Shown here: positions 1 through 64,000 of the stretch, piece after piece | How positions within the stretch are numbered: position 1 is the first letter of the stretch | How the letters are laid out: every line of letters begins with the position of its first letter | The notes under the pieces: generated by a model | Database searches by the model: none | What the model saw: only the letters and a program-made list of their open reading frames with translations | Told to the model about the DNA's origin: nothing | Translations under genes and position numbers: made by a program | From: Blepharisma japonicum | Taxonomy: Eukaryota > Ciliophora > Heterotrichea > Heterotrichida > Blepharismidae | Assembly: GCA_949751835.1 (NCBI GenBank) | Contig: CATKHK010000064.1 | Coordinates: 186,001 to 250,000 of the forward strand | Direction of reading: 5' to 3' | DNA length: 64,000 nt

Positions 1-268
1 AGCTGTCTTCTGTATGGAAAACAGCAGCTAAATATGCTAAAATTGCATGAGACTCGCAGATAGTCACATTATTGTGAACAATAGTGGGGATTGTTTTTAT
101 AGGGTTAACTCTGCTGAACTCATCACTTAGATGATCACCCCTCATAATTCTTATTTCTCTGATTTCATGTGGAATATTGGCAATCAAGCAGAAGGAAAGG
201 ACGGCTCGAGATGGCTGTGAAAAATAGTCCATGTAAAGGATTACAGGTGACTGAGAGCTGGCTGACAT
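1..268 (-). CDS. Glutathione S-transferase, theta-like, N-terminal part (cut by window edge)
   Basis: The minus strand from the ATG at 268-266 stays open to the window edge (89 codons; the C-terminal half lies outside). The product is the thioredoxin-fold domain of a GST. It shows a Ser-rich active-site segment (DYFSQPSRAV), the HLSDEFSRVNP segment typical of theta-class enzymes, the cis-proline motif KTIPTI and the glutathione-binding ES pair in ICESHAIL. Such enzymes conjugate or reduce substrates with glutathione in the cytosol. An in-frame TAA just upstream of the ATG fixes the start. It is divergent from the monooxygenase gene at 542. The class is inferred from the motifs. Confidence 0.8.
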   Translation of the reverse strand, partial: MSASSQSPVILYMDYFSQPSRAVLSFCLIANIPHEIREIRIMRGDHLSDEFSRVNPIKTIPTIVHNNVTICESHAILAYLAAVFHTEDS

Positions 269-541
269 AATTGGTGACTTATTATCTATAGCCATTCACC
301 ATTATTGATCGCTATCATTAAAATGTAGCCGATTTAAATTGGTTCTTTCCGCATACATAGAATTGTTACATTTTCAATTATGAAAATAAATATCAATAAT
401 TGAGCTACATCAAGAATGAATCCAATAGCTCGCTAAAGGCAAGAAACTTAATTAATAAATAGTTTAATTTTAATTCTTTCTAAAACAACTATTAATTCAC
501 ATAAAGACTCATTTCTTGGCAAGAGACCAAAATTATATAAA

Positions 542-2044
542 ATGGAAATAACACATACTTCTGTTGCAATCATAGGTGCAGGCCCAAGTGGATTAGCAGC
601 CTGCAAATCTGTTTTAGAAGTAGGCCTTACTCCAACTATTTTTGAGAAAGCTTCAAGCTTAGGCGGTCTCTGAAAAGGCCACACAGGAATCTGGCACAAA
701 ATGTCAGCAAATCTTTCCAAATTTTCTTGTTCATTTTCTGATTTTCCTTGGGATGACAACTCCCCTATGTTTCCCAACCAAGAAGAATTGCTTTCATATC
801 TCCACCGCTATGCAGACTATTTCAATCTTCACCCCTATATTCTTTATAACAAAGAGGTTAAAAATCTATATAAAAGCCAAGATAAATGGGTCCTAGTAAC
901 AGAGCATTTAACTGCGGAATTTGATTTTGCAATCATAACCACTGGGATTTTCTCCAAGCCTCACTACCCAGACATCAAAGGAATTGACAAATTTTCTGAA
1001 AATCACAGTGTTAGCCACAGTCATAGTTATTGGAGAAACGATGAATTTGCTGGCAAAAAAGTTGTGGTAGTTGGAGGATCTTTTAGTGGAGCTGAAATTG
1101 CTACAGATATTTCTAAATTAGCAGGAGAGGTGCATAATATAATAAAGTATCCTTTATGGGTTGCTCCAAGATATTTTCCACCTAATAATGTGCCAGTCGA
1201 TTTATGCTTTTACTCAAGAGCTAGAAGTGCTTTAAAAAAAACGAGAGAAGCAAAAGTTAATAACAGATTGAGAAATCAATATCTTAGCGGAATTTTAGAA
1301 AAGCAAGGAAGGGTTTGTCCAGATCTTTTTATAGATCCAAATAGTGAAGATGCATCTTATTTAATCTTAAGTGACAGCTATATCCCAGATATTGAGAGTG
1401 GGAGAATTATCATTCATAAAGCAGAAATCTTGGAATTTGACGAGCAAGGAATAATAATAAACGAAAAAGATGAAACAAAACACATTAATTGTGACGCAGT
1501 CGTTTTTTGCACAGGATTTGAGCCAAATCTTGACTTTTTATGTTATAATATAAGAGATAATATTGGATATGACCCAATAAATTTACTACAGCCAGTTTTA
1601 CTGCATAAGTGTACTTTTTCTACATATGATCAAACTATAGCATTTGTTGGAGTGTACCGTGGGCCTTATTTTGCTATCACAGAACTTCAAGGAAGATGGG
1701 CTGCAATGGTATTTGCAGGGATGCTTCCATCAGTTGATAAAGAAACTTTGCAAAAAGGGATACAAGAAGAAATTGAAATAAAAAACATGAGGCCTATACC
1801 TCAATTTCCTCACCCAGACTATGAAAGTTTTGCTGATAGTATAGCTAGAGAAATTGGAGTGTTGCCAAATCTTGAAGAGACTGATCCATTGTACTCAGCT
1901 CTGTGAAATGGACCCTTAATCCCTGCTCATTATAGACTCTGCGGTCCTTTTAGAAATCCATATCTAGCGAAGCAGACAATTAAAAGTGCCTTGATTGCTT
2001 GCGGGCAAGTAAATTTATGAAATGAAGCAGCCAATAATTCATAG
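542..2044 (+). CDS. Flavin-containing monooxygenase (FMO-like), 500 aa
   Basis: This is an FAD- and NADPH-dependent monooxygenase expected to oxidise N- or S-containing compounds. Residues 12-17 are the FAD-binding GAGPSG of [14 protein letters not shown] second Rossmann motif, [14 protein letters not shown], follows at about residue 180 for NADPH. A degenerate FMO/BVMO fingerprint (F-x-G-x-x-x-H type) is seen as [15 protein letters not shown], without the canonical glycine. The frame needs TGA as Trp: one TGA after GGL near the start, another at 1904-1906 and one near the C-terminus. It ends at TAG 2042-2044. The ~500 residues fit eukaryotic FMOs. The 3' end is 60 bp from the convergent gene at 2105. 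Substrate is unknown. Confidence 0.88.
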
Positions 2045-2104
2045 CTTTTATTACATCATATCAAAATTGAACACAAAACGAATAAAATTACTATATTAAA
2101 AAGT

Positions 2105-5100
2105 TTAAGTATTCTTCGTCCTCAAAATATGGACTGAAGTTTTCCATTTATCTTCCCACTTGTCTTCTTCTGTTAGCATTTCTGTGAATTTATGAATATA
2201 CTCTCTCAACTTGGTCTCAAAAAGCAAAGAAAATACCCTAAAAGCTTCATTTCTGATTTTAATCAAGGATTTATGTCCAATGTGTTTATAGCTTTGCATA
2301 GGTGCTGAGTCTGATATATTTGGTTCTTCAGGAAGTTTCAGTACGTTTAATTGTAGCCCTGGCCATGTTTTCTTATAGCCCCTAGGTCCTACAACTTCTC
2401 CTGGTTTTCCTGATTTTTTCTTTCTGGCTAATCTTTTAATATTACTTCTTTTTGGCTCCTCTTGCTCATCTCCGGGAAGCATGATAAAGTCTTGCTTTAT
2501 CAATAAATTGTCATACAATAACAGCAAAGCTTCAGTATTATTTAAAAGCTTTATTTTAAACTCATCTGCATTTTTCCTAACGCTCTTCAAGAAGCTATCA
2601 TATGCGTCCTTTATAAGTTTTTTTGCTCTCCCACTCCTTTCTTCTTCATTTTTATTGATTTCTTCTAGTTCTGCTCTGCAACTGGGGTTAGAAAGATTTG
2701 GTCTTAGTAGTTTTTGGTGCTTTTCTTTAAGTTTTTCATCATTTTCGTAGTTCACCATAAGGGTTGATTCAATTCTTTCTATGTCTTGCTCGAAGATAAA
2801 CTCCATCCCAAGCTCTAGTGAATTAATTGTACATTCAGCCAAAATTGATTCAAGTTCAGTTACCCTTTCAGCTGACTCTCTAAGTGCCTTAATTCTTTTC
2901 AATCTGAAGTCTTCCACTGATGATTTCATTGATCTCAAATATTTCTCCATAAAATCAGGAACTTGGGCACCTTTTCCTGGGTAAAGTTTCAGAGTTTCTT
3001 CACGGGCAATTTTCTCTATGTCAAGGATTTTTTGCCAGAAATTAGTTGGCTGCTTGGAAACTCCAATTTCAAAAAGCGGGGATAAAAGAAGCTCAAGTCT
3101 CGAAGCTTCTTGAGAGATTTCTTCAGGAGCTGGATTTAAATTTGGCAAATCTTCTCTCCAGGTCATTGACTTCAATGCCTGAATTCCAGCCTCTTCTTTA
3201 AATGCTGATATATGAGATCCATATTTTTGCATGCAGGCTCTTAGAGAAATCAGAGTCCTTCTTATTTCAATTGCTAGGGATGGGGTTCTGGTAGAAAACC
3301 TAGGTTCGGCTTTAGCTGCAATAATATCTTTATACTCTTCTACTAATCTTTCCAACTCAACAATCGTATTGTCAATCCCACCTTGTGCTCTCTCACATTT
3401 GGTCATTTCTCCAGTGATTTTTTCTTGCGCATTTCTTTTCGGTGCTCTATATTTTTTCCCAATTCCTTCCCTTGCTGATAAGTTTTCCATGCTTATAGCG
3501 TAATCCTTTTCAAATAGTTTAATAGGCTCAACTCTTTCAATTTCAAGTTTCTTTTTCAAAGCTTCTATTAAATCCCTCCTTTTTCCTTGCAACTCTATCA
3601 ATTCTTGGTCAAGTGCATTGGTCTTTGATCTGTAGAATTCTACTTCAGGAACTGAATATTGGCCACCTTGCTCTATTAGTTGTAGCCCAGAGATGAATTT
3701 TTCATTTTGTTGGGAAAATGAAGAAATTTCTATAGAGTTCAGCTCCTCAAGCCTTGCGATAATTTTTCTTCCTTTTTGATAGACTGTTAAGTCATTGTCT
3801 TTAGCACGGTTTAGTAGGCCTTGAAGTTCGGCTAAACTTGTGCCACTTGGCAATTGTGCTCGTAGCTGGTCTTGTGATGCTTTATAACTGATTAGCATAC
3901 TGTTGGCTTCATCTAATAGAGTTTGAAATTCAGCTGTATTGGAATCTTTCTTTTTTTTGAATTCTCCAAGATATCTATCATATCTTTTGAGATGCCCACG
4001 AATTTCACTAGACCTGGCTGTATATTCATTCACTTCAAGTTTTCCCTTTCTAGGCCATAAATACCTAAGTTTTTCATCTAATTCATTAACACAAGCTTCT
4101 TTTAATTTTTTATCAAGTTTCAGAGCTGTAGTTATTTTTTGTGTTTTTTCATATTTCACGTAATCTATTGATCTTTCTCTTAATTTCAAAATTTCTCCAG
4201 ATAAAATTTCATAAGTAATAAACACATTTGTTTCTAGACAAGGGTTTCCATCTGGATCAATAGGTACAGGATCTTCGACAATTTCTACAATTTCTGGTGG
4301 GGGCTGGACAATTTCCACCTTTTTCTCTTCAGCTTTTTTTGGATCTGGCTTTTTCCCTCTATTCCTGGCTTCTTCTTTTTTTGCAATTTCTTCTGCAATT
4401 TTTCTTTCTTCTTCCCTCTTCCTTGCCTCTTCTTCTTTTTGTAGTCGAATTTTTTCCTGCTCCCTATCTTCATCTGTAATAAGCATTTCTTCCATTATTT
4501 CTTTGACGTTTCTAACATAAAACCACTTGGTTTCTGAGTATTCCCATTCTTCGAATACTGGCATTTCAAATTTTGGCTCTTCTTCCTTTTTTCCTCCAGC
4601 CTTTTTCTTTCCCTCTTCAATTAGTTTTTGCTTTTCTTCTTCATATTCTTTCAGCTTTGCTTGTCGAATCTGCTCAAAATAGTCATTTTTCTTTTCTAGG
4701 GGCATCATGCCAAATTTTTCACCTAGCCTTTGAAAGAAAACTCCATAGCAATTTGCGATTATATTCCCATGATTATTTATGACATTTACAACATTTTCTG
4801 TATAAGACCGGTATTCAGTGCCAATATCATCTAAGATAGTGAAACAAGTTTTAAGTTTTTCTTCGAGCTCTTCTGGGGTAACTGTCTTTGTTAGTTTATC
4901 CACATTTTCTTTAAACCTTTCTTCAAGTGTGTCTAAATTTTCATCATTTTGATCTCCACGTGTGGCAAGTTCCAGCTCATATTTTTTTTCTTCTTCTATT
5001 TGCTTTTTGCGCTGCTCATCATAAATAACAGCCATTCCTTTCCAAAAGTTGCCTAGGACATTACAAATGTCATTAGCCCTGACATCTGTGTCTTCAAGGT

Positions 5101-6364
5101 ATTTTATGGACTTGGTCAGCAGTTTTTTGCTTTCATTTTTCCTGGCATCTACTAATATTTGGCACTCAGTTTCTACTAGCTTATCCAAGCTTTCATAGTT
5201 GATCTGCGCTGCAAAGAATTCTAGCTTGTTTTTGGTGATTTCTAGCAAATCATCGGCTTCTGAGTCAATTTTGTTTTGCAAATTCACTATTTTTGAGATT
5301 TTTTCATCGAAAACAAGCTGAGCGTTATCATTAAGCTTAGAAATTTCATCAATAAAGGTCTCAACTTTTTCCTGTGTAAGTTCTTCAGCAGAGATATTTC
5401 CTAATCTATTGAGTCACTCAAGCCTTTTTTGGAAAATTTCTACTTGCTTGCCTTTCAAGTCTTTAAACATGTTTATCCTTTCTTCAGGATTGACAAATCG
5501 ACTGCTAGTCATTGTGATTTTGAATTGCTGCAGTGTATAATCGTGATGGACAGTTCTTCATTTTTGCTCTTTTGCTTCAATTCTTCCTTTGTAAGTTTCT
5601 CTTAAAATTTCTTCGCCTGCCCATAACTTCTCCATAAGGCCAATGATGTGCTTTTCTCTTTCCTCTACTGTTTGCATCACAAATGATCTTTTTTCGCCAA
5701 CAAGGGCTTCTACTTCTGGTGCCAGCATAAATGCGATTTCGATGAGTTGGTCTTTAAGGAGGTTAACGAAGCTTTCAACTGAGGTTTGTCTGTCTTTTTC
5801 TAGTTTGAATAAGCCTGATCTTAACGTCTCAGCTTCTTCTCTTCTTTTTTTTAGGTGATTGTCATAGTTGTCAAAAGCTGCTTTAAGTCATTCAAGTTCT
5901 TTTGACAGTAATACATCATCGGACAAGCCATCAAGCATCCTATCTAGGTCATCCTGGCTTGCCTTTGCAAACTGCTCCCACTTAAAAATCATATCTTCTC
6001 CACTATGAGCCAAATTATCATACAAAGCTTCAATTCAGCCTTCAAATTCTTTAAGCAAATTCAAGTGTCTTAATCTTCTTGATTCTTTTTGCTTCTGGAT
6101 CATCGTTTCGATCCTTTCATTTTTCTCAGGAACTTTATAGTTGGTTAGGGCTCGAACCTCACCTAGGAGTGCTTCTTTCATGTCTCGGTTTTCTATGAAT
6201 TCAGTAACTGCTGCTGTTGTTTTCGATTTTCCTATGACTTGCTTGCCAACTGAGGTCAGAAGCGATTTAGTCACTGTCCGTTCTTTCTGTAGAGTTGCGT
6301 ACAAACCTGAGGATGCTTTGTGGGTGAGAGGGAGACCTGGAAGCTCTTTTTGAGTCGTTCTCAT
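2105..6364 (-). CDS. Large coiled-coil protein, CCDC180-like, about 1419 aa
   Basis: One continuous frame runs from MRTTQKELPG at 6364 (an in-frame ATG at 6400 is also possible) to TAA at 2107-2105. It is interrupted only by TGA codons read as Trp (for example at 6037-6035). The product is almost wholly helical and charged. A Lys/Glu-rich spacer lies near residues 645-690, and a conserved segment LRYLWPRKGKLEV near residue 750 is followed by more coiled coil. The stretch LAPEVEALVGEKRSFVMQ in the N-terminal third and the general architecture resemble the DUF4455 region of CCDC180, a motile-cilium protein. This is by pattern memory, so the name is tentative. It is divergent from the RING-like gene at 6656. 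Confidence 0.6.
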
Positions 6365-6655
6365 ATTAAAAATTAAAATGATAAGAAAGGAATGAAACAT
6401 TAAATAAAATAAAGCAAGCCATCATTAGGTTTTCAATTAAAATTTAGCTTGTGTAATTAAATAATCCAGGCTATACTGGTTTCAAATGGCTTATTAGCCA
6501 AAGAGATAATACAATATAGTCTGAGATCATTGAATTTTTAGCCTTTATATTAATAAAATGACATCTTCAGGGTAATACCCTTCCTTAGAAATTATTGAAG
6601 CATAACTGGGAAATAAGGTTAAATAAATATTTCTTTATTTATCTTTCTATAAAAT

Positions 6656-8281
6656 ATGATTACCAAAAAGTTAAAAAGGAGAGAGAAGAACAAATCAACG
6701 CATATTCAACCTGCAGCAGTTGATTCACAGATAAATACTAATCAAGAAGATCAAACTGCAAGCACTACTGATTCATATGGAAAAGGCCAGCCAGCAGCTG
6801 ATTTAAGAAGTAAGCAGCCAATGCCTACTATGAATATGGATGCAGGTCTACCAAAGCGAATCCAAAATTCTCCTTACCCACCCCCTTCAAACATGACTAA
6901 ATCATCGTTCGAAAACTTCCAGCCTAATGCTTCTCCTTCACCAGAACTCAAGCTTCCAAATAACCCCATGAATGCTTCTGAACTCAAACGTGTCCCTAAT
7001 GCTGCATTTTCTAGCAATGATATCCCAAAAGCTCAGCGTCCTCCAAATGCTGACTTAAAACTCCAAATAATTGATCAATCAAAATTTCTTCCTGCTCCAC
7101 CTGAGTTGATTCCTGCAAATGGCCCAAACAATATTCCTAAGAATCAGCCCATGCCAAATCTTCCTATGAAGAGCAATATTGCCTTTCAGCCTTCCCAAAA
7201 TAATCCACAGCAAATAACTCCAAAATTTGAGCTGACTTCTAATCCTAAAATACCAGGCCCTGTAAACCCACCACCTTTTAACATACCCCAAAATTCTCAA
7301 AACTTACCAAATCTGCCTGGAGGTCCTGCCAAGCTTATCAAGCCTCCTAATTTCGAAAATCCTATTAATTTTAAGAAACCTCCTATCAGAGAAAGTCCAT
7401 CTCCCGAAAATCTAAGCCCAACAAAAACACCTGGAATGGATGCTAAAACTCCCGGAGACCCTTCACAAATGCCTCCACCTACCTATAACCCTAAAGAAAC
7501 TGAATTTTTGAATGGATTTTCAGAGTTTTTGGAACTTGTGCTACCATATGTGAATTTTGTATCCCTTGACCCAATGGCTCCTAGTACTCTTTCTCAAAAT
7601 ATTGATAACGCAATTGAATCATCTTCTGGGAAGCTAAAGAACTCTCTACAATCTTTAAAAAAGCAAGTTCTATGCGTAGAATGCAAGGCAAAACCTTATC
7701 AAATGGCTTTTGGGTGCTGCCATCAATTTTGCTTTGACTGCGCTCAAAAAGTGATTAGTAATCAATCAGATGCCAAAAGATTCATTGTCGATCGAGAGAT
7801 TAATATTTATAAACCAAAATGCTCTAAATGCAAATATCAATTAAATAAGATCGACATTGTGGCTGCTAACTATGATGTCATAAATGAAACTTTAACTAAA
7901 TTTGCAAGCGAAGGAAGTGCTATTTTGTGCAAGGGCTGTGGATTTTACAAGCATCCTTATCAGTTTTTCGAAGGGTTGAGATGCCATCATCTATGCAAGG
8001 AATGCTTAGGAAATGAAATAAGACGAGGGGTAAAGCAGTGCAACAAGTGTGGAAACAAGATAGACTTTTTACATGAGGCTTTGCCAGACCAAGGATACTG
8101 TGATGGGTGCAATAAAATTCTTTTTACAGTTGGAAATTCCTTGACGTCTGTGTGCTCTAAAGGCCACCTACATTGTTTAGACTGCTTGAACCTTCATAGC
8201 CCAGTTTGCATTAGATGCCGTGAGCCGATTTCGATGGAGAATAAAGAGAAAATTGATAGAATAATTTATGGAGAAGGCTAA
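6656..8281 (+). CDS. Pro/Asn-rich protein with multiple RING-like zinc modules, 541 aa
   Basis: Residues 1 to about 280 are low-complexity, rich in Pro, Asn, Ser and Lys, and probably disordered. The C-terminal half carries three successive Cys/His clusters: CVECKAKPYQ...CCHQFCFDC...CSKCKYQL, then CKGCGFYKHPY...CHHLCKECL...CNKCGNKI, then CDGCNKILF...CSKGHLHCLDC...CIRCREPI. Each spacing looks like a RING or RING-like treble-clef zinc site. A role as an E3 ubiquitin ligase or scaffold is inferred from this and is not certain. No close family is recognised. It ends at TAA 8279-8281. Confidence 0.75.
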   Translation: MITKKLKRREKNKSTHIQPAAVDSQINTNQEDQTASTTDSYGKGQPAADLRSKQPMPTMNMDAGLPKRIQNSPYPPPSNMTKSSFENFQPNASPSPELKLPNNPMNASELKRVPNAAFSSNDIPKAQRPPNADLKLQIIDQSKFLPAPPELIPANGPNNIPKNQPMPNLPMKSNIAFQPSQNNPQQITPKFELTSNPKIPGPVNPPPFNIPQNSQNLPNLPGGPAKLIKPPNFENPINFKKPPIRESPSPENLSPTKTPGMDAKTPGDPSQMPPPTYNPKETEFLNGFSEFLELVLPYVNFVSLDPMAPSTLSQNIDNAIESSSGKLKNSLQSLKKQVLCVECKAKPYQMAFGCCHQFCFDCAQKVISNQSDAKRFIVDREINIYKPKCSKCKYQLNKIDIVAANYDVINETLTKFASEGSAILCKGCGFYKHPYQFFEGLRCHHLCKECLGNEIRRGVKQCNKCGNKIDFLHEALPDQGYCDGCNKILFTVGNSLTSVCSKGHLHCLDCLNLHSPVCIRCREPISMENKEKIDRIIYGEG

Positions 8282-8555
8282 AGAGTTAAAATTAATACAT
8301 TTATTGAGAAATTTTTTAATATCTGCTTTTTGCTTGAAAATAGTAAATCTAAGCACACTTAATAATAAGTCTACATTGCGATGGATAGAAGAATTTTCAG
8401 TAATGAAACTGCTGAAACGATTATAAATTTGAATTAATTTACATTTTATAATAGTAAATTTTATATGGCTTATTTCTGTAGCTGACATAATATTTACTGA
8501 AATGGCATTATTTATACCTCTTCGTATTATTCAATTTTTTATAATAATTAATTTC

Positions 8556-9395
8556 ATGGGTGCTGGTTGCACAAATATATCACGTCCGAAAGAAAAGAAA
8601 GTCCAAAATAACGCTTCTGCCCCTCCTAAGTCAGATATAGAGGCGGCTCTTGACCGTTTAGCAAAAAATACATCAAGCCAAAACGCAGAAACTCACGAAT
8701 ATCAAGTTCACCCACTGCAAAAAATTTTTGACACTAAAGAATGCGAGATGAATCGAAAGTTAATCGGCCTATATACAAAGGCAATTTATGAACAGAAGCT
8801 AAACGTTGACCAAATTAACCTTAGTTTTTCGAACTTAGGAACCACCGGAGCTCAGCATTTATACCACTTATTACAATTTGCTGGCAAAGTTAAAATTTTA
8901 AAACTTTGGAAAACTCAACTTGGAGCTGCAGGAATAAAACTTTTGGCTCCTGCTTTGCCTTTGCTAAAGAATCTCATGATTCTTTCGCTAGAAGACAATG
9001 CAATTAAGACCGAAGGGTGCTGCTACTTAGCTCAGGCTTTATATGAGATGAACTCACTTGAAGAATTATGGCTTCATATTAATGCAATAGGCCCTGAAGG
9101 CGTTGCATTTATAGGAAAAGCCTTAAAAAATATAAAAGGACTCAAAAAAATTGGGTTAGACGAAAATGATATTCAAAATAAAGGCTTGGCTGATTTTGCT
9201 GGCAATTTAAAGGAAATGGAAAATCTTGAAGTTTTGGGGCTTGCTTTTAATTTCATTACAAGCGAGAGTCAGAATGAGATTATCGATGCTTTAAAAGGGA
9301 AAAAAATAGCTGTAAATTTAAGCGGGAATCATATAGATGAGGACACTAAAACAAGATTTATTAGTGAATTGCCACAAGTAACGTTTACGTATTAG
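8556..9395 (+). CDS. Leucine-rich-repeat (RNI-type) protein, probably N-myristoylated
   Basis: The body from about residue 70 onward is made of RNI/NLRC-type leucine-rich repeats (28-residue period: INLSFSNLGTTGAQHLYHLL, LSLEDNAIKTEGCCYLAQAL and similar), expected to form a protein-binding arc. An in-frame ATG at 8502 would add a hydrophobic leader. The start at 8556 is preferred because it gives MGAGCTN, a good N-myristoylation site (Gly2, Thr6) with a palmitoylatable Cys5, suggesting membrane tethering. Length from this start is 279 aa. Partner unknown. Confidence 0.72.
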   Translation: MGAGCTNISRPKEKKVQNNASAPPKSDIEAALDRLAKNTSSQNAETHEYQVHPLQKIFDTKECEMNRKLIGLYTKAIYEQKLNVDQINLSFSNLGTTGAQHLYHLLQFAGKVKILKLWKTQLGAAGIKLLAPALPLLKNLMILSLEDNAIKTEGCCYLAQALYEMNSLEELWLHINAIGPEGVAFIGKALKNIKGLKKIGLDENDIQNKGLADFAGNLKEMENLEVLGLAFNFITSESQNEIIDALKGKKIAVNLSGNHIDEDTKTRFISELPQVTFTY

Positions 9396-9618
9396 ATGGT
9401 ATTATAAATAATTATAGATTTTAAAATTTTTCGAACGAAATATTGAGTTTGTAATAAATCTTGAATATATTTTTATGAATTTTTTCAACCGTAAGAACAC
9501 ATAACACAAATCACCATTAATTTATTGATTGATAAAATTAAATAAAAATTTCATATTATTCATTAAAACTTATGTAAGAATTTTTTACTGAAATACATCC
9601 TTGATACTTATCTTAATT

Positions 9619-10671
9619 TTATGACTGCTGAGTCATGAAGTTTAGCTCTGGCTTCTTTGCAATTGTTAAGTGATCCAAGACCATATCATAAGTCACCTCA
9701 GAAAGAGAATTCGGAACCCAATTAGGTCTTGCATTACTTTTTTCAATCATTTTTGCAGTAACCCCTATTGTAAAATTCTGATTTTTATATGTCATAAGAT
9801 TACAATCAAGGAAAAAATCTGAGTCCAAAGATTCAAGAAATGTTCTTTGTTTCCCGGATTTAAAGTGCTCTAAAGCCATCCTCACACTCAAAGGACATAA
9901 ATGCCTTATCTCATTAGCAGTCTCTGTGCTGAATTCAGTGCTATTATTCTCTAATTTCTCTAAAATTTCTTCAATAGAATTTGGGTTAGTGAATGCTTCT
10001 TTAATTTCATCTTTATGTTTCAAGTACCTGCTTAATTCTTTTTCAGGCTCACATTCGTATTTATTTAAAATATTTTCAATAGAATTTTGATTTTCCTCTA
10101 TTTCTCTTAAAATATGAGGCAAGTTTTCTGGTCTTGTATAATTTGTGCAAATTCCTGAATAATAGCAGTCAATTCCAGAAATTCTGTGACTAGTAAGAAA
10201 TAAGTATAACCCATAAGCTTCATCTTTTAGATGAGATAACAAATGGGAGCAACCAGCATCAGGCACTACACCTATATAGTGTTCTGGCATACACCAGAGA
10301 GTGCTTGGCAATGCTAAAGAATATTTGCAGGCCATTCCAAGTCCCACTCCATAGCCTATAATATGGCCTTGCCATATACTAAGAGTCTCAAAAGGATGCC
10401 TGTAAAGTCTTTTGATTACATTATAAGAATAGCCTACCCAATTAGGAATATCGTTGCAGGTTGATAATAAATGATATAAATCAGCACCAGCTTGAAAAGC
10501 TCTTTCGCTTGTGGATGCCAATATAATTTTTTGAGAATATTTTTCGGCGAAAGTAATATCATGGTCCAAAGCTTGTGCTAAATCAAAGTTCAAAGCATTC
10601 AAATTTTTTGGTCGGTTTAGAAGCAATTTGCAAACATTCCCATATGACTCTCGAAGAACAACTCTCGACAT
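9619..10671 (-). CDS. Crotonase-superfamily enzyme, HIBCH-like (3-hydroxyisobutyryl-CoA hydrolase), 350 aa
   Basis: The N-terminal half is a crotonase fold. FQAGADLYHL supplies one oxyanion-hole segment, GHIIGYGVGLGMA the glycine-rich second one, and MPEHYIGVVPDAGCSHLLS matches the HIBCH signature (PE-x-x-IG-x-x-PD-x-G), with the catalytic Glu and Asp present. The C-terminal extension (about 120 residues, including LCPLSVRMALEHF) is the HIBCH-type tail found in place of the usual short crotonase end. HIBCH acts in mitochondrial valine catabolism; no targeting peptide is obvious here. It is convergent with the LRR gene and ends at TAA. Confidence 0.8.
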   Translation of the reverse strand: MSRVVLRESYGNVCKLLLNRPKNLNALNFDLAQALDHDITFAEKYSQKIILASTSERAFQAGADLYHLLSTCNDIPNWVGYSYNVIKRLYRHPFETLSIWQGHIIGYGVGLGMACKYSLALPSTLWCMPEHYIGVVPDAGCSHLLSHLKDEAYGLYLFLTSHRISGIDCYYSGICTNYTRPENLPHILREIEENQNSIENILNKYECEPEKELSRYLKHKDEIKEAFTNPNSIEEILEKLENNSTEFSTETANEIRHLCPLSVRMALEHFKSGKQRTFLESLDSDFFLDCNLMTYKNQNFTIGVTAKMIEKSNARPNWVPNSLSEVTYDMVLDHLTIAKKPELNFMTQQS

Positions 10672-11168
10672 ATAATTATTAAGATGACGTTGTTGAAAAC
10701 GGATAAAAATAAAATGAAGATGAGAAAAAATTATTCAATTCAATGTACACTTGGCAGCTAGTAAATAAATGCTCCTATAAATTAGAGCCATTCAGCTACT
10801 GATTATAAATAAATTGGCTGTCATATTTTTTGCTTATTCAAAATAAATAGCTGATAACTCCTGAGCTTAGCTTTATAAAAAATAACTGATCTTTTTTGTT
10901 TATTTAGCTTTCAAATGATAAATGTGAAATAGCTTGCATATAAATTTTCTCAATCACTATGAGCAAACTCTTTATAAAAATTTAATTATATTATAATTGA
11001 AACCATTGTCTAAATCAATATTTAATCCAACAAATATAAAGGTAAATTTAATATTAAAATCCTTTCTTATAATATTTTAAGAAGAATTTATTTCGATAAT
11101 AATAGCATTGAATATTCAAATTATTAGCAGCTTTATATTTAATATAATGTTGATAAAATTTAATAAAA
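10672..11168. other. Divergent intergenic region
   Basis: This is AT-rich DNA between the start of the HIBCH-like gene and the start of the RING-H2 gene, so it should hold both promoters. I see no ORF, RNA gene or clear repeat. Confidence 0.5.
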
Positions 11169-12659
11169 ATGTTTGATGCTCAGCCACTTCCAGCTAGGCC
11201 AGTTTCTGGGCAACCTATTCGAAATTCTCAAACTAGTCATCCTCCAGTATTAATCACCTTGGGTGGATACAACCCTTTAGCAAGCGGAAACTGAAATGAT
11301 TATGGATGTGGGAAAATTCGAGAAACAAGATTTATTCAATCAAATCCTTTTAGTGGAATAATAAAGAATCCTCCCCCAGCTACGATGCTGTATTTCCCTT
11401 GCCCTAAGTGCTCAAATCAGTGCTATGATGGCGGGTTATGTAAGAAAGTTGTATGCAGATGTGGAAAAATTATTATGAGGAATGAAAATGATGCAATTTC
11501 AGAAATACCTACTCTCACGTCTAGCGGGTTTCAAGATGTTTTTTCAATATGCAACAATACTTTACCTCCTAATACAAGATTTCCTGAGCTTCAGTCAATC
11601 ACTTTAGGAATATTTCGAGAAAACCTACCATTGACATTATTATCAGGCGGCAGAGTAAACTTCAAGAGTATTTTTATTCAATTTTTGGCTCCTTATTTTT
11701 CATCCCGTTTACGATGTTTAGGAGTCGGGGATTATTTTAAATGTGAAAACGTGAAATTCAAAGTTTTGGGGTGCCGCTGTAATTTTGGACTAATCACTCA
11801 AAATACTGTAATAAATTGCTATGATATATTGACTGAAAACCAAGTACAAAAAGTACAAATTTTGCCTATTTATCCTTCACAGATAAACCCAATGATATTT
11901 TCAACTGTTTTTCGAGATTATTTTAATAGTGGCCAAAAGCATTTGCATATGAGCCAATATCTTTATTTGAATAGAATGGAATATGTGATCACTGCCAGTG
12001 AGCCTATGAATGGACTTGTCGGAAGAGAATCACAATTTTTCTTTGAAGGAGAACCTCTAATACATCTTCAAAGTGTGTCCTTTTCATGCTTTATTGAAGA
12101 TTTGCCTATTCAATATCACAGAATGGCTAGAAATGCTATTATTTATGAATTGGTTAATTGCTATGTAATCCCTTATTTCCAAGGAATGAAACGATTAGTA
12201 TGTCAAGGGCAAGTTTTATCTATAAATGGGCTTGATTTTATTATATCTTCTTGTTTTCCTCAAAAGGGACTAATCATGGATGATACACATATTATGTTTG
12301 ACTGCTCTTTGCGTGCGAGGAATCCTAATCTAGCTTACGTGCTAGAAAGCAGTCGTGTATGGCTGAATTCTGGACTCATTGATATGGATGTTGCACTTGC
12401 TGAATTGGAGCAAAGCATTGAAACGATAAATTCTCATCGAGTAAGGGCTGCTCCAAGAGATTTAGTTGAAACTTTTCCTATTAGAGAAATTAGGCAGAAC
12501 GAAGAAGGGCTGGATAAATGCACAGTGTGCTACTGTGAGTACGAGCCTGGAGATAAAATCAAAACTTTGCCATGCAGTCATTTTTACCATGACTTTTGTA
12601 TTGACCAGTGGCTTAACCGTAGTAATGTATGTCCATTGTGCAAGTATAAAATTGAATAG
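11169..12659 (+). CDS. RING-H2 zinc-finger protein, probable E3 ubiquitin ligase, 496 aa
   Basis: The gene starts at ATG 11169 (MFDAQPLPARPVSG). An in-frame TGA at about 11292 is read as Trp, so the ORF is longer than a standard-code search shows. A Cys cluster near residues 76-100 (CPKCSNQCYDGGLC...CRCGK) may bind zinc. The last 50 residues are a canonical C3H2C3 RING-H2: CTVCYCEYEPGD...LPCSHFYHDFCIDQWL...CPLC. The middle (about 300 residues) is not recognised. E2-dependent ubiquitin transfer is expected from the RING; the substrate is unknown. It ends at TAG. Confidence 0.8.
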
Positions 12660-12716
12660 CTTTAATTAAGAAAAGCCTATACTCTATTATTTCCTCAATG
12701 ATAAAATTAATTTAAA

Positions 12717-13556
12717 TTAAAATGTCTTAACAGAGCATCTTGACTCCATGCAGTCTCTTCTCTTTTTAAGGATTTTTTCTTCCTTTTTCTGCTTCATAAG
12801 TCTAAGCTCGCCTTGTAGCATGCTTACAGCTTCTTGTAAATGGTCTTCTTTCACTTCAAGTTCTTTTGTTTTTCTAAATATTTTTTACACTTTGTTCACA
12901 TGAATTTCATCTTCTTTATTTTTTAAAATGCTGTGAAATAATTCTAAAGTTTCTTCAGAAGCTCTTGATTTATGCTGAAAAGCAATCAAAGATTGTTGAT
13001 TGATGTAAAAGTCGGATTGAAGCTTATCAAGTTTCTCTCTCAACTGAAGTTCAGAATTTTTTGAAAATTGTAATTGATTGTTTAAATCTTGCTGAGCAAT
13101 TGCAAACTGTTTATTAATTTCTTCAATATTTTCGTCTTTTTCATCAATGACATTCTTAAGGCGATGAATTTCTATATCTTTTTGATCCAAGGATTTATCT
13201 AAATATTTCTAACCTCTTTTTTCGATTTCCTTTTTTAAGTTTGCTACTCTAAGATCCCATTCTATGCTTTCTTGGTCTCTTTGGTTTTTTTTATTTCTTA
13301 ACTTCAGCTTAAGAGCTTGTATTTCTTCACTTACTGTCACATAAGAATCTTTTAACGATTTAAAATTCATTGCTGTTTTAGTGTTTTCATTTCTGAGTAT
13401 AATGTTGTTGTCTTTTTCAATTTTTAAGAGTTTTTTAGTTGATTTTAATTCTGTTACCAGTTTTTGGTTAACCTCTTCACTATTTTTAAGCATCTCTTCA
13501 TATTTTAAAATTTTCTTAGTCAAATTTCTTGCCTCTTCCATTTTATAATTATTCAT
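12717..13556 (-). CDS. Coiled-coil protein, 269 aa, two 15-nt introns
   Basis: Two minus-strand ORFs are joined by a 15-nt intron at 13213-13199 (GTTAGAAATATTTAG), whose removal skips an in-frame TAG and gives EKRDKSLDQK. A second intron at 12888-12874 (GTAAAAAATATTTAG) skips a TAA and adds the last 52 residues, ending KTF and TAA at 12719-12717. Total coding length 810 nt is a multiple of three. The protein is a near-continuous charged coiled coil (MEEARNLTKKILKYEEML...). Function unknown. Its 5' end lies 22 bp from the 3' end of the ABCG gene on the same strand. Confidence 0.75.
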
Positions 13557-13578
13557 AAATAAATTGTATTAAAATTAT

Positions 13579-15348
13579 CTAAAGCCTGAACTTTCTTGCC
13601 AATTTGACCAAACATAAATACGCAAATCCATGTGTTCCAATAGCCAAAATTGCCAATGCTAAAATATTCATCCCTAACGAGATTTTAAGGTCATAAAAGT
13701 CGTTAGGGTCGCACATAGGATTGCTGCCACATTTGGCTTGGTCCCATGTGTTAAATTCATTAATCATAGCTCCTCCCCACGAGTATTTAAACATCGACAT
13801 ATACTCAAGCCAGATTAAATAATCTGGGATATTGTTATAATTGATGAAAAACCCAGCAAAAAGAAGTTGCACAATCAATAAGAACGGAGCTGCTGCTGAA
13901 GCTGCTTGAATATTAGGAATTGAAATGACTAAGAAATTACCCCAGCCTCTTGCATCTAACTCTACAAGCACCGCAATTGCTACAAAAATAAAAATTTGTT
14001 CAGCCTTATCCAAGCTTAGCCCAACCCCCAAGTATACCAAAAAGATAACCAAAACTCTTACAATGATATCTACAGGTGCTTCAAAAAGGAGCTTGCTTAA
14101 ATAATATGCATGAGGTCTATAGGTCTTACTTGCTTGCTCTCTTATAAACATTGCTTTTTCATCTGCATAAGCTCCTGAAGAGTTGACAGCCATAAAAGCA
14201 ATATATACGAGGACAAAGAAAATTACACCAGCTCTATCTGATACACTTGTTGAGCTGTGCCCATCACAGATTTGATAGAAAGCCATAAGGGTCAGGAGAA
14301 TGAAAATCACATTTGCAACGACTTTAAATACAAAAATGAGTTTGTTTCTGGTAAGGTTTTTAAGAATACGTCCACCTAAAGCCATTAGCTCTTCCCAAAA
14401 AGTAGATTCTTTTGTTTGTAAAGCATGTCGTACTTCACGTTGCTCGACAACTTCGTTATCAGGAACGATCGCATTACTGAAAATCTCCATTCTTGATTCA
14501 TAAGAATCATCAATTGGACTAAGTAATCCTAAAAGATGCTCAGCTGGGTTGCTAAATTTTGGACATGGAAATCCTAAGTCCCCAAAATGTTTTATTGCAT
14601 CTTTTGCATCTCCATGGAACATCATGTATCCTCCAGCCAAAAGCAAAACCTGGTCAAAGCTTGCATAAATAAAAGAATTTGGCTGATGGATCGTGCATAC
14701 AACTGTGATTCCTTTTTTAGCCAAGTCATTTAATTTGTCAACTAAGTTTTCTGAGTTGTAAGAGTCCAGACCAGTTGTAGGCTCATCAAGAAACAGAATA
14801 GCTGGATCTGTAAGCATTTCAATGCCTATCGAGACTCTTTTCTTTTCTCCTCCAGAAATACCCTTTTTCAGAACTCCTCCTACTTCTGACTTGCGACAAT
14901 TGTGAAGCTCTAAATCTTTGATGACCTGCTCAATACGGTCTTTCCAAATTTCAGCAGGAAGCCTAAGCTTAGCTGTAAAGGTTAAAACTTCTTCAACAGT
15001 CATCGACTCCATGATGACGTCGTCCTGCATGACGTAACCAGTGATAGAATTAAAATCAATGGACTTACGTGAGTTTCCATTGACCAAAACGTCACCTGTT
15101 ACCTTTAGACCTTTGAGATAGTAACGACGGTTTGAAAGGAAGTTAAGCATTGTCGTTTTTCCACAGCCTGATGGTCCCATAATAGCTGTGAAGGAGCCTG
15201 CTCTCATTGTTCCACTGACGTTATTTATGATAACCTTATCGTCTATAGGAAGATTTTCTTTGAGACGGCGCTTTTTTTCTGTCTTAGAGAGAGGACCTTT
15301 CACAGAAAAGTCTTGCCAAGTAATATCTACTCCGGAAATTTCAGACAT
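13579..15348 (-). CDS. ABCG (White-type) half-transporter, copy 1
   Basis: The N-terminal nucleotide-binding domain has Walker A GPSGCGKTTMLN (about residue 60), ABC signature ISGGEKKR and Walker B ILFLDEPTTGLDS, then the H-loop CTIHQP. The C-terminal half holds about six membrane helices, the reverse NBD-TMD order that defines ABCG. Half-transporters work as dimers and export lipids, sterols or pigments; the substrate cannot be told. The start at 15348 (MSEISGVDITWQD) is chosen over the ATG 39 nt upstream because it aligns with the paralogue at 20907 (MSEITGVDITWQD). 589 aa, ending in TAG. Confidence 0.93.
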   Translation of the reverse strand: MSEISGVDITWQDFSVKGPLSKTEKKRRLKENLPIDDKVIINNVSGTMRAGSFTAIMGPSGCGKTTMLNFLSNRRYYLKGLKVTGDVLVNGNSRKSIDFNSITGYVMQDDVIMESMTVEEVLTFTAKLRLPAEIWKDRIEQVIKDLELHNCRKSEVGGVLKKGISGGEKKRVSIGIEMLTDPAILFLDEPTTGLDSYNSENLVDKLNDLAKKGITVVCTIHQPNSFIYASFDQVLLLAGGYMMFHGDAKDAIKHFGDLGFPCPKFSNPAEHLLGLLSPIDDSYESRMEIFSNAIVPDNEVVEQREVRHALQTKESTFWEELMALGGRILKNLTRNKLIFVFKVVANVIFILLTLMAFYQICDGHSSTSVSDRAGVIFFVLVYIAFMAVNSSGAYADEKAMFIREQASKTYRPHAYYLSKLLFEAPVDIIVRVLVIFLVYLGVGLSLDKAEQIFIFVAIAVLVELDARGWGNFLVISIPNIQAASAAAPFLLIVQLLFAGFFINYNNIPDYLIWLEYMSMFKYSWGGAMINEFNTWDQAKCGSNPMCDPNDFYDLKISLGMNILALAILAIGTHGFAYLCLVKLARKFRL

Positions 15349-15744
15349 TAGTTTTATTGTTGGAGAAAAATGATGATTTGAAGTCACCTAATTAATGGCA
15401 TAATATGAAATTTTAGTAGTAAAATTTTGATTGAAGTATAATGATATTTTGTTTGTTCTCTGATCCTAGTTATAAAATTTTGTTTTTTAACTTGAAAAAT
15501 TGTTAATATTTAAGACACTGTAAAAAATTTATGAATAGTAGCTTCAAAAATAAATCAAACACTTGAAGAAATTTAATCTTTACAGTTTTTAAAAATCTAA
15601 AATCTTTTCTACGCAATATATCTTATCTTAACTAAGAGATAAATTGTAAAAATATTTAATCCATAAGAGTTAGACTAATAAAACAAATTTATCAACTACT
15701 TAAAAAATATTAAATTGAAAAATATTTAAAGCGAAACTATAAGA
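15349..15744. other. Intergenic, no feature seen
   Basis: AT-rich stretch upstream of ABCG copy 1 and downstream of the first 119-aa gene. No ORF or conserved motif was recognised. Confidence 0.45.
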
Positions 15745-16104
15745 TTAAGGGAATCCAACCACAGATTCATGGTATGGAACCATATTGCATGATAATTTAG
15801 GATAGACAGTGTTGTCAAATTCGAAATTGTGATTTTCTTGTTCTATTTCCCATCCCCATTTATGTTCTCTAAGTACTTGATATCCGCCCAAAAAGAAGAA
15901 TGAAAATAAGCCAATCCTCATCATTGCAATATGATTAAACACTACTTTCTGTCCATTTCTTTCAAAAGTCACTCCAGGTAGAAGCAAATATCTATTGTTA
16001 GGGAGCACATTCCTTGGTATTAATCCAGGAATTTCAAATGGAACGCGTCGTCTGAGAGCGTCCTTTTCCCATGTCATAAGCTGAGTCCAGGTAAATCTGG
16101 GCAT
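15745..16104 (-). CDS. Unrecognised 119-aa single-TM protein, copy 1 of 3
   Basis: This is a small protein with a conserved layout: an N-terminal basic/aromatic segment starting MPRFTWTQLMTWE, the motif IPGLIPRNVLPNNRY, one probable membrane segment (MRIGLFSFFFLGGYQVL, residues about 62-78), a short acidic/aromatic stretch and a C-terminus ending MVPYHESVVGFP. Two relatives lie at 16633 and 19206. I do not recognise the family. The layout would suit an accessory subunit of a membrane complex such as a mitochondrial respiratory complex, but that is only a guess. Ends at TAA. Confidence 0.72.
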   Translation of the reverse strand: MPRFTWTQLMTWEKDALRRRVPFEIPGLIPRNVLPNNRYLLLPGVTFERNGQKVVFNHIAMMRIGLFSFFFLGGYQVLREHKWGWEIEQENHNFEFDNTVYPKLSCNMVPYHESVVGFP

Positions 16105-16632
16105 TATCTAAATTATTATTTACCTATGCAAAGATCATCATTTTAGACAAATTAAGAATAAATTTAAGTACTCATTTATTTGAGAAAAGAGGCAATTAAA
16201 CTGAATTAAGCGATGAAGTTTATTATTAGTTATGAATATCAACTAGGTAATTCAAGATTTTCAAGCTTAGTGTTTGATTAGCCATTTTAGCAGATTCTTG
16301 TCAGACTATTTATTGCCATTAAATTTAAATCATAATTATTTCATTTAAATATGTCAAAATTGATCGTATCTTAAAAATTTAATGAGACTATTTGTAAGTA
16401 AATGATAGTAAAAACCCAAACTATAGAAATTAGAAGAGTTGAAGCTTTATTAAAATGCAAACTTTATAACACTGTAATTGAGGTTCAACCGATCAAGACC
16501 ATAAATAAATAATAGAAAACTGGTTTAATATTCTTTTGTAATCTAATAATAAAAAATCGATTTATTATTTCTATGTAAAGACTGTATTATCCACATAACT
16601 CATTTTTCTATTTAAGAATTAAACTATTAGTT
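16105..16632. other. Intergenic with duplicated upstream block
   Basis: No ORF seen. At 16280-16322 it holds a block (AGCCATTTTAG...TATTGCCATTAA) that recurs at 17042-17085 upstream of the second 119-aa gene. It may be a shared regulatory element or a relic of the tandem duplication. Confidence 0.45.
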
Positions 16633-16992
16633 TTAAGGGAATCCAACAACTGATTCGTGATAAGGAACCATGTTGCTGGATAATTTAGGGTAGACAGAGT
16701 TGTCAAATGAGAAATTATGGTGTTCAATTTCATTTTCCCACCCCCATTTTGCAGGTCTCAAGACTTGGTAACCAGCTAAGAAAAATAATGCAAAAAATCC
16801 AATCCTTACCATTGAAATGTGGGTAAATATTACCTTTTGCCCATTTCTTTCAAAGCTTACACCTGGACGGATCAGGTATCTATTGTTTGGAAGTTCTTCT
16901 CTTGGTATCAAACCTGGGATTTCCAGTGGGACACGTCGTCTAACAGCTTCTCTTTCCCAAGTCATAAGTTGAGTCCACGTAAATTTTGGCAT
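16633..16992 (-). CDS. Unrecognised 119-aa single-TM protein, copy 2 of 3
   Basis: Same length as the neighbour at 15745 and very similar along its length: MPKFTWTQLMTWE, IPGLIPREELPNNRY, a membrane segment MVRIGFFALFFLAGYQVL and the C-terminus MVPYHESVVGFP. The tandem same-strand arrangement points to a local duplication, with both copies kept intact. Function unknown. Ends at TAA. Confidence 0.72.
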   Translation of the reverse strand: MPKFTWTQLMTWEREAVRRRVPLEIPGLIPREELPNNRYLIRPGVSFERNGQKVIFTHISMVRIGFFALFFLAGYQVLRPAKWGWENEIEHHNFSFDNSVYPKLSSNMVPYHESVVGFP

Positions 16993-17672
16993 TTTCTAAT
17001 ATTGCTTATAATTTCGCCATTTTCAAATAACTTGCTTGTCCAGCCATTTTAGTAAACGCTTATTAGACCATTTTATTGCCATTAATATTTTATGTCTAAA
17101 AACTATCTTCAAATCCTCTTTTCTCTTAGAATTGCTCGAAATTCTTTAAGAAGCATTGAATATTCAGCGTGACTTTTTATTTATAAATAATTGATTTCAA
17201 CTATAGATAAGGTGACAAATCAAGAGTAATTTAATTCTAATAGCTGAGCCTATAATTTTACAGCTCTAATAGAGATAGTAAAATATCAAAATTAAAGCAA
17301 TTTTATATAATACTAACAATGTTTGAGCTTACTTAAAAGATAGGTAATTATAATGCAAAATAATTTTTACTTTAATAAAATATCTAAGCAAAGCTATGCT
17401 TTTCCCATGCACTCAATATTATAGCAATAGTATCTCTCAATATTACAGCAATCAAATATATATATAAAAATCAAAATTAGATTAACAAATGATAATAATT
17501 ATAATGCCCTGGCTATTAAAAATACAAGAATGATTTGTAATTTAAACATATCTAGCATAATAAAAATTTATTATTAACTTTATTCATAATTAATTGATTA
17601 ATAAAATCATAAAAGGAAAAATTTTGGCATGAAAATCAAGCGAGACAACAATATGATGCAAATTGGGGTCTT
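16993..17672. other. Intergenic with duplicated block and short repeats
   Basis: No ORF was recognised. Contains the second copy of the conserved block (17042-17085, 50 bp upstream of the start at 16992) and a 17-bp direct repeat at 17412. The rest is AT-rich. Confidence 0.45.
17412..17452. repeat. Imperfect 17-bp direct repeat
   Basis: CTCAATATTATAGCAAT at 17412-17428 recurs at 17436-17452 with one mismatch, separated by 7 bp. It may be chance in AT-rich DNA. Confidence 0.45.
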
Positions 17673-17875
17673 TTAAACGGGAGAAACTCTAGGATATTTA
17701 TAATATACGAACTTTTACTTTTATAGGGCAAGAATTTGAGAAGTCTTAGTGAAATAACTGAATGTCATTTTAAACATATAATGGATCTATTCTATTGAAA
17801 TAATCTTTTATTAATTTTGGACATTTGACATAACGGATTCCTATTTTTAAATATCCTAGAGTTTCTCTTGATTAA
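17673..17875. mobile_element. MITE-like element with TTAA flanks and terminal inverted repeats
   Basis: A 20-bp sequence at 17681-17700 (GAGAAACTCTAGGATATTTA) occurs as its perfect reverse complement at 17847-17866. Just outside each arm is TTAA (17673-17676 and 17872-17875), and the flanking TTTTAA also matches. The ~195 bp between the TTAA copies has no coding capacity. TTAA target duplication and a CCTAG-containing inverted repeat are hallmarks of piggyBac-type elements and their MITEs. Germline MITEs are described in Blepharisma, but whether this belongs to a known one cannot be told here. Confidence 0.6.
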
Positions 17876-17987
17876 AAGAGCTATAAATTTATTATTTATA
17901 ACACTTAAAAAAGGCACATAAGAATCTTTTGGAGAAATTAATTAAAGTTCACGAATGACTGTAAGTTAGTTAAACATAAGAATATAA

Positions 17988-18952
17988 GTGCTAATAATCT
18001 GGTGCGAAGCAAACGATGATTGCAATAAGCTTTGTGATCAGCTGAATAATTTGATGAACGAAACTGATGATAGGAAAATACAATTAAGGCAGCTAGATTT
18101 GAACATCAGATCTTTATCAGTGAATTTATTTCAAGCTAATTTGGAATTTGACTAATGATTTGGATCAACGAATCAGAATTGGATATATGAAAATAAAAAA
18201 CTCAGTAATAAACACATCAATGTCAAGCAGCAAAAAAACATATCAAAAATCCCAAAGAAATTATAATCAAGCTGTTAATGAAGTTGAGAATTATGAAAAT
18301 ATCTTAGTTGGGGCTCAAGAAGCACTGAGAAATATAAAATCAAAGCATTCTATATCGAGATCAAAAAGTTTTTCTAATTTATCTGAGTTAGAAGAAAGCT
18401 CTGAAGAATTAAGAAGAAGTTGCTAGATAATAAACTCTTAGGGAATAGTAAAGAGCTTGCAATAGATATTTACGATTTGATAAAAAGGAATATAAATGAA
18501 GCATTAAAGCCGAAAATAATTTGGAAAAAAATTAACAAATTGAAGAAAAATCATAGAAAGGGGCACAAAATAACTGAAGATAGAATAGATTATACCATAA
18601 AGTATCAAAAGCTCAGGGGCTTATTAGGAGAAGAAAAGATTTCTCAAAAAATGTGGTATGGACTGGAACGAAGCTCTTGAGAAAAGGAAAATGCTAAAAT
18701 TAATGCTAAAAGAAGAATTTGAGCAAAAATTAAAACAATTCAAGCTATTATACAAAAGTATAAAGCAGAGCCTGAATTTTTGACATTTTGAGGGAAGAAA
18801 GAGAGAATTTAGCAGCCGAATTGGAATTATGATATATTAAGATAGAAGAGGAAAAGAAGGTAAGAGTAAATATTACAAACAAAAGAAAGAATTTAAAGCG
18901 AGACATTGAAGATATCGAAATACAAATTGGGACTGCCAGGATGAACTTATAA
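17988..18952 (+). pseudogene. Broken coiled-coil protein gene
   Basis: Coiled-coil coding sequence continues on the plus strand through three frames. It runs from about 18015 (DCNKLCDQLNNLMNE) to a TAA at 18153. It resumes one frame on at about 18148 (NDLDQRIRIGYMKIK) to a TAG at 18424, then from 18420 (LLDNKLLGNSKE) with two or three TGA-Trp codons to a TAG near 18810. It resumes again from 18806 (NLAAELELWYIKIEE) to TAA 18950-18952. A 16-nt GT...AG stretch (GTGAATTTATTTCAAG, at about 18120) could explain the first shift, but no intron fits the others. No clear ATG start. Most likely a decayed gene; uncorrected assembly indels are the alternative. Confidence 0.55.
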
Positions 18953-19205
18953 GTTGAAAATCACTTTAAAAGGCTATAGAAAGGCTAATAATTTGAGTTA
19001 TTTAACTCTTAGTAACTTAAACTTTAATGCCTATATTATAAGAACTATTTTTATTTTAGATAATTGACTCGCAACCAATTTGAGACATTACATACTAATA
19101 AAATACTAAAAGAAGAGAAAATAATTATCAACAACTTTTAATTCTTCATCCTTTCTAATTTGTTCAAAATATATAGATTTTAAAGTAACTTAAAGATAAG
19201 TTATC

Positions 19206-19568
19206 TTATGGGTATCCAAACACGGATTCATGGTAAGGAACTTGGCGACATGATAATTTGTCATAGACGATATTATCATACTCAAAGTTATGGTGCTCTT
19301 GCTCGTTGTCCCAGCCAACCTTCATGATTCTGTTCACTTGATATCCTCCTAAGAAGAAAAGAAGCCACATACCGTAGCGAGCTCTTGCTCTGTGGGAAAG
19401 AAGAGTTTTTTCCCCATTTCTTTCGTAAGTCACTGTTGGTCCAAGAATCGATCTATTATTTGGGAGCTCTGCCCTTGATACCAGTCCAGGAATTTCCAAT
19501 GGAACGCGCCTTCGAACAACTTCTCGTTCCCATGTCATCAGTTGAGTCCATGTAAATCTTGCTGCCAT
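19206..19568 (-). CDS. Unrecognised ~120-aa single-TM protein, copy 3 of 3
   Basis: The more diverged member of the family at 15745 and 16633: MAARFTWTQLMTWE, IPGLVSRAELPNNR, a membrane segment YGMWLLFFLGGYQVN and C-terminus QVPYHESVFGYP. The start at 19568 is preferred over the ATG at 19607 because it aligns with the paralogues. Its upstream region lacks the conserved block found upstream of the other copies and is instead occupied by a uL24 pseudogene. Ends at TAA. Confidence 0.68.
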   Translation of the reverse strand: MAARFTWTQLMTWEREVVRRRVPLEIPGLVSRAELPNNRSILGPTVTYERNGEKTLLSHRARARYGMWLLFFLGGYQVNRIMKVGWDNEQEHHNFEYDNIVYDKLSCRQVPYHESVFGYP

Positions 19569-19659
19569 TATTAATTGGCCTAAAGAATGAGTCTGGAATG
19601 ATCTCAAGATTAAAATATTTTAAAAGAAGATTAGAATTATGATTAATCGATGAAGAAAT

Positions 19660-20047
19660 GTTTTTCTTAGGTTGTTTTCCTTTGCTTTTGTTATGAGCAG
19701 CCTTTGTTTCAATAAGGTTCGTTCTCTCTATGCTAATTTTTAGTTTGCTGATGTAAATGTTGATAGGCGGATTGGGATATGAACAGTTTGACCATTCTTT
19801 TTGCTTATATAAGTCTTTCAATGTGGACCCTGAATTTTTTTCTGTAAACCCTGATAACTTGCCGGCAAAGGTTTTTTTGAGATCTCAAACTGTGATTATT
19901 TCATTGCATTTGCGAATAGGCATTGATCTTACCTTATATTTGTCACGTAGCTCTTTAGATAAGGGCTTTCTTCCAATTTGAAGGAGCTGCGAAATTATGT
20001 TGTTTAGATTTTCTTCTTAAGTTGCTTACAGAAGAATCCTACTCCAT
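19660..20047 (-). pseudogene. Decayed ribosomal protein uL24 (eukaryotic L26) pseudogene
   Basis: The minus strand keeps recognisable uL24/L26 signatures in order: VSNLRRKSKQHNFAAPS (compare the family's VSSxRRKxRKxxFxAPS), then PLSKELRDKYKVRSMPIRK, then a degraded middle, then ISKLKISIERTNLIETKAA...KSKGK matching the C-terminal SKVVITKLKLDKDRK region. It is broken: a TAG as the third codon after the candidate ATG at 20047, a frameshift between the APS and RKPLSKEL segments with loss of a few residues, and loss of the VVRG core of the KOW motif. A functional copy must lie elsewhere in the genome. Confidence 0.7.
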
Positions 20048-20906
20048 CCAAATAATATTTCAAAAGAAGATAGAATTCAAATATTTTAATCTGAAGATTA
20101 TAGTAGAGACTTTATACAACTCTAAAACATAAAAACATGAAAACCCTTAACCTTAAAAGAGATCAAAATAGCACTTGATTGAGTGAAATTAAAAAATTAG
20201 CTATAAATTATTTAATCTCGTAAAAAAATTAGCAAATACAATAATTTGGGGCAATTTTTCAATTTTAGAAAATTTTAGGTTTAATCCTTAGTTAGAAAAA
20301 TTAAAAGAAAGGCAAATTATAAAAGCTTAATAATGACATAAAAAACGACTGAAAATAAAAGATTATGATTTAAAGAAGGAAAATTGATCATTAAAGATCA
20401 ATTTCAAGAAAAGCAAGTCAAAGAATTTTGCAAAATTTTCAAATGTCATTTGCCTTGACTTTTTAGATAAATGGCTTCCAAAAAATGGAACTGACCGCCT
20501 GATGCTAGTAATCCTTTCTTTTCAATTGTTAAAATAAGAATTATGCAAAAATACTCAGTATTTAATCCTAAAAAATTATTTCCTTCAAAGGTCCTAAAAA
20601 TTCAAAAAAAAAATTTTCTCCAACAGCCAAGACAAAACTTTGGATTTAACCGCAAAATTCTACCAAATCGCTGCCCATAGCATTTGCAGAATTATGTGAA
20701 GTTTTTTATTTATTCTAAGCCCTCCAACTTTAGTAAAATTTGAATTTTAAAATCTTCTTCATAACGCTTAGATTTAGTAGTTTTAAGCTAAATCTCTTTT
20801 AGTCTTTCATAATTCTTAAAAATTCTTCAAAAATCTTTCAATTTTGGGAAAACTGTTACCAAACACATTGATTTCTTGACCATTTTTTTTCTCCAATATA
20901 ATACAA
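20048..20906. other. Intergenic, no feature seen
   Basis: About 860 bp of AT-rich sequence between the uL24 pseudogene and ABCG copy 2. I found no convincing ORF or repeat. Promoter elements of the ABCG gene are expected near its right end. Confidence 0.4.
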
Positions 20907-22676
20907 ATGTCCGAGATTACAGGTGTAGATATTACTTGGCAAGACCTTTCAGTCATGTGCCCACTCACAAAAGCAGAGAAGAAGCGAAGAATGAAAGAAA
21001 ACCTTCCTTTAGATGATAAAACCATCATCAATAAAGTTAGCGGTACAATGAAAGCCGGGACCTTTACAGCCATCTTAGGTCCTTCAGGTTGTGGCAAAAC
21101 CACAATGCTCAACTTCCTTTCAAATCGTCATTACTACTTAAAAGGTCTCAAAGTGTTAGGCGAAGTTTTGGTCAATGGTCATCCAAGAAAGTCCATTGAT
21201 TTTAATTCAATTACTGGCTATGTCATGCAAGACGATGTTATCATGGAAGCGATGACCGTTGAAGAGGTTTTGAACTTCACAGCCAAGCTGAGACTTCCTG
21301 CCGACGTCTGGCAAGACCGCGTTGAAAAAGTCATTAAAGATTTAGAACTCCATAATTGTCGTAAATCCGAAGTCGGAGGTGTACTGAAAAAGGGTATTTC
21401 TGGAGGAGAAAAGAAGAGGACCTCAATAGCAATTGAAATGCTTACAGATCCTGCAATCCTTTTCCTAGATGAGCCCACAACTGGACTTGACTCCTACAAC
21501 TCAGAAAACTTGGTTGATAAATTAAATGATTTAGCGAAGACAGGAATTACAGTGGTCTGCACAATCCATCAGCCAAACTCCTTCATATACGCAGCTTTTG
21601 ACCAGGTCTTACTTCTAGCAGGTGGCTCAGTCATGTTCCACGGAGATGCCCGAGATGCCGTCAGCCACTTTGGTGAATTGGGTTATCCTTGTGGAGAATA
21701 TAAGAACCCAGCCGAGCATCTTTTGGGATTACTTAGTCCTATTGATGATACTTATGAAGGAAGAATGGAAGTCCTAAGAAAAGGTGTTATACCATGGGAC
21801 GGAGTAATTGAAGAAAAAAGTGTTAAAGGTGCCTTACAGACAAAAGAATCAACAATGGTTGAAGAAATTTATGCTCTAGGCAAAAGAATTTGGATTAATC
21901 TTGCAAGGAACAAGCTGATTTTCTTCTTCAAAGTAGTCGCCAACTTTGCGTTTGTCATACTTTCACTTATGGTTTTCTACCAGGTGTGTAATGGAAGCAA
22001 CTCAAGCAGTGTGTGGAACAGGTCTGGAGTCATGTTCTTTATGCTTATGTTTACTGGGTTTAGTGCCGTCAACTCCTCAGGAGCATATGCAGATGAAAAG
22101 GCAATGTTTATTAGAGAGCAGTCAAGTAAAGCTTACAGACCTTTGTCATATTATATGAGCAAGATACTTTTTGAGATGCCTATTGATGTGCTTATTAGAG
22201 TTTTCGTCAACATTCTTGTGTACTTAGGCGTGGGTTTGAGTTTAGATAACGCTGAACAGATTTTCATTTTTGTGGGTATTTCAGCATTGGTAGAGCTTGC
22301 TTCGAGAGGTTGGGGAAATTTCTTAGTCATTATAATTCCAAGTGTGCAGGCCTCTAGTGCTGTGTCTCCGTTTGTGATGCTTGTTCAGATGCTTTTTAGT
22401 GGCTTTTTCATTAAGTCAAGCCTTATACCAGATTATTTAATAGAATTTGAATATTTATCAATATTCAAGTACTCATGGGAAGCTGCAATGATCAATGAGT
22501 TCAATACCTTTGATCGAACAAAATGTGGAGATGATCCTATGTGCGACCCTAATGACTTTTTCGATCTTGACAGGCCAATGTGGGTGCTATTTATGTGCAT
22601 GGCGATTTTGATAGTTCTGACGCACTTTGCAGCTTATTTGAGCTTGGTGAAACTTGCAAGGAAATTCAGACTTTAA
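20907..22676 (+). CDS. ABCG (White-type) half-transporter, copy 2
   Basis: Close paralogue of the gene at 13579, in the opposite orientation and the same length (589 aa from MSEITGVDITWQD). It has Walker A GPSGCGKTTMLN, signature ISGGEKKR, Walker B ILFLDEPTTGLDS and H-loop CTIHQP, followed by the multi-helix membrane domain and the conserved C-terminus LVKLARKFRL. Differences cluster in the linker after the NBD and in the membrane half, so the two may differ in substrate or pair as a heterodimer (inference). Ends at TAA. Confidence 0.93.
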   Translation: MSEITGVDITWQDLSVMCPLTKAEKKRRMKENLPLDDKTIINKVSGTMKAGTFTAILGPSGCGKTTMLNFLSNRHYYLKGLKVLGEVLVNGHPRKSIDFNSITGYVMQDDVIMEAMTVEEVLNFTAKLRLPADVWQDRVEKVIKDLELHNCRKSEVGGVLKKGISGGEKKRTSIAIEMLTDPAILFLDEPTTGLDSYNSENLVDKLNDLAKTGITVVCTIHQPNSFIYAAFDQVLLLAGGSVMFHGDARDAVSHFGELGYPCGEYKNPAEHLLGLLSPIDDTYEGRMEVLRKGVIPWDGVIEEKSVKGALQTKESTMVEEIYALGKRIWINLARNKLIFFFKVVANFAFVILSLMVFYQVCNGSNSSSVWNRSGVMFFMLMFTGFSAVNSSGAYADEKAMFIREQSSKAYRPLSYYMSKILFEMPIDVLIRVFVNILVYLGVGLSLDNAEQIFIFVGISALVELASRGWGNFLVIIIPSVQASSAVSPFVMLVQMLFSGFFIKSSLIPDYLIEFEYLSIFKYSWEAAMINEFNTFDRTKCGDDPMCDPNDFFDLDRPMWVLFMCMAILIVLTHFAAYLSLVKLARKFRL

Positions 22677-23107
22677 ATAATTATTAGATTTTTTATATAA
22701 TTATGATTATTCTAAAAAAATTTTTAAAAAGCTATCTCTAATAGTTATTTAAGATGGGATTTATCAAGAGTCTTAATAAATTATATAATTATACTTTTAG
22801 TTAAATATTTTGAAATATGAAATAGCTTAAAACAAACCAAAATCAAAAACAATGGAAACCCAAAAAAAAAAACTTTAAATAAAAAATTTTAAAAATAAAA
22901 TGCTTTTATTTTTGAACTTTTTCAGCTTAGCTGAATATGCTAGATCATTAAATACTAATATTTGATGCTAAATTTGTAAAAATTTTAATCATAGCTTATT
23001 CTAATCTTTTTGATAAATATGAAATAAAAGTCAAAAATATTTGGATAACAATATAGCAGAAATATCAAATAGGAATTGCTATATATTAAATTCTAGGTAA
23101 TTAAAAA
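22677..23107. other. Intergenic, no feature seen
   Basis: Very AT-rich spacer between ABCG copy 2 and the gene at 23108. No feature was recognised. Confidence 0.4.
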
Positions 23108-24940
23108 ATGAATAAGATCTCTAAAGGTCACGATTTAGAAGCTGAAATACGACCAACTCGTCTTGATTCCGAAATATTGATTAAAGCTACGCAAAGATTA
23201 TCCTTGTATTATAAAACTCCAATAAATTTTGAAATAAGTGAGTTTCAACCAAATATTCCATTGACAGGAGACTCAGGTCCAGATATTTATAGCATATTTT
23301 CATCTGAATATCATCTTGCGGACATCAAATTAAATGTGCCAGAAACACTTATGATTACTGCTGATTTAAAATCTCCAGTTTTAATTTATACAAATGATTT
23401 TGGTGCTATTAAAGTTTTTTCTAAGTTCAAGTAACCTATATACAGCGCAATGTCAAAATTTGTATGAATGGTAGAAAAGTTATGTGAAAATCAAGAAGGG
23501 CCTAAATTCCTTCATAAAACAAATAAAGGAGTTACAATATGTAGAAACGCCAAACAAGCAGTAAGGTCATGGGTCCTTTGCAAAGAACCAAATCATATGC
23601 TTCAAAGATATATCGTTTCTGACTCAATAGTTCCTGAAAAACTAAGAGTTCACTGATCACTTGGTGAAAAAACTGACTATTTCAAAATAAATAGAAAAGA
23701 CAGCATTGATATCGATCCTTTATCAAAAATTAATACTCCAATTATAAATTATGAAAAGCCCAGAAAATGTAAAATGCGTAAAAATCAAGACACTAATCAC
23801 TTTGCATATGCTGCCAGAATGCACAAAACTTCTTTTTCCCCTAGTTTCCCTAATAAGCCTACGCTTCTTGACTTTCACAAATCTTTTGTAACTTCCCCAA
23901 AAAGTCCTTTATTGTCTACTCAAGATCTATCAAGTAGATATCTTGTAAAATCTTCATCAGCAAGTGATATACAAATATCTCGAATTTCTTCAGTGCCAGA
24001 AATAGAAAGTATGATTTTAGTTATAGCTAAATTGGTTGAAAAAAAATCAATGAAGCCAAAAGATGAAGTTTTAGTAGAGCTTACAATTGATTTTATTAAA
24101 AATAAAAGTGGAAAATGGCACTTTCTTAAATGCAAAGCGCATAAATTTGATTATTTTTCAAGAATCCGAAATATCAATATAAACATAAGTAAGATATTAG
24201 CAAGGTCAAGAACTGCAAGTCCTTTTCAATTGAGCAAATTGGATGTTAAGTCAGAACACAAATGTGTAATAGAAAATGTGGAAAAACGACTTGATAATTT
24301 AAAAACTAAAACCATAAACTTAACAAGAGCAAGCCTCAATATAGAAGAAACTCAAAATAGCATAAAAAACGAGTATTTATGGATAAAGACAGCATATATA
24401 TCAGGAGAAGTCCCTATTTTGCACGCAGGAATGTCAACGCTTGGAACAAATTGTATTTATAGGAACCCTTCTCCTGCAAAAGACCTTGATAAGTCAATGA
24501 CAAGCAAAAAATTTTCAGAACAACTCAATAAAATTGCAGAAATTTATGACTCTACTAGGCAGCAAGCAAGAATTACGCGTGAAGAACGAAGAAAACAAAG
24601 GAAAATTACACTTGTGGAAAAGAAAAACCTTGAATCATTGATAGCACAGATTTTTGAAATTTCGTCTCAGGATAATGAAGTTGGATTTTCTATAAGAACA
24701 GATGAAATCCATAGCATAAACATGTTTCGTGTCATTTTTTCATATTGTCTGAATAGTTATTCTCCATTACTTAAAAATCTTATAATTCAATCCCACAAAT
24801 TCACTACATCGCAGCTGCACCGTATTTTTGCGATAATTCGCAAAATTACTAAAGAATGCTTTTCAGAAGAAGATTTTGAGCTATTCAATGAGCGTTTATC
24901 AAAGATATTTTCCCAAATAACCGAAAATGTGCAGCATTAA
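23108..24940 (+). CDS. Unrecognised 605-aa protein, one 15-nt intron
   Basis: The first exon (MNKISKGHDLEAEI...) runs to 23430. Removing the intron 23431-23445 (GTAACCTATATACAG) avoids a TAA and joins KFN to AMSKFVWMVEK. Two further TGA-Trp codons lie in exon 2, one in FVWMVEK and one after LRVH. The N-terminal ~180 residues look like a folded domain. The middle is Ser-rich and basic, and about residues 380-460 are helical and charged (REERRKQRKITLVEKKNLES). Ends at TAA. No family recognised. Confidence 0.72.
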
Positions 24941-25113
24941 ATCTATTTTAAATTTATGATATGTTTACTTATTTATCTTAATAAACACATATTTATTTTA
25001 TATATAGTTAATTTTTCATTTATGTAATGCTCATACTTTCCATGATTATTAACTGTAATATGCATAATCTAATTTATTAATTTATGTAGTGAACTTTATT
25101 GCTATAATGTTGA

Positions 25114-27255
25114 TTAGAATGATACAAAATGACGAATTGTGTTTAAAACAGCCTCAGGATTTGCAGGCTTAACTAAATAAAAAATCATGCCTGAAGAATA
25201 GCATTTTGTAATTGTATCATCATTTGCTTCTGCAACAACTCCAATGATATTTGGCATAAAGCTTATCATGCCATCTTGATAGAGTCTTTTTATCCGTTTT
25301 GCTGTTTCCCATCCATCAAGCACAGGCATAAGAGTGTTCATGATAATCACATATATAGGCTCGTTTTTATCTTCTTGCAAAATTATTTGTTTAATAACTT
25401 GCTTTCCATTGATAGCTTCAATATACTCAAATCTTGCTTTTTTGAAAATGCATGCTAAGCCTTCTCTATTAAAATCACTACTATCAGCAATAAGGATTTT
25501 GGGGTAGGCAGGCTGCATGTGTAGAGTATTAGAAATTTCTTCATATAAATCATTTTCACTTTCCAAAAATTCAGAAAAATTCTTTTCTATAAATGACCCT
25601 GGAGTATAGTTTCCTATGCCAATTTTAAACGAAAATTCAGTACCTCTGCCAATTTTTGAAGAAACATAAAATCCACTCCCTCCAAGTTTTTGAATTATTA
25701 ATTTGGAAATATGCAGTCCTAGACCAGTTGCTTGTGTAAATTCGGATCCAGGGTTTAAAATTTGATTTTTTATTTGCAATAATCTTTCCTCTGGTATTCC
25801 AATACCAGTGTCTGTAACAGAAATTTTTAAATGATAATCTGCACTAAAAATGGCACATAATTCAACATTTCCTTTATAGGTGAATCTATCTAAAAATTAC
25901 TTGAACGCATTATTTAAAAGATTGGAAATGACTTGAAAAAGCCTTTTTGAGTCAGAGCTTATAACATCAGGTAAATTGGAGTCTATTCTTAAAGAAAGAC
26001 TAATTTTTTTCTTTTCTGCTATCATGCTATATATTTTACAGCAGCCACTCAAAAATTTTCTTAAATTGAATTCTTTTAAATGTAGCTCAAAATTCCCTTG
26101 AAGAATATAAGAAAAATCCAAGACGTCATCTATAAAGTGTGCTAACAAATTTGAATAAATTCTAATATTAACTATTTTTTCAAGTAATAGCCCTCCTAGT
26201 TCTTCACTGTGCTCATCAAATATTTTTTCTGTCAATTTCAAAATTTCTGAGTTTGGGTCTTTGATTTCGTGAGAAATTGATCCGAAAATCAAATTTTTGC
26301 ATTGATTTTGAGCTGAAGTGGATTCTAGCTCTATTATTTTATTTGCATTTATTGCTGTTACTAGTAGGGCTTCTTCATTTCCCCATAATATTTTTTTAAC
26401 TTTGAATTGCAAATTTATGCTATTCACTAAAATAATTCCTAATAATAGTTCTTCATTATAATAAAGGCTTTTGGAAGCTTTCAAATCATCAATTAAATAA
26501 AGAGATTCAGAAAAAATATTTTGAAATTTTTTACCATTAACATATCTTAATTGCGAAATTTTTGCCAAAGCATTTTCAGTATTCATTTCTATGTACAACA
26601 TCATTTTATCATTAATGAATTGGGGCTCGAATTTAGAATTAAATACTATCAAGCCATCAGGAAAAGCTTGCAAAAGTACAGCTAAACGTTTTTCAGCAGA
26701 TTCGAGCTTTTTTCTATATAAGTATCTGTCAAAGCTTCTTTTTCTGCGAGAAAATTCTGTAAATGTATGGAAAAACAAAATAATTAAAACACCTATAATT
26801 TCTGATGGAGATGAGATTTTCATATCATGAAAAAAATACTTATGTCCATACCACATAAATATATGTTTTGACATTAAAATAGTAGCCACTCATAAGTGCT
26901 TCAAAAAAAAAGTTTGAGTTGTTATCAGCATAGTTGATTCAATGACAATAACTATTTTGTTATCATTTGGCAATGTCCAAGATACATAAAATAACCCTCA
27001 GTTGGAGATTTCCATTGAAATTACCCAAATTAAAGCTGATATCTTTGTGTACTTAATAGATGCTCTTCTGAGAAGGATCACTGTAATCAAAGTAGCAAAA
27101 CTCATAGCAAGGCTTTGTATAGTAAAAATAAACCTTAGTCCTATTCAAAGCCCGATTAATAGTTTTCAAATATTGGTCAAAATGATTAGAAATGTTATCA
27201 GAGATTTGAAATAGGTTAAATTTTCTTCGTAATCTTCTTTCCACCAATTATCCAT
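25114..27255 (-). CDS. Membrane-bound hybrid histidine kinase with degenerate receiver, 708 aa
   Basis: Starts at ATG 27255 (MDNWWKEDYEENL) and needs several TGA-Trp codons. The order is: an N-terminal multi-helix membrane region (about residues 15-155), a PAS-like segment (FPDGLIVFNSKFEPQFIND), the HisKA H-box SISHEIKDP with His329, then HATPase_c (NLLNNAFKF, VTDTGIGIPEE, GLGLHISKLIIQKLGG). A 15-nt intron at 25900-25886 (GTAATTTTTAGATAG) splits the N-box and restores NAFKFTYKGN. A C-terminal receiver domain follows (ILIADSSDFNREG, YLVKPANPEAV). In the receiver the phospho-acceptor Asp is replaced by Asn (MNTLMPVLDG) and the usual Thr/Ser by Ala, so phosphorelay through it is unlikely. Ends at TAA. 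Confidence 0.88.
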
Positions 27256-28179
27256 AATTTATAATATCCTATTGGAATTCAATTAAAAATATATGATAAA
27301 TATGAAATCTGTCAACATGAGATATCAGAAAAACGTGATTAAAAGATCAATAAAATACTTAAGAGCTAGGAAAATGAGCCAAAAAGAGATCAATTTATAA
27401 AATATTAACCAGACTTATGAAAATATATATATTATTTTAGGTATCAGCATTCAACTTCAGATATAAAGAGAGGAGTTTTCATCTACCAATCAACGCAGAA
27501 TTCTCATTAAGATAATTATTACTTTTAATCTCTATCAAAAATCTAGCTCATAAATTTGTATAAGCTATAATTAAAAGCATTGATGAATTACTTCATGCCA
27601 TTGAGCGATTTTTGTGTCATGATAGTTTGCTTTATATTTTTCTCTTGCATCTCAATTATTGATATATAATTTTATCTCAGATTTCACTGTTGTTTTTTGT
27701 TTAATTAATGGCATTTCAAAATTTTTCTTCAAGGTCTTTTTCTAGCACTATGTCACATGATTGCATCAAATAAACATAAAAGGAAAAATAATTATTTTTA
27801 TTAGAAATTGTTTTAGTAAAATAGGCAAATAAGCTTCATATTTCTTTTATCGTTACCAATATAATCTATATCATATCAAATTACTCTGTTAATCAATTTA
27901 AATTAGACAGATTTGCTTTTTATTGGAGTCTCCATTCTATAATGCTAGTTTAAAGAGTTTTGCTATGAAAAGATCTTTATAGTAACTGCATCTTCTCAAA
28001 AATTATTTTATTGTTATACTAGTGGCTTAAATAAAATTTAGAATATTTCTTTATTATAATTTTTTATTTTCAAGCTTTCTAACTTATTTTTTGCAATTCG
28101 TCAAAAATGTTGGATAAATTATTTTCTTAGATATTTCTCATCTCCCAAAAGTCCCATTAAATGCTTTCTAGTAATTAAA
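27256..28179. other. Divergent intergenic region
   Basis: About 920 bp of AT-rich sequence between the kinase and aquaporin starts. A 47-codon minus-strand ORF at 27571-27714 (MPLIKQKTTVKSEI...) is too short to claim. Nothing else seen. Confidence 0.4.
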
Positions 28180-28914
28180 ATGAAATTGTGGAGGAGGTTG
28201 CTCGCTGAAACCTACGGGACAGCTGCTCTTACGTTTGTAATCTTTGCAAGCCACGGGAACGCCTTTGCAGTTGGCATTGGCTTCTGGGTTATTATTGTAG
28301 GTACTGGGTTTATCGGTGGAGCTCACTTCAACCCAGCTGTCACTCTTGGAGCCCTCGTAAAGGAATGGTGGTTCACTAGAACATTCGAAAAGAATTTCCT
28401 TAAAGAGCACCTTTTATATTTCCTTTGCCAGATTATCGGAGCCTTATTTGGAGCCCTTTTAGGCACTTTAATTTCAGGTGGACACTTCTATGTTCACGTT
28501 CCAACAGGCGAAACCAATCTCGAGGCTTATCTAGCAGAAGCTGCATTCACTGGGCATTTAGTGCTTGTAGTATTGGTAACTAGCGCAGTTTTGGACTCTA
28601 CAATTGCAGCAGGCATGGCTATTGCCTTTACAGTCCTTGCAGGAATCAGAACTGTAGGACACATTTCAGGAGGATGCTTCAACCCAACAGTCTGCATTGC
28701 AATTGATGCTGTACAAGCAATTCGCTATAGCGATGAACCAACTAACTATTTGGACAGCGTCCCAGTTTATCTTCTTGGACCTCTTATTGGAGTTGTAGTA
28801 GGTGTTGGACTTGCAATTATTTTCTTGACAGAAAGAAATGAGAAGAATGAATCTGTACTTAAAGAAGATGGACACGTTGATGCTGGCCTTTTCTCAATCA
28901 AGAAAGCTAAGTAA
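28180..28914 (+). CDS. Aquaporin/glycerol-facilitator family (MIP) channel, 244 aa
   Basis: A six-helix MIP channel. The first half-helix motif is HFNPAVTLG, standard. The second is CFNPTVCIA: NPA has become NPT, and the residue after it, normally the selectivity-filter Arg, is Val. The N-terminus has the family start LLAETYGTAALTFVIF. Loss of the Arg usually widens the pore, so transport of small solutes rather than water alone is possible (inference). The gene is rich in C-ending codons compared with its neighbours, suggesting high expression. Ends at TAA. Confidence 0.9.
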   Translation: MKLWRRLLAETYGTAALTFVIFASHGNAFAVGIGFWVIIVGTGFIGGAHFNPAVTLGALVKEWWFTRTFEKNFLKEHLLYFLCQIIGALFGALLGTLISGGHFYVHVPTGETNLEAYLAEAAFTGHLVLVVLVTSAVLDSTIAAGMAIAFTVLAGIRTVGHISGGCFNPTVCIAIDAVQAIRYSDEPTNYLDSVPVYLLGPLIGVVVGVGLAIIFLTERNEKNESVLKEDGHVDAGLFSIKKAK

Positions 28915-29241
28915 GTTAAGAAATTAATTAAGTAGAAGTAATAATAAATTTAGTATAGTCGCAGCAAGAAGAGATAAAGCTTTAATAATGTTCTTGTATT
29001 TTAATATAGATAGAGCTTATTGTTGAAGTTAAGTTTACCAAAACTATATCAGTTCTTAATTTTATTGATATTTCATTTAGATTTCTTAAATCTAAATGAT
29101 AAAAAAAATAAAGCTTTATTTTATAAGAGATAAGTCGTTTAAATTTTATATTCAATAACTTCTAATCATTAAATTCAGATTTAATTATAAGACTTCAAAA
29201 TTTTTAGAGACAGGATTTAGGTTTAAATATATCACAAATAA
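28915..29241. other. Intergenic with palindrome
   Basis: AT-rich spacer between two plus-strand genes. It contains one strong inverted repeat (29073-29099) and no ORF. Confidence 0.45.
29073..29099. repeat. 12-bp inverted repeat with 3-nt loop
   Basis: TCATTTAGATTT, CTT, AAATCTAAATGA forms a perfect hairpin or cruciform about 160 bp after the aquaporin stop. It could be a 3'-end structure or a binding site for a dimeric factor; no further evidence. Confidence 0.5.
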
Positions 29242-29799
29242 ATGGAATCACTTTACCGTTCATTGTTCAGAGATCAGCAAAGGCACTACCTGGAATCAAT
29301 TAAAAGGCCAGCTTCTAGTAAAATTAATGCAAGGCATAAATACCTTCTTGCAAGAAATCTGCTATATAAATCTCTTGAAACTCATGAAGCTGAGTCACTA
29401 GAACAAGTATCATCGAGGGTGAAAGAAGACACTAGCAGAAGCAAAACCGATTCGAATTCCCCATTAAGGTCTCATTCAAGATCCCCTAGCAGCTTGTCTC
29501 CAAAGGTTATATCTCTTAGGAGAATTCATAGCAAAAGTCCTCCAAAAAATTTAATAAAGTTGGAAAAATGTAATTCTCCGCGATCCTTAAGAAATTCTTA
29601 TATCCACAGCTCATCGAAATCAAATACTCCCGCATCTGACAGATTCGTAAAAATTCATAATTTAATCGAAAAATGCGATCATTTCAGCGCCAACATGGCA
29701 AATCAAAGCAAAGCTTTCAAAAATTATCACAAGTCCTTCAGTGATATGGCAAAGGAGTACGACACTCTTAGAAAAAATGCCAAAATGATGTGCTTATAA
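29242..29799 (+). CDS. Unrecognised Ser-rich 185-aa protein
   Basis: The N-terminal 60 residues are basic and helical (LFRDQQRHYLESIKRP). The middle is a Ser/Pro/Arg-rich probably disordered region (SPLRSHSRSPSSLSPK). The C-terminal 50 residues are again helical (KIHNLIEKCDHFSANMANQ). SP/RS-type sites suggest phosphorylation. No family recognised. Ends at TAA. Confidence 0.65.
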   Translation: MESLYRSLFRDQQRHYLESIKRPASSKINARHKYLLARNLLYKSLETHEAESLEQVSSRVKEDTSRSKTDSNSPLRSHSRSPSSLSPKVISLRRIHSKSPPKNLIKLEKCNSPRSLRNSYIHSSSKSNTPASDRFVKIHNLIEKCDHFSANMANQSKAFKNYHKSFSDMAKEYDTLRKNAKMMCL

Positions 29800-29939
29800 A
29801 TATTAAACAACATCAGCAGAATAATGTCTACTTTCCAGGGGAAATTAATAAATAAATCATCATCGCATTCTATCCTATTCCTATGCATCAGCGTATCATA
29901 TATTAAACTAAAATCCATTTAATTATAGAAACTTCTTAT

Positions 29940-32900
29940 TTAACCTTGTAGGATTTGCGCAAGAAGTGTTTGGTTCTCTGGTGTCAGTTTCTGCGCGACT
30001 TGCACAAATACTGGAGATTCCCTCACTTTATTGACAATTCCTCTCATGGAAGTCAATAAGCTGATCTCAAGTTTATATTTGTCAGGCTCAGCTGCATTTA
30101 CAACAAGTCCTTCAATTATCAGTTCCAGTGATTTTTCTAAGTAGCTTGACATGTCAATAATATTATTCTCAAAGAGAAAAACTATTGCTTTTAAGACTGT
30201 TGAGGTCTCTGAGTAATCGTCTTTTAATGGCAACTTAGGGAAAATCACAGGCAAAACTTGTGGTAGTGGCAGAGCTTGTGGAGCTGTGAAAATCATCCTG
30301 GAAATTGCAGCCACTGCATTATCAACAGTAGCTGGCTCAAATTCTTGTGTGAAAAAGGCTTGCATTGATTGCAAATATTGTGGGTAATTAGAAGCGAGCT
30401 GAGGAGCTTGCTGGCAGATCACGCCGAGGTAGTATAAAGTGTTTCTGTATATGGAAACCTCGTTGGAATGGAGATTGAGAAGTGCAAGTGAGGAAAAGTC
30501 GCTGGAGTATTTTTGAGCAACAGAAGGCATGTGTTTTAAGGTATCAGCTAGAAGCCCAGTGAATAGAGTTCTATCACGTGGATTTCTCTCAGCTTTTGTG
30601 AATTTAGCAATGCCTGGAAGTAAAGTCTCGAAATAAGGAGAAAAACGCTCACCATAGACTTTTGCGAGTTCTTGCAAAAGGTCACATAAGTCGCCCATAA
30701 GAGTTTCGTCGTGGTCTCCTTCAGTTTCATCTCCTTCACGTTGGCACAAGGCTTGTTCACTCAATAAAATAGCGAATTTTTCTACAAGCTGCTTCATATA
30801 GTCATCTTGTATTAATTCAGAGCCGACATCATGTAGCAATTCTTCAATAGCTTCTAAAACTCTGATGGTGACTTCTTTGCTTTCGTCGTCTGAAATAAAC
30901 TCAATATACCTGTGGAAGACTTTAAGAAGCCAAAACTCTTGTGCGTTAGAGTATCCACCGTTAAGTTTGACTAACCCTTGAATAATCTGCTGAGCTGTTG
31001 TGACTACTTGCATTCTAATGTTTTCATGGAAATAATCGAACAAAATTTCGATATTTTCAGTAATTCTTGGCAAGAATGGTAGAATTTTTCCTGGACAAGC
31101 CTGAGATAAATGGCCGAGAGTATGTAAAGCTGCAGTTTTTTCGTCCAAAAAGGCAGTTCTTACCTTATAAGTGGACTCATCTTCTCCTTCTTCCTCATCA
31201 CTTTCGTCACTTTCTCCTTCTCCAACTTCAAGCCCTTCTCTGGCTTCACAAGTTTTAATGGCTTCTTCTACAACTTTGTCAATGTATGGCTCCATTTGCT
31301 CTTTGAGAAGTCTGCTTAATAGATAGAAGAATGCGAAGCCGGCTTCACGGAGTTCTAAAGTTTCAACTGATAAGCAATGGAAAGCCATTTCAATGCTGTA
31401 AGCTAAGTAAGGAGCAAAAATCTCAATAGTTGAGGATGAAGCCAAAGTTCCAAGGCATTGAATAGTTGTTGCTTTTAATGTCAGATCAGTTTCTCTAGGA
31501 TTATTCAAAAGTGCATTTAGCAACTCAATAATCTGGTTGAAATATGGTAAGATTTTTTGTTCAGCTGAAGAAATAGCTGAACTAAGAGCAGAAACTGCCA
31601 TTTGTCTTGATTTCGCATCTCCATCCTGCAATGCAATTGATATTAATTTAGGCACAAGCCCAGCTAGGTATTTTTCGACATCTTCATCGAAATTTTCGCA
31701 AAAAATGTCAATGGCATATAAAACTTTTTGCTTGACTTTTGTGACTGGCTGGTCAACAATCTCAATAAGTCTAGGCAAAATAACTTCATGAAGCTCCAAA
31801 ATGTCAGGCTTTAAGTGCTCAGAGCAGTATCCCAAAGAAAGTCCGGCACCTTCTCTTACAGACTGGTCAGCATCATATAGAGCGCTTATCAGCTGCTTAA
31901 CGATGGCTTCGAGGTCCTGTTTCATATAGTCAGAGCACCCTTCAGCAATGACTCCAATGGTAATTACTCCTGCTTTTCTGTGTATAGGAGATGGGTTTGA
32001 AATCAAAGCTTTGGCGAATTCAATAGCAATTGGGTAGACTGCTTTGTTAGGAAGGTCAATAGCTAAAGAATCTATAAGGCGAAATGCCATATCGACTGGG
32101 GTGGTTTCTTCTGGATCATCTTCACATTCAGTTGCTATAGTGAAAATGTGTTGGAAAAGGTATCTGAGAACTTCTGGGTTTCCGCTTAAAATTTTAGGAT
32201 TAGAAGAGCCAAGGGTTTCTAAGAAATCCATAGCACATTCTCTTGTGGACAAGTTAAGCTTAGGGTTGCCACCTACAGCTTCAATTGCCATTCTTACTAC
32301 AACTTCGAGATTTGGTCCAAAGTTGTGGCCACCGTCAAGAAGCTCGTCAAAGATATCAAAAGCGAAGACAACGAGCTCTTCATCGAGAGCTTCAACACAT
32401 TCTTTAACGACTGCCATAATTTTTGGGATCAGCTGGATCATGTATTGGACTTCTTCTTCCTCTGAGCAGGTCACATAATTTCCAAGGGCTTTAAGGCCAC
32501 ATTTCCTGATTTCTCTGCTGGAAGAGTCTTCAAGTGATCTTGCGAAGAGAGTCAAAAGCTTTTCTTGGTGAGGCTTTAAGAACTTGCAAATGTCTTCGTT
32601 TTCTAAGAGCTCTGCTAATAAATAAAGTCCGATTTCTCTGGCTGGAACTGATTCATTATCAATGCAGGTATTGATAAAGCCTAGTAATTCAGGCCAAGTT
32701 TGAAGAATATTTATGGCAAGGGCTGCTGCTAAGCTTGCAACATTTTTTCTAACAAGTGGCTCTGGCTCAATCGTAATCTGATTAACCAAAGCTGCTTTGA
32801 TCTGAGATTGCAGATCACTATTAAGGCTCAACCAGTGCTTGTTGATTTTTTTTCTAAGCAAAACGCTGGAGAGTTGTCGAATTTGTGGGTTGGTATTATT

Positions 32901-33050
32901 GACCATTTGATTCATCAGGTCTTGAATGCTTTGGGAAAGTTTGAGATAGCGCTTGAAGTATTTTTCAAGTTCTTGTGAGTTTTGACCTGATATGATCTGT
33001 CCTAGAAGAGTTGAGAGCTGCTCAGGATTGGGAGCTGCTGGATACTCCAT
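29940..33050 (-). CDS. Importin-beta family karyopherin, importin-4/Kap123-like, 1036 aa
   Basis: The protein is built of HEAT repeats from end to end. The N-terminus (about residues 1-85: YFKRYLKLSQSIQDLMNQM...PQIRQLSSVLLRKKINKHW) is the Ran-binding importin-beta N-terminal region in its IPO4/IPO5 form. An acidic loop (EGESDESDEEEGEDES, about residues 615-630) sits where IPO4/IPO5-type receptors have one. It should carry ribosomal proteins or histones into the nucleus and release them on RanGTP. The length fits the family (about 1080). Uninterrupted; ends at TAA. Confidence 0.88.
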   Translation of the reverse strand: MEYPAAPNPEQLSTLLGQIISGQNSQELEKYFKRYLKLSQSIQDLMNQMVNNTNPQIRQLSSVLLRKKINKHWLSLNSDLQSQIKAALVNQITIEPEPLVRKNVASLAAALAINILQTWPELLGFINTCIDNESVPAREIGLYLLAELLENEDICKFLKPHQEKLLTLFARSLEDSSSREIRKCGLKALGNYVTCSEEEEVQYMIQLIPKIMAVVKECVEALDEELVVFAFDIFDELLDGGHNFGPNLEVVVRMAIEAVGGNPKLNLSTRECAMDFLETLGSSNPKILSGNPEVLRYLFQHIFTIATECEDDPEETTPVDMAFRLIDSLAIDLPNKAVYPIAIEFAKALISNPSPIHRKAGVITIGVIAEGCSDYMKQDLEAIVKQLISALYDADQSVREGAGLSLGYCSEHLKPDILELHEVILPRLIEIVDQPVTKVKQKVLYAIDIFCENFDEDVEKYLAGLVPKLISIALQDGDAKSRQMAVSALSSAISSAEQKILPYFNQIIELLNALLNNPRETDLTLKATTIQCLGTLASSSTIEIFAPYLAYSIEMAFHCLSVETLELREAGFAFFYLLSRLLKEQMEPYIDKVVEEAIKTCEAREGLEVGEGESDESDEEEGEDESTYKVRTAFLDEKTAALHTLGHLSQACPGKILPFLPRITENIEILFDYFHENIRMQVVTTAQQIIQGLVKLNGGYSNAQEFWLLKVFHRYIEFISDDESKEVTIRVLEAIEELLHDVGSELIQDDYMKQLVEKFAILLSEQALCQREGDETEGDHDETLMGDLCDLLQELAKVYGERFSPYFETLLPGIAKFTKAERNPRDRTLFTGLLADTLKHMPSVAQKYSSDFSSLALLNLHSNEVSIYRNTLYYLGVICQQAPQLASNYPQYLQSMQAFFTQEFEPATVDNAVAAISRMIFTAPQALPLPQVLPVIFPKLPLKDDYSETSTVLKAIVFLFENNIIDMSSYLEKSLELIIEGLVVNAAEPDKYKLEISLLTSMRGIVNKVRESPVFVQVAQKLTPENQTLLAQILQG

Positions 33051-33727
33051 TTCTAGGTTAAATTATGGTGTTTTGTGCAATTTTAGAAAATTAGGATGTA
33101 AGGATGGAGGATTTAGAAAAAATTATGGAAAATTATTAAAATTAGAGAGCTTTAGAAGGTAAAGATTGGCAAAGGGATGATAAATTATATTAAAAAATTA
33201 TTTGAGTTGAGTCTTAGCTTAGAATGAATATTTCGCATCAATAATTTTCTAAGATTCCAGAATACCCAATAAATAATCATATAAATAAACTTAATTTTCA
33301 ACTTAAATAAATTGTTTTATTAAAAATCTTGATTTTTTTCTAATTGTAGGGATTCTTTTAAAAAATAATTAGATAAGGTTTACTTTAATAAGATAAGTAA
33401 TTTCAATAACATAACAATTATTATTTAATTAAATAAGGAAAAAATTGCATTTAGCTATCTGAATAATTCCATTACAAAAATGGCATCTTGATAAGCTTTC
33501 CTATTTTTGTAAGATAATTAGAAAATCAAATGCATAGCATTTACAATTAAATATTCCCTTCAAGATTGCCCGTACACAAAGTCTTTGGATATGTTTTATC
33601 GCTACTTGATGATAAACTTAGAAAAAAATCAATTTTTTATCTATACTCTAGCATATAAAGTATTAAAATAATTAGAAAACTCTAGATTATGAGAAATTAA
33701 ATTATATGCTTATTTTAAAAATAAAAT
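33051..33727. other. Divergent intergenic region
   Basis: About 680 bp of AT-rich sequence between the importin and GSKIP-domain starts. No ORF, RNA or repeat recognised. Confidence 0.4.
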
Positions 33728-33991
33728 ATGAATATCGAAGAAGAAGTTGAGGATATTCGCCCTCATGTAAATGAATTAGTAATTAAAGGAAACGAAATAA
33801 GTATTCTTACAAAAGAAGGAATTGAAATTGATGTTGAAATGAACTCAAATGGGATTAGGGTTATAAGAGCAAGCATAGAAATTCAAAGAAATGGCTATGA
33901 TGATGTAAATCAGATGCTTACTGAAGTTTCTGAAGCTTACAGAGATTCTTTCTCGCAAGAGCTGATGAATAAATTGATGGGATTAACTTAA
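33728..33991 (+). CDS. GSKIP-domain (DUF727) protein, 87 aa
   Basis: A short protein matching the GSKIP/CLU-N fold. It shows an ELVIKGNEISILTKEGIEIDVEM beta-rich start, GIRVIRASIEIQ, and above all the C-terminal helix EAYRDSFSQELMNKLMGL, equivalent to the GSK3-binding helix (AYREAFGNALLQRLEAL-type) of GSKIP. In animals GSKIP anchors PKA and binds GSK3-beta; the GSK3-binding end is what is conserved here. Ends at TAA. Confidence 0.72.
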   Translation: MNIEEEVEDIRPHVNELVIKGNEISILTKEGIEIDVEMNSNGIRVIRASIEIQRNGYDDVNQMLTEVSEAYRDSFSQELMNKLMGLT

Positions 33992-34146
33992 TTTTTGATT
34001 AATAGAAACTATCTTTCTGTCTTATAAACACTCCTATATATAATTGATAAGAGCCAAGTACTTCATTTTTTAGCTAAAATTAGCATTTTATTCAAGATTC
34101 AACAATAAAACTGATGCACATAGAGTCCTAATTAATTTTTCATTTA

Positions 34147-34575
34147 TTAATTAAATTGAATTCTATTCCCCCAAATTAGTTCGATATGCAGCGCTTTCAG
34201 TTCTCTATAAGTCAAGAACACAATATATATAGCAATGATGTGAAAAAATATCTTCACAAAAGAAACTCCTGGGATAAAATAATGCTTAGCCTCATCTGCA
34301 AAGTAAAAATCTTCTATTAATTTTCATTCAGTATATATATCTGCTATTGACGCAAAAATATAAGTTATGCAGAGCACTCAGTTTTTGCGGACCGTTATAG
34401 TATAAAGTAGTAATAAGGATACAAGCATGCACAATCCTCCTACTGGGCTATATATTGATTGAAAAAAGCCCAACATCCCCTGTATTACACAAAGAAATCG
34501 CAACTTAGAGAATAGATTGTTTAGACGGGTACTAATGCGAATATCCATTAACTGAAATGGAAGAAAGTGTAGCAT
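34147..34575 (-). CDS. Small multi-pass membrane protein, 142 aa
   Basis: The frame from MLHFLPFQLMDIRI runs through TGA-Trp codons (KNWVLC, TEWKLI) to TAA at 34149-34147. It has three or four hydrophobic segments (FLCVIQGMLGFFQSIY, LCMLVSLLLLYTI, WVLCITYIFASIADIY, FVKIFFHIIAIYIVFL) and a charged loop DFYFADEAKHYF. A TAG three codons upstream fixes the 5' limit; Met10 could also serve. No family recognised. It is convergent with the GSKIP-domain gene. Confidence 0.6.
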
Positions 34576-34836
34576 TGAGAGCTATTATTTTTATATTTGT
34601 TATTTTTTGTTGAAAACTCCTATTTTTACTCACATTAATTCCATATTTCACAAATAAAATAAGTCGGCATTTATATTAATTTTTACATTTCATGATTAGG
34701 ATTCTTGAAAATTTTGTGATATTACTTTGTAAAATATGCATGAGCAAGAATAGTTTTTAAGGAGATAAAATGATAATTTGACTTCTTAACAAAAAATAAA
34801 AATAATTAAAAATCGTTTAGAATTTGAGATCTACAA

Positions 34837-36204
34837 CTAACCCCACCAAGAAGGCTGAACAACCATTCTTTGATAATTTTGCTGCCTTGGAATTCCAATA
34901 CTTGGCGGAACATTATCATATTGAGCTTTCAAAGCTTGAATTCTCTGTGCAATTGTGCCTTGCGCATAAGGCGAATGAGAAACTACTTGTGGAGCTTTAT
35001 CTAATTAAATTTTACAAGGTTGAACTCTTTGTCTTGAAAAAATATCATGGTCTTCTTTGTACTGCATCCTCCTCTCCACATTGTAAGGTCTCAAAGGCTC
35101 AATTTCAGGTAAAACAACTTTTTGTGGTAGCAATTCTCGTGGCTTTATTTCTTTTTCACTAAAGACTCTTGATTTTTGACTTTGAATTTCACTAGAAAAT
35201 CTATTAGATATTGTATCACTGGCATTGGACATATCTTTTGATTTTTTCATGCCCATTCTTTTACTAGCTGCTGGAACACTATGGAAACTTCTTTCTTTTT
35301 CGTAGCTGGCAGCCGGCAAATTATGTGAAAGACCTTTCATCTGCCTTGGAATTTTTATAGTCCCTAGTAGGTTATTTTCAGGCAAACTTTCTGTATGGGT
35401 TCTTGTATTCCTCTGTGAAACAGCTGACATGCTTAAAATTTCATCACATGTAGGTCTCCTAGAAGGATCCACTCTCAATAGTAATTTAATCAAATCTGAG
35501 AGCTGAGCTGAATATCTGCTCGGAAGGGGCGGGTATTCCCCTTTTATCACTTTTCTATATAATCCTTTCATATCTTGCGCCCTGAAGGGTGGATTTAAAG
35601 TTGCAGTTTCATAAATAACGCAGCCAAGGCTTCATATGTCACTTTTCGAGTCATAAGGTTTATCTTTCCATACTTCTGGGCTTGCATAATAAGGAGTCCC
35701 TGTCTGTGTGTAAACCAAACCTAATTTAGCTACTTTTGAAACATTCATATCCCCTAGTTTCACTGTCCCGTCGGCACACATGAATAAATTGGCACATTTT
35801 AAGTCCCTATGAAGAATATTGAGATCATGAAGAGCTTTAAGACCTCTTACAGCTTGGATAAAAATATCTCAGATTTCTGATTCTGAAAAATAGCTATTGC
35901 GCTTTTGATGATTTGTAATTTTTTGAAGTAAGTCTCCGTTATCTGCAAATTCCATGATAAGACATAAAGTATTGGTGGATTCATCTATGAAAGCTTCTTT
36001 ATATCCTATTACGTTTGGATGATTAATTGATGCTAAGATACGAACTTCATTTACAGCGTTTTCTTTTTCTTTATCTTTCAAAGGCATAAAGCGAACCTTT
36101 TTGAGGGCATAAGTTTTGCCATCTGATCTGCGGCGGACTTTAAAAACTGTCGAGTAGGCGCCTTCTCCAAGCTTTTCTAATATATCAAAATCTGTTACGG
36201 ACAT
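34837..36204 (-). CDS. NEK (NIMA-related) Ser/Thr protein kinase, 450 aa
   Basis: The N-terminal kinase domain has the Gly loop GEGAYSTVFK, Lys in YALKKV, catalytic loop ILHRDLKCANLF, activation segment TQTGTPYYASPEVW and DIWSLG, whose Trp is a TGA at 35634-35632. The DFG motif reads DMN: the metal-binding Asp is kept. Ciliate and plant NEKs often carry DLN here. A 15-nt intron at 35015-35001 (GTAAAATTTAATTAG) restores QRVQPYKAPQ and adds a Gln-rich tail ending VVQPSWWG. NEKs regulate cilia, basal bodies and division. Ends at TAG. Confidence 0.92.
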
Positions 36205-36518
36205 TTATAAATATCGAAATTTTGATTTGTTTCTTAATTTTATTAATGAAATAGTAAGGCCTGTTTAAGAGTTTCTTTAACTTTAAATAAAAAATGATGA
36301 GATTACTTTCATGGAATTTTGCAAAACTGTGAGCTCTGTAAAACGCAATAAAAGATCTAATCCATAGGAGAATTTATTATGATTTAAGCAGCAATAACTT
36401 CGTTTACTTCCCTCTGTAAGGTGAAAAAAAATTTATTATAATTTTGCAATAGTTCCCTTAAAACTTATTAATAGATTTCTTATTGTTTGTCCATTAAGAG
36501 TGTTAATAAGCATTAAGT
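36205..36518. other. Intergenic, no feature seen
   Basis: Spacer between the NEK start and the Sec61 gamma stop on the same strand. AT-rich; expected to hold the NEK promoter. Confidence 0.4.
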
Positions 36519-36752
36519 TTATGGAGTGAGCAATATGTTGTTTATTGGAATAAATACCAACTTCACGAAAAACCCAATAAAGCCCATGACGGCAAATCCT
36601 ACAGCGCAAGCAGTAGCGATTTTTACGTATTCTGATTATATTTTACCTTTCTTGTCAGGTTTAGTGCAGCGGTTTAACAATCTTCTGCTGTCTTTAGCGA
36701 ATTCTGTCATGTCTGTGAGAGTTGATGAGACGATGTTTTGCTTCTCAGACAT
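36519..36752 (-). CDS. SEC61G: Protein transport protein Sec61 subunit gamma, 72 aa, one intron
   Basis: The gene is missed by ORF searches because a 15-nt intron (36646-36632, GTAAAATATAATCAG) contains a stop. Spliced, it reads [20 protein letters not shown], then [20 protein letters not shown], one membrane helix ([20 protein letters not shown]) and INNILLTP before TAA. The KDSxRLxxRCTKPDxKE and GFFVKLxxIPINNI signatures and the length (family about 68 aa) are decisive. It is the tail-anchored gamma subunit of the ER Sec61 translocon. Confidence 0.93.
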
Positions 36753-37466
36753 TTTTATGCTTTATTATTACACGTATGTTTTTGACTGCTTTGTAAACAA
36801 AATAATAAACAAAATTAAATTTGGCATTTAATTTGGCTTATTTTTATCAAATAGATTCAAAAATGAAAAAAATGAACATGACTATTTTTGATCTTACTCA
36901 AAGCAAAAGATTATTGAAATATTCTGAATTATTAGGCATCAAATCATAACGAAGAAGTATTTTCTTATCAACATTGAGCGCAATAAATTCTCATATATGA
37001 ATTTCTGATGATTTTAAATAGATATTGGGATTTTATGATAAATTTGCATACTCACAATATAAGATATGTAGTATTCAAGAAGCGCTTTGTGAATAAGGCT
37101 GATAAAACCATCATTGCGATTATATAAGCTTTAAAATATAAAAATAAATAAATTCTGATTAAACTAAGAATTTTAACTTTGCACAATTTTAAATTATCTA
37201 GAAAAACTCACATAATCTTTATTTTCAAAAAAAAATTTTCTTTATTTCAAAAATTTTTACTAAAACCAGAGCGAATTTATTAGAGCAGTTTTATGTCTAT
37301 AATTAATTAAAAAATGGCACTCTAATTCTGATACCAAAGGCTGGCCTCCTAAACTTTTACTAAAATATTAGGTTACTTGCCTTTTTATATTTCATCACAT
37401 TGTTGTATATAATTAATTGCATGTAAAACAAAAAAACCTTAATTTTATTATAATAAAATTATACAT
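36753..37466. other. Divergent intergenic region
   Basis: About 710 bp of AT-rich sequence between Sec61 gamma and the first of two tandem paralogues. Nothing was recognised beyond very short ORFs. Confidence 0.4.
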
Positions 37467-38348
37467 ATGAACCAATCATTCTCAAAGCAAACATTAGTTA
37501 GAGTTGCTGACTTAGATTTCAGAGACTTTCTGGATTTTCCCCAACCAGCCCCTATAAGAATTCCTGAGATTTCCACAGAAACAGAAGAACCTGTATCCAC
37601 AAGGAAATCGACTTCCGGCCGCAAGCAAATTGTTGACACCAAAATCCTCAACCGTTTTGAAAGCTTGTCTAAGCCAAAGCCTCCTAAAAAAGAGTACCTC
37701 CGCTGCAAGATGATAAGAGGACATAAGCGCGCGAATCGGCAGATCGAAAAAGGCACCCTTCCTCAAAAGACATTAAATGTCTTCTCAGAAAAAGCTCAAA
37801 GCTACTGGGATCAACTTACAAAGTGCTTCCATCAGTACAGATCCATCCTAAGCGAAGAAAGCAAAACTGAAGCAGGCCCAAAAACTGATGGCAAAGCTAA
37901 GCGAAAAGGTGAAGAAAATGATCTCCCTAAAAGCTTCAATGGGAAGTTTTGCAAGAAATACTTTGAGCCTATACAGGTTCGAGAGTCTTATTTCTACTAC
38001 ACAGAGTACATTTTTTCAGAATTCAACCCAGATGTTCTATGCAAAAAGTTTAAGTTGAGATGCTGCAGAGCTCCCCAACACTCTTCAGAATGCATGAACA
38101 GCTGGAAGCTACTGAAGTTTTACGTCCAGAAAATCATGTTTGATAACTTAGGTGTAGAGCCATGGATGTCCTTAGAAAGCACAGAAGCTTCAAGCTACGC
38201 TGATTCAGGAAACGAGAGCCAAGTCGAAAAAGGTATAGACGAAGTCATTGATGTCTGCTATAATGAAGAAATCAAGGACGAGCAATTTTACTCATTTCGA
38301 GAGGTGGATGATGGGGATTTCGATCCAGATTTGTTCTTTGGATTGTAA
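37467..38348 (+). CDS. Unrecognised 293-aa protein, tandem copy 1
   Basis: Starts MNQSFSKQTLVRVADLDFRD. Conserved with the next gene: a DLDFRDFLD motif near residue 17; a basic block (GRKQIVDTKILNRFESLSKP, KKEYLRCKMIRGHKR); a linker rich in Lys/Glu; a Cys-containing region VLCKKFKLRCCRAPQHSSEC; and an acidic end EVDDGDFDPDLFFGL. Cys spacing (C-x7-C-C-x7-C) might bind metal. No family recognised; a nuclear or nucleic-acid-binding role is only suggested by the basic blocks. Ends at TAA. Confidence 0.72.
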   Translation: MNQSFSKQTLVRVADLDFRDFLDFPQPAPIRIPEISTETEEPVSTRKSTSGRKQIVDTKILNRFESLSKPKPPKKEYLRCKMIRGHKRANRQIEKGTLPQKTLNVFSEKAQSYWDQLTKCFHQYRSILSEESKTEAGPKTDGKAKRKGEENDLPKSFNGKFCKKYFEPIQVRESYFYYTEYIFSEFNPDVLCKKFKLRCCRAPQHSSECMNSWKLLKFYVQKIMFDNLGVEPWMSLESTEASSYADSGNESQVEKGIDEVIDVCYNEEIKDEQFYSFREVDDGDFDPDLFFGL

Positions 38349-38886
38349 GTACTTATATATATACATAGATAATATTTACATGTTAATAAATCGTCTTTAT
38401 ACGAAAATGAAAGGTTCTATGCTTATTTATCTTTTAGTATTGTTTTTCATTAAAATAAAAAAATTTTCTTATTCTTGAAGAAGAAGAAATTAGCATTTTA
38501 ATTAAATAAAAAAACATTTATTCAGCGAAAAAAATGTATGTACATACTATTTAGATTCAACAAATAATTTATTATGAGTTATTTATTAAGATTATGAATT
38601 TTTAAATTGATTAAAAATTTTTATAATTTATACGGTAATGGCGTAAAGGACCATAATTACTTCGCTAATTTTAAACTTAAATTTGAGGGTAAAAAAACCA
38701 TTTTATTATAAGTATACAGACCATTCATTCTATCTGAATGATCTACCAAGCAGTCTTTTTATAAGCTCCAAAAGGAATTTAGCCCACAGAAGAATATCTT
38801 AAGAATTGCAAATGAATGATAATAGTTGCCACTAATATTTATTCAATATAATTTTTCTCTTGATAATTTTATATTACAAAAAAATA
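38349..38886. other. Spacer between tandem paralogues
   Basis: AT-rich sequence of about 540 bp without ORF. I see no clear similarity to the region upstream of copy 1. Confidence 0.4.
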
Positions 38887-39774
38887 ATGAATAACTCCAG
38901 CCAGTCCTTTGTAAGCCCTGCAGCATTAAATGCAAATGATTTAGATTTCAGAGACTTCTTGGACTTACCTCAGTCTTCTCCTGTCCGAGTTCCAGAAATC
39001 CCAATTGAAACTGAAGACCTTTATTCCACTAAGAAATCGACCGGGAGGAAGCAAATCGTTGACACCAAGATTTTAAATCGCTTTGAAAGCTTATCTAAGC
39101 CTAAACCTCCAAAGAAGGAGTATCTACGATGTAAAATGATCAGAGGCCACAAACGTGTCAATCGACAAATTGAAAGAGGTATCAAGCCTAAAAGGACTTT
39201 AAATGTTTTTTCAGCCAAGGCCAAAAGTTACTGGGACCAACTCCTCAAGTCTTTCAACCAGTATAAATCCATTCTTAGCCAAGAAAGCAAGACTGAAGCG
39301 GGCCCGAAAACTGATGGAAAAACTAAGCGTAAAGGTGAAGAAAATGACCTCCCTAAAAGCTTTAACGGGAAGTTTTGTCGCAAATATTTCGAGCCAATCG
39401 AAGTAAGAGAATCTTATTTTTACTACACAGAATATGTCTTTTCAGAGTTTGACCCTGATGTTCTGTGTAAAAAATTTAAGCTGAGATGCTGCAGAGCTCC
39501 TCAGCACTCTTCCGAATGCATGAACAGCTGGAAATTACTAAAGTTCTACGTCCAGAAAATCATGTTCGATAATTTAAGCATTGAACCCTGGATGTCAGTG
39601 GAGAGCACGAACGATGTGTCCAAGTTCTCAACAATTCAGAATAAGATTGTTGAAAAAGGCATTGACGAGATTATTGATGTGTGTGATCCTGAAGAATTCA
39701 AAGGAGAAAGCCTTTGCTTATTCAAAGAAGTGGATGATGGGGACATTGACCCTGATCTGTTCTTTGGATTGTAA
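38887..39774 (+). CDS. Unrecognised 295-aa protein, tandem copy 2
   Basis: Close paralogue of the gene at 37467. Whole motifs are identical (GRKQIVDTKILNRFESLSKP, VLCKKFKLRCCRAPQHSSEC, DPDLFFGL) while many codons differ at the third position, so protein sequence is under purifying selection. The start at 38887 (MNNSSQSFVSPAAL) is chosen over the in-frame ATG 27 nt upstream by alignment. The region between LSIEPWM and the acidic tail is the most diverged. Function unknown. Ends at TAA. Confidence 0.72.
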   Translation: MNNSSQSFVSPAALNANDLDFRDFLDLPQSSPVRVPEIPIETEDLYSTKKSTGRKQIVDTKILNRFESLSKPKPPKKEYLRCKMIRGHKRVNRQIERGIKPKRTLNVFSAKAKSYWDQLLKSFNQYKSILSQESKTEAGPKTDGKTKRKGEENDLPKSFNGKFCRKYFEPIEVRESYFYYTEYVFSEFDPDVLCKKFKLRCCRAPQHSSECMNSWKLLKFYVQKIMFDNLSIEPWMSVESTNDVSKFSTIQNKIVEKGIDEIIDVCDPEEFKGESLCLFKEVDDGDIDPDLFFGL

Positions 39775-40045
39775 GCGTTTAATTATTAGTCGTCATTCTT
39801 TATTATTAAGAAATAACATTATAAATTATAGAAGATGTTTTTCAGGCGAAATAAAATTTCTAATATACTAGAATAGTCCAGATAAATAAAAATTTACAAA
39901 AATATAAGAAACGAGTAAACCAATATATCTAATAATTTATTGATGACATCAGCAAATTTTCTTATGAAAACTATGAGAAGGCAATTTAAATTATTTTTTC
40001 TATTAAGCCACTTAATTTAATTAACTTCTAAGACTTAATACCTTA

Positions 40046-40735
40046 TTAATCCTCGCTGGTCCAAATGGTAAGATTGTCCTTGATGAGTCCCAAAATTGAA
40101 GTGGCTTCCTTATAAGCTCTTTCGTCAAGTTCTTCCAAAGTTGGTAGAGCCTCATCAAAAGTTTTTCTGGCCAATTCGCAGGCTTTTTCTTGCTCTCTCA
40201 TTGCTTCATAGTAAAACACTGAAAAATTAAGTGCTAGTCCTAATCTCACTGGGTTGTTGGCTGGCAAATGAGTTGCTGCTTCTGAAGCGTTTAAATAGGC
40301 ATCAAGGCTGCTTTGGATGACTTGTTGGTCTCCAGATTCTGCTAAATATCTATAGTAGTCTCCTTTCATTTTCAAATAAAATACTTCTACTTCATCAGGC
40401 TCTCCTTTTTTTAGTAGCTTCTCATCCACTAGATGGACAACTTCCATACAGAGATCACGAAGTTCTTTATGGACCCTTTGCTTGTACTCAGTGATGATAT
40501 CTAGATGTTCAGAGCCCCTTGAGCGTTGCTTTTCTTCATAAGATGATAGAATCCTTGAAGCGTTTCTGCGCTCACCGACTGCTTGCTTATAAGCCACACT
40601 TAGCAGAGTTCTTTCCTCGCTGTTCAGGTCGCCTGCAGCTTCATCAATAAGCTGTTTTACGTAGCGGACCATATCAGCATACCTTTCAGCGTGCTCTGCC
40701 AGCTTGGCATTATAGATGAGCTCTTCTCTGGACAT
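40046..40735 (-). CDS. 14-3-3 protein, 229 aa
   Basis: Nine-helix phospho-Ser/Thr adaptor. Present are the first signature in a variant form (LSVAYKQAVGERRNASRIL; usual RNLLSVAYKNVVGARRxxWR), the phosphate-binding Arg-Tyr pair (YLKMKGDYYRYLAE), LNFSVFYYEAM and the C-terminal signature AYKEATSILGLIKDNLTIWTS. All residues of the phosphopeptide pocket that I can place (Lys and Arg of helix 3, Arg-Tyr of helix 5) are kept. The gene starts 76 bp from the end of the eIF4G-like gene. Ends at TAA. Confidence 0.96.
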   Translation of the reverse strand: MSREELIYNAKLAEHAERYADMVRYVKQLIDEAAGDLNSEERTLLSVAYKQAVGERRNASRILSSYEEKQRSRGSEHLDIITEYKQRVHKELRDLCMEVVHLVDEKLLKKGEPDEVEVFYLKMKGDYYRYLAESGDQQVIQSSLDAYLNASEAATHLPANNPVRLGLALNFSVFYYEAMREQEKACELARKTFDEALPTLEELDERAYKEATSILGLIKDNLTIWTSED

Positions 40736-40811
40736 ATTAATATTATAATTATCAGATAATTGCCTTATTATAGAAACATCTTAGAAATATGCCATAATTA
40801 TGAGGATAAAT

Positions 40812-42473
40812 TTACTCTATGAGATGCTTAAGCAAACTTTGTGTATCATTCAGGACTCCAATTACTTGGAATTGGTGAATAATATGCTCCAAGTCATGAG
40901 CAGCGTTTGGGGAGTCAAGCTTTATGTCACTTAAAGCTTCAATTGTGATCACGATTCCAGTTTCGATTATTTCTCCAGAAATGTGGGAAATTGTCATAAA
41001 TCTATGAAAAAGCTCACAAATTGCGTCAAATTCCCCTGTATGAGAGTATTCACAGATGACGTACTTTATTATTTGGTAGACCAGTTGACGATGTTTTTCA
41101 GAATTTCTGTGGAAAATTGGAGTTAGCTTTTCTATTGCTTTTTCAATATCACGATCTTGGATGAAGTTTCTGATTATAAGTTTTAGCTCAGCTTTGGTTT
41201 CTTCAGAAACAATCATTTTAAGAATTGAAGGTTTTGGGACTGTCGGACTTTGTTGCTCTTTTTCTTCTTCTTCGTCAGCAAACTTAACCTTCCCAATTTT
41301 CCTCACAACAGTTTCTTCAGGACTTTTCACAGCTGACACGTTAACTTTTTGGATTGGAGTCATTAAAATTGCTTTGGACTCGACAATATCTTGAACCATG
41401 AAACAAATTCTTTTGCTTAATCTCTTATCATTAGTTAGTTCAGCGATTTTTTCAAAATACTCGTTCAGCCTTTCCACTTGTCGTGCTGCTAATAAGTTTG
41501 AGCATTCCTTGAAGAGATGGCAACAAGTTTCAATCGTTTCATCTGAGAGGGTTTCTGGCTTTATAAGGACGTCAAAGCATTCAAACATGATGTCAGTTTT
41601 GATCATTCTTTGCTTGAATAATAAACCTATGAATTTTATATTTCCTATTAGTCTTCTACGTCTTTTATATTCTGCATCCATTAAAGCATCTCCTTGTTGA
41701 GGTTCGTCTTCTTTATAAAAGCATTCTCTGCATTTTTCAACCAATTTCACTTTAAAACCGCGAGAAAGGTCTGGGTCTTCAGCTTTGAATTTCTTGGTCA
41801 AAGATCCACAAAGGCTGGCATACATTTCAGCAAAGCTTTGAGCTGTTGCACGCTCAAATATGAATTTTACAAGTTCTTGTAGTAATTCATAGTTGTACTC
41901 GAAATCTTCAACAAGGGAATTCCCAAGTTTTTCTAAGTTTTCTGGAGAAAGCTTGTTTAAAATCAGTCTGATTCTTCTTGCTGATTTTTCTAAGTCACTA
42001 ACTTCTTTTTTTAATTTTTCAGATAATGGCTTTTCAGTTTTCACCAATATTGGGCACGATGTAAAAACGCTTTCTTGAGGTTTTATTTCGTCATCAATTT
42101 TTAGCCCTTCACCTTTCTTAGATTTTTTGCTTCTTTTTCGGTGTTTTTTTGATGATAAATTATAAGGGTCAGGAATACTCACATTTGAAGGTAATTCTGT
42201 ACAGAGTGGCCTTAAAGTTAAAAGAAAACTAATTGAGTAAACTTTTGGCTTTGGCTGAGAGGACTTAGTTTCTTCTATTGGTTGGCTAGGAATTTCTTCA
42301 CTCTCGAGAGATTTGCTCTCTTCTTTAAGAGAGGAAGAATCTGGTTTTAAATTTTCTGGCTCAAATGCATAAGCATGAGGATTAAGAGCTGATGTATCTG
42401 GAGATATAAAGCCTACTGGGGTGAACTCAGAGGCCTTCACATTTAATTGATAATCACTTGAGAATTTCGACAT
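40812..42473 (-). CDS. eIF4G-like translation initiation factor, 553 aa
   Basis: It is shorter than animal eIF4G but keeps the core in order. The first 70 residues or so are disordered. YSISFLL at about residue 80 fits the eIF4E-binding consensus Y-x4-L-hydrophobic. Next is a Lys-rich spacer, then a MIF4G domain (about residues 165-355; LNKLSPENLEKLGNSLVED, FIFERATAQSFAEMYASLC), which binds eIF4A. A C-terminal MA3-like domain (about residues 430-550; RNFIQDRDIEKAIEKLTPI) follows. It would bridge the mRNA cap complex, helicase and ribosome. Ends at TAA. Confidence 0.85.
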   Translation of the reverse strand: MSKFSSDYQLNVKASEFTPVGFISPDTSALNPHAYAFEPENLKPDSSSLKEESKSLESEEIPSQPIEETKSSQPKPKVYSISFLLTLRPLCTELPSNVSIPDPYNLSSKKHRKRSKKSKKGEGLKIDDEIKPQESVFTSCPILVKTEKPLSEKLKKEVSDLEKSARRIRLILNKLSPENLEKLGNSLVEDFEYNYELLQELVKFIFERATAQSFAEMYASLCGSLTKKFKAEDPDLSRGFKVKLVEKCRECFYKEDEPQQGDALMDAEYKRRRRLIGNIKFIGLLFKQRMIKTDIMFECFDVLIKPETLSDETIETCCHLFKECSNLLAARQVERLNEYFEKIAELTNDKRLSKRICFMVQDIVESKAILMTPIQKVNVSAVKSPEETVVRKIGKVKFADEEEEKEQQSPTVPKPSILKMIVSEETKAELKLIIRNFIQDRDIEKAIEKLTPIFHRNSEKHRQLVYQIIKYVICEYSHTGEFDAICELFHRFMTISHISGEIIETGIVITIEALSDIKLDSPNAAHDLEHIIHQFQVIGVLNDTQSLLKHLIE

Positions 42474-43138
42474 TTTTATTAGTCATCGGATCTATTGGCT
42501 TTACGAGGATTTATCGTTCATGATCATATTTTGTAGGCTTTTTAGATAAAGAAAGTTATTTATAAGATCCTCTTGATAGAGAAATTATACTTTACTGACT
42601 TTTAAGGCTTTTTTAGGATTTTTATAAAAATTAATAAATTAATAGCAGCTTAGAAAATTGTTGGACTTAATTTTTCTAAGCACTGGTTAATCACCTTCTT
42701 ATTATTTCAAGATAAAATTTATATCAGAAATAGTCCATTCTTTGGCTTTAAACATATATAAAATTAATTTCAAAACCCACTAACAGCAACTTTGATATTC
42801 AATCCCTCTCTCTTATCCGATTCCTCAACTTCTTCTGTTTTTCCCTTCTTCCAAATTTTAGATTTTTATCTTCCTATTTTCCATTTCTAATAAAATTAAT
42901 AGTTCATATAATAAACAACTAGCTGCGATCATTTTCAAAATAAATATTTTTTCTTTAAATTTTTAAACCATCTGAATCCACCTCTTTACTTCCCAAAATA
43001 TAAAAAGTCAACCATTTTGTTTTCAATCTTCTAGTCCTGATCTGCCTTTGCTGTTTTTCTATTTCAAAGATCTTTCAGTCTCCTATCCTAAAATTTCGCT
43101 TTGTCAGGTATTTGATTAGCAATTACCATATTTACACC
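42474..43138. other. Divergent intergenic region with hairpin
   Basis: AT-rich, no ORF. At 42648-42681 GCTTAGAAAATT and AATTTTTCTAAGC can pair (one bulged T) around a 9-nt loop. Confidence 0.45.
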
Positions 43139-44207
43139 ATGAAAAAGCTAGAAGAAGGCAAGCTACCTAAGAAGGTACCTTTTTATATAGAGAGGCCGCT
43201 GGGCACGCAGAGATGAGGAAGGTCGCAAGAAGCAAGCAACATCAGAAGAACTTGAGAAGCTTAAGCACTTCTATACCTTCATCAGAGTGCTAATCAAAGA
43301 AGTAGACCCTTTTACTACTGAAGATATTGAAATTGCTCTATCCCAGGTTTCTGAGAAAACTGGGGGCAAGATATCGAAGGACGAATGCAAAGAGCTATTT
43401 CATGAGTTCATTTTAGATCCCCAGAAGCAGAAGAAAAGTAAAGAATATTTAGAGTTCACTGAGAGTAAAAAGCGATTTGATTTAGTTTGGAATTTAGAAG
43501 ATACTGAGCAAAATAGCTTAGCTGAATCAAGATTTCAAGCTTATCATGATCATCTACCAAAGTCACAAGACACAGTAGAAATTTTGAATTTCCTGTCTAC
43601 GATACATTCAAATCCTCCATTATCTAGCTTAGAAAGACGAAGAATCTTAAACAAAGCCCGGGAATTATCAGCAACCCCAATTCCTACCTTCAAAACAAAT
43701 TCCAGGTTAAAGCAAGAAATTCTCCCAGAAATTTTAAACCTGATACCTCCAGCAGAAGACCATCTAGGTATCCAAGATAAGCTGACACTTCTGCGAGGTA
43801 TCCAAAAACACTTAGGAGACTGGGAGAAAATATCTAGAGAGTTCAAAGACCGGGCTCTCAGTTTAGATGTCATAAAGCACACTTGGAGGCGCCTCAAAGC
43901 CACCATGCGAGAAGAAGTAAAGGAAATTAAGAAAAGGCTGCCCCAGTACCATTACATCAAATGGATTCGAGCAGCTATACGAAAGCTTGAGGCACAACTA
44001 GGGAAAAGGGCGCTTAAGTCGCCTCAGCCATCACCTATTGTAGACGCTACACAGAGGGTCAAGAAGATCGATATTTTGAATTTAATGGCTGATGCTGACA
44101 ATAATATGTACGAAGGGTTTCAAGACAACTCAATCTTGGCTTTAAGCTCTTCAAGCTCGTTTAAGAAGTTTGAAAAAATCACCTCAAAATGTGTTAGTCC
44201 CAGCTAG
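43139..44207 (+). CDS. Myb/SANT-like protein, 350 aa, one 16-nt intron
   Basis: Exon 1 is 12 codons (MKKLEEGKLPKK). Removing the 16-nt intron 43175-43190 (GTACCTTTTTATATAG) joins it to RGRWARRDEEGRKKQATSEE, in frame with the long ORF. The segment LLRGIQKHLGDWEKISREFK followed by DVIKHTWRRLK (about residues 215-255) has the spacing and aromatic pattern of a Myb/SANT helix-turn-helix. The N-terminal RGRW resembles the start of a Myb repeat. DNA- or chromatin-binding is therefore likely but not proven. Ends at TAG. Confidence 0.65.
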
Positions 44208-44555
44208 TGCAGAGTGCTGAAATTATAATTAGTTTAAAAATAATTCATAATAGTCTGTGTGAAAAATAGGATAATGAGAGTGAGGTTTCGAAATAATTAT
44301 CTAAGAAGATGGATAATAAATTGTTGGTGTAAATAAATTTCTAGAGTCTAAAGCTAAATTAGAGATTTTAAAATTTTATAAATTCATAATCAGCAGATTC
44401 TTATTGTTAATGCTTTCTCCATTTTTGGACGTAAAATAAATGGACTTCTTCAGTTATTTCTCTTACCATCTAAATGATTTAATAAAGCAAAAATTCTCCA
44501 AACATAACCACAGCCTCAATGTTTAACTTAAATAAGTATATTTTTTTAATAAATT
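44208..44555. other. Intergenic, no feature seen
   Basis: AT-rich spacer between two plus-strand genes; expected to contain the promoter of the 7TM gene. Nothing recognised. Confidence 0.4.
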
Positions 44556-46211
44556 ATGATTTTATTCCATATTCTTTTTCATCTCACCTATGGGATTATA
44601 AGTGACACAGACATCAGCTTCAGCAAACCCTCTGCAAAATCATGGACATGATTTGACTTTGAAGAAGGTGGTTGGATTGCCCTGAATCTCTCTATTACCT
44701 CCAATAGCACTGGCTCATTAGGTATCTATCTCTGTGGACTTGGCGATGTCAACTCAATCGCTAAGGAATTTAAATCGAATTTCTGCATTAATAGCACAAA
44801 TGCTGGAAATTATTCTGATTGTGACTATAATTTTACATATCCTTTTTATGGGCCGGATTACAAGAATAATACTGATTTTCTCAATTATTTAAGAAAAATT
44901 AGAATCAATAAGTTTAGTCTTACAGAAGAGGATTGGGAATTCTATTTGGAGCAGTTTATATATGATCAGACTAAGAGTGATAGAAATTTGAAAGGCCAAG
45001 ATGGCAGTGATATCACAGCCAGAATAAACAAGTCAAAGTTATATTATTTTGTTGCTGCAAATTGTGTAGAAAACAAAGTTGAATTAAGCATTGATTATAC
45101 ATTCATGAATCCAGGTGGAGAAAATTTACCAGTTGGATATATTGAAATTAAATATGCAATGAATGGTGCACAAGTAGGCTGATTATCAATAATTGGTCTT
45201 TGATTATTATCATGAATTCTCGTCAGAAAACTCAAACTTTCATTAATCCAGATTTACTTAATACTCAACTCAATGATATGAGTAGGATTTTCTTGAATGT
45301 TTAAGATCTATTGAGAAGATTATTCTGATACAGGAAAATCTGATGAGGAATTAAAAAATTGAAGCCTATATTTATTTGCTACTTCTGAGTGCTTATTCTT
45401 TTGAATTGTCATAGTCATATGCGCAGGATCTGGGATCACGAAGTCATCAATACAATGCTGAACACTTGTAAAAGCAATTTTTGTAGTCGGGTCTCTTTTT
45501 TACTGCATGAGACTTTATGTAGAGATAGGAGATGATGGATTGTTTTCGCTTTCAGGGAGTTATATTCTGATTTTAGCTATTTGCATATGAGATACAACGA
45601 AAAATAGCAGAAATTTAGCTAAACAAATACAATTAATTTCTGAAGCAGGAATTGACCCTATAAACACTCCTTTTTGATTTAAATATAGAATGTTTAGATT
45701 TCTAAGGATCACATTGGTCATTTTTATGCTTGCTCTGAGCACTTGCGTGATAATAACTGTATTTTACCTTGAATATAAGCCTTGAGTGGCAATTAGCACT
45801 CACCTCAGCATTATTTATCAGTGTTATTTGGTTCTTTTTCTATTTTTCCATTTTAGAAAACAAGATCCATTTTTTGATCAAATTGAAACTTTAAGCTTAG
45901 GCGAAAACGGACCTTTAGTATCTTTAGATGACATTCTGCAAGGAATGTTTGACAGAAATACATTATTTGCATACTCAGAGGGTATGATGCTTGTAATCAA
46001 TATTTAGCCATACGAAAAAGAGAGATTTCTCCCTATAGTTGCTGAAGTCGCAGTGATAGAACAGCCTGGAGAAATTCCAAGCTTAACTTTGGGCATCCCA
46101 ATTCGCATATATAGTTCAGAAGATAAAGACAACGAAAATGATGAAAAAGGCCTTGCTTATCAAATTGAAGACAGCTGCATATCTTTAGAAGATGTAAAAG
46201 TTGAAATATAG
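44556..46211 (+). CDS. Seven-transmembrane receptor-like protein (GOST-like), 546 aa
   Basis: The gene is rebuilt from fragments: about a dozen in-frame TGA-Trp codons and one 15-nt intron at 45993-46007 (GTAATCAATATTTAG). It has a signal peptide (MILFHILFHLTYGIIS), a ~190-residue luminal/extracellular domain with paired Cys and N-glycosylation sites, seven membrane helices (from VGWLSIIGLWLLSW to HLSIIYQCYLVLFLFFHF) and an acidic cytosolic tail. The large ectodomain plus 7TM layout resembles the GOST/TMEM145/TMEM87 group; sequence identity to any of them cannot be checked here. Ends at TAG. Confidence 0.65.
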
Positions 46212-46288
46212 TACTAAATAAATTTACAAGAATTTATTACTTATAAAATTATATATGCTCCTATAATTGCTGGCAATAATAAAAAATC

Positions 46289-48175
46289 TTAAGTTAATAA
46301 TTGAATTGAGCAGGTTGAAAACACACTATCTTCATTGTATTCAAAGTTCGCCTTGCATTCCCAATGCGCTTTTACTCCTTTTCCAATTGCTAGAGTATTC
46401 CATACACAAACTCTCATAAGCTCTTTAATTGATTGAAATCCTTCTAACTCTTTCAGTAGGCTTCTAGCGCTATCAAATGATTCCTTGCAGTCTACAATGA
46501 GTCTATCAATTTCCACTGTTTTCGGCAAAAATTTTACTGTCTCATATGCATCATATTCCAGTTTCTGAGGTATCTGAAGTGCGTTAAAAGCTTTAAATCT
46601 CTTATTAAACCTTGGAATCTCAATTTCAGGAATAACATTTTCTATTAGGTTATATTTGATCAAGATTGCATGCAACCTAACCATTCCTCTGCACATTAGT
46701 CTTAGCCCTGACGCTAATTTATACTCATCTTGATAATATTTTGGGCATTTTAATTTTTTCTTTTTAGCTTGTTTTGATGTGAAAAATTCAATGGAAGCTT
46801 TTAAGCCATTTAAATAGGCACCATATAAGAAATCCATGTAAAACATTGCCATGCCAATTTCTGAGACTGCATAAAGTTTGAGTTCGAAGCTTAGTCTCAG
46901 ATAAAGGATCATTAACGACATCACTTGTGTGAAAATCCATTGGAAAATTAATTGACCTTGCCGTTGCTTGCCAAAAATTTGCTGCTCGACATAATTGGCT
47001 TCACTAATGAGGATGTTGAAATCAGAAAAATACTTGGGAAGGATCCTTTGCTGACGAGTTTTATTTTTAAGAGATAAAAGAATTGTTTCTTTATATACAA
47101 TTTCGACTCGTTTTAAATATGTAGTGAAGTCTCCATTCTGGCTTATTAGATTTATATCAATCCCATATTTTTGCATTGAATTCATGAGTACCCGTTGCAA
47201 TGAAACATTATGAAATACTTTGATTTCGTTATCCATAGTCTCAAATAGGTGATACTCATATAAAACTCTAGATGCAATATCGAATGAAGGAATAGAATTT
47301 AAGAAAGAAATCAAATGGTCTAAATCAGTTGCTTCTTGTATTGAGCATAGTCTTGAAAGAGACTCAATGAATGCTTCTATACGAGAAATAGCCATCTGGA
47401 ATGTGTAGTTTTCAACCTTGTAAATTTTGTTTGCTCCAAAATAAGGAACTTTTGTTAAACAGTATTTTTCATTGAAAACTTCTGAAAAAAATTCATTATT
47501 CCTGCCTTTTATTCCTTCCAGCTGCTTAGTTATAAAAGGGATATATGATTCAGCGGCACTAAGCCCAGATCCTTTAGGCTTAACTAAATTATTCATCAAA
47601 TAAAACAATGCCCTAAAAAACCTTAACGCTCCTAATATGTTTTCATTTTCTATCCCTTTTTCAGCTGCGAGAAGGTGTTGTTCAAGGTCATGTTCATCAA
47701 CCTCGAAAGCTTGGAATTTTATGCCTGAATATCCATAGTCATCTTCTCTTAAGCAAGTAGTCAAGTGTACAAGTTTATGGATGCTTTCAATAACAAAGAC
47801 ACAAGCCTCAAAACATGCTTTAATTATAAGATTTTCATTGAGTAACTCAGGAGTATGAAAATACACACAAGCATACATGGAATTAACCACAGATTGCCCT
47901 TCGATTCATAAAGCAAAATTTTTTATTTGCTGATCTAAAATTCCAAGAACTTGAAAATCTGTGAGATTTTGTGGATGAGGGATAGACCCATTAGAAATTA
48001 AATCAGAGATCAAAGGAAGAGCCATTAATTCCATCCCTGAATCAAGCTTTGGGTCCATCAGTTCTACTGCAGACATACTTTCGTAATAAGAGAACGCAGG
48101 TGCTGCTATAACCTGACTGTATTTTAAGTGCGTCGAAGCAGATCTAAGCCGTTCTGTAATGTCTGTGAAAGCCAT
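46289..48175 (-). CDS. NAA35: N-alpha-acetyltransferase 35, NatC auxiliary subunit (Mak10), 628 aa
   Basis: The N-terminus carries the Mak10 signature: LKYSQVIAAPAFSYYESMSA followed by VELMDPKLDSGM, then LTDFQVLGILDQQIKNFALW, whose Trp is TGA at 47908-47906, and IEGQSVVNSMYACVYFHTP. This is the non-catalytic subunit that anchors NatC (NAA30/NAA38) to ribosomes for N-terminal acetylation. The C-terminal two thirds are helical and less conserved. Only 11 bp separate its ATG from the stop of the upstream carrier gene. Ends at TAA. Confidence 0.9.
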
Positions 48176-48186
48176 GCCTTAATAGA

Positions 48187-49008
48187 TTATTTATTTTTAG
48201 TTAAAACTAAGACTATTGTTTTAGCTAGGTTTTCATGAACAGCTAAAATTATAGCGGAATTCAAGACTGTGTGCATAAGCTTGGTGGAAAGGCCATTATA
48301 AAGCACACCGAATCCTTCTTTTTGGAGAATGAAATTCATGACTTCAATAAAGCCTAGAGCTTTTTTTTCTTCGATTTGAGTTCTAGTTCTAATAGTGAAT
48401 ATTGGATAAGTTACTAGTGTAGAAATGAATTTGGAAAAAGCGCCAAATAAAAAGTATATTAAAGCGCTTGATTTTTTACTGAATTTTTGCTTTATGTGCT
48501 CATAAATAGCAAACTGAATCATTGGATTTAATGTTAAAGCTAAACTTCCAGACAGTCCTTTAAATAATCCTAAAAAGCCTTCTTTTTCAACAATTTTTTG
48601 GAAGCATTCAATGATCCCCTGCTTGGATTTTTCTTTCATAAGCCTTGTGTTGACTGTCCATATAGGAGTATTAAGAACAGTAGTGATAGAGCTTGCGATA
48701 AAGCTGATAATGAGACTATCAAAGATTGATAATACTTTTTTAGATCTTTTAAAGTAACTTTGCATGATTCTATAGATGAGAAAATAAATCCCTTGTGTAG
48801 TTACTGCGCTAACAAGTGTTGAAAGAAACCCTGAATATAACGATTTTAAGCCTTCTGTTTTGTGAAGACTTTTAATGAAACTCAAAAAAGTAACTTTTTG
48901 GTGAGTTGCTTGCATACGAGTTCGGAGAGACTCAAATGGATGAAGAAGAATCGCAGCTATTAATGCGCTTAGAGATCCTGAAATTCCATGAGCCAGGGAT
49001 TCTTTCAT
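48187..49008 (-). CDS. Mitochondrial-carrier-family protein, PMP34 (SLC25A17)-like, 273 aa
   Basis: Three ~90-residue repeats, each with two membrane helices and a carrier signature after the odd helix: HPFESLRTRM, TPIWTVNTRLM, YPIFTIRTRTQ. The second motif (P-x-W-x-V-N-T-R-L) and the following LNPMIQFAIYEHIK are characteristic of the peroxisomal CoA/NAD/ATP carrier group. A peroxisomal rather than mitochondrial location is therefore favoured, by family knowledge only. Uninterrupted; ends at TAA. Confidence 0.85.
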   Translation of the reverse strand: MKESLAHGISGSLSALIAAILLHPFESLRTRMQATHQKVTFLSFIKSLHKTEGLKSLYSGFLSTLVSAVTTQGIYFLIYRIMQSYFKRSKKVLSIFDSLIISFIASSITTVLNTPIWTVNTRLMKEKSKQGIIECFQKIVEKEGFLGLFKGLSGSLALTLNPMIQFAIYEHIKQKFSKKSSALIYFLFGAFSKFISTLVTYPIFTIRTRTQIEEKKALGFIEVMNFILQKEGFGVLYNGLSTKLMHTVLNSAIILAVHENLAKTIVLVLTKNK

Positions 49009-49297
49009 TTATACTAAGATTTATCCATTTTGTGACATAAGAATTTTCTTATAATATTTCTAATAAATTTAAATTTCCATAATTTCATAGCGTTTAAATA
49101 TTTATTGGCTTGATTTAGAGATTTCTCTATAATCATATTAATAGGAGCATTAGATTGCAGGAAACTGCATTTAATTTTATTAAGAATTTTAGGGCAAGAT
49201 AATAATTGAAGACAAATGCCCTTAAGAGAAATTTCCAAAAATATTTAAAATATATTAATTTTTAAAAATAAAATTTGGGGGCTTTTGTAAAAATATA

Positions 49298-50854
49298 ATG
49301 AACTCATTAGCATTTGACCCAAAAAGCGTTCTCGCTCGTGTATGACTTGCAGCACATTGGGACAAAAAACTTAGCAAGAATCAAATTTATCAGCATGACG
49401 TAACTGATTCAGTTATCGCAATAAAAAATGGAAGTCTTTATTCCTTAAGAATCTCTGGCTATCTTCTTCTTGGGCTCTCCAAAATCTACAACAAAAAAAG
49501 TTTCCTTACCCTTGAAGAAATTGAGCAACTAATGGACCAAGTCAGCCAAGGAATCCGTGTAAGTGGCGCTGAAACTTTAAAAAGCATGGGAATTACTAAT
49601 GCTCCTGAAAAACTCCGTCTAAACCCTTTAAAAATCTTGACTCCAGAAACTATGGCTATGAACCTTATGCAAGGCAATAAACAGCATCAAGAAAGAATGA
49701 GAAATAATGCTTCAGCTGACTCTTTGAACCTTCCTGACAAATTCTTAGGAAATGACCTGAAGTCAAACACAAATCAAAAAAAAGATTTATTAGGAAGAAA
49801 CACTACCTTTTTAGATGATGTGCAGCTAGCTGCAGCTTGGCTTCAAAAAGAAGGGGACGAACCATTACAAGAAGAAGAGGAAGAAGAAAATAAAGATGGA
49901 GAATTTCAGCCTGGAAATCCTACAAAAAGACCTAGAACTGACAAAACACCAGTATGGCAAACTTTGATTAACCCAAATCCTCCACCAGCTCAAGATACAA
50001 CAGCTCCCTCAGATGCTGCTCCTGATGCCGAGATGCCTCCTGCAATTGTACCGCTCTCAATGCAGCTAGATAATAGCGAAACCAAAGGCAAAAAAGCTCC
50101 ACCAAAAGTAAAAAAAGAAGAAGACGCAAAGCCGCCAGTCAAAAAAGAAGAACGACCACCACAAAAATCCCGTAGAGCTAAAGGAAAAACAGTTAGATAT
50201 GAGGACGCTTCTATTGTCCTTGACTACGATATGCAAGCTGGCCTTGACTCTACAGCAGATATTGTCAAAAACCCTCGCTTCTTTTATCCAATAGCTGACT
50301 TAGTTCCTCCTGATTCTGATACCATGCTTTATTCTACGACAGTTCCTGATATGAATCCAGAACTTGAAACTTTTTACATCTCCAATATCAAGCTTTTAAG
50401 GATGAAAACACATTTAAGAGAGCTTGAAGAAGAAAATAAAACTGTTCCTCAGCCGCGTCAGCATGCACATCCTGCTGAAAAGCCTAAAGCTATTGAAAAT
50501 TCTCATAATAAAGAAAATATCCCTGATAAGCACATAGAAAATCCTCCACAAGAAAATGTCCAAACTCACATAAATGAGCCAGTTATCAATAAGGTGGAGA
50601 AAACTGAAGAAACCAAGCTTGAAGATCAGTGAAATTCGAGGACTTTGAAGCTGCTAAAACTTCTGAAAATGAAGTTTAGCACTGTGGAAATGATCAACTT
50701 TGATGATTTATCAAAGAAAAAAGAAAGAAGGGTCATGGCTTGTGGTTTTTATGAGCTATTGCAGCTGGCGCTTAAAGATTTTATATTCCTGTCACAATTT
50801 GGAGGTCAAATTATAGTGAGGCCAACTGAGAGAATTAGGATACTAGATATTTAA
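49298..50854 (+). CDS. Cohesin kleisin subunit, Rad21/Scc1/Rec8 family, 518 aa
   Basis: The N-terminal 100 residues are the SMC3-binding kleisin domain: LARVWLAAHWDKKLSKNQI (first Trp is TGA), LRISGYLLLGLSKIYNKKS and LTLEEIEQLMDQV. The long acidic, Pro-rich middle (about residues 140-450) is disordered and would hold separase sites. The C-terminal ~65 residues form the winged helix that binds the SMC1 head (FYELLQLALKDFIFLSQF, ending RIRILDI). A TGA-Trp at about 50630 joins the parts. It holds sister chromatids together; mitotic versus meiotic type cannot be decided. Ends at TAA. Confidence 0.9.
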
Positions 50855-50968
50855 TTGTTGTTTAATAAAATAATTGTATATTTATTAAGAAAAATATTAT
50901 TGAAAAAAATCGCAATCTAAATAATTATTTTATTATAGATAATTGATTTAATATAATTATTTTAAATA

Positions 50969-51598
50969 ATGAACTCAGATTGGTAGACTATAGACAGAGA
51001 TTGTCGCTTAAACCTGATATTTGTTGGATCAGAATGCACAGGAAAGTCTTCATTTATTTTGCAATTTGCTGATCGAGTATTTGCTGAAGATTATATCAAA
51101 ACAATTGGAATCGATTTTGTAAGAATTATACAGAAAATTGGCTGAGCTCAGCACTTAAATACAGCTTTTAAGCTGCATATGTGAGATACTTCTGGGCAAG
51201 AAAGATTTAAATCTATTACAGCAAACTACTTTAGAGGTGGTCATGGATTTTTAATATTTTTTAGTGTAATTGATAGAAGATCATTCGAAGAAGTTAAATT
51301 TTGAAAAGAGTTTATAGGGAGTCATAGTGATATAGTGCATGGATTTGTTTTAGTAGGAAATAAATGTGATTTAGAAAATGAAAGAGTCGTTTCTTATGAT
51401 GAAGGAAAAGAATTTGCAGATAGTTTAGGAATTCCTTATATTGAAGCATCTGCGAAGTATGGATTCAACATTGGAAGAACTCTAGAAACATTAATTCTTC
51501 ACATTACACCGTTTTTGACTTTCCAACAATATCCTAGAAATCATTTAAATGACTCAAATAAGTGATGACAATCTATGAAAAACTGAATTTTACACTAA
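50969..51598 (+). CDS. Rab-family small GTPase without prenylation motif, 204 aa
   Basis: Exon 1 is 14 nt. The intron 50983-50997 (GTAGACTATAGACAG) splits a TGA-Trp codon and gives MNSDWDCRLNLIFVGSECTGKSSF. All G motifs are present: P-loop GSECTGKS, switch Thr in IKTIGIDF, WDTSGQERF (Trp is TGA at 51182-51184), NKCD and EASAK. The C-terminus (SNKWWQSMKNWILH) has no cysteine, so the usual geranylgeranyl anchor is missing. Rabs direct vesicle traffic; this one is probably soluble or held by other means. Ends at TAA. Confidence 0.88.
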
Positions 51599-51800
51599 AA
51601 GCTTTAAGATTAATCATTTGTTTTATACTAAACTAAATGTAAAAAAATATGATATGCTATATCTATTAAATGCTTAGATAAATTGAGAAATATAAGGATC
51701 CAAGTGTAATTTTAAATATTTTGCTATCTTATCATATCAATTCAGAGTAAGTTTGAGAGGTAAATAATATATGAACAAATAAATACAGTTATATAACAAA

Positions 51801-53434
51801 ATGAAAAATAAAGGCGTTGACTTAAACTCATCAATAAGACTCTCTATGAGGAAGGTTCAAAATGCTAGAAACGAGTATTTAAATATAACAGAAAATACCT
51901 TGCCTCAAGATACTACTCAAAGGGTAGCTACCTGACGTAACTCAATTGATACTTTGCAAAAAGACCTCCGATCTCATGGCGAATTTTTAAAGCAACTCCG
52001 CAGAGAAACACCTTCGTCTATATATGAAGTTAATAAAGGCACCAGTTTTCTTATGAAAGTCTCAGAAAAGTTTTCAAACGATTTCAAAGTACTTATAAAC
52101 ATTTTGAAAAATTCTGCTCATCTTCCTAAAACATGCGAATTTAAAACTTGAGACTTAGTTCTTCAAAGCATTTCTATAGAAATTTCTAAATTAAATGCAG
52201 CCTCAGTCTCACAAAACCAAGAAGGAATCCAAGAAATTCTGTGTGAGCTTTATGATATCAAAGAACATCTAACCAGTCAGATTTTCAAATCAATGATGCA
52301 TAGAAAAATTGTTTTGTGAATGGATTTGAATATTTTGGAAACTGGCTATGTGAAAGGTGAAATATTAGATATTGTGCAGAATATTGTTGATTATAAAAAT
52401 GAGCATGGGTATATACCAGCAAAAATAGACTACGTTCATCCTAAGATAAGCCAAGAACTCCCACAGATAAATTCTTCACCAAAAGCAAAAGTAAATTTTA
52501 TTCAAACTTTAACTGCATTCACAGATGAATTCCAGACCATGATCAGGATGATTGAAAATAATTTTCAGCTAAATACAGTAATTTTCGATTAGAGTCTAAA
52601 AAAAAGTCTCCAAATGCGAAAAGCTTAAGAAACGAGCTAGAACAAACTCATAAAAATCAAGAAAAGCTAGAAGAAGAAGTCCAAAACTTAAGAATTATGA
52701 TGAGAAATCCTGACAGGCGTGAGTGGTTTCAAATGACGAGGGATTTAGAAGAAAAATCTATGAAAATCGAGCATGACTCCAGGCAGATCCAAAAAATCAA
52801 CATGGAAAAAATTTCTTTGGAAAGTGAAAATCTCCATTTAGCTCAACACGCCAAACAGCTTGAAGCTCAATTAGCTAAAATAAACGAAACATTTTTGCCA
52901 AGGCTTGAAGAAGCTGAAAAAATCCACGCAGAATTAATCCAAGAAATAAAAAATATTCGGCAAGATGCTGAATTGCTCCCTGGGATGTTTAGAAATGAAG
53001 CTTTTATGAAGAAAAAGATCAGGGACGAAAAAATAATAACCGAAGACAAAATGAATCAAGCAATAGACGAGCTCGAAAAAGAAAAGCAAAAAATCAAAAC
53101 AATTATCGAGGAAAAACAAAGAAAAGAAAAAATTGCTATGCAAGCTGTGGCTGCTAGAAATTTAATTGATAAAGAGTTGAAAGAAGCACAAGCTTTCATT
53201 GTGACACTGCAAGGGAAAATTACAGACCAGTCAAATTTTGAACAAGATATGAAGCAAGAGGTTGAAAAATACAAAAAAAGGCATGATGAAATGCAAGAGC
53301 ATATTTATGCTCAAAATAACAGAATTAATGAGCTGGAAGATCAGAAAAAAGTATTATTGAGTCAGCTAAAAGAATCAGGAGGCAGATCTCAAGCTCACTA
53401 TACATATAGAACTGTAAAAGGAAATAACCCATAA
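51801..53434 (+). CDS. Coiled-coil protein of unknown function, about 538 aa
   Basis: Starts MKNKGVDLNSSIRLSM and uses three or more TGA-Trp codons. The first ~260 residues are helical. A TAG at 52590-52592 interrupts. The second half (from about 52595, AAA/AAG-rich then SLRNELEQTHKNQEKLEEEV) is a long coiled coil ending TVKGNNP and TAA. A 15-nt GT...AG stretch (52578-52592) removes the stop but leaves the wrong frame. A 17-nt intron (52578-52594) fixes it, as would one extra A in the A8 run just after. Thus the junction is uncertain, though one gene is the simplest reading. Confidence 0.6.
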
Positions 53435-53446
53435 TAACTTAATAAT

Positions 53447-55501
53447 ATGAATTTTTCAGACGAAAACCAAGCACTTGCCAAAGCCAAAACTACTTTGAAT
53501 AAAACTTTATCTGAGCTAGAAGGCGATATTTCCTTAGTGCATGTAAGGATCAAAAAATTAATAGCAGATTTTAGAAAAAATCAAGAAAACTCTGCATTTG
53601 AACTCGCAGGAGCTTTAAATAGAGAAGTTGACACCCATAGACAAGTGCTATGCACATTGCATAAAGCTGCGTCAAATGCTTTACTAGAACCTATTGAGCA
53701 TTTAGGAAGCCTTTGTCCTGATCAGCCTGGATCTCTTAAAAGCATAGTAATTGCTCAGGCAAATATTTCACAAACAATTAACATTGTAAAGCCTTTTCTC
53801 AATTTGGAAAAAACATTGGCTGATTTAAGGAAAGATTTTGGAGATAAAGAAAAACTTGCTTCTATTGTAAACCAAGGGATCAAGCTATCTGATCACAAAA
53901 GAAAATTATTGGAAAAGGCTCCACCGAGCGTTAGAGAGGCACTTAAAAAGCAATTTGCTCCTTTGGATGAATTTGAAGCTGAGCTTAACACATCGATATG
54001 AAGAGTAATAGAAAATTCAATAGAAATAGCACAAAAACAACCTAAAGCTATTGTAAGGGTAATAAAAATTATTAGAAATATTCATGAGCAAGCTGAAGAA
54101 AAGGTAAGAGAGCACTTGGGATTGGGAATTGAAAAAAGGCTTCTATCGTTACTAAATATCGAAAATTTAGAAAAATTATCAGAAAATACTCATCAAGCCA
54201 TAAATGAACTCGGTGTAATGATAGAAAAAGTTTTGCCTTGTTTTCCTCCCGAGTATAATCTTTATAACTATTGTGTTAGCAAATACAGGAATTGCATACA
54301 AGCTGCAATCGAACCTCAATTATCTGATTTAGAAAAACTCCGAGCCTCTCCAGGGCTGCTTGTATTGATTTTTCAATGGGTTTCTGAATACAGCGAAGCA
54401 ATTAAAAAATACTGCGCTGATTCCTTGGAAGATGTAGACATTCAAATTCTTTTTGCTAAAGTAAAAGAGCTCATGCCAGATTTTATTCAACACATGGAAA
54501 ATCTTCTATCAGAATGAATAAATCGAGCCTTGCAAGCTCATTCATCCAACAACCAAATCATGGAAATGGCTGCTAAATATGAGCCACTTACAGACACTTT
54601 GCCAGAAGAAATGTTTTCAGCAGTCAACCAGCAGCTTAATTTTGTCTCAAATAGACTTTCAGGTGAAGTTCTAATTGAAATTTTTCGTGTCTGTGCAAAT
54701 CGACTGATATCTCAACAAAAAAAATTATCATCACAAATTTCTGAGATGATAAATCTGGAAGACCCTGAGCTGCAAGTCGCTTCATTATGTTTAAGTATAA
54801 ATAACAATCAGCGAGCTTCTAAACATACAGTGGATTTAATGAAATCTTGCAAGAAATATTATACAGAAAGTTTCCAATTAGAAAGAATTGAAAAAATGTT
54901 TGAAGGTGTTCAAAAAGGGTTTTTAACCCTTTGTGGAGAAGGCGCAAATGCACTTGCTATAAGTGTTTTAAGATCCATAGCCCCAGACACTGTTCTTGTG
55001 TTATTTACTACTAATTGGATTGCAAGTGGTCCAGTTCCTAGCGCATTTGCCACTATGGAAGACTATGATAAAGATATCTCCCAATGGCTGTCAACCGAAT
55101 ACTACGAAAGACGTTTTAAGCGACGCTTTTTTGAAGTTTATTTGCAAGCTTATCTAGAAAGGCTGGTCCAATCATTTTCCAAAGTTGTAAATGTCATATA
55201 CGATTATCAAGTTTTATTACTTATACAAGGAAATAACCAAGCATCTAAAAACAAAAAAGAAATGTCATTGGTACTCAGCCAGTTTAGAGAAACTGTTTAT
55301 AGGGATAAACATGATTTTATGGACTTTGCTAGTAAACTTGAAATGCAGATTCCGATAGAAACTCTTTTTAATGGACTGGTAGCATTGCAAGAGCAAGGGG
55401 ATCTTGATGTTGAGCAGCTTTCAGCTCTTATCCAGCCGTTTATACCAAACAGTGAGCAGCTGGCAAAAGCAATAATAACAGTAATTCAGCCACAAACATA
55501 A
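53447..55501 (+). CDS. Exocyst complex component Sec6 (EXOC3)-like, 684 aa
   Basis: Three ORFs in the same frame are joined by TGA-Trp codons (at 53999-54001 and 54515-54517, giving SEWINRALQ). The N-terminal ~150 residues are coiled coil. Later segments WVSEYSEAIKKY, LPEEMFSAVNQQLNFV, and the C-terminal ATMEDYDKDISQWLSTEYYERRF and LFNGLVALQEQGDLDVEQL follow the order of the Sec6 helical bundles. Exocyst tethers secretory vesicles to the plasma membrane. The start is 12 bp after the previous gene's stop. Ends at TAA. Confidence 0.75.
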
Positions 55502-55533
55502 TAATTAACAAATATAATTCCCTCACCTAATAA

Positions 55534-57333
55534 ATGGCATATCATTTTGAATCATCTGAAGCTTATCTCTTTGATTTTGATTCCGAAACTTGGCAGAAAA
55601 TCGACATCGACTGGAACGAAAATTTTGGGACACGGTTTTGTGTAGTTTATTGCGGGACTTCTGTATTTCTTATTGGAGGTATTTATAATGGCACTTTAAA
55701 TAGAGTTTTGCAATTAGAAAATTCTTCTATTAGAAAACTAACACCTATGCTTTCTAATAGAGCTGACTTGTGTGCAGTATCTTCGTCAGACACAATTTAC
55801 GCTATAGGAGGATATAATGAAGAATCTGAACAAGCTTTAAACACTGTGGAAGCTTATAGTATTGAAAAAAATAAATGAACGTCTTTGCCTCAATTAATTT
55901 ACCCCAGGGTTAACTCAGCAGCAGTAATTAATGCACAATTTATCTACGTTTGTGGAGGAGTCGGAATTTCCACAATAGAAAGGTTTGACATAAATAATGA
56001 AGAATGGACTCTATCTGATTTGATTTTGCCTGTGAGCATTTCGTCGCTTGGGATTTTTATTGTAGCAAGTAGCTCTGTCATGGTTTTTGGAGGAAAAGAT
56101 GAGTCAGGGGCAGCTTTACAGAACGTGTGGATGTTTGATTTGCAGAATGAGTCAATCGTGATGCAACAGCAGCTAAGGAAGCCGTTTAGTGTAAATAAGC
56201 CTACAATATTGAGGTTTGGGATGATTTATTTGTTCAATAATAAAGAATTTACCACTTATAATATAGGGAGGCTGAGGGAAAGAACACTATCTGAGATAAG
56301 CTTGACTCCTTCAAAAATTGAGTATGTCAGAAATGAAGATTTCCTAAGAAATTCACTAGAACAAGGAATTTTTCATGTAGACAGACACTCAGTTAACTCT
56401 TTTAAAGTTTCATTACCAAACTCTCCTAAAGTTCTTATAGTAAGACGAATTGGCAAAGATGATGAAATCGAGTCAGTTTATATGAGAACAGTCAGGTATT
56501 TATTAGACAAAAACACCACAGTTTTCGTTGAAGCGGATAGGGCTAAAGACCTGAATCCCCAAGTCAGGAGGTTTCATGAAGGATTATGTGATAAAATAAA
56601 TTTAGTCATTACATTAGGAGGGGATGGGACTGTGATATGGGCTATAAGCCTTTTCAAACACAAATCAATGCCACCCTTGCTTGCTTTTAATATGGGGTCT
56701 CTCGGATTTATGACATCTTATAATGTAACTAATTTGACTGAAGTTTTAGATCAAGTTTTTACCTCCCCAAGTATTTATGTAGATTTGATGTCAAGGCTGA
56801 AATGCCATGTAAAAGATATCAGTGAAAAAGCTTGAGGCCAAGCTGCTAATGAAATATGTATTGATAGAGGTCCTGGAGTTTCTTTGTTGGAGCTAGAAGT
56901 TTATCTCAATGGAGAATTGTGCACAACAGCAATTGGAGACGGGCTGCTGATTGCTACACCATGTGGATCAACTGCTTATTCTTTATCTGCAGGTGGTTCT
57001 ATAGTACATCATGGAGTTCCAGCTATATTATTAACCCCAATATGTCCTCATTCTTTATCATTCAGACCAATTTTGCTTCCTGATTCTGTAACAATTACTA
57101 TTAAAGTCCCTGAAAATTCAAGAATACCTGCGTGGGTTGGTATTGACGGGCATTCAAAATTTAAACTTGCAAGAGGAGCATCGATGGATGTGACCGTTTC
57201 TAATTACCCTGTGCCAAGTAAGAGCTATTTAGATATAAATTTAAATCATGATATTGCGTCATGACTTGGAAGACTAAATAATATCTTAGGATGGAATGAT
57301 AGAAGACGTCAAAAACCTATTATACCTTATTAG
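55534..57333 (+). CDS. Kelch-repeat / NAD kinase fusion protein, 599 aa
   Basis: One frame across three ORFs joined by TGA-Trp (55876-55878, 56833-56835 and one near 57262). Residues 1 to about 235 hold Kelch-type repeats (FLIGGIYN, IYAIGGYNEE...NTVEAYS, IYVCGGVG, VMVFGGKDE...NVWMFD). Residues about 300-590 are an ATP-NAD kinase: LVITLGGDGTVIW (about 362), FNMGSLGFMT, ANEICIDRG, and GDGLLIATPCGSTAYSLSAGG (about 470-485). NAD kinase makes NADP from NAD and ATP. The Kelch part should bind a partner and could localise or control the enzyme. Ends at TAG. Confidence 0.88.
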
Positions 57334-57467
57334 TCACGTAAATTATACAGTAAAATCATGATTTATATAGATATAAATATTTCATATAAAAATTATTAAT
57401 TAATTTTTATTAAAAAATGTTGCAGGTATTCAAAATATTATTTTCACTATAAGGAAATGATTATTTA

Positions 57468-58112
57468 TTACATCTCTTTCATTGGTCTAGTCTCCAAGTA
57501 CTCTTTAAAGGTTTGTGAAGAATTTATCATTCTTTGACACCATTGAGCAAGCTTAGGAGCGTTCTGGTTAATAAGGTTTCCATATCTTTCTACTCTTCCT
57601 GGACACATCATATAGTTATAAATCATATCAAAAATCATGAAATCAGCTAAAGTCACATTATTTCCCATAAAGAATCTATTACCGTTTTGGACTCTATTAA
57701 GTCTGGCTTCAATTTTTCTTAAAATAGTTGGCATTTTTTCATTCATAAGTCTTTCAATTCCCTCCTGATCTCTATTCTTATAACACTCTTTAAAAATGTC
57801 TCTGACATGCTCTCTATAATTTGATAAAGAATCTACCATATAACAGTCAACAAGATTTGTGGGATTTGGGTAGTAATTAAGCTTTTGGGCCACATATTTA
57901 TAAGTTGCACAGGGTTCAGTCAATCTCATCCCATCGATGTCTAGACAAGGGAGCATATCGAACTCTGAAAATCCTTGGCCCATCATCTGGTTCCATTCTT
58001 GTTGATTTACACGGTGATCTACAAATGGAGTGTTGTGGTATTTTAGCATCATTCTGAGAGGCTCTCCACGTCCAAACATATCGAAATAGTGAAGGGTGAT
58101 TCCTTGCTGCAT
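57468..58112 (-). CDS. Glutathione S-transferase, sigma-like, 214 aa
   Basis: The N-terminal thioredoxin fold has LHYFDMFGRGEPLRMML, the catalytic Tyr segment of the alpha/mu/pi/sigma group, the cis-Pro motif MLPCLDIDGMRL and the EP pair replacing ES after it (LTEPCATYKYV). The C-terminal all-helical domain contains the N-capping box NVTLADFMIFDMI. It could detoxify or isomerise lipid-derived substrates with glutathione in the cytosol. Unrelated in class to the theta-like GST at the left edge. Ends at TAA. Confidence 0.88.
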   Translation of the reverse strand: MQQGITLHYFDMFGRGEPLRMMLKYHNTPFVDHRVNQQEWNQMMGQGFSEFDMLPCLDIDGMRLTEPCATYKYVAQKLNYYPNPTNLVDCYMVDSLSNYREHVRDIFKECYKNRDQEGIERLMNEKMPTILRKIEARLNRVQNGNRFFMGNNVTLADFMIFDMIYNYMMCPGRVERYGNLINQNAPKLAQWCQRMINSSQTFKEYLETRPMKEM

Positions 58113-58547
58113 AGGATTTATTATTATTAATTGGTGAACTTATCTTACCGATCTGCATAAAAAAATGGCCATTGATATTGGTAACGCTAATATTGAAATA
58201 AAAGAAAAATGGACTAAAGATGATAAGAAAGGTCTGATTAGTATTTTTTTAATATTTTATAGGACTTTCTATAAAGTCTCTTGGCTAATCAAATAGAAAA
58301 AGCAAAGTGTACAACAAAAATATCAAAAGATAATCCAAGGCCAATAAATTAAGAAAATAGAAGTGAGAACTATAATAATCAGAAATAATGATAGTAACAG
58401 CAAAAGACATTAAAATCGATAAATTTATGTTTAAAATTGAGAAATGCTCTTATTTTGTTAAATTAAAGTGGGGGTCTGCTATTCACTAATAAAATTATGG
58501 TGAGTTTAAATTTATCCGCTAAACAATAAGTTAATAGGAAAAAATCG
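58113..58547. other. Intergenic with a doubtful small ORF
   Basis: AT-rich. A plus-strand ORF at 58165-58296 (MAIDIGNANIEIKEK, 43 aa) could be a remnant of the 5' end of the broken gene that follows, but I cannot show this. Confidence 0.35.
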
Positions 58548-59128
58548 GCAGATGCAATCCAACTGGAGACTACAGTGACTTAGCACTGATAAACATCGAA
58601 GATGTCCTTGCTACAAAAAATCCTCGGATATAAAAGATTAGTCGACAACAGAACTGCGCACGCTTTATGATGGATTTTGAGCCTTCATAGACAGGTAGCT
58701 TCCATAGAGCATTCAGTAATCGTGTCTTTGTAACTATTTCTCTTTTTTAAGGGATGTGACTTGCGTGCCTAAATCCTCATCTATTCGGCCATAATAAGCA
58801 TTTTGAATGAATAGGAATATGTGCTGTATTTTTTGGGGTCACTATGCTTTTTAAGAAGCCTCTAAAAATAGTTAATGATGAAGATGTAAGTAAAGCTATG
58901 ATAAATACAATTAAAGCAAAGGATTTTTACCAAATTTATTGGAACACGTCGGAATAATTAAATATATTGAAGTGGGCTATATTAAACAGCAGCAGCTTAA
59001 GCCTTGAAGATAAGATCCATATGTATAATATTGCAAATTTTGAAAGCTCAAAAGAACAAGAATAACGTGCAGCTGTTGAAGCTACACTAGAAGATATCTA
59101 TTTTTCGTATGTCAACATATGCGAATAA
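58548..59128 (+). pseudogene. Decayed gene of unknown family
   Basis: Protein-like sequence continues on the plus strand with frameshifts and TAA/TAG stops. It includes GDYSDLALINIEDVLATKNP, then in another frame KRLVDNRTAHALWWILSLHR and SIEHSVIVSL. Then comes a hydrophobic stretch (HFEWIGICAVFFGVTMLF, including a TGA-Trp) and LKIVNDEDVSKAMINTIKAK, LSLEDKIHMYNIANFES and VEATLEDIYFSYVN, with in-frame TAA codons between. No intron fits these breaks. The parent family is not recognised; it looks like a small membrane protein. Confidence 0.55.
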
Positions 59129-59341
59129 TTTATTTAATAATTATTTGCTTCAATCAATTCACTTTTATGAAACAACCTTCATACTCTTGTGATTAAAACT
59201 ATACATATTAATTACTATATAGATGCTATTTCTTGCTAGAAAATTACTTTGCTAAACTTGCCGCACTTAATTACACATAGTTAATAGCGAGAAATGGTTA
59301 TTTCTAATAAATACATTATAAATTCAACAAAAATTGGAAAA

Positions 59342-62300
59342 TTAATTCATCCCCATACTAATTGCTTTTGCAAGAGTATTTCTTAGCTTTTTTCTGTGCT
59401 GGGGATTGGATGGGAATTTTTTTGAATGTAATTTTTGCAAGAAATCACTTGCCGTCCCAATTTCTTTCGGAATGCAGATTCACTCCATTAGCGCTCTGAC
59501 TTGATCTGCATAACTCCAAAGCTCTTTTCCTTTGTCTAGTGCTAAAAGTTTCTTACTAAGCATAGCAATGCGCACCAATGCTTCTTTAAATTCATATAGA
59601 GTTAATGATAAAGGAGACTCAGCGGTTGATATCTTATTTCTCGTTAAAACTCGGAATATTCTAGTTGTATCCTCATTGCCCATAAAATATGAAGAAATAT
59701 TAAATTGCGAACAGAATTTGTGGAATCCGACTAATGAAAGAGATTTCGAGCTTGTGGAATCAGGAAAGGTTTTTGTATAGAATTCATAAGCAGCTACAAT
59801 TGAATTGTTATATTCGGTTAAAACTTCATTTACCCATCTATCCATCATTGCTGAGCCAATATAATGCTTTACTTCCTGTTCTAGCTTCATTTTTTCATGC
59901 TCATCAATGACTATTTCATTTTTTTGATTTTTTCCTCTACTTTTAGATCTCATAGTAGATTCGAAGCTTTTAGAATTATCTCTGCTCGACTTTGACCTTT
60001 TTTTAGTTGGCTCTTCTTTAACAATCACTATTTCTTCTCTTTTCTCTTCAATTCTTTTCGGGCTCTGCTCTCTAATTTTTAGCGTCATTTTTAAAAACTG
60101 TTCTCTATCTTTTTTTCTTTTTTCTTCCATTTGTTTCTTCTCTTCTTCAGCCTCTAACAGTTTTCTTTCCTCTTCTTCTTGTTTTCTTTTTTTAAATTCT
60201 TGTATTTTAGGTTCATTTATTTCTTTCATTTTTTTAAGAGTATTAGCTCTTACCATCATTTGTCTTCTTTCTCTTTCTTCTTCAATTCTTCTCATTTCTT
60301 CATCTTCCCTCATTTTTTCTTCTTTTTCGAGTTTAATTTCTTTTAATTTGTATTCTAATGACTGTCTTCTTAGGAATCGTTTCCTCTCTAGCCGCTCTTC
60401 TTCTGCTCTTTGCTGAATTTCTTCATTTAATTTCTGTTCAATAAATCTATTTATAATAGATCCAGCTGGCTTCGGGTTTCTACTGATTACAGTAAAGCTG
60501 CTGTTTTCTACAGAATAAATTAAGTCATCAAGAGTTTTTGAACACTCTAACAAGATGTCATTTGGATAACTTCCTCTAAGCCTTGTGACTTCTACCTTAA
60601 TTCCAGGTGTTAGCTTTAAATAAGCAGGCAATGGTTTGATCTTATATTTACCTTTATTTGAAGGCACCCCAAAGGTTGGAGAGGTTTCTACTTCTGGCTT
60701 CGTTAAGGACCCTTTAGCATGGTAAACAGTTTTTACTGATATATTGTGCTCTAATAAATGAATTCCAATGGTATCGAAAAATAAATCGTCAAGAATCTCT
60801 AAAACAATTTTTTGATGACTTCATAAGCCGAGATGATTTGGAATTTTATAACTGACGTCAAGTGCTTTAGCTTTCACTTTTTGGTAACCTTCTGGCATCT
60901 CTATGTTAGAGTCATACTTAAGTAGCTCAGTAATACTTTTAGAGACATCTCGGTCACCAGCTCCATAATCGGGCTCTTCGTATAAGTGTAAAGGAATCCC
61001 ATTATCGACTGCCCGTTTTGAAAAATGCTCGAATAAAACTTGCACAGAAGCTGCATATGGGTAAGTAGTTAGCTCTATTGGTGGCCTTGAATAAATATAT
61101 ACAGCTATTTGAAATATGAAATTAAAATAGCCTTCATAACTCAACACAGGAATTTTCATTTTTTGGATTATCAAATTATATATTTTTTTCATTTCCATAA
61201 CAGAAATCATAGATTGAGTGACACCTTGCTCTCTTAATAATTTTGCAAGTTCTCCTTCAGTTATGCTGGATTTTGTCTCCTTTAGGCTTTCAAAGGTCCC
61301 ACTTGGCCCCATATCTTTTTTATGGCCTGAAGTGGAATATTTATCATATAATAAATTCGCTACCCTTAAATATTTTTTAAAAACAACATTTACAAGCTCT
61401 TGCTCATTTGGCGTTTCATTTTCTAATTCAATTAAACTTATTTGATCATCCACTGGTGTGTGGCTTTTAATTACCAAAGTATTTTCTGCACTTTTGCTTT
61501 CAATTCCAAGCTGAATTCTTCTCTTTTCAATTTGTATCTTTAATGCTTTTTTCGTTTTTTCTTCAATTGCTTTTTTCCTTTCAGTTTTGCTTATTTGTAG
61601 AAGCTCTCTTTCCATGCGTTTCTGTTTGATTTTTTCTAAATCATTTTGTACTCGACCATTTGGAACTGTTGTAAGGCTTGCTACTGCATATTTATTGTTT
61701 GGATCAGAAGTTGCTGATTTAAACGATCCTTTTGGCTCAGAATTAGGTGGGCTATCTGAATCAGCTTCATATTTGTTTATCATTTCAATTGGGTCACCTA
61801 ACAATGCTAAAATAATTAAAATTCCATTAAAATTTTCCCCACTAATTTTTTTCAATTCTGAATTTGTATATAATAGCTGATCTTTTAGCTGTGTATTTAA
61901 ATCCCAACATCTTAGTGCAATAAGTTTTTCAATAAGAGATAATGTTATATTTCTCATATGCAAATATTTAGTCTCATTTTCTGGGGAACTTTTTTTATTT
62001 TTTTTAGCTTTAAATAGCTTAATTACAGATTTCAGGCCAAAATTTGCAAATTTTGTTATATATTGTTCCATAGGCTTAAACTCAATATATCTTCCAGCTA
62101 GTAAAATTAATGGAACTTGTGCAGCTTTTGCATATATTGGATCATTATAATAAACTTTTCCAAGAAAATCAACTAATAAAATAACATGCTCTATTTCAAG
62201 CTTAGGATGCCTTACAATACTTACAAAAAAATCAAAATCAGAAATATTGTAAAGCTCATCAGCAACCTGCAATTGCTTGATTAAAGGGTCCAATAAAATA

Positions 62301-63742
62301 CTTAAAGGAATTTTTGGGTCATCTTCTATTAATTTAGCAAAACTTATATATAAAAATTCTCTGATGGCTAGGTTCGAATAGTTTTCTACAAGTGAAAATG
62401 TAAGTGACTTGTAAATAATTGGAGCATAAGAATTCTTAGCAGCTGAGAACGCAGATAGAAGTTTAAATAAATTTAAAAATGATGTGATTTTAATAATGCT
62501 GCAGTTATCTCTGTTTCCTGACTTCAGTGCGTTTAATATCAAATTTGAGCAGTCTTCTGTAATCTGGTAAGAGTTTGGTAAAATTTTTCATAATTCTGTA
62601 AGAAAATTCATAGGAAAAATCTGCTTTGGATTTTTTTCAGCTTCCATCAAGCCTTCATAAATCCAGTATGTATAAATATCTTGATTCATAAAAAGTTGAT
62701 TAAGTTTTATGTTTGAGCTAATCAATGGTGCAATAAGCAAAACAACATCAAAAAATCCGACTAAGTCTCCAGCACTCTGCTTAAAGCTTTCCCCAAAAAT
62801 TTTTCTTAGCTCTTTCTTTCCGCACTCTATAAGAAAATTCAATAAATTTTCAACACAATTTTCATTCATCGCTTTAATTATTAAGGATAATGTATCACTC
62901 CTCATAAGCCATTCGAAAATTTCATCTTCATACCATCCTCTCTTCATTTCTATAAATAATTCTATGCATTTCTCCATTGTTTCACTATTTTTGCTTGCGA
63001 GCCCTGGCTTTAGGGCAGTTAGTACAAGATTGAGTGCTCCTTGGTCAAACTCCTTCTGCACTAATTTTTTTAGATGAACCAAATTATTTAATATAGATTG
63101 GTATCACTCTAAAATCGGCTCAAACTTACCTTTTAAGCCTTTCATAATGACTTGAACCAAAAATTTTCCGTTTTGAGTCAGCAATCCTGCAGCTTGTTTT
63201 GGCTTAACCTGCAAGCACTTACACAAAGAAATTACAAGCATTTCTAAGCATGTTTCTGATTCACTTAAATCAATATTGATATCTATATTATCTAACAACA
63301 AAGCACCATCAGGCGTAAATTTCGGTTGTTTTGGTTTAGCTCTGGGTGATCCATTGAAATTTTTTAACGTTGCTTTATATATCATTTTGATGACCTCAAT
63401 TACCACTTGTTTATCACCTGCAACGATAAGGGCTTTCATATCAGAATCGATAGGAATTTCTAATGATTGCAAAGCTTTTATTATAAGGTTTCAATTAAAT
63501 AGTCGTGAACTTGCAGTATTAGCGTTTTGGAGGGTTGAAAAATCTGGCACCCCAAAACGATCACGTGTGGATCGTTTCATGGAATTTAAGAGCTGATTTA
63601 TTAAAGGAACGACTCCAAGACCAATTTCAAAAATATGAAGATCAAGTTCATGGATGATATAAGGAGGCTTTGAAGAGGATTGAGAGTTTTCTAGTAGATT
63701 GGTTTGAGTTAGGAAGTTAAAAAGATGTTCGTCTACTTCCAT
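59342..63742 (-). CDS. Very large, probably ciliary protein of unknown family, 1466 aa
   Basis: Five ORFs in one frame are joined only by TGA-Trp codons (63493-63491, 63106-63104, 62590-62588, 60823-60821, 59482-59480), from MEVDEHLFNFLTQTN to TAA at 59344-59342. The first ~140 residues resemble a CH-like fold (LIIKALQSLEIPIDSDMKAL, IVAGDKQVVIEVIKMIYKAT), as in sperm/ciliary proteins. Residues about 140-650 look like helical ARM/HEAT-type repeats. Short Lys/Glu-rich helices lie near 700-750. A strongly charged coiled coil lies at about 1100-1230 (RREEEMRRIEEERERR-type). The C-terminal 200 residues are helical. No domain name can be given with certainty. Confidence 0.7.
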
Positions 63743-63894
63743 AATTTAATTAAGAATTATTTTCGAAATTATTTTTATATGGTGGAGCTGAGAAATTAAA
63801 AAGGTTAAAAAAGATGATTTATTTTAATAGACCTTGAAATTTATTTTGAAAATATATTTCTCGGTTGAAGCAACTATAGAATATTTAAATTGAA

Positions 63895-64000
63895 ATGGTT
63901 AATTGCTTTATTATTACAAATGAGACATTGAGAATTGAAATGAAAATATTTACCTCTGAGATTATAGCTGCTAAAAAGGGTAATTAAATCTATAAGCAAA
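63895..64000 (+). CDS. Possible start of a gene cut by the window edge
   Basis: ATG 63895 opens MVNCFIITNETLRIEMKIFTSEIIAAKK. A TAA follows at once (GGTAATTAAATC...), but it sits inside a GTAA-beginning stretch that could be an intron whose end lies at or beyond 63996. The position, divergent from the gene at 63742 with a 150-bp spacer, suits a gene start. Weak evidence only. Confidence 0.3.

Follow-up and report, generated by a model that had tools for sequence, protein, structure and literature searches.

Does the open reading frame at positions 55534-57333 encode a single protein in which a Kelch domain is joined to an NAD kinase (NADK), and what might the Kelch part do for the enzyme? The frame lies on the + strand of a 64,000-nt stretch of Blepharisma japonicum DNA (contig CATKHK010000064.1, positions 186,001 to 250,000), which is referred to here as the window; all coordinates are those of the window, and all features of the gene are on the + strand. 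Most cells depend on NAD kinase for the conversion of NAD to NADP, yet to our knowledge little is known of how the enzyme is controlled or positioned beyond animals and plants.

Reading frame and predicted intron

The frame comprises 599 codons and a TAG stop, and is open only when three in-frame TGA codons (55876-55878, 56833-56835 and 57262-57264; residues 115, 434 and 577) are decoded as Trp. The remaining five frames of 55534-57333 contain 18 to 38 stops each, and base shuffles of the stretch (n = 300) gave a longest open run of 184 codons (mean 92), which argues against a chance frame. TAA TAA, in frame, immediately precedes the ATG in both this gene and its paralogue (described below), so that the Kelch part is the start of the protein, barring a spliced-on upstream exon. 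Kelch and NADK sequences were expected to share one continuous frame, and this was borne out, with the 599 codons open and all three Pfam domains above cut-off. A gene split at about 56230, named by the original prediction as a case against a fusion, is absent from the DNA: no stop codon separates the domains, and residues 231 to 316 of this copy include no in-frame ATG.

A 15-nt intron (GTAAGAGCTATTTAG; 57218-57232, phase 1) was predicted within the NADK part; the frame stays open across it, and its removal yields a protein of 594 aa. The paralogue has GTAAGGTTTATTTAG at the matching position and phase, and solved NADK chains whose printed alignment extends to this site show a 5-residue gap there. 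Other GT-AG stretches matched in position and phase between the two copies were considered as well. Two of 15 nt (residues 313 and 449) were rejected because solved NADKs align straight through them without a gap, and three of 16 nt (residues 44, 126 and 358) because excision of 16 bases shifts the open frame. Since these stretches are also matched between the copies, conservation of position is a weak criterion, and the assignment at 57218 rests also on the 5-residue gap; taken together, 57218-57232 is probably an intron. Introns of the B. stoltei genome are predominantly 15 and 16 bp and its UGA codons encode Trp (excerpts of PMC9942806); TGA read as Trp, the TAG stop and the 15-nt predicted intron agree with an origin in Blepharisma.

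Predicted N-terminal Kelch propeller

The N-terminal part (55534-56382; residues 1 to ~283) was assigned using Pfam, AlphaFold2, Foldseek and VIA-align. Pfam models Kelch_1 (73.9 bits, cut-off 20.1, E 6.6e-21), Kelch_6 (71.0 bits, cut-off 25.3) and PF24681 (64.1 bits, cut-off 50) all matched the protein, and its first half matched Kelch proteins among solved structures. RING, B-box, BTB, BACK and phosphatase domains were absent from the whole protein in Pfam at E<=1.

For structure prediction, residues 1-294 were folded by AlphaFold2 together with 40 of 68 candidate Kelch rows, hand-picked largely among the highest-listed ones, giving a model with mean pLDDT 80.2 and pTM 0.78; as these rows were picked for Kelch similarity and many come from long tandem Kelch arrays, the model is biased towards a regular propeller. 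A mixed alignment of Kelch and NADK rows had been set aside for folding because the Kelch rows fell against the NADK half, and the whole 599-aa protein folded from its single sequence had a mean pLDDT of 34.4. The higher-confidence core of the Kelch model covers approximately residues 35-220. Four blades are confident, and block pLDDT is 74-82 for the pair of strands at the N-terminus. The closing part of the propeller (~225-283) has block means of 27-68, falling below 50 from residue 262 on, yet superposes on Kelch structures (Foldseek, VIA-align); residues 251-294 searched alone matched no Pfam family at E<=0.001. The Kelch part is probably a six-bladed propeller over approximately residues 1-283. 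The original prediction had confined the Kelch repeats to the first ~235 residues; their N-terminal location holds, but the domain probably extends to about 243-283, an end placed with low confidence.

NAD kinase core

The NADK core occupies 56404-57303 (approximately residues 291-590, the predicted 15-nt intron included). NAD_kinase (PF01513) matched residues 314-410 (53.0 bits, cut-off 25.5, E 5.5e-14) and NAD_kinase_C (PF20143) residues 439-560 (120.2 bits, cut-off 23.7, E 6e-35), and solved NAD kinases align over residues 291-428 and 435-594. The best four solved-structure matches (9cr4, 8kgc, 9cr3 and 3pfn; E 1.6e-57 to 2.2e-54) are named NAD kinase, and we take them to be the human enzyme; the next match is POS5 NADH kinase (3afo, presumably from yeast; E 7.2e-44, residues 350-526).

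GGDGT (56617-56631; residues 362-366), NE (56848-56853; residues 439-440) and GSTAY (residues 478-482) were found where they had been predicted, and GDG stands at residues 468-470. The glycine-rich conserved region, TPCGSTAYSLSAGG from residue 475, includes TPCGSTAY (56956-56979; residues 475-482), which is identical in the paralogue; the GSTAY expected from the original prediction is therefore present, but the residues before it are TPC, giving TPCGSTAY rather than TPTGSTAY. A GGDG motif, an NE/D motif and a glycine-rich conserved region are named for NADKs in excerpts of PMC11233901.

Conservation was counted over 25 NADK rows (of 26 candidates) in the mixed alignment, which also held the window protein and 41 of the 68 Kelch rows. 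GGDG, N439 and an acidic residue (D or E) at 440 were each present in 25/25, although the comparison rows were fetched by the patterns GGDG and TP[TC]GSTAY, so that agreement at GGDG and at the other TPxGSTAY positions follows in part from how the rows were selected. At residue 477 (56962-56964) both copies have Cys, whereas 25/25 comparison NADKs have Thr, the fetching pattern having permitted either residue at the equivalent position. A cysteine in so conserved a motif could render the enzyme sensitive to oxidation. ATP-dependent conversion of NAD+ to NADP+ is the most likely activity of the core.

Paralogue and coding junction

A full-length relative was identified on another contig (C11:493989-495782), with 82% identity over residues 1-599. 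Between the copies, the 598 aligned codons comprise 284 identical, 207 with synonymous and 107 with non-synonymous differences, and a single indel, of one codon, separates them. Differences at the three codon positions number 85, 55 and 274 over the whole alignment, and 11, 6 and 31 over residues 236-295, which is likewise a coding-type distribution. Nei-Gojobori pN/pS values were 0.162/0.701 for residues 1-250, 0.112/0.871 for 251-290 and 0.058/0.615 for 291-560, ratios that are rough since dS is near or past saturation; amino-acid identity over the same segments was 71.5%, 82.5% and 90.0%. Divergence is thus of the purifying type in the Kelch part, the junction and the NADK part. The junction itself, between propeller and core, falls at 56383-56403 (approximately residues 284-290), with limits inferred from alignment and superposition.

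The second full-length copy and the coding-type divergence over the junction support the predicted Kelch-NADK fusion well. They also bear on whether the gene is an assembly chimera or a chance frame, for which no supporting point was found and whose probability is negligible: an identical architecture recurs on a second contig, with synonymous divergence close to saturation, and the shuffled sequences fall far short of 599 codons. In other proteins Kelch and NADK domains can occur apart, and the frame might accordingly specify a Kelch protein and, as a second product, an independent NAD kinase, through separate transcripts or an internal start. We regard this as highly improbable, as neither copy has an in-frame stop between the domains and residues 236-295 diverge in coding fashion. 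The paralogue has no in-frame ATG from 210 to 315; near the junction the only in-frame Met is M230, in the window copy only, followed by M317 (M316 in the paralogue), which already lies ~26 residues inside the stretch aligning to solved NADKs. This placement of Met codons counts against a separate NADK product made from an internal start.

The two parts diverge at different rates, with a dN of 0.183 in the Kelch part and 0.061 in the NADK part, ~3-fold apart. Such faster change at the protein level suggests that the contacts made by the propeller may differ between the copies or may matter less. Carried further, the propeller would be a passive passenger that aids folding or stability of the kinase only and has no partner; this is the main rival to partner binding, and it also draws on the attachment of Kelch repeats to several types of protein in this genome (see below). 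We nevertheless consider it unlikely, given that pN/pS in the Kelch part is still low and that only the one-codon indel separates the copies.

Several genes surround the Kelch-NADK gene. Upstream lies an exocyst Sec6 homologue (53447-55501, + strand; E 3.1e-31); 32 bases separate the end of its stop codon from the start codon of Kelch-NADK. Downstream, a glutathione S-transferase gene (57468-58112, - strand) faces the Kelch-NADK gene tail-to-tail; near the paralogue there is instead a frame with an AAA_28 domain, so that the glutathione S-transferase neighbour may be a coincidence. A 1466-aa open frame (59342-63742, - strand) gave only a weak, sub-cut-off match to the CH-like domain of a sperm protein.

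Other Kelch and NADK genes in the genome

The genome searched comprised 45,185,585 bases in 224 contigs. PF20143 at E<=10 matched the two Kelch-NADK loci only, while PF01513 at E<=10 matched these two above cut-off and three further loci weakly (C3, C10 and C102; E 0.08-0.24). The three were rejected as additional NADKs because they look like phosphofructokinases: one (L035) is a phosphofructokinase by Pfam, and the other two, on reading, are its clear relatives. On these grounds no NADK besides the two copies was detected in the genome, in an exon-by-exon search that a divergent mitochondrial NADK could escape.

Searching the genome with the whole protein gave at least 72 matches, namely the gene itself, its full-length copy and 70 that reach no further than residue 257 and so correspond to the Kelch part. 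Kelch loci were surveyed in 26 of 28 non-self loci (the overlapping L017 and L028 were left out, and 42 matches have no locus) using stop-to-stop frames in which introns were not handled. In 25/26 loci the first 40% of the frame is free of Kelch repeats; in the remaining one (L026) the repeats span most of the frame. In three loci (L005, L007 and L016) the Kelch repeats follow a Pkinase domain (96-111 bits), and five (L006, L009, L020, L029 and L032) have the TRIM-like layout of RING, B-box and C-terminal Kelch; L025 has a B-box without a RING. Sub-cut-off matches were B-box-like in L014 and L019 and trypsin-like in L018. None of the 26 scanned loci has an NADK domain; in carrying its Kelch domain N-terminally on a metabolic enzyme, the Kelch-NADK protein is conspicuous against this sample. 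Kelch is a widely reused module in the genome, which renders a Kelch-NADK fusion less improbable.

Another possibility, also named in the original prediction, is that the propeller serves as a degradation adaptor and delivers the NADK or its partners for ubiquitination, which may be what the genome's RING/B-box-Kelch proteins do. Five of the 26 other Kelch frames, with one more that has a B-box only, lend it a precedent. In the Kelch-NADK protein itself Pfam at E<=1 detects neither RING nor B-box nor BTB, which weakens the idea, and we judge it improbable.

Occurrence elsewhere

The original prediction knew of no standard eukaryotic NADK with a Kelch layout, and this is consistent with the titles and abstract openings listed in literature searches, among which no Kelch-NADK protein is described. 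A Paramecium orthogroup is annotated with the two NADK domains in PMC9608856 (excerpts), whose main text nowhere uses the term kelch. In tblastn searches of plasmids with the whole protein, 65 records were returned, in none of which a single place covered 80% of the protein, and a phage search with the NADK half alone returned 26 records. Genome and viral contigs scanned with the two near-identical copies yielded no relatives, the patterns being specific to this protein and hence uninformative on the distribution of NADK or Kelch. Both modules are known; their combination appears to be new within what was searched.

Proposed function

We think it reasonably probable that the locus is one bimodular NAD kinase gene, in which a partner-binding Kelch propeller tethers or adjusts a complete eukaryotic-type NADK core. 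The propeller (approximately residues 1-283) would be joined through a very short junction to the core (approximately residues 291-590), and its exposed face would most likely bind a partner protein. The original prediction had suggested that such a partner might be the cytoskeleton, a redox sensor or a degradation adaptor. By analogy with animal NADK, where the N-terminus at this position is regulatory, such a partner most likely positions or adjusts the enzyme: binding might tether it at a site of NADPH demand, or alter its activity. Cytosolic animal NADK is a homotetramer, and a core that assembled in the same way would display four propellers per enzyme. For the present protein, catalysis, assembly state, the binding of a partner and the effect of that binding, be it localisation or regulation, are all inferred.

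A more far-reaching version is conceivable, though we hold it doubtful. With propeller-fused enzymes as the sole detectable NADKs, a ligand of the Kelch part would gate or position NADP synthesis. The propeller would have taken the place of the regulatory N-terminus found in ordinary NADKs and would serve as a sensor or tether, Cys477, next to the conserved GSTAY, would perhaps add redox sensitivity, and the Kelch faces of the two copies would have diverged to serve different partners or cell sites.

Natural fusion to a protein-binding propeller implies a physical partner that could be captured directly, and this makes the control of NADP supply in a protist experimentally approachable. The fusion also suggests that the N-terminal regulatory segment is the part of NADK that evolution treats as replaceable.

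Comparison with known systems

Calmodulin-dependent NAD kinase has a calmodulin-binding segment and depends on calcium. POS5 NADH kinase (3afo) matches the core of the window protein, but its chain has no Kelch match. The bifunctional NADP phosphatase/NAD kinase family (NF010678) likewise places an NADK core after another N-terminal domain; it matched the window protein with E 1.2e-44 at model positions 293-547 (153 bits, cut-off 493), and the N-terminal part of the model is unmatched by Kelch-NADK.

Compared with BTB-BACK-Kelch proteins (Keap1, KLHL family) and the Plasmodium falciparum Kelch protein, Kelch-NADK is without BTB or BACK (Pfam, E<=1), and its propeller is N-terminal and carried on a metabolic kinase. 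The genome's own RING/B-box-Kelch and protein kinase-Kelch proteins likewise combine Kelch with another functional module, with the Kelch repeats C-terminal there and N-terminal in Kelch-NADK.

Animal cytosolic NADK resembles the window protein in core alignment and in the GGDGT, NE, GDG and GSTAY motifs, and differs in having TPTGSTAY where the latter has TPCGSTAY. Its N-terminal region, according to excerpts of PMC11233901, is autoinhibitory, contains AKT sites and is bound by G6PD. Where animal NADK has this poorly conserved autoinhibitory segment (excerpts of PMC11233901), the Blepharisma protein has a Kelch propeller.
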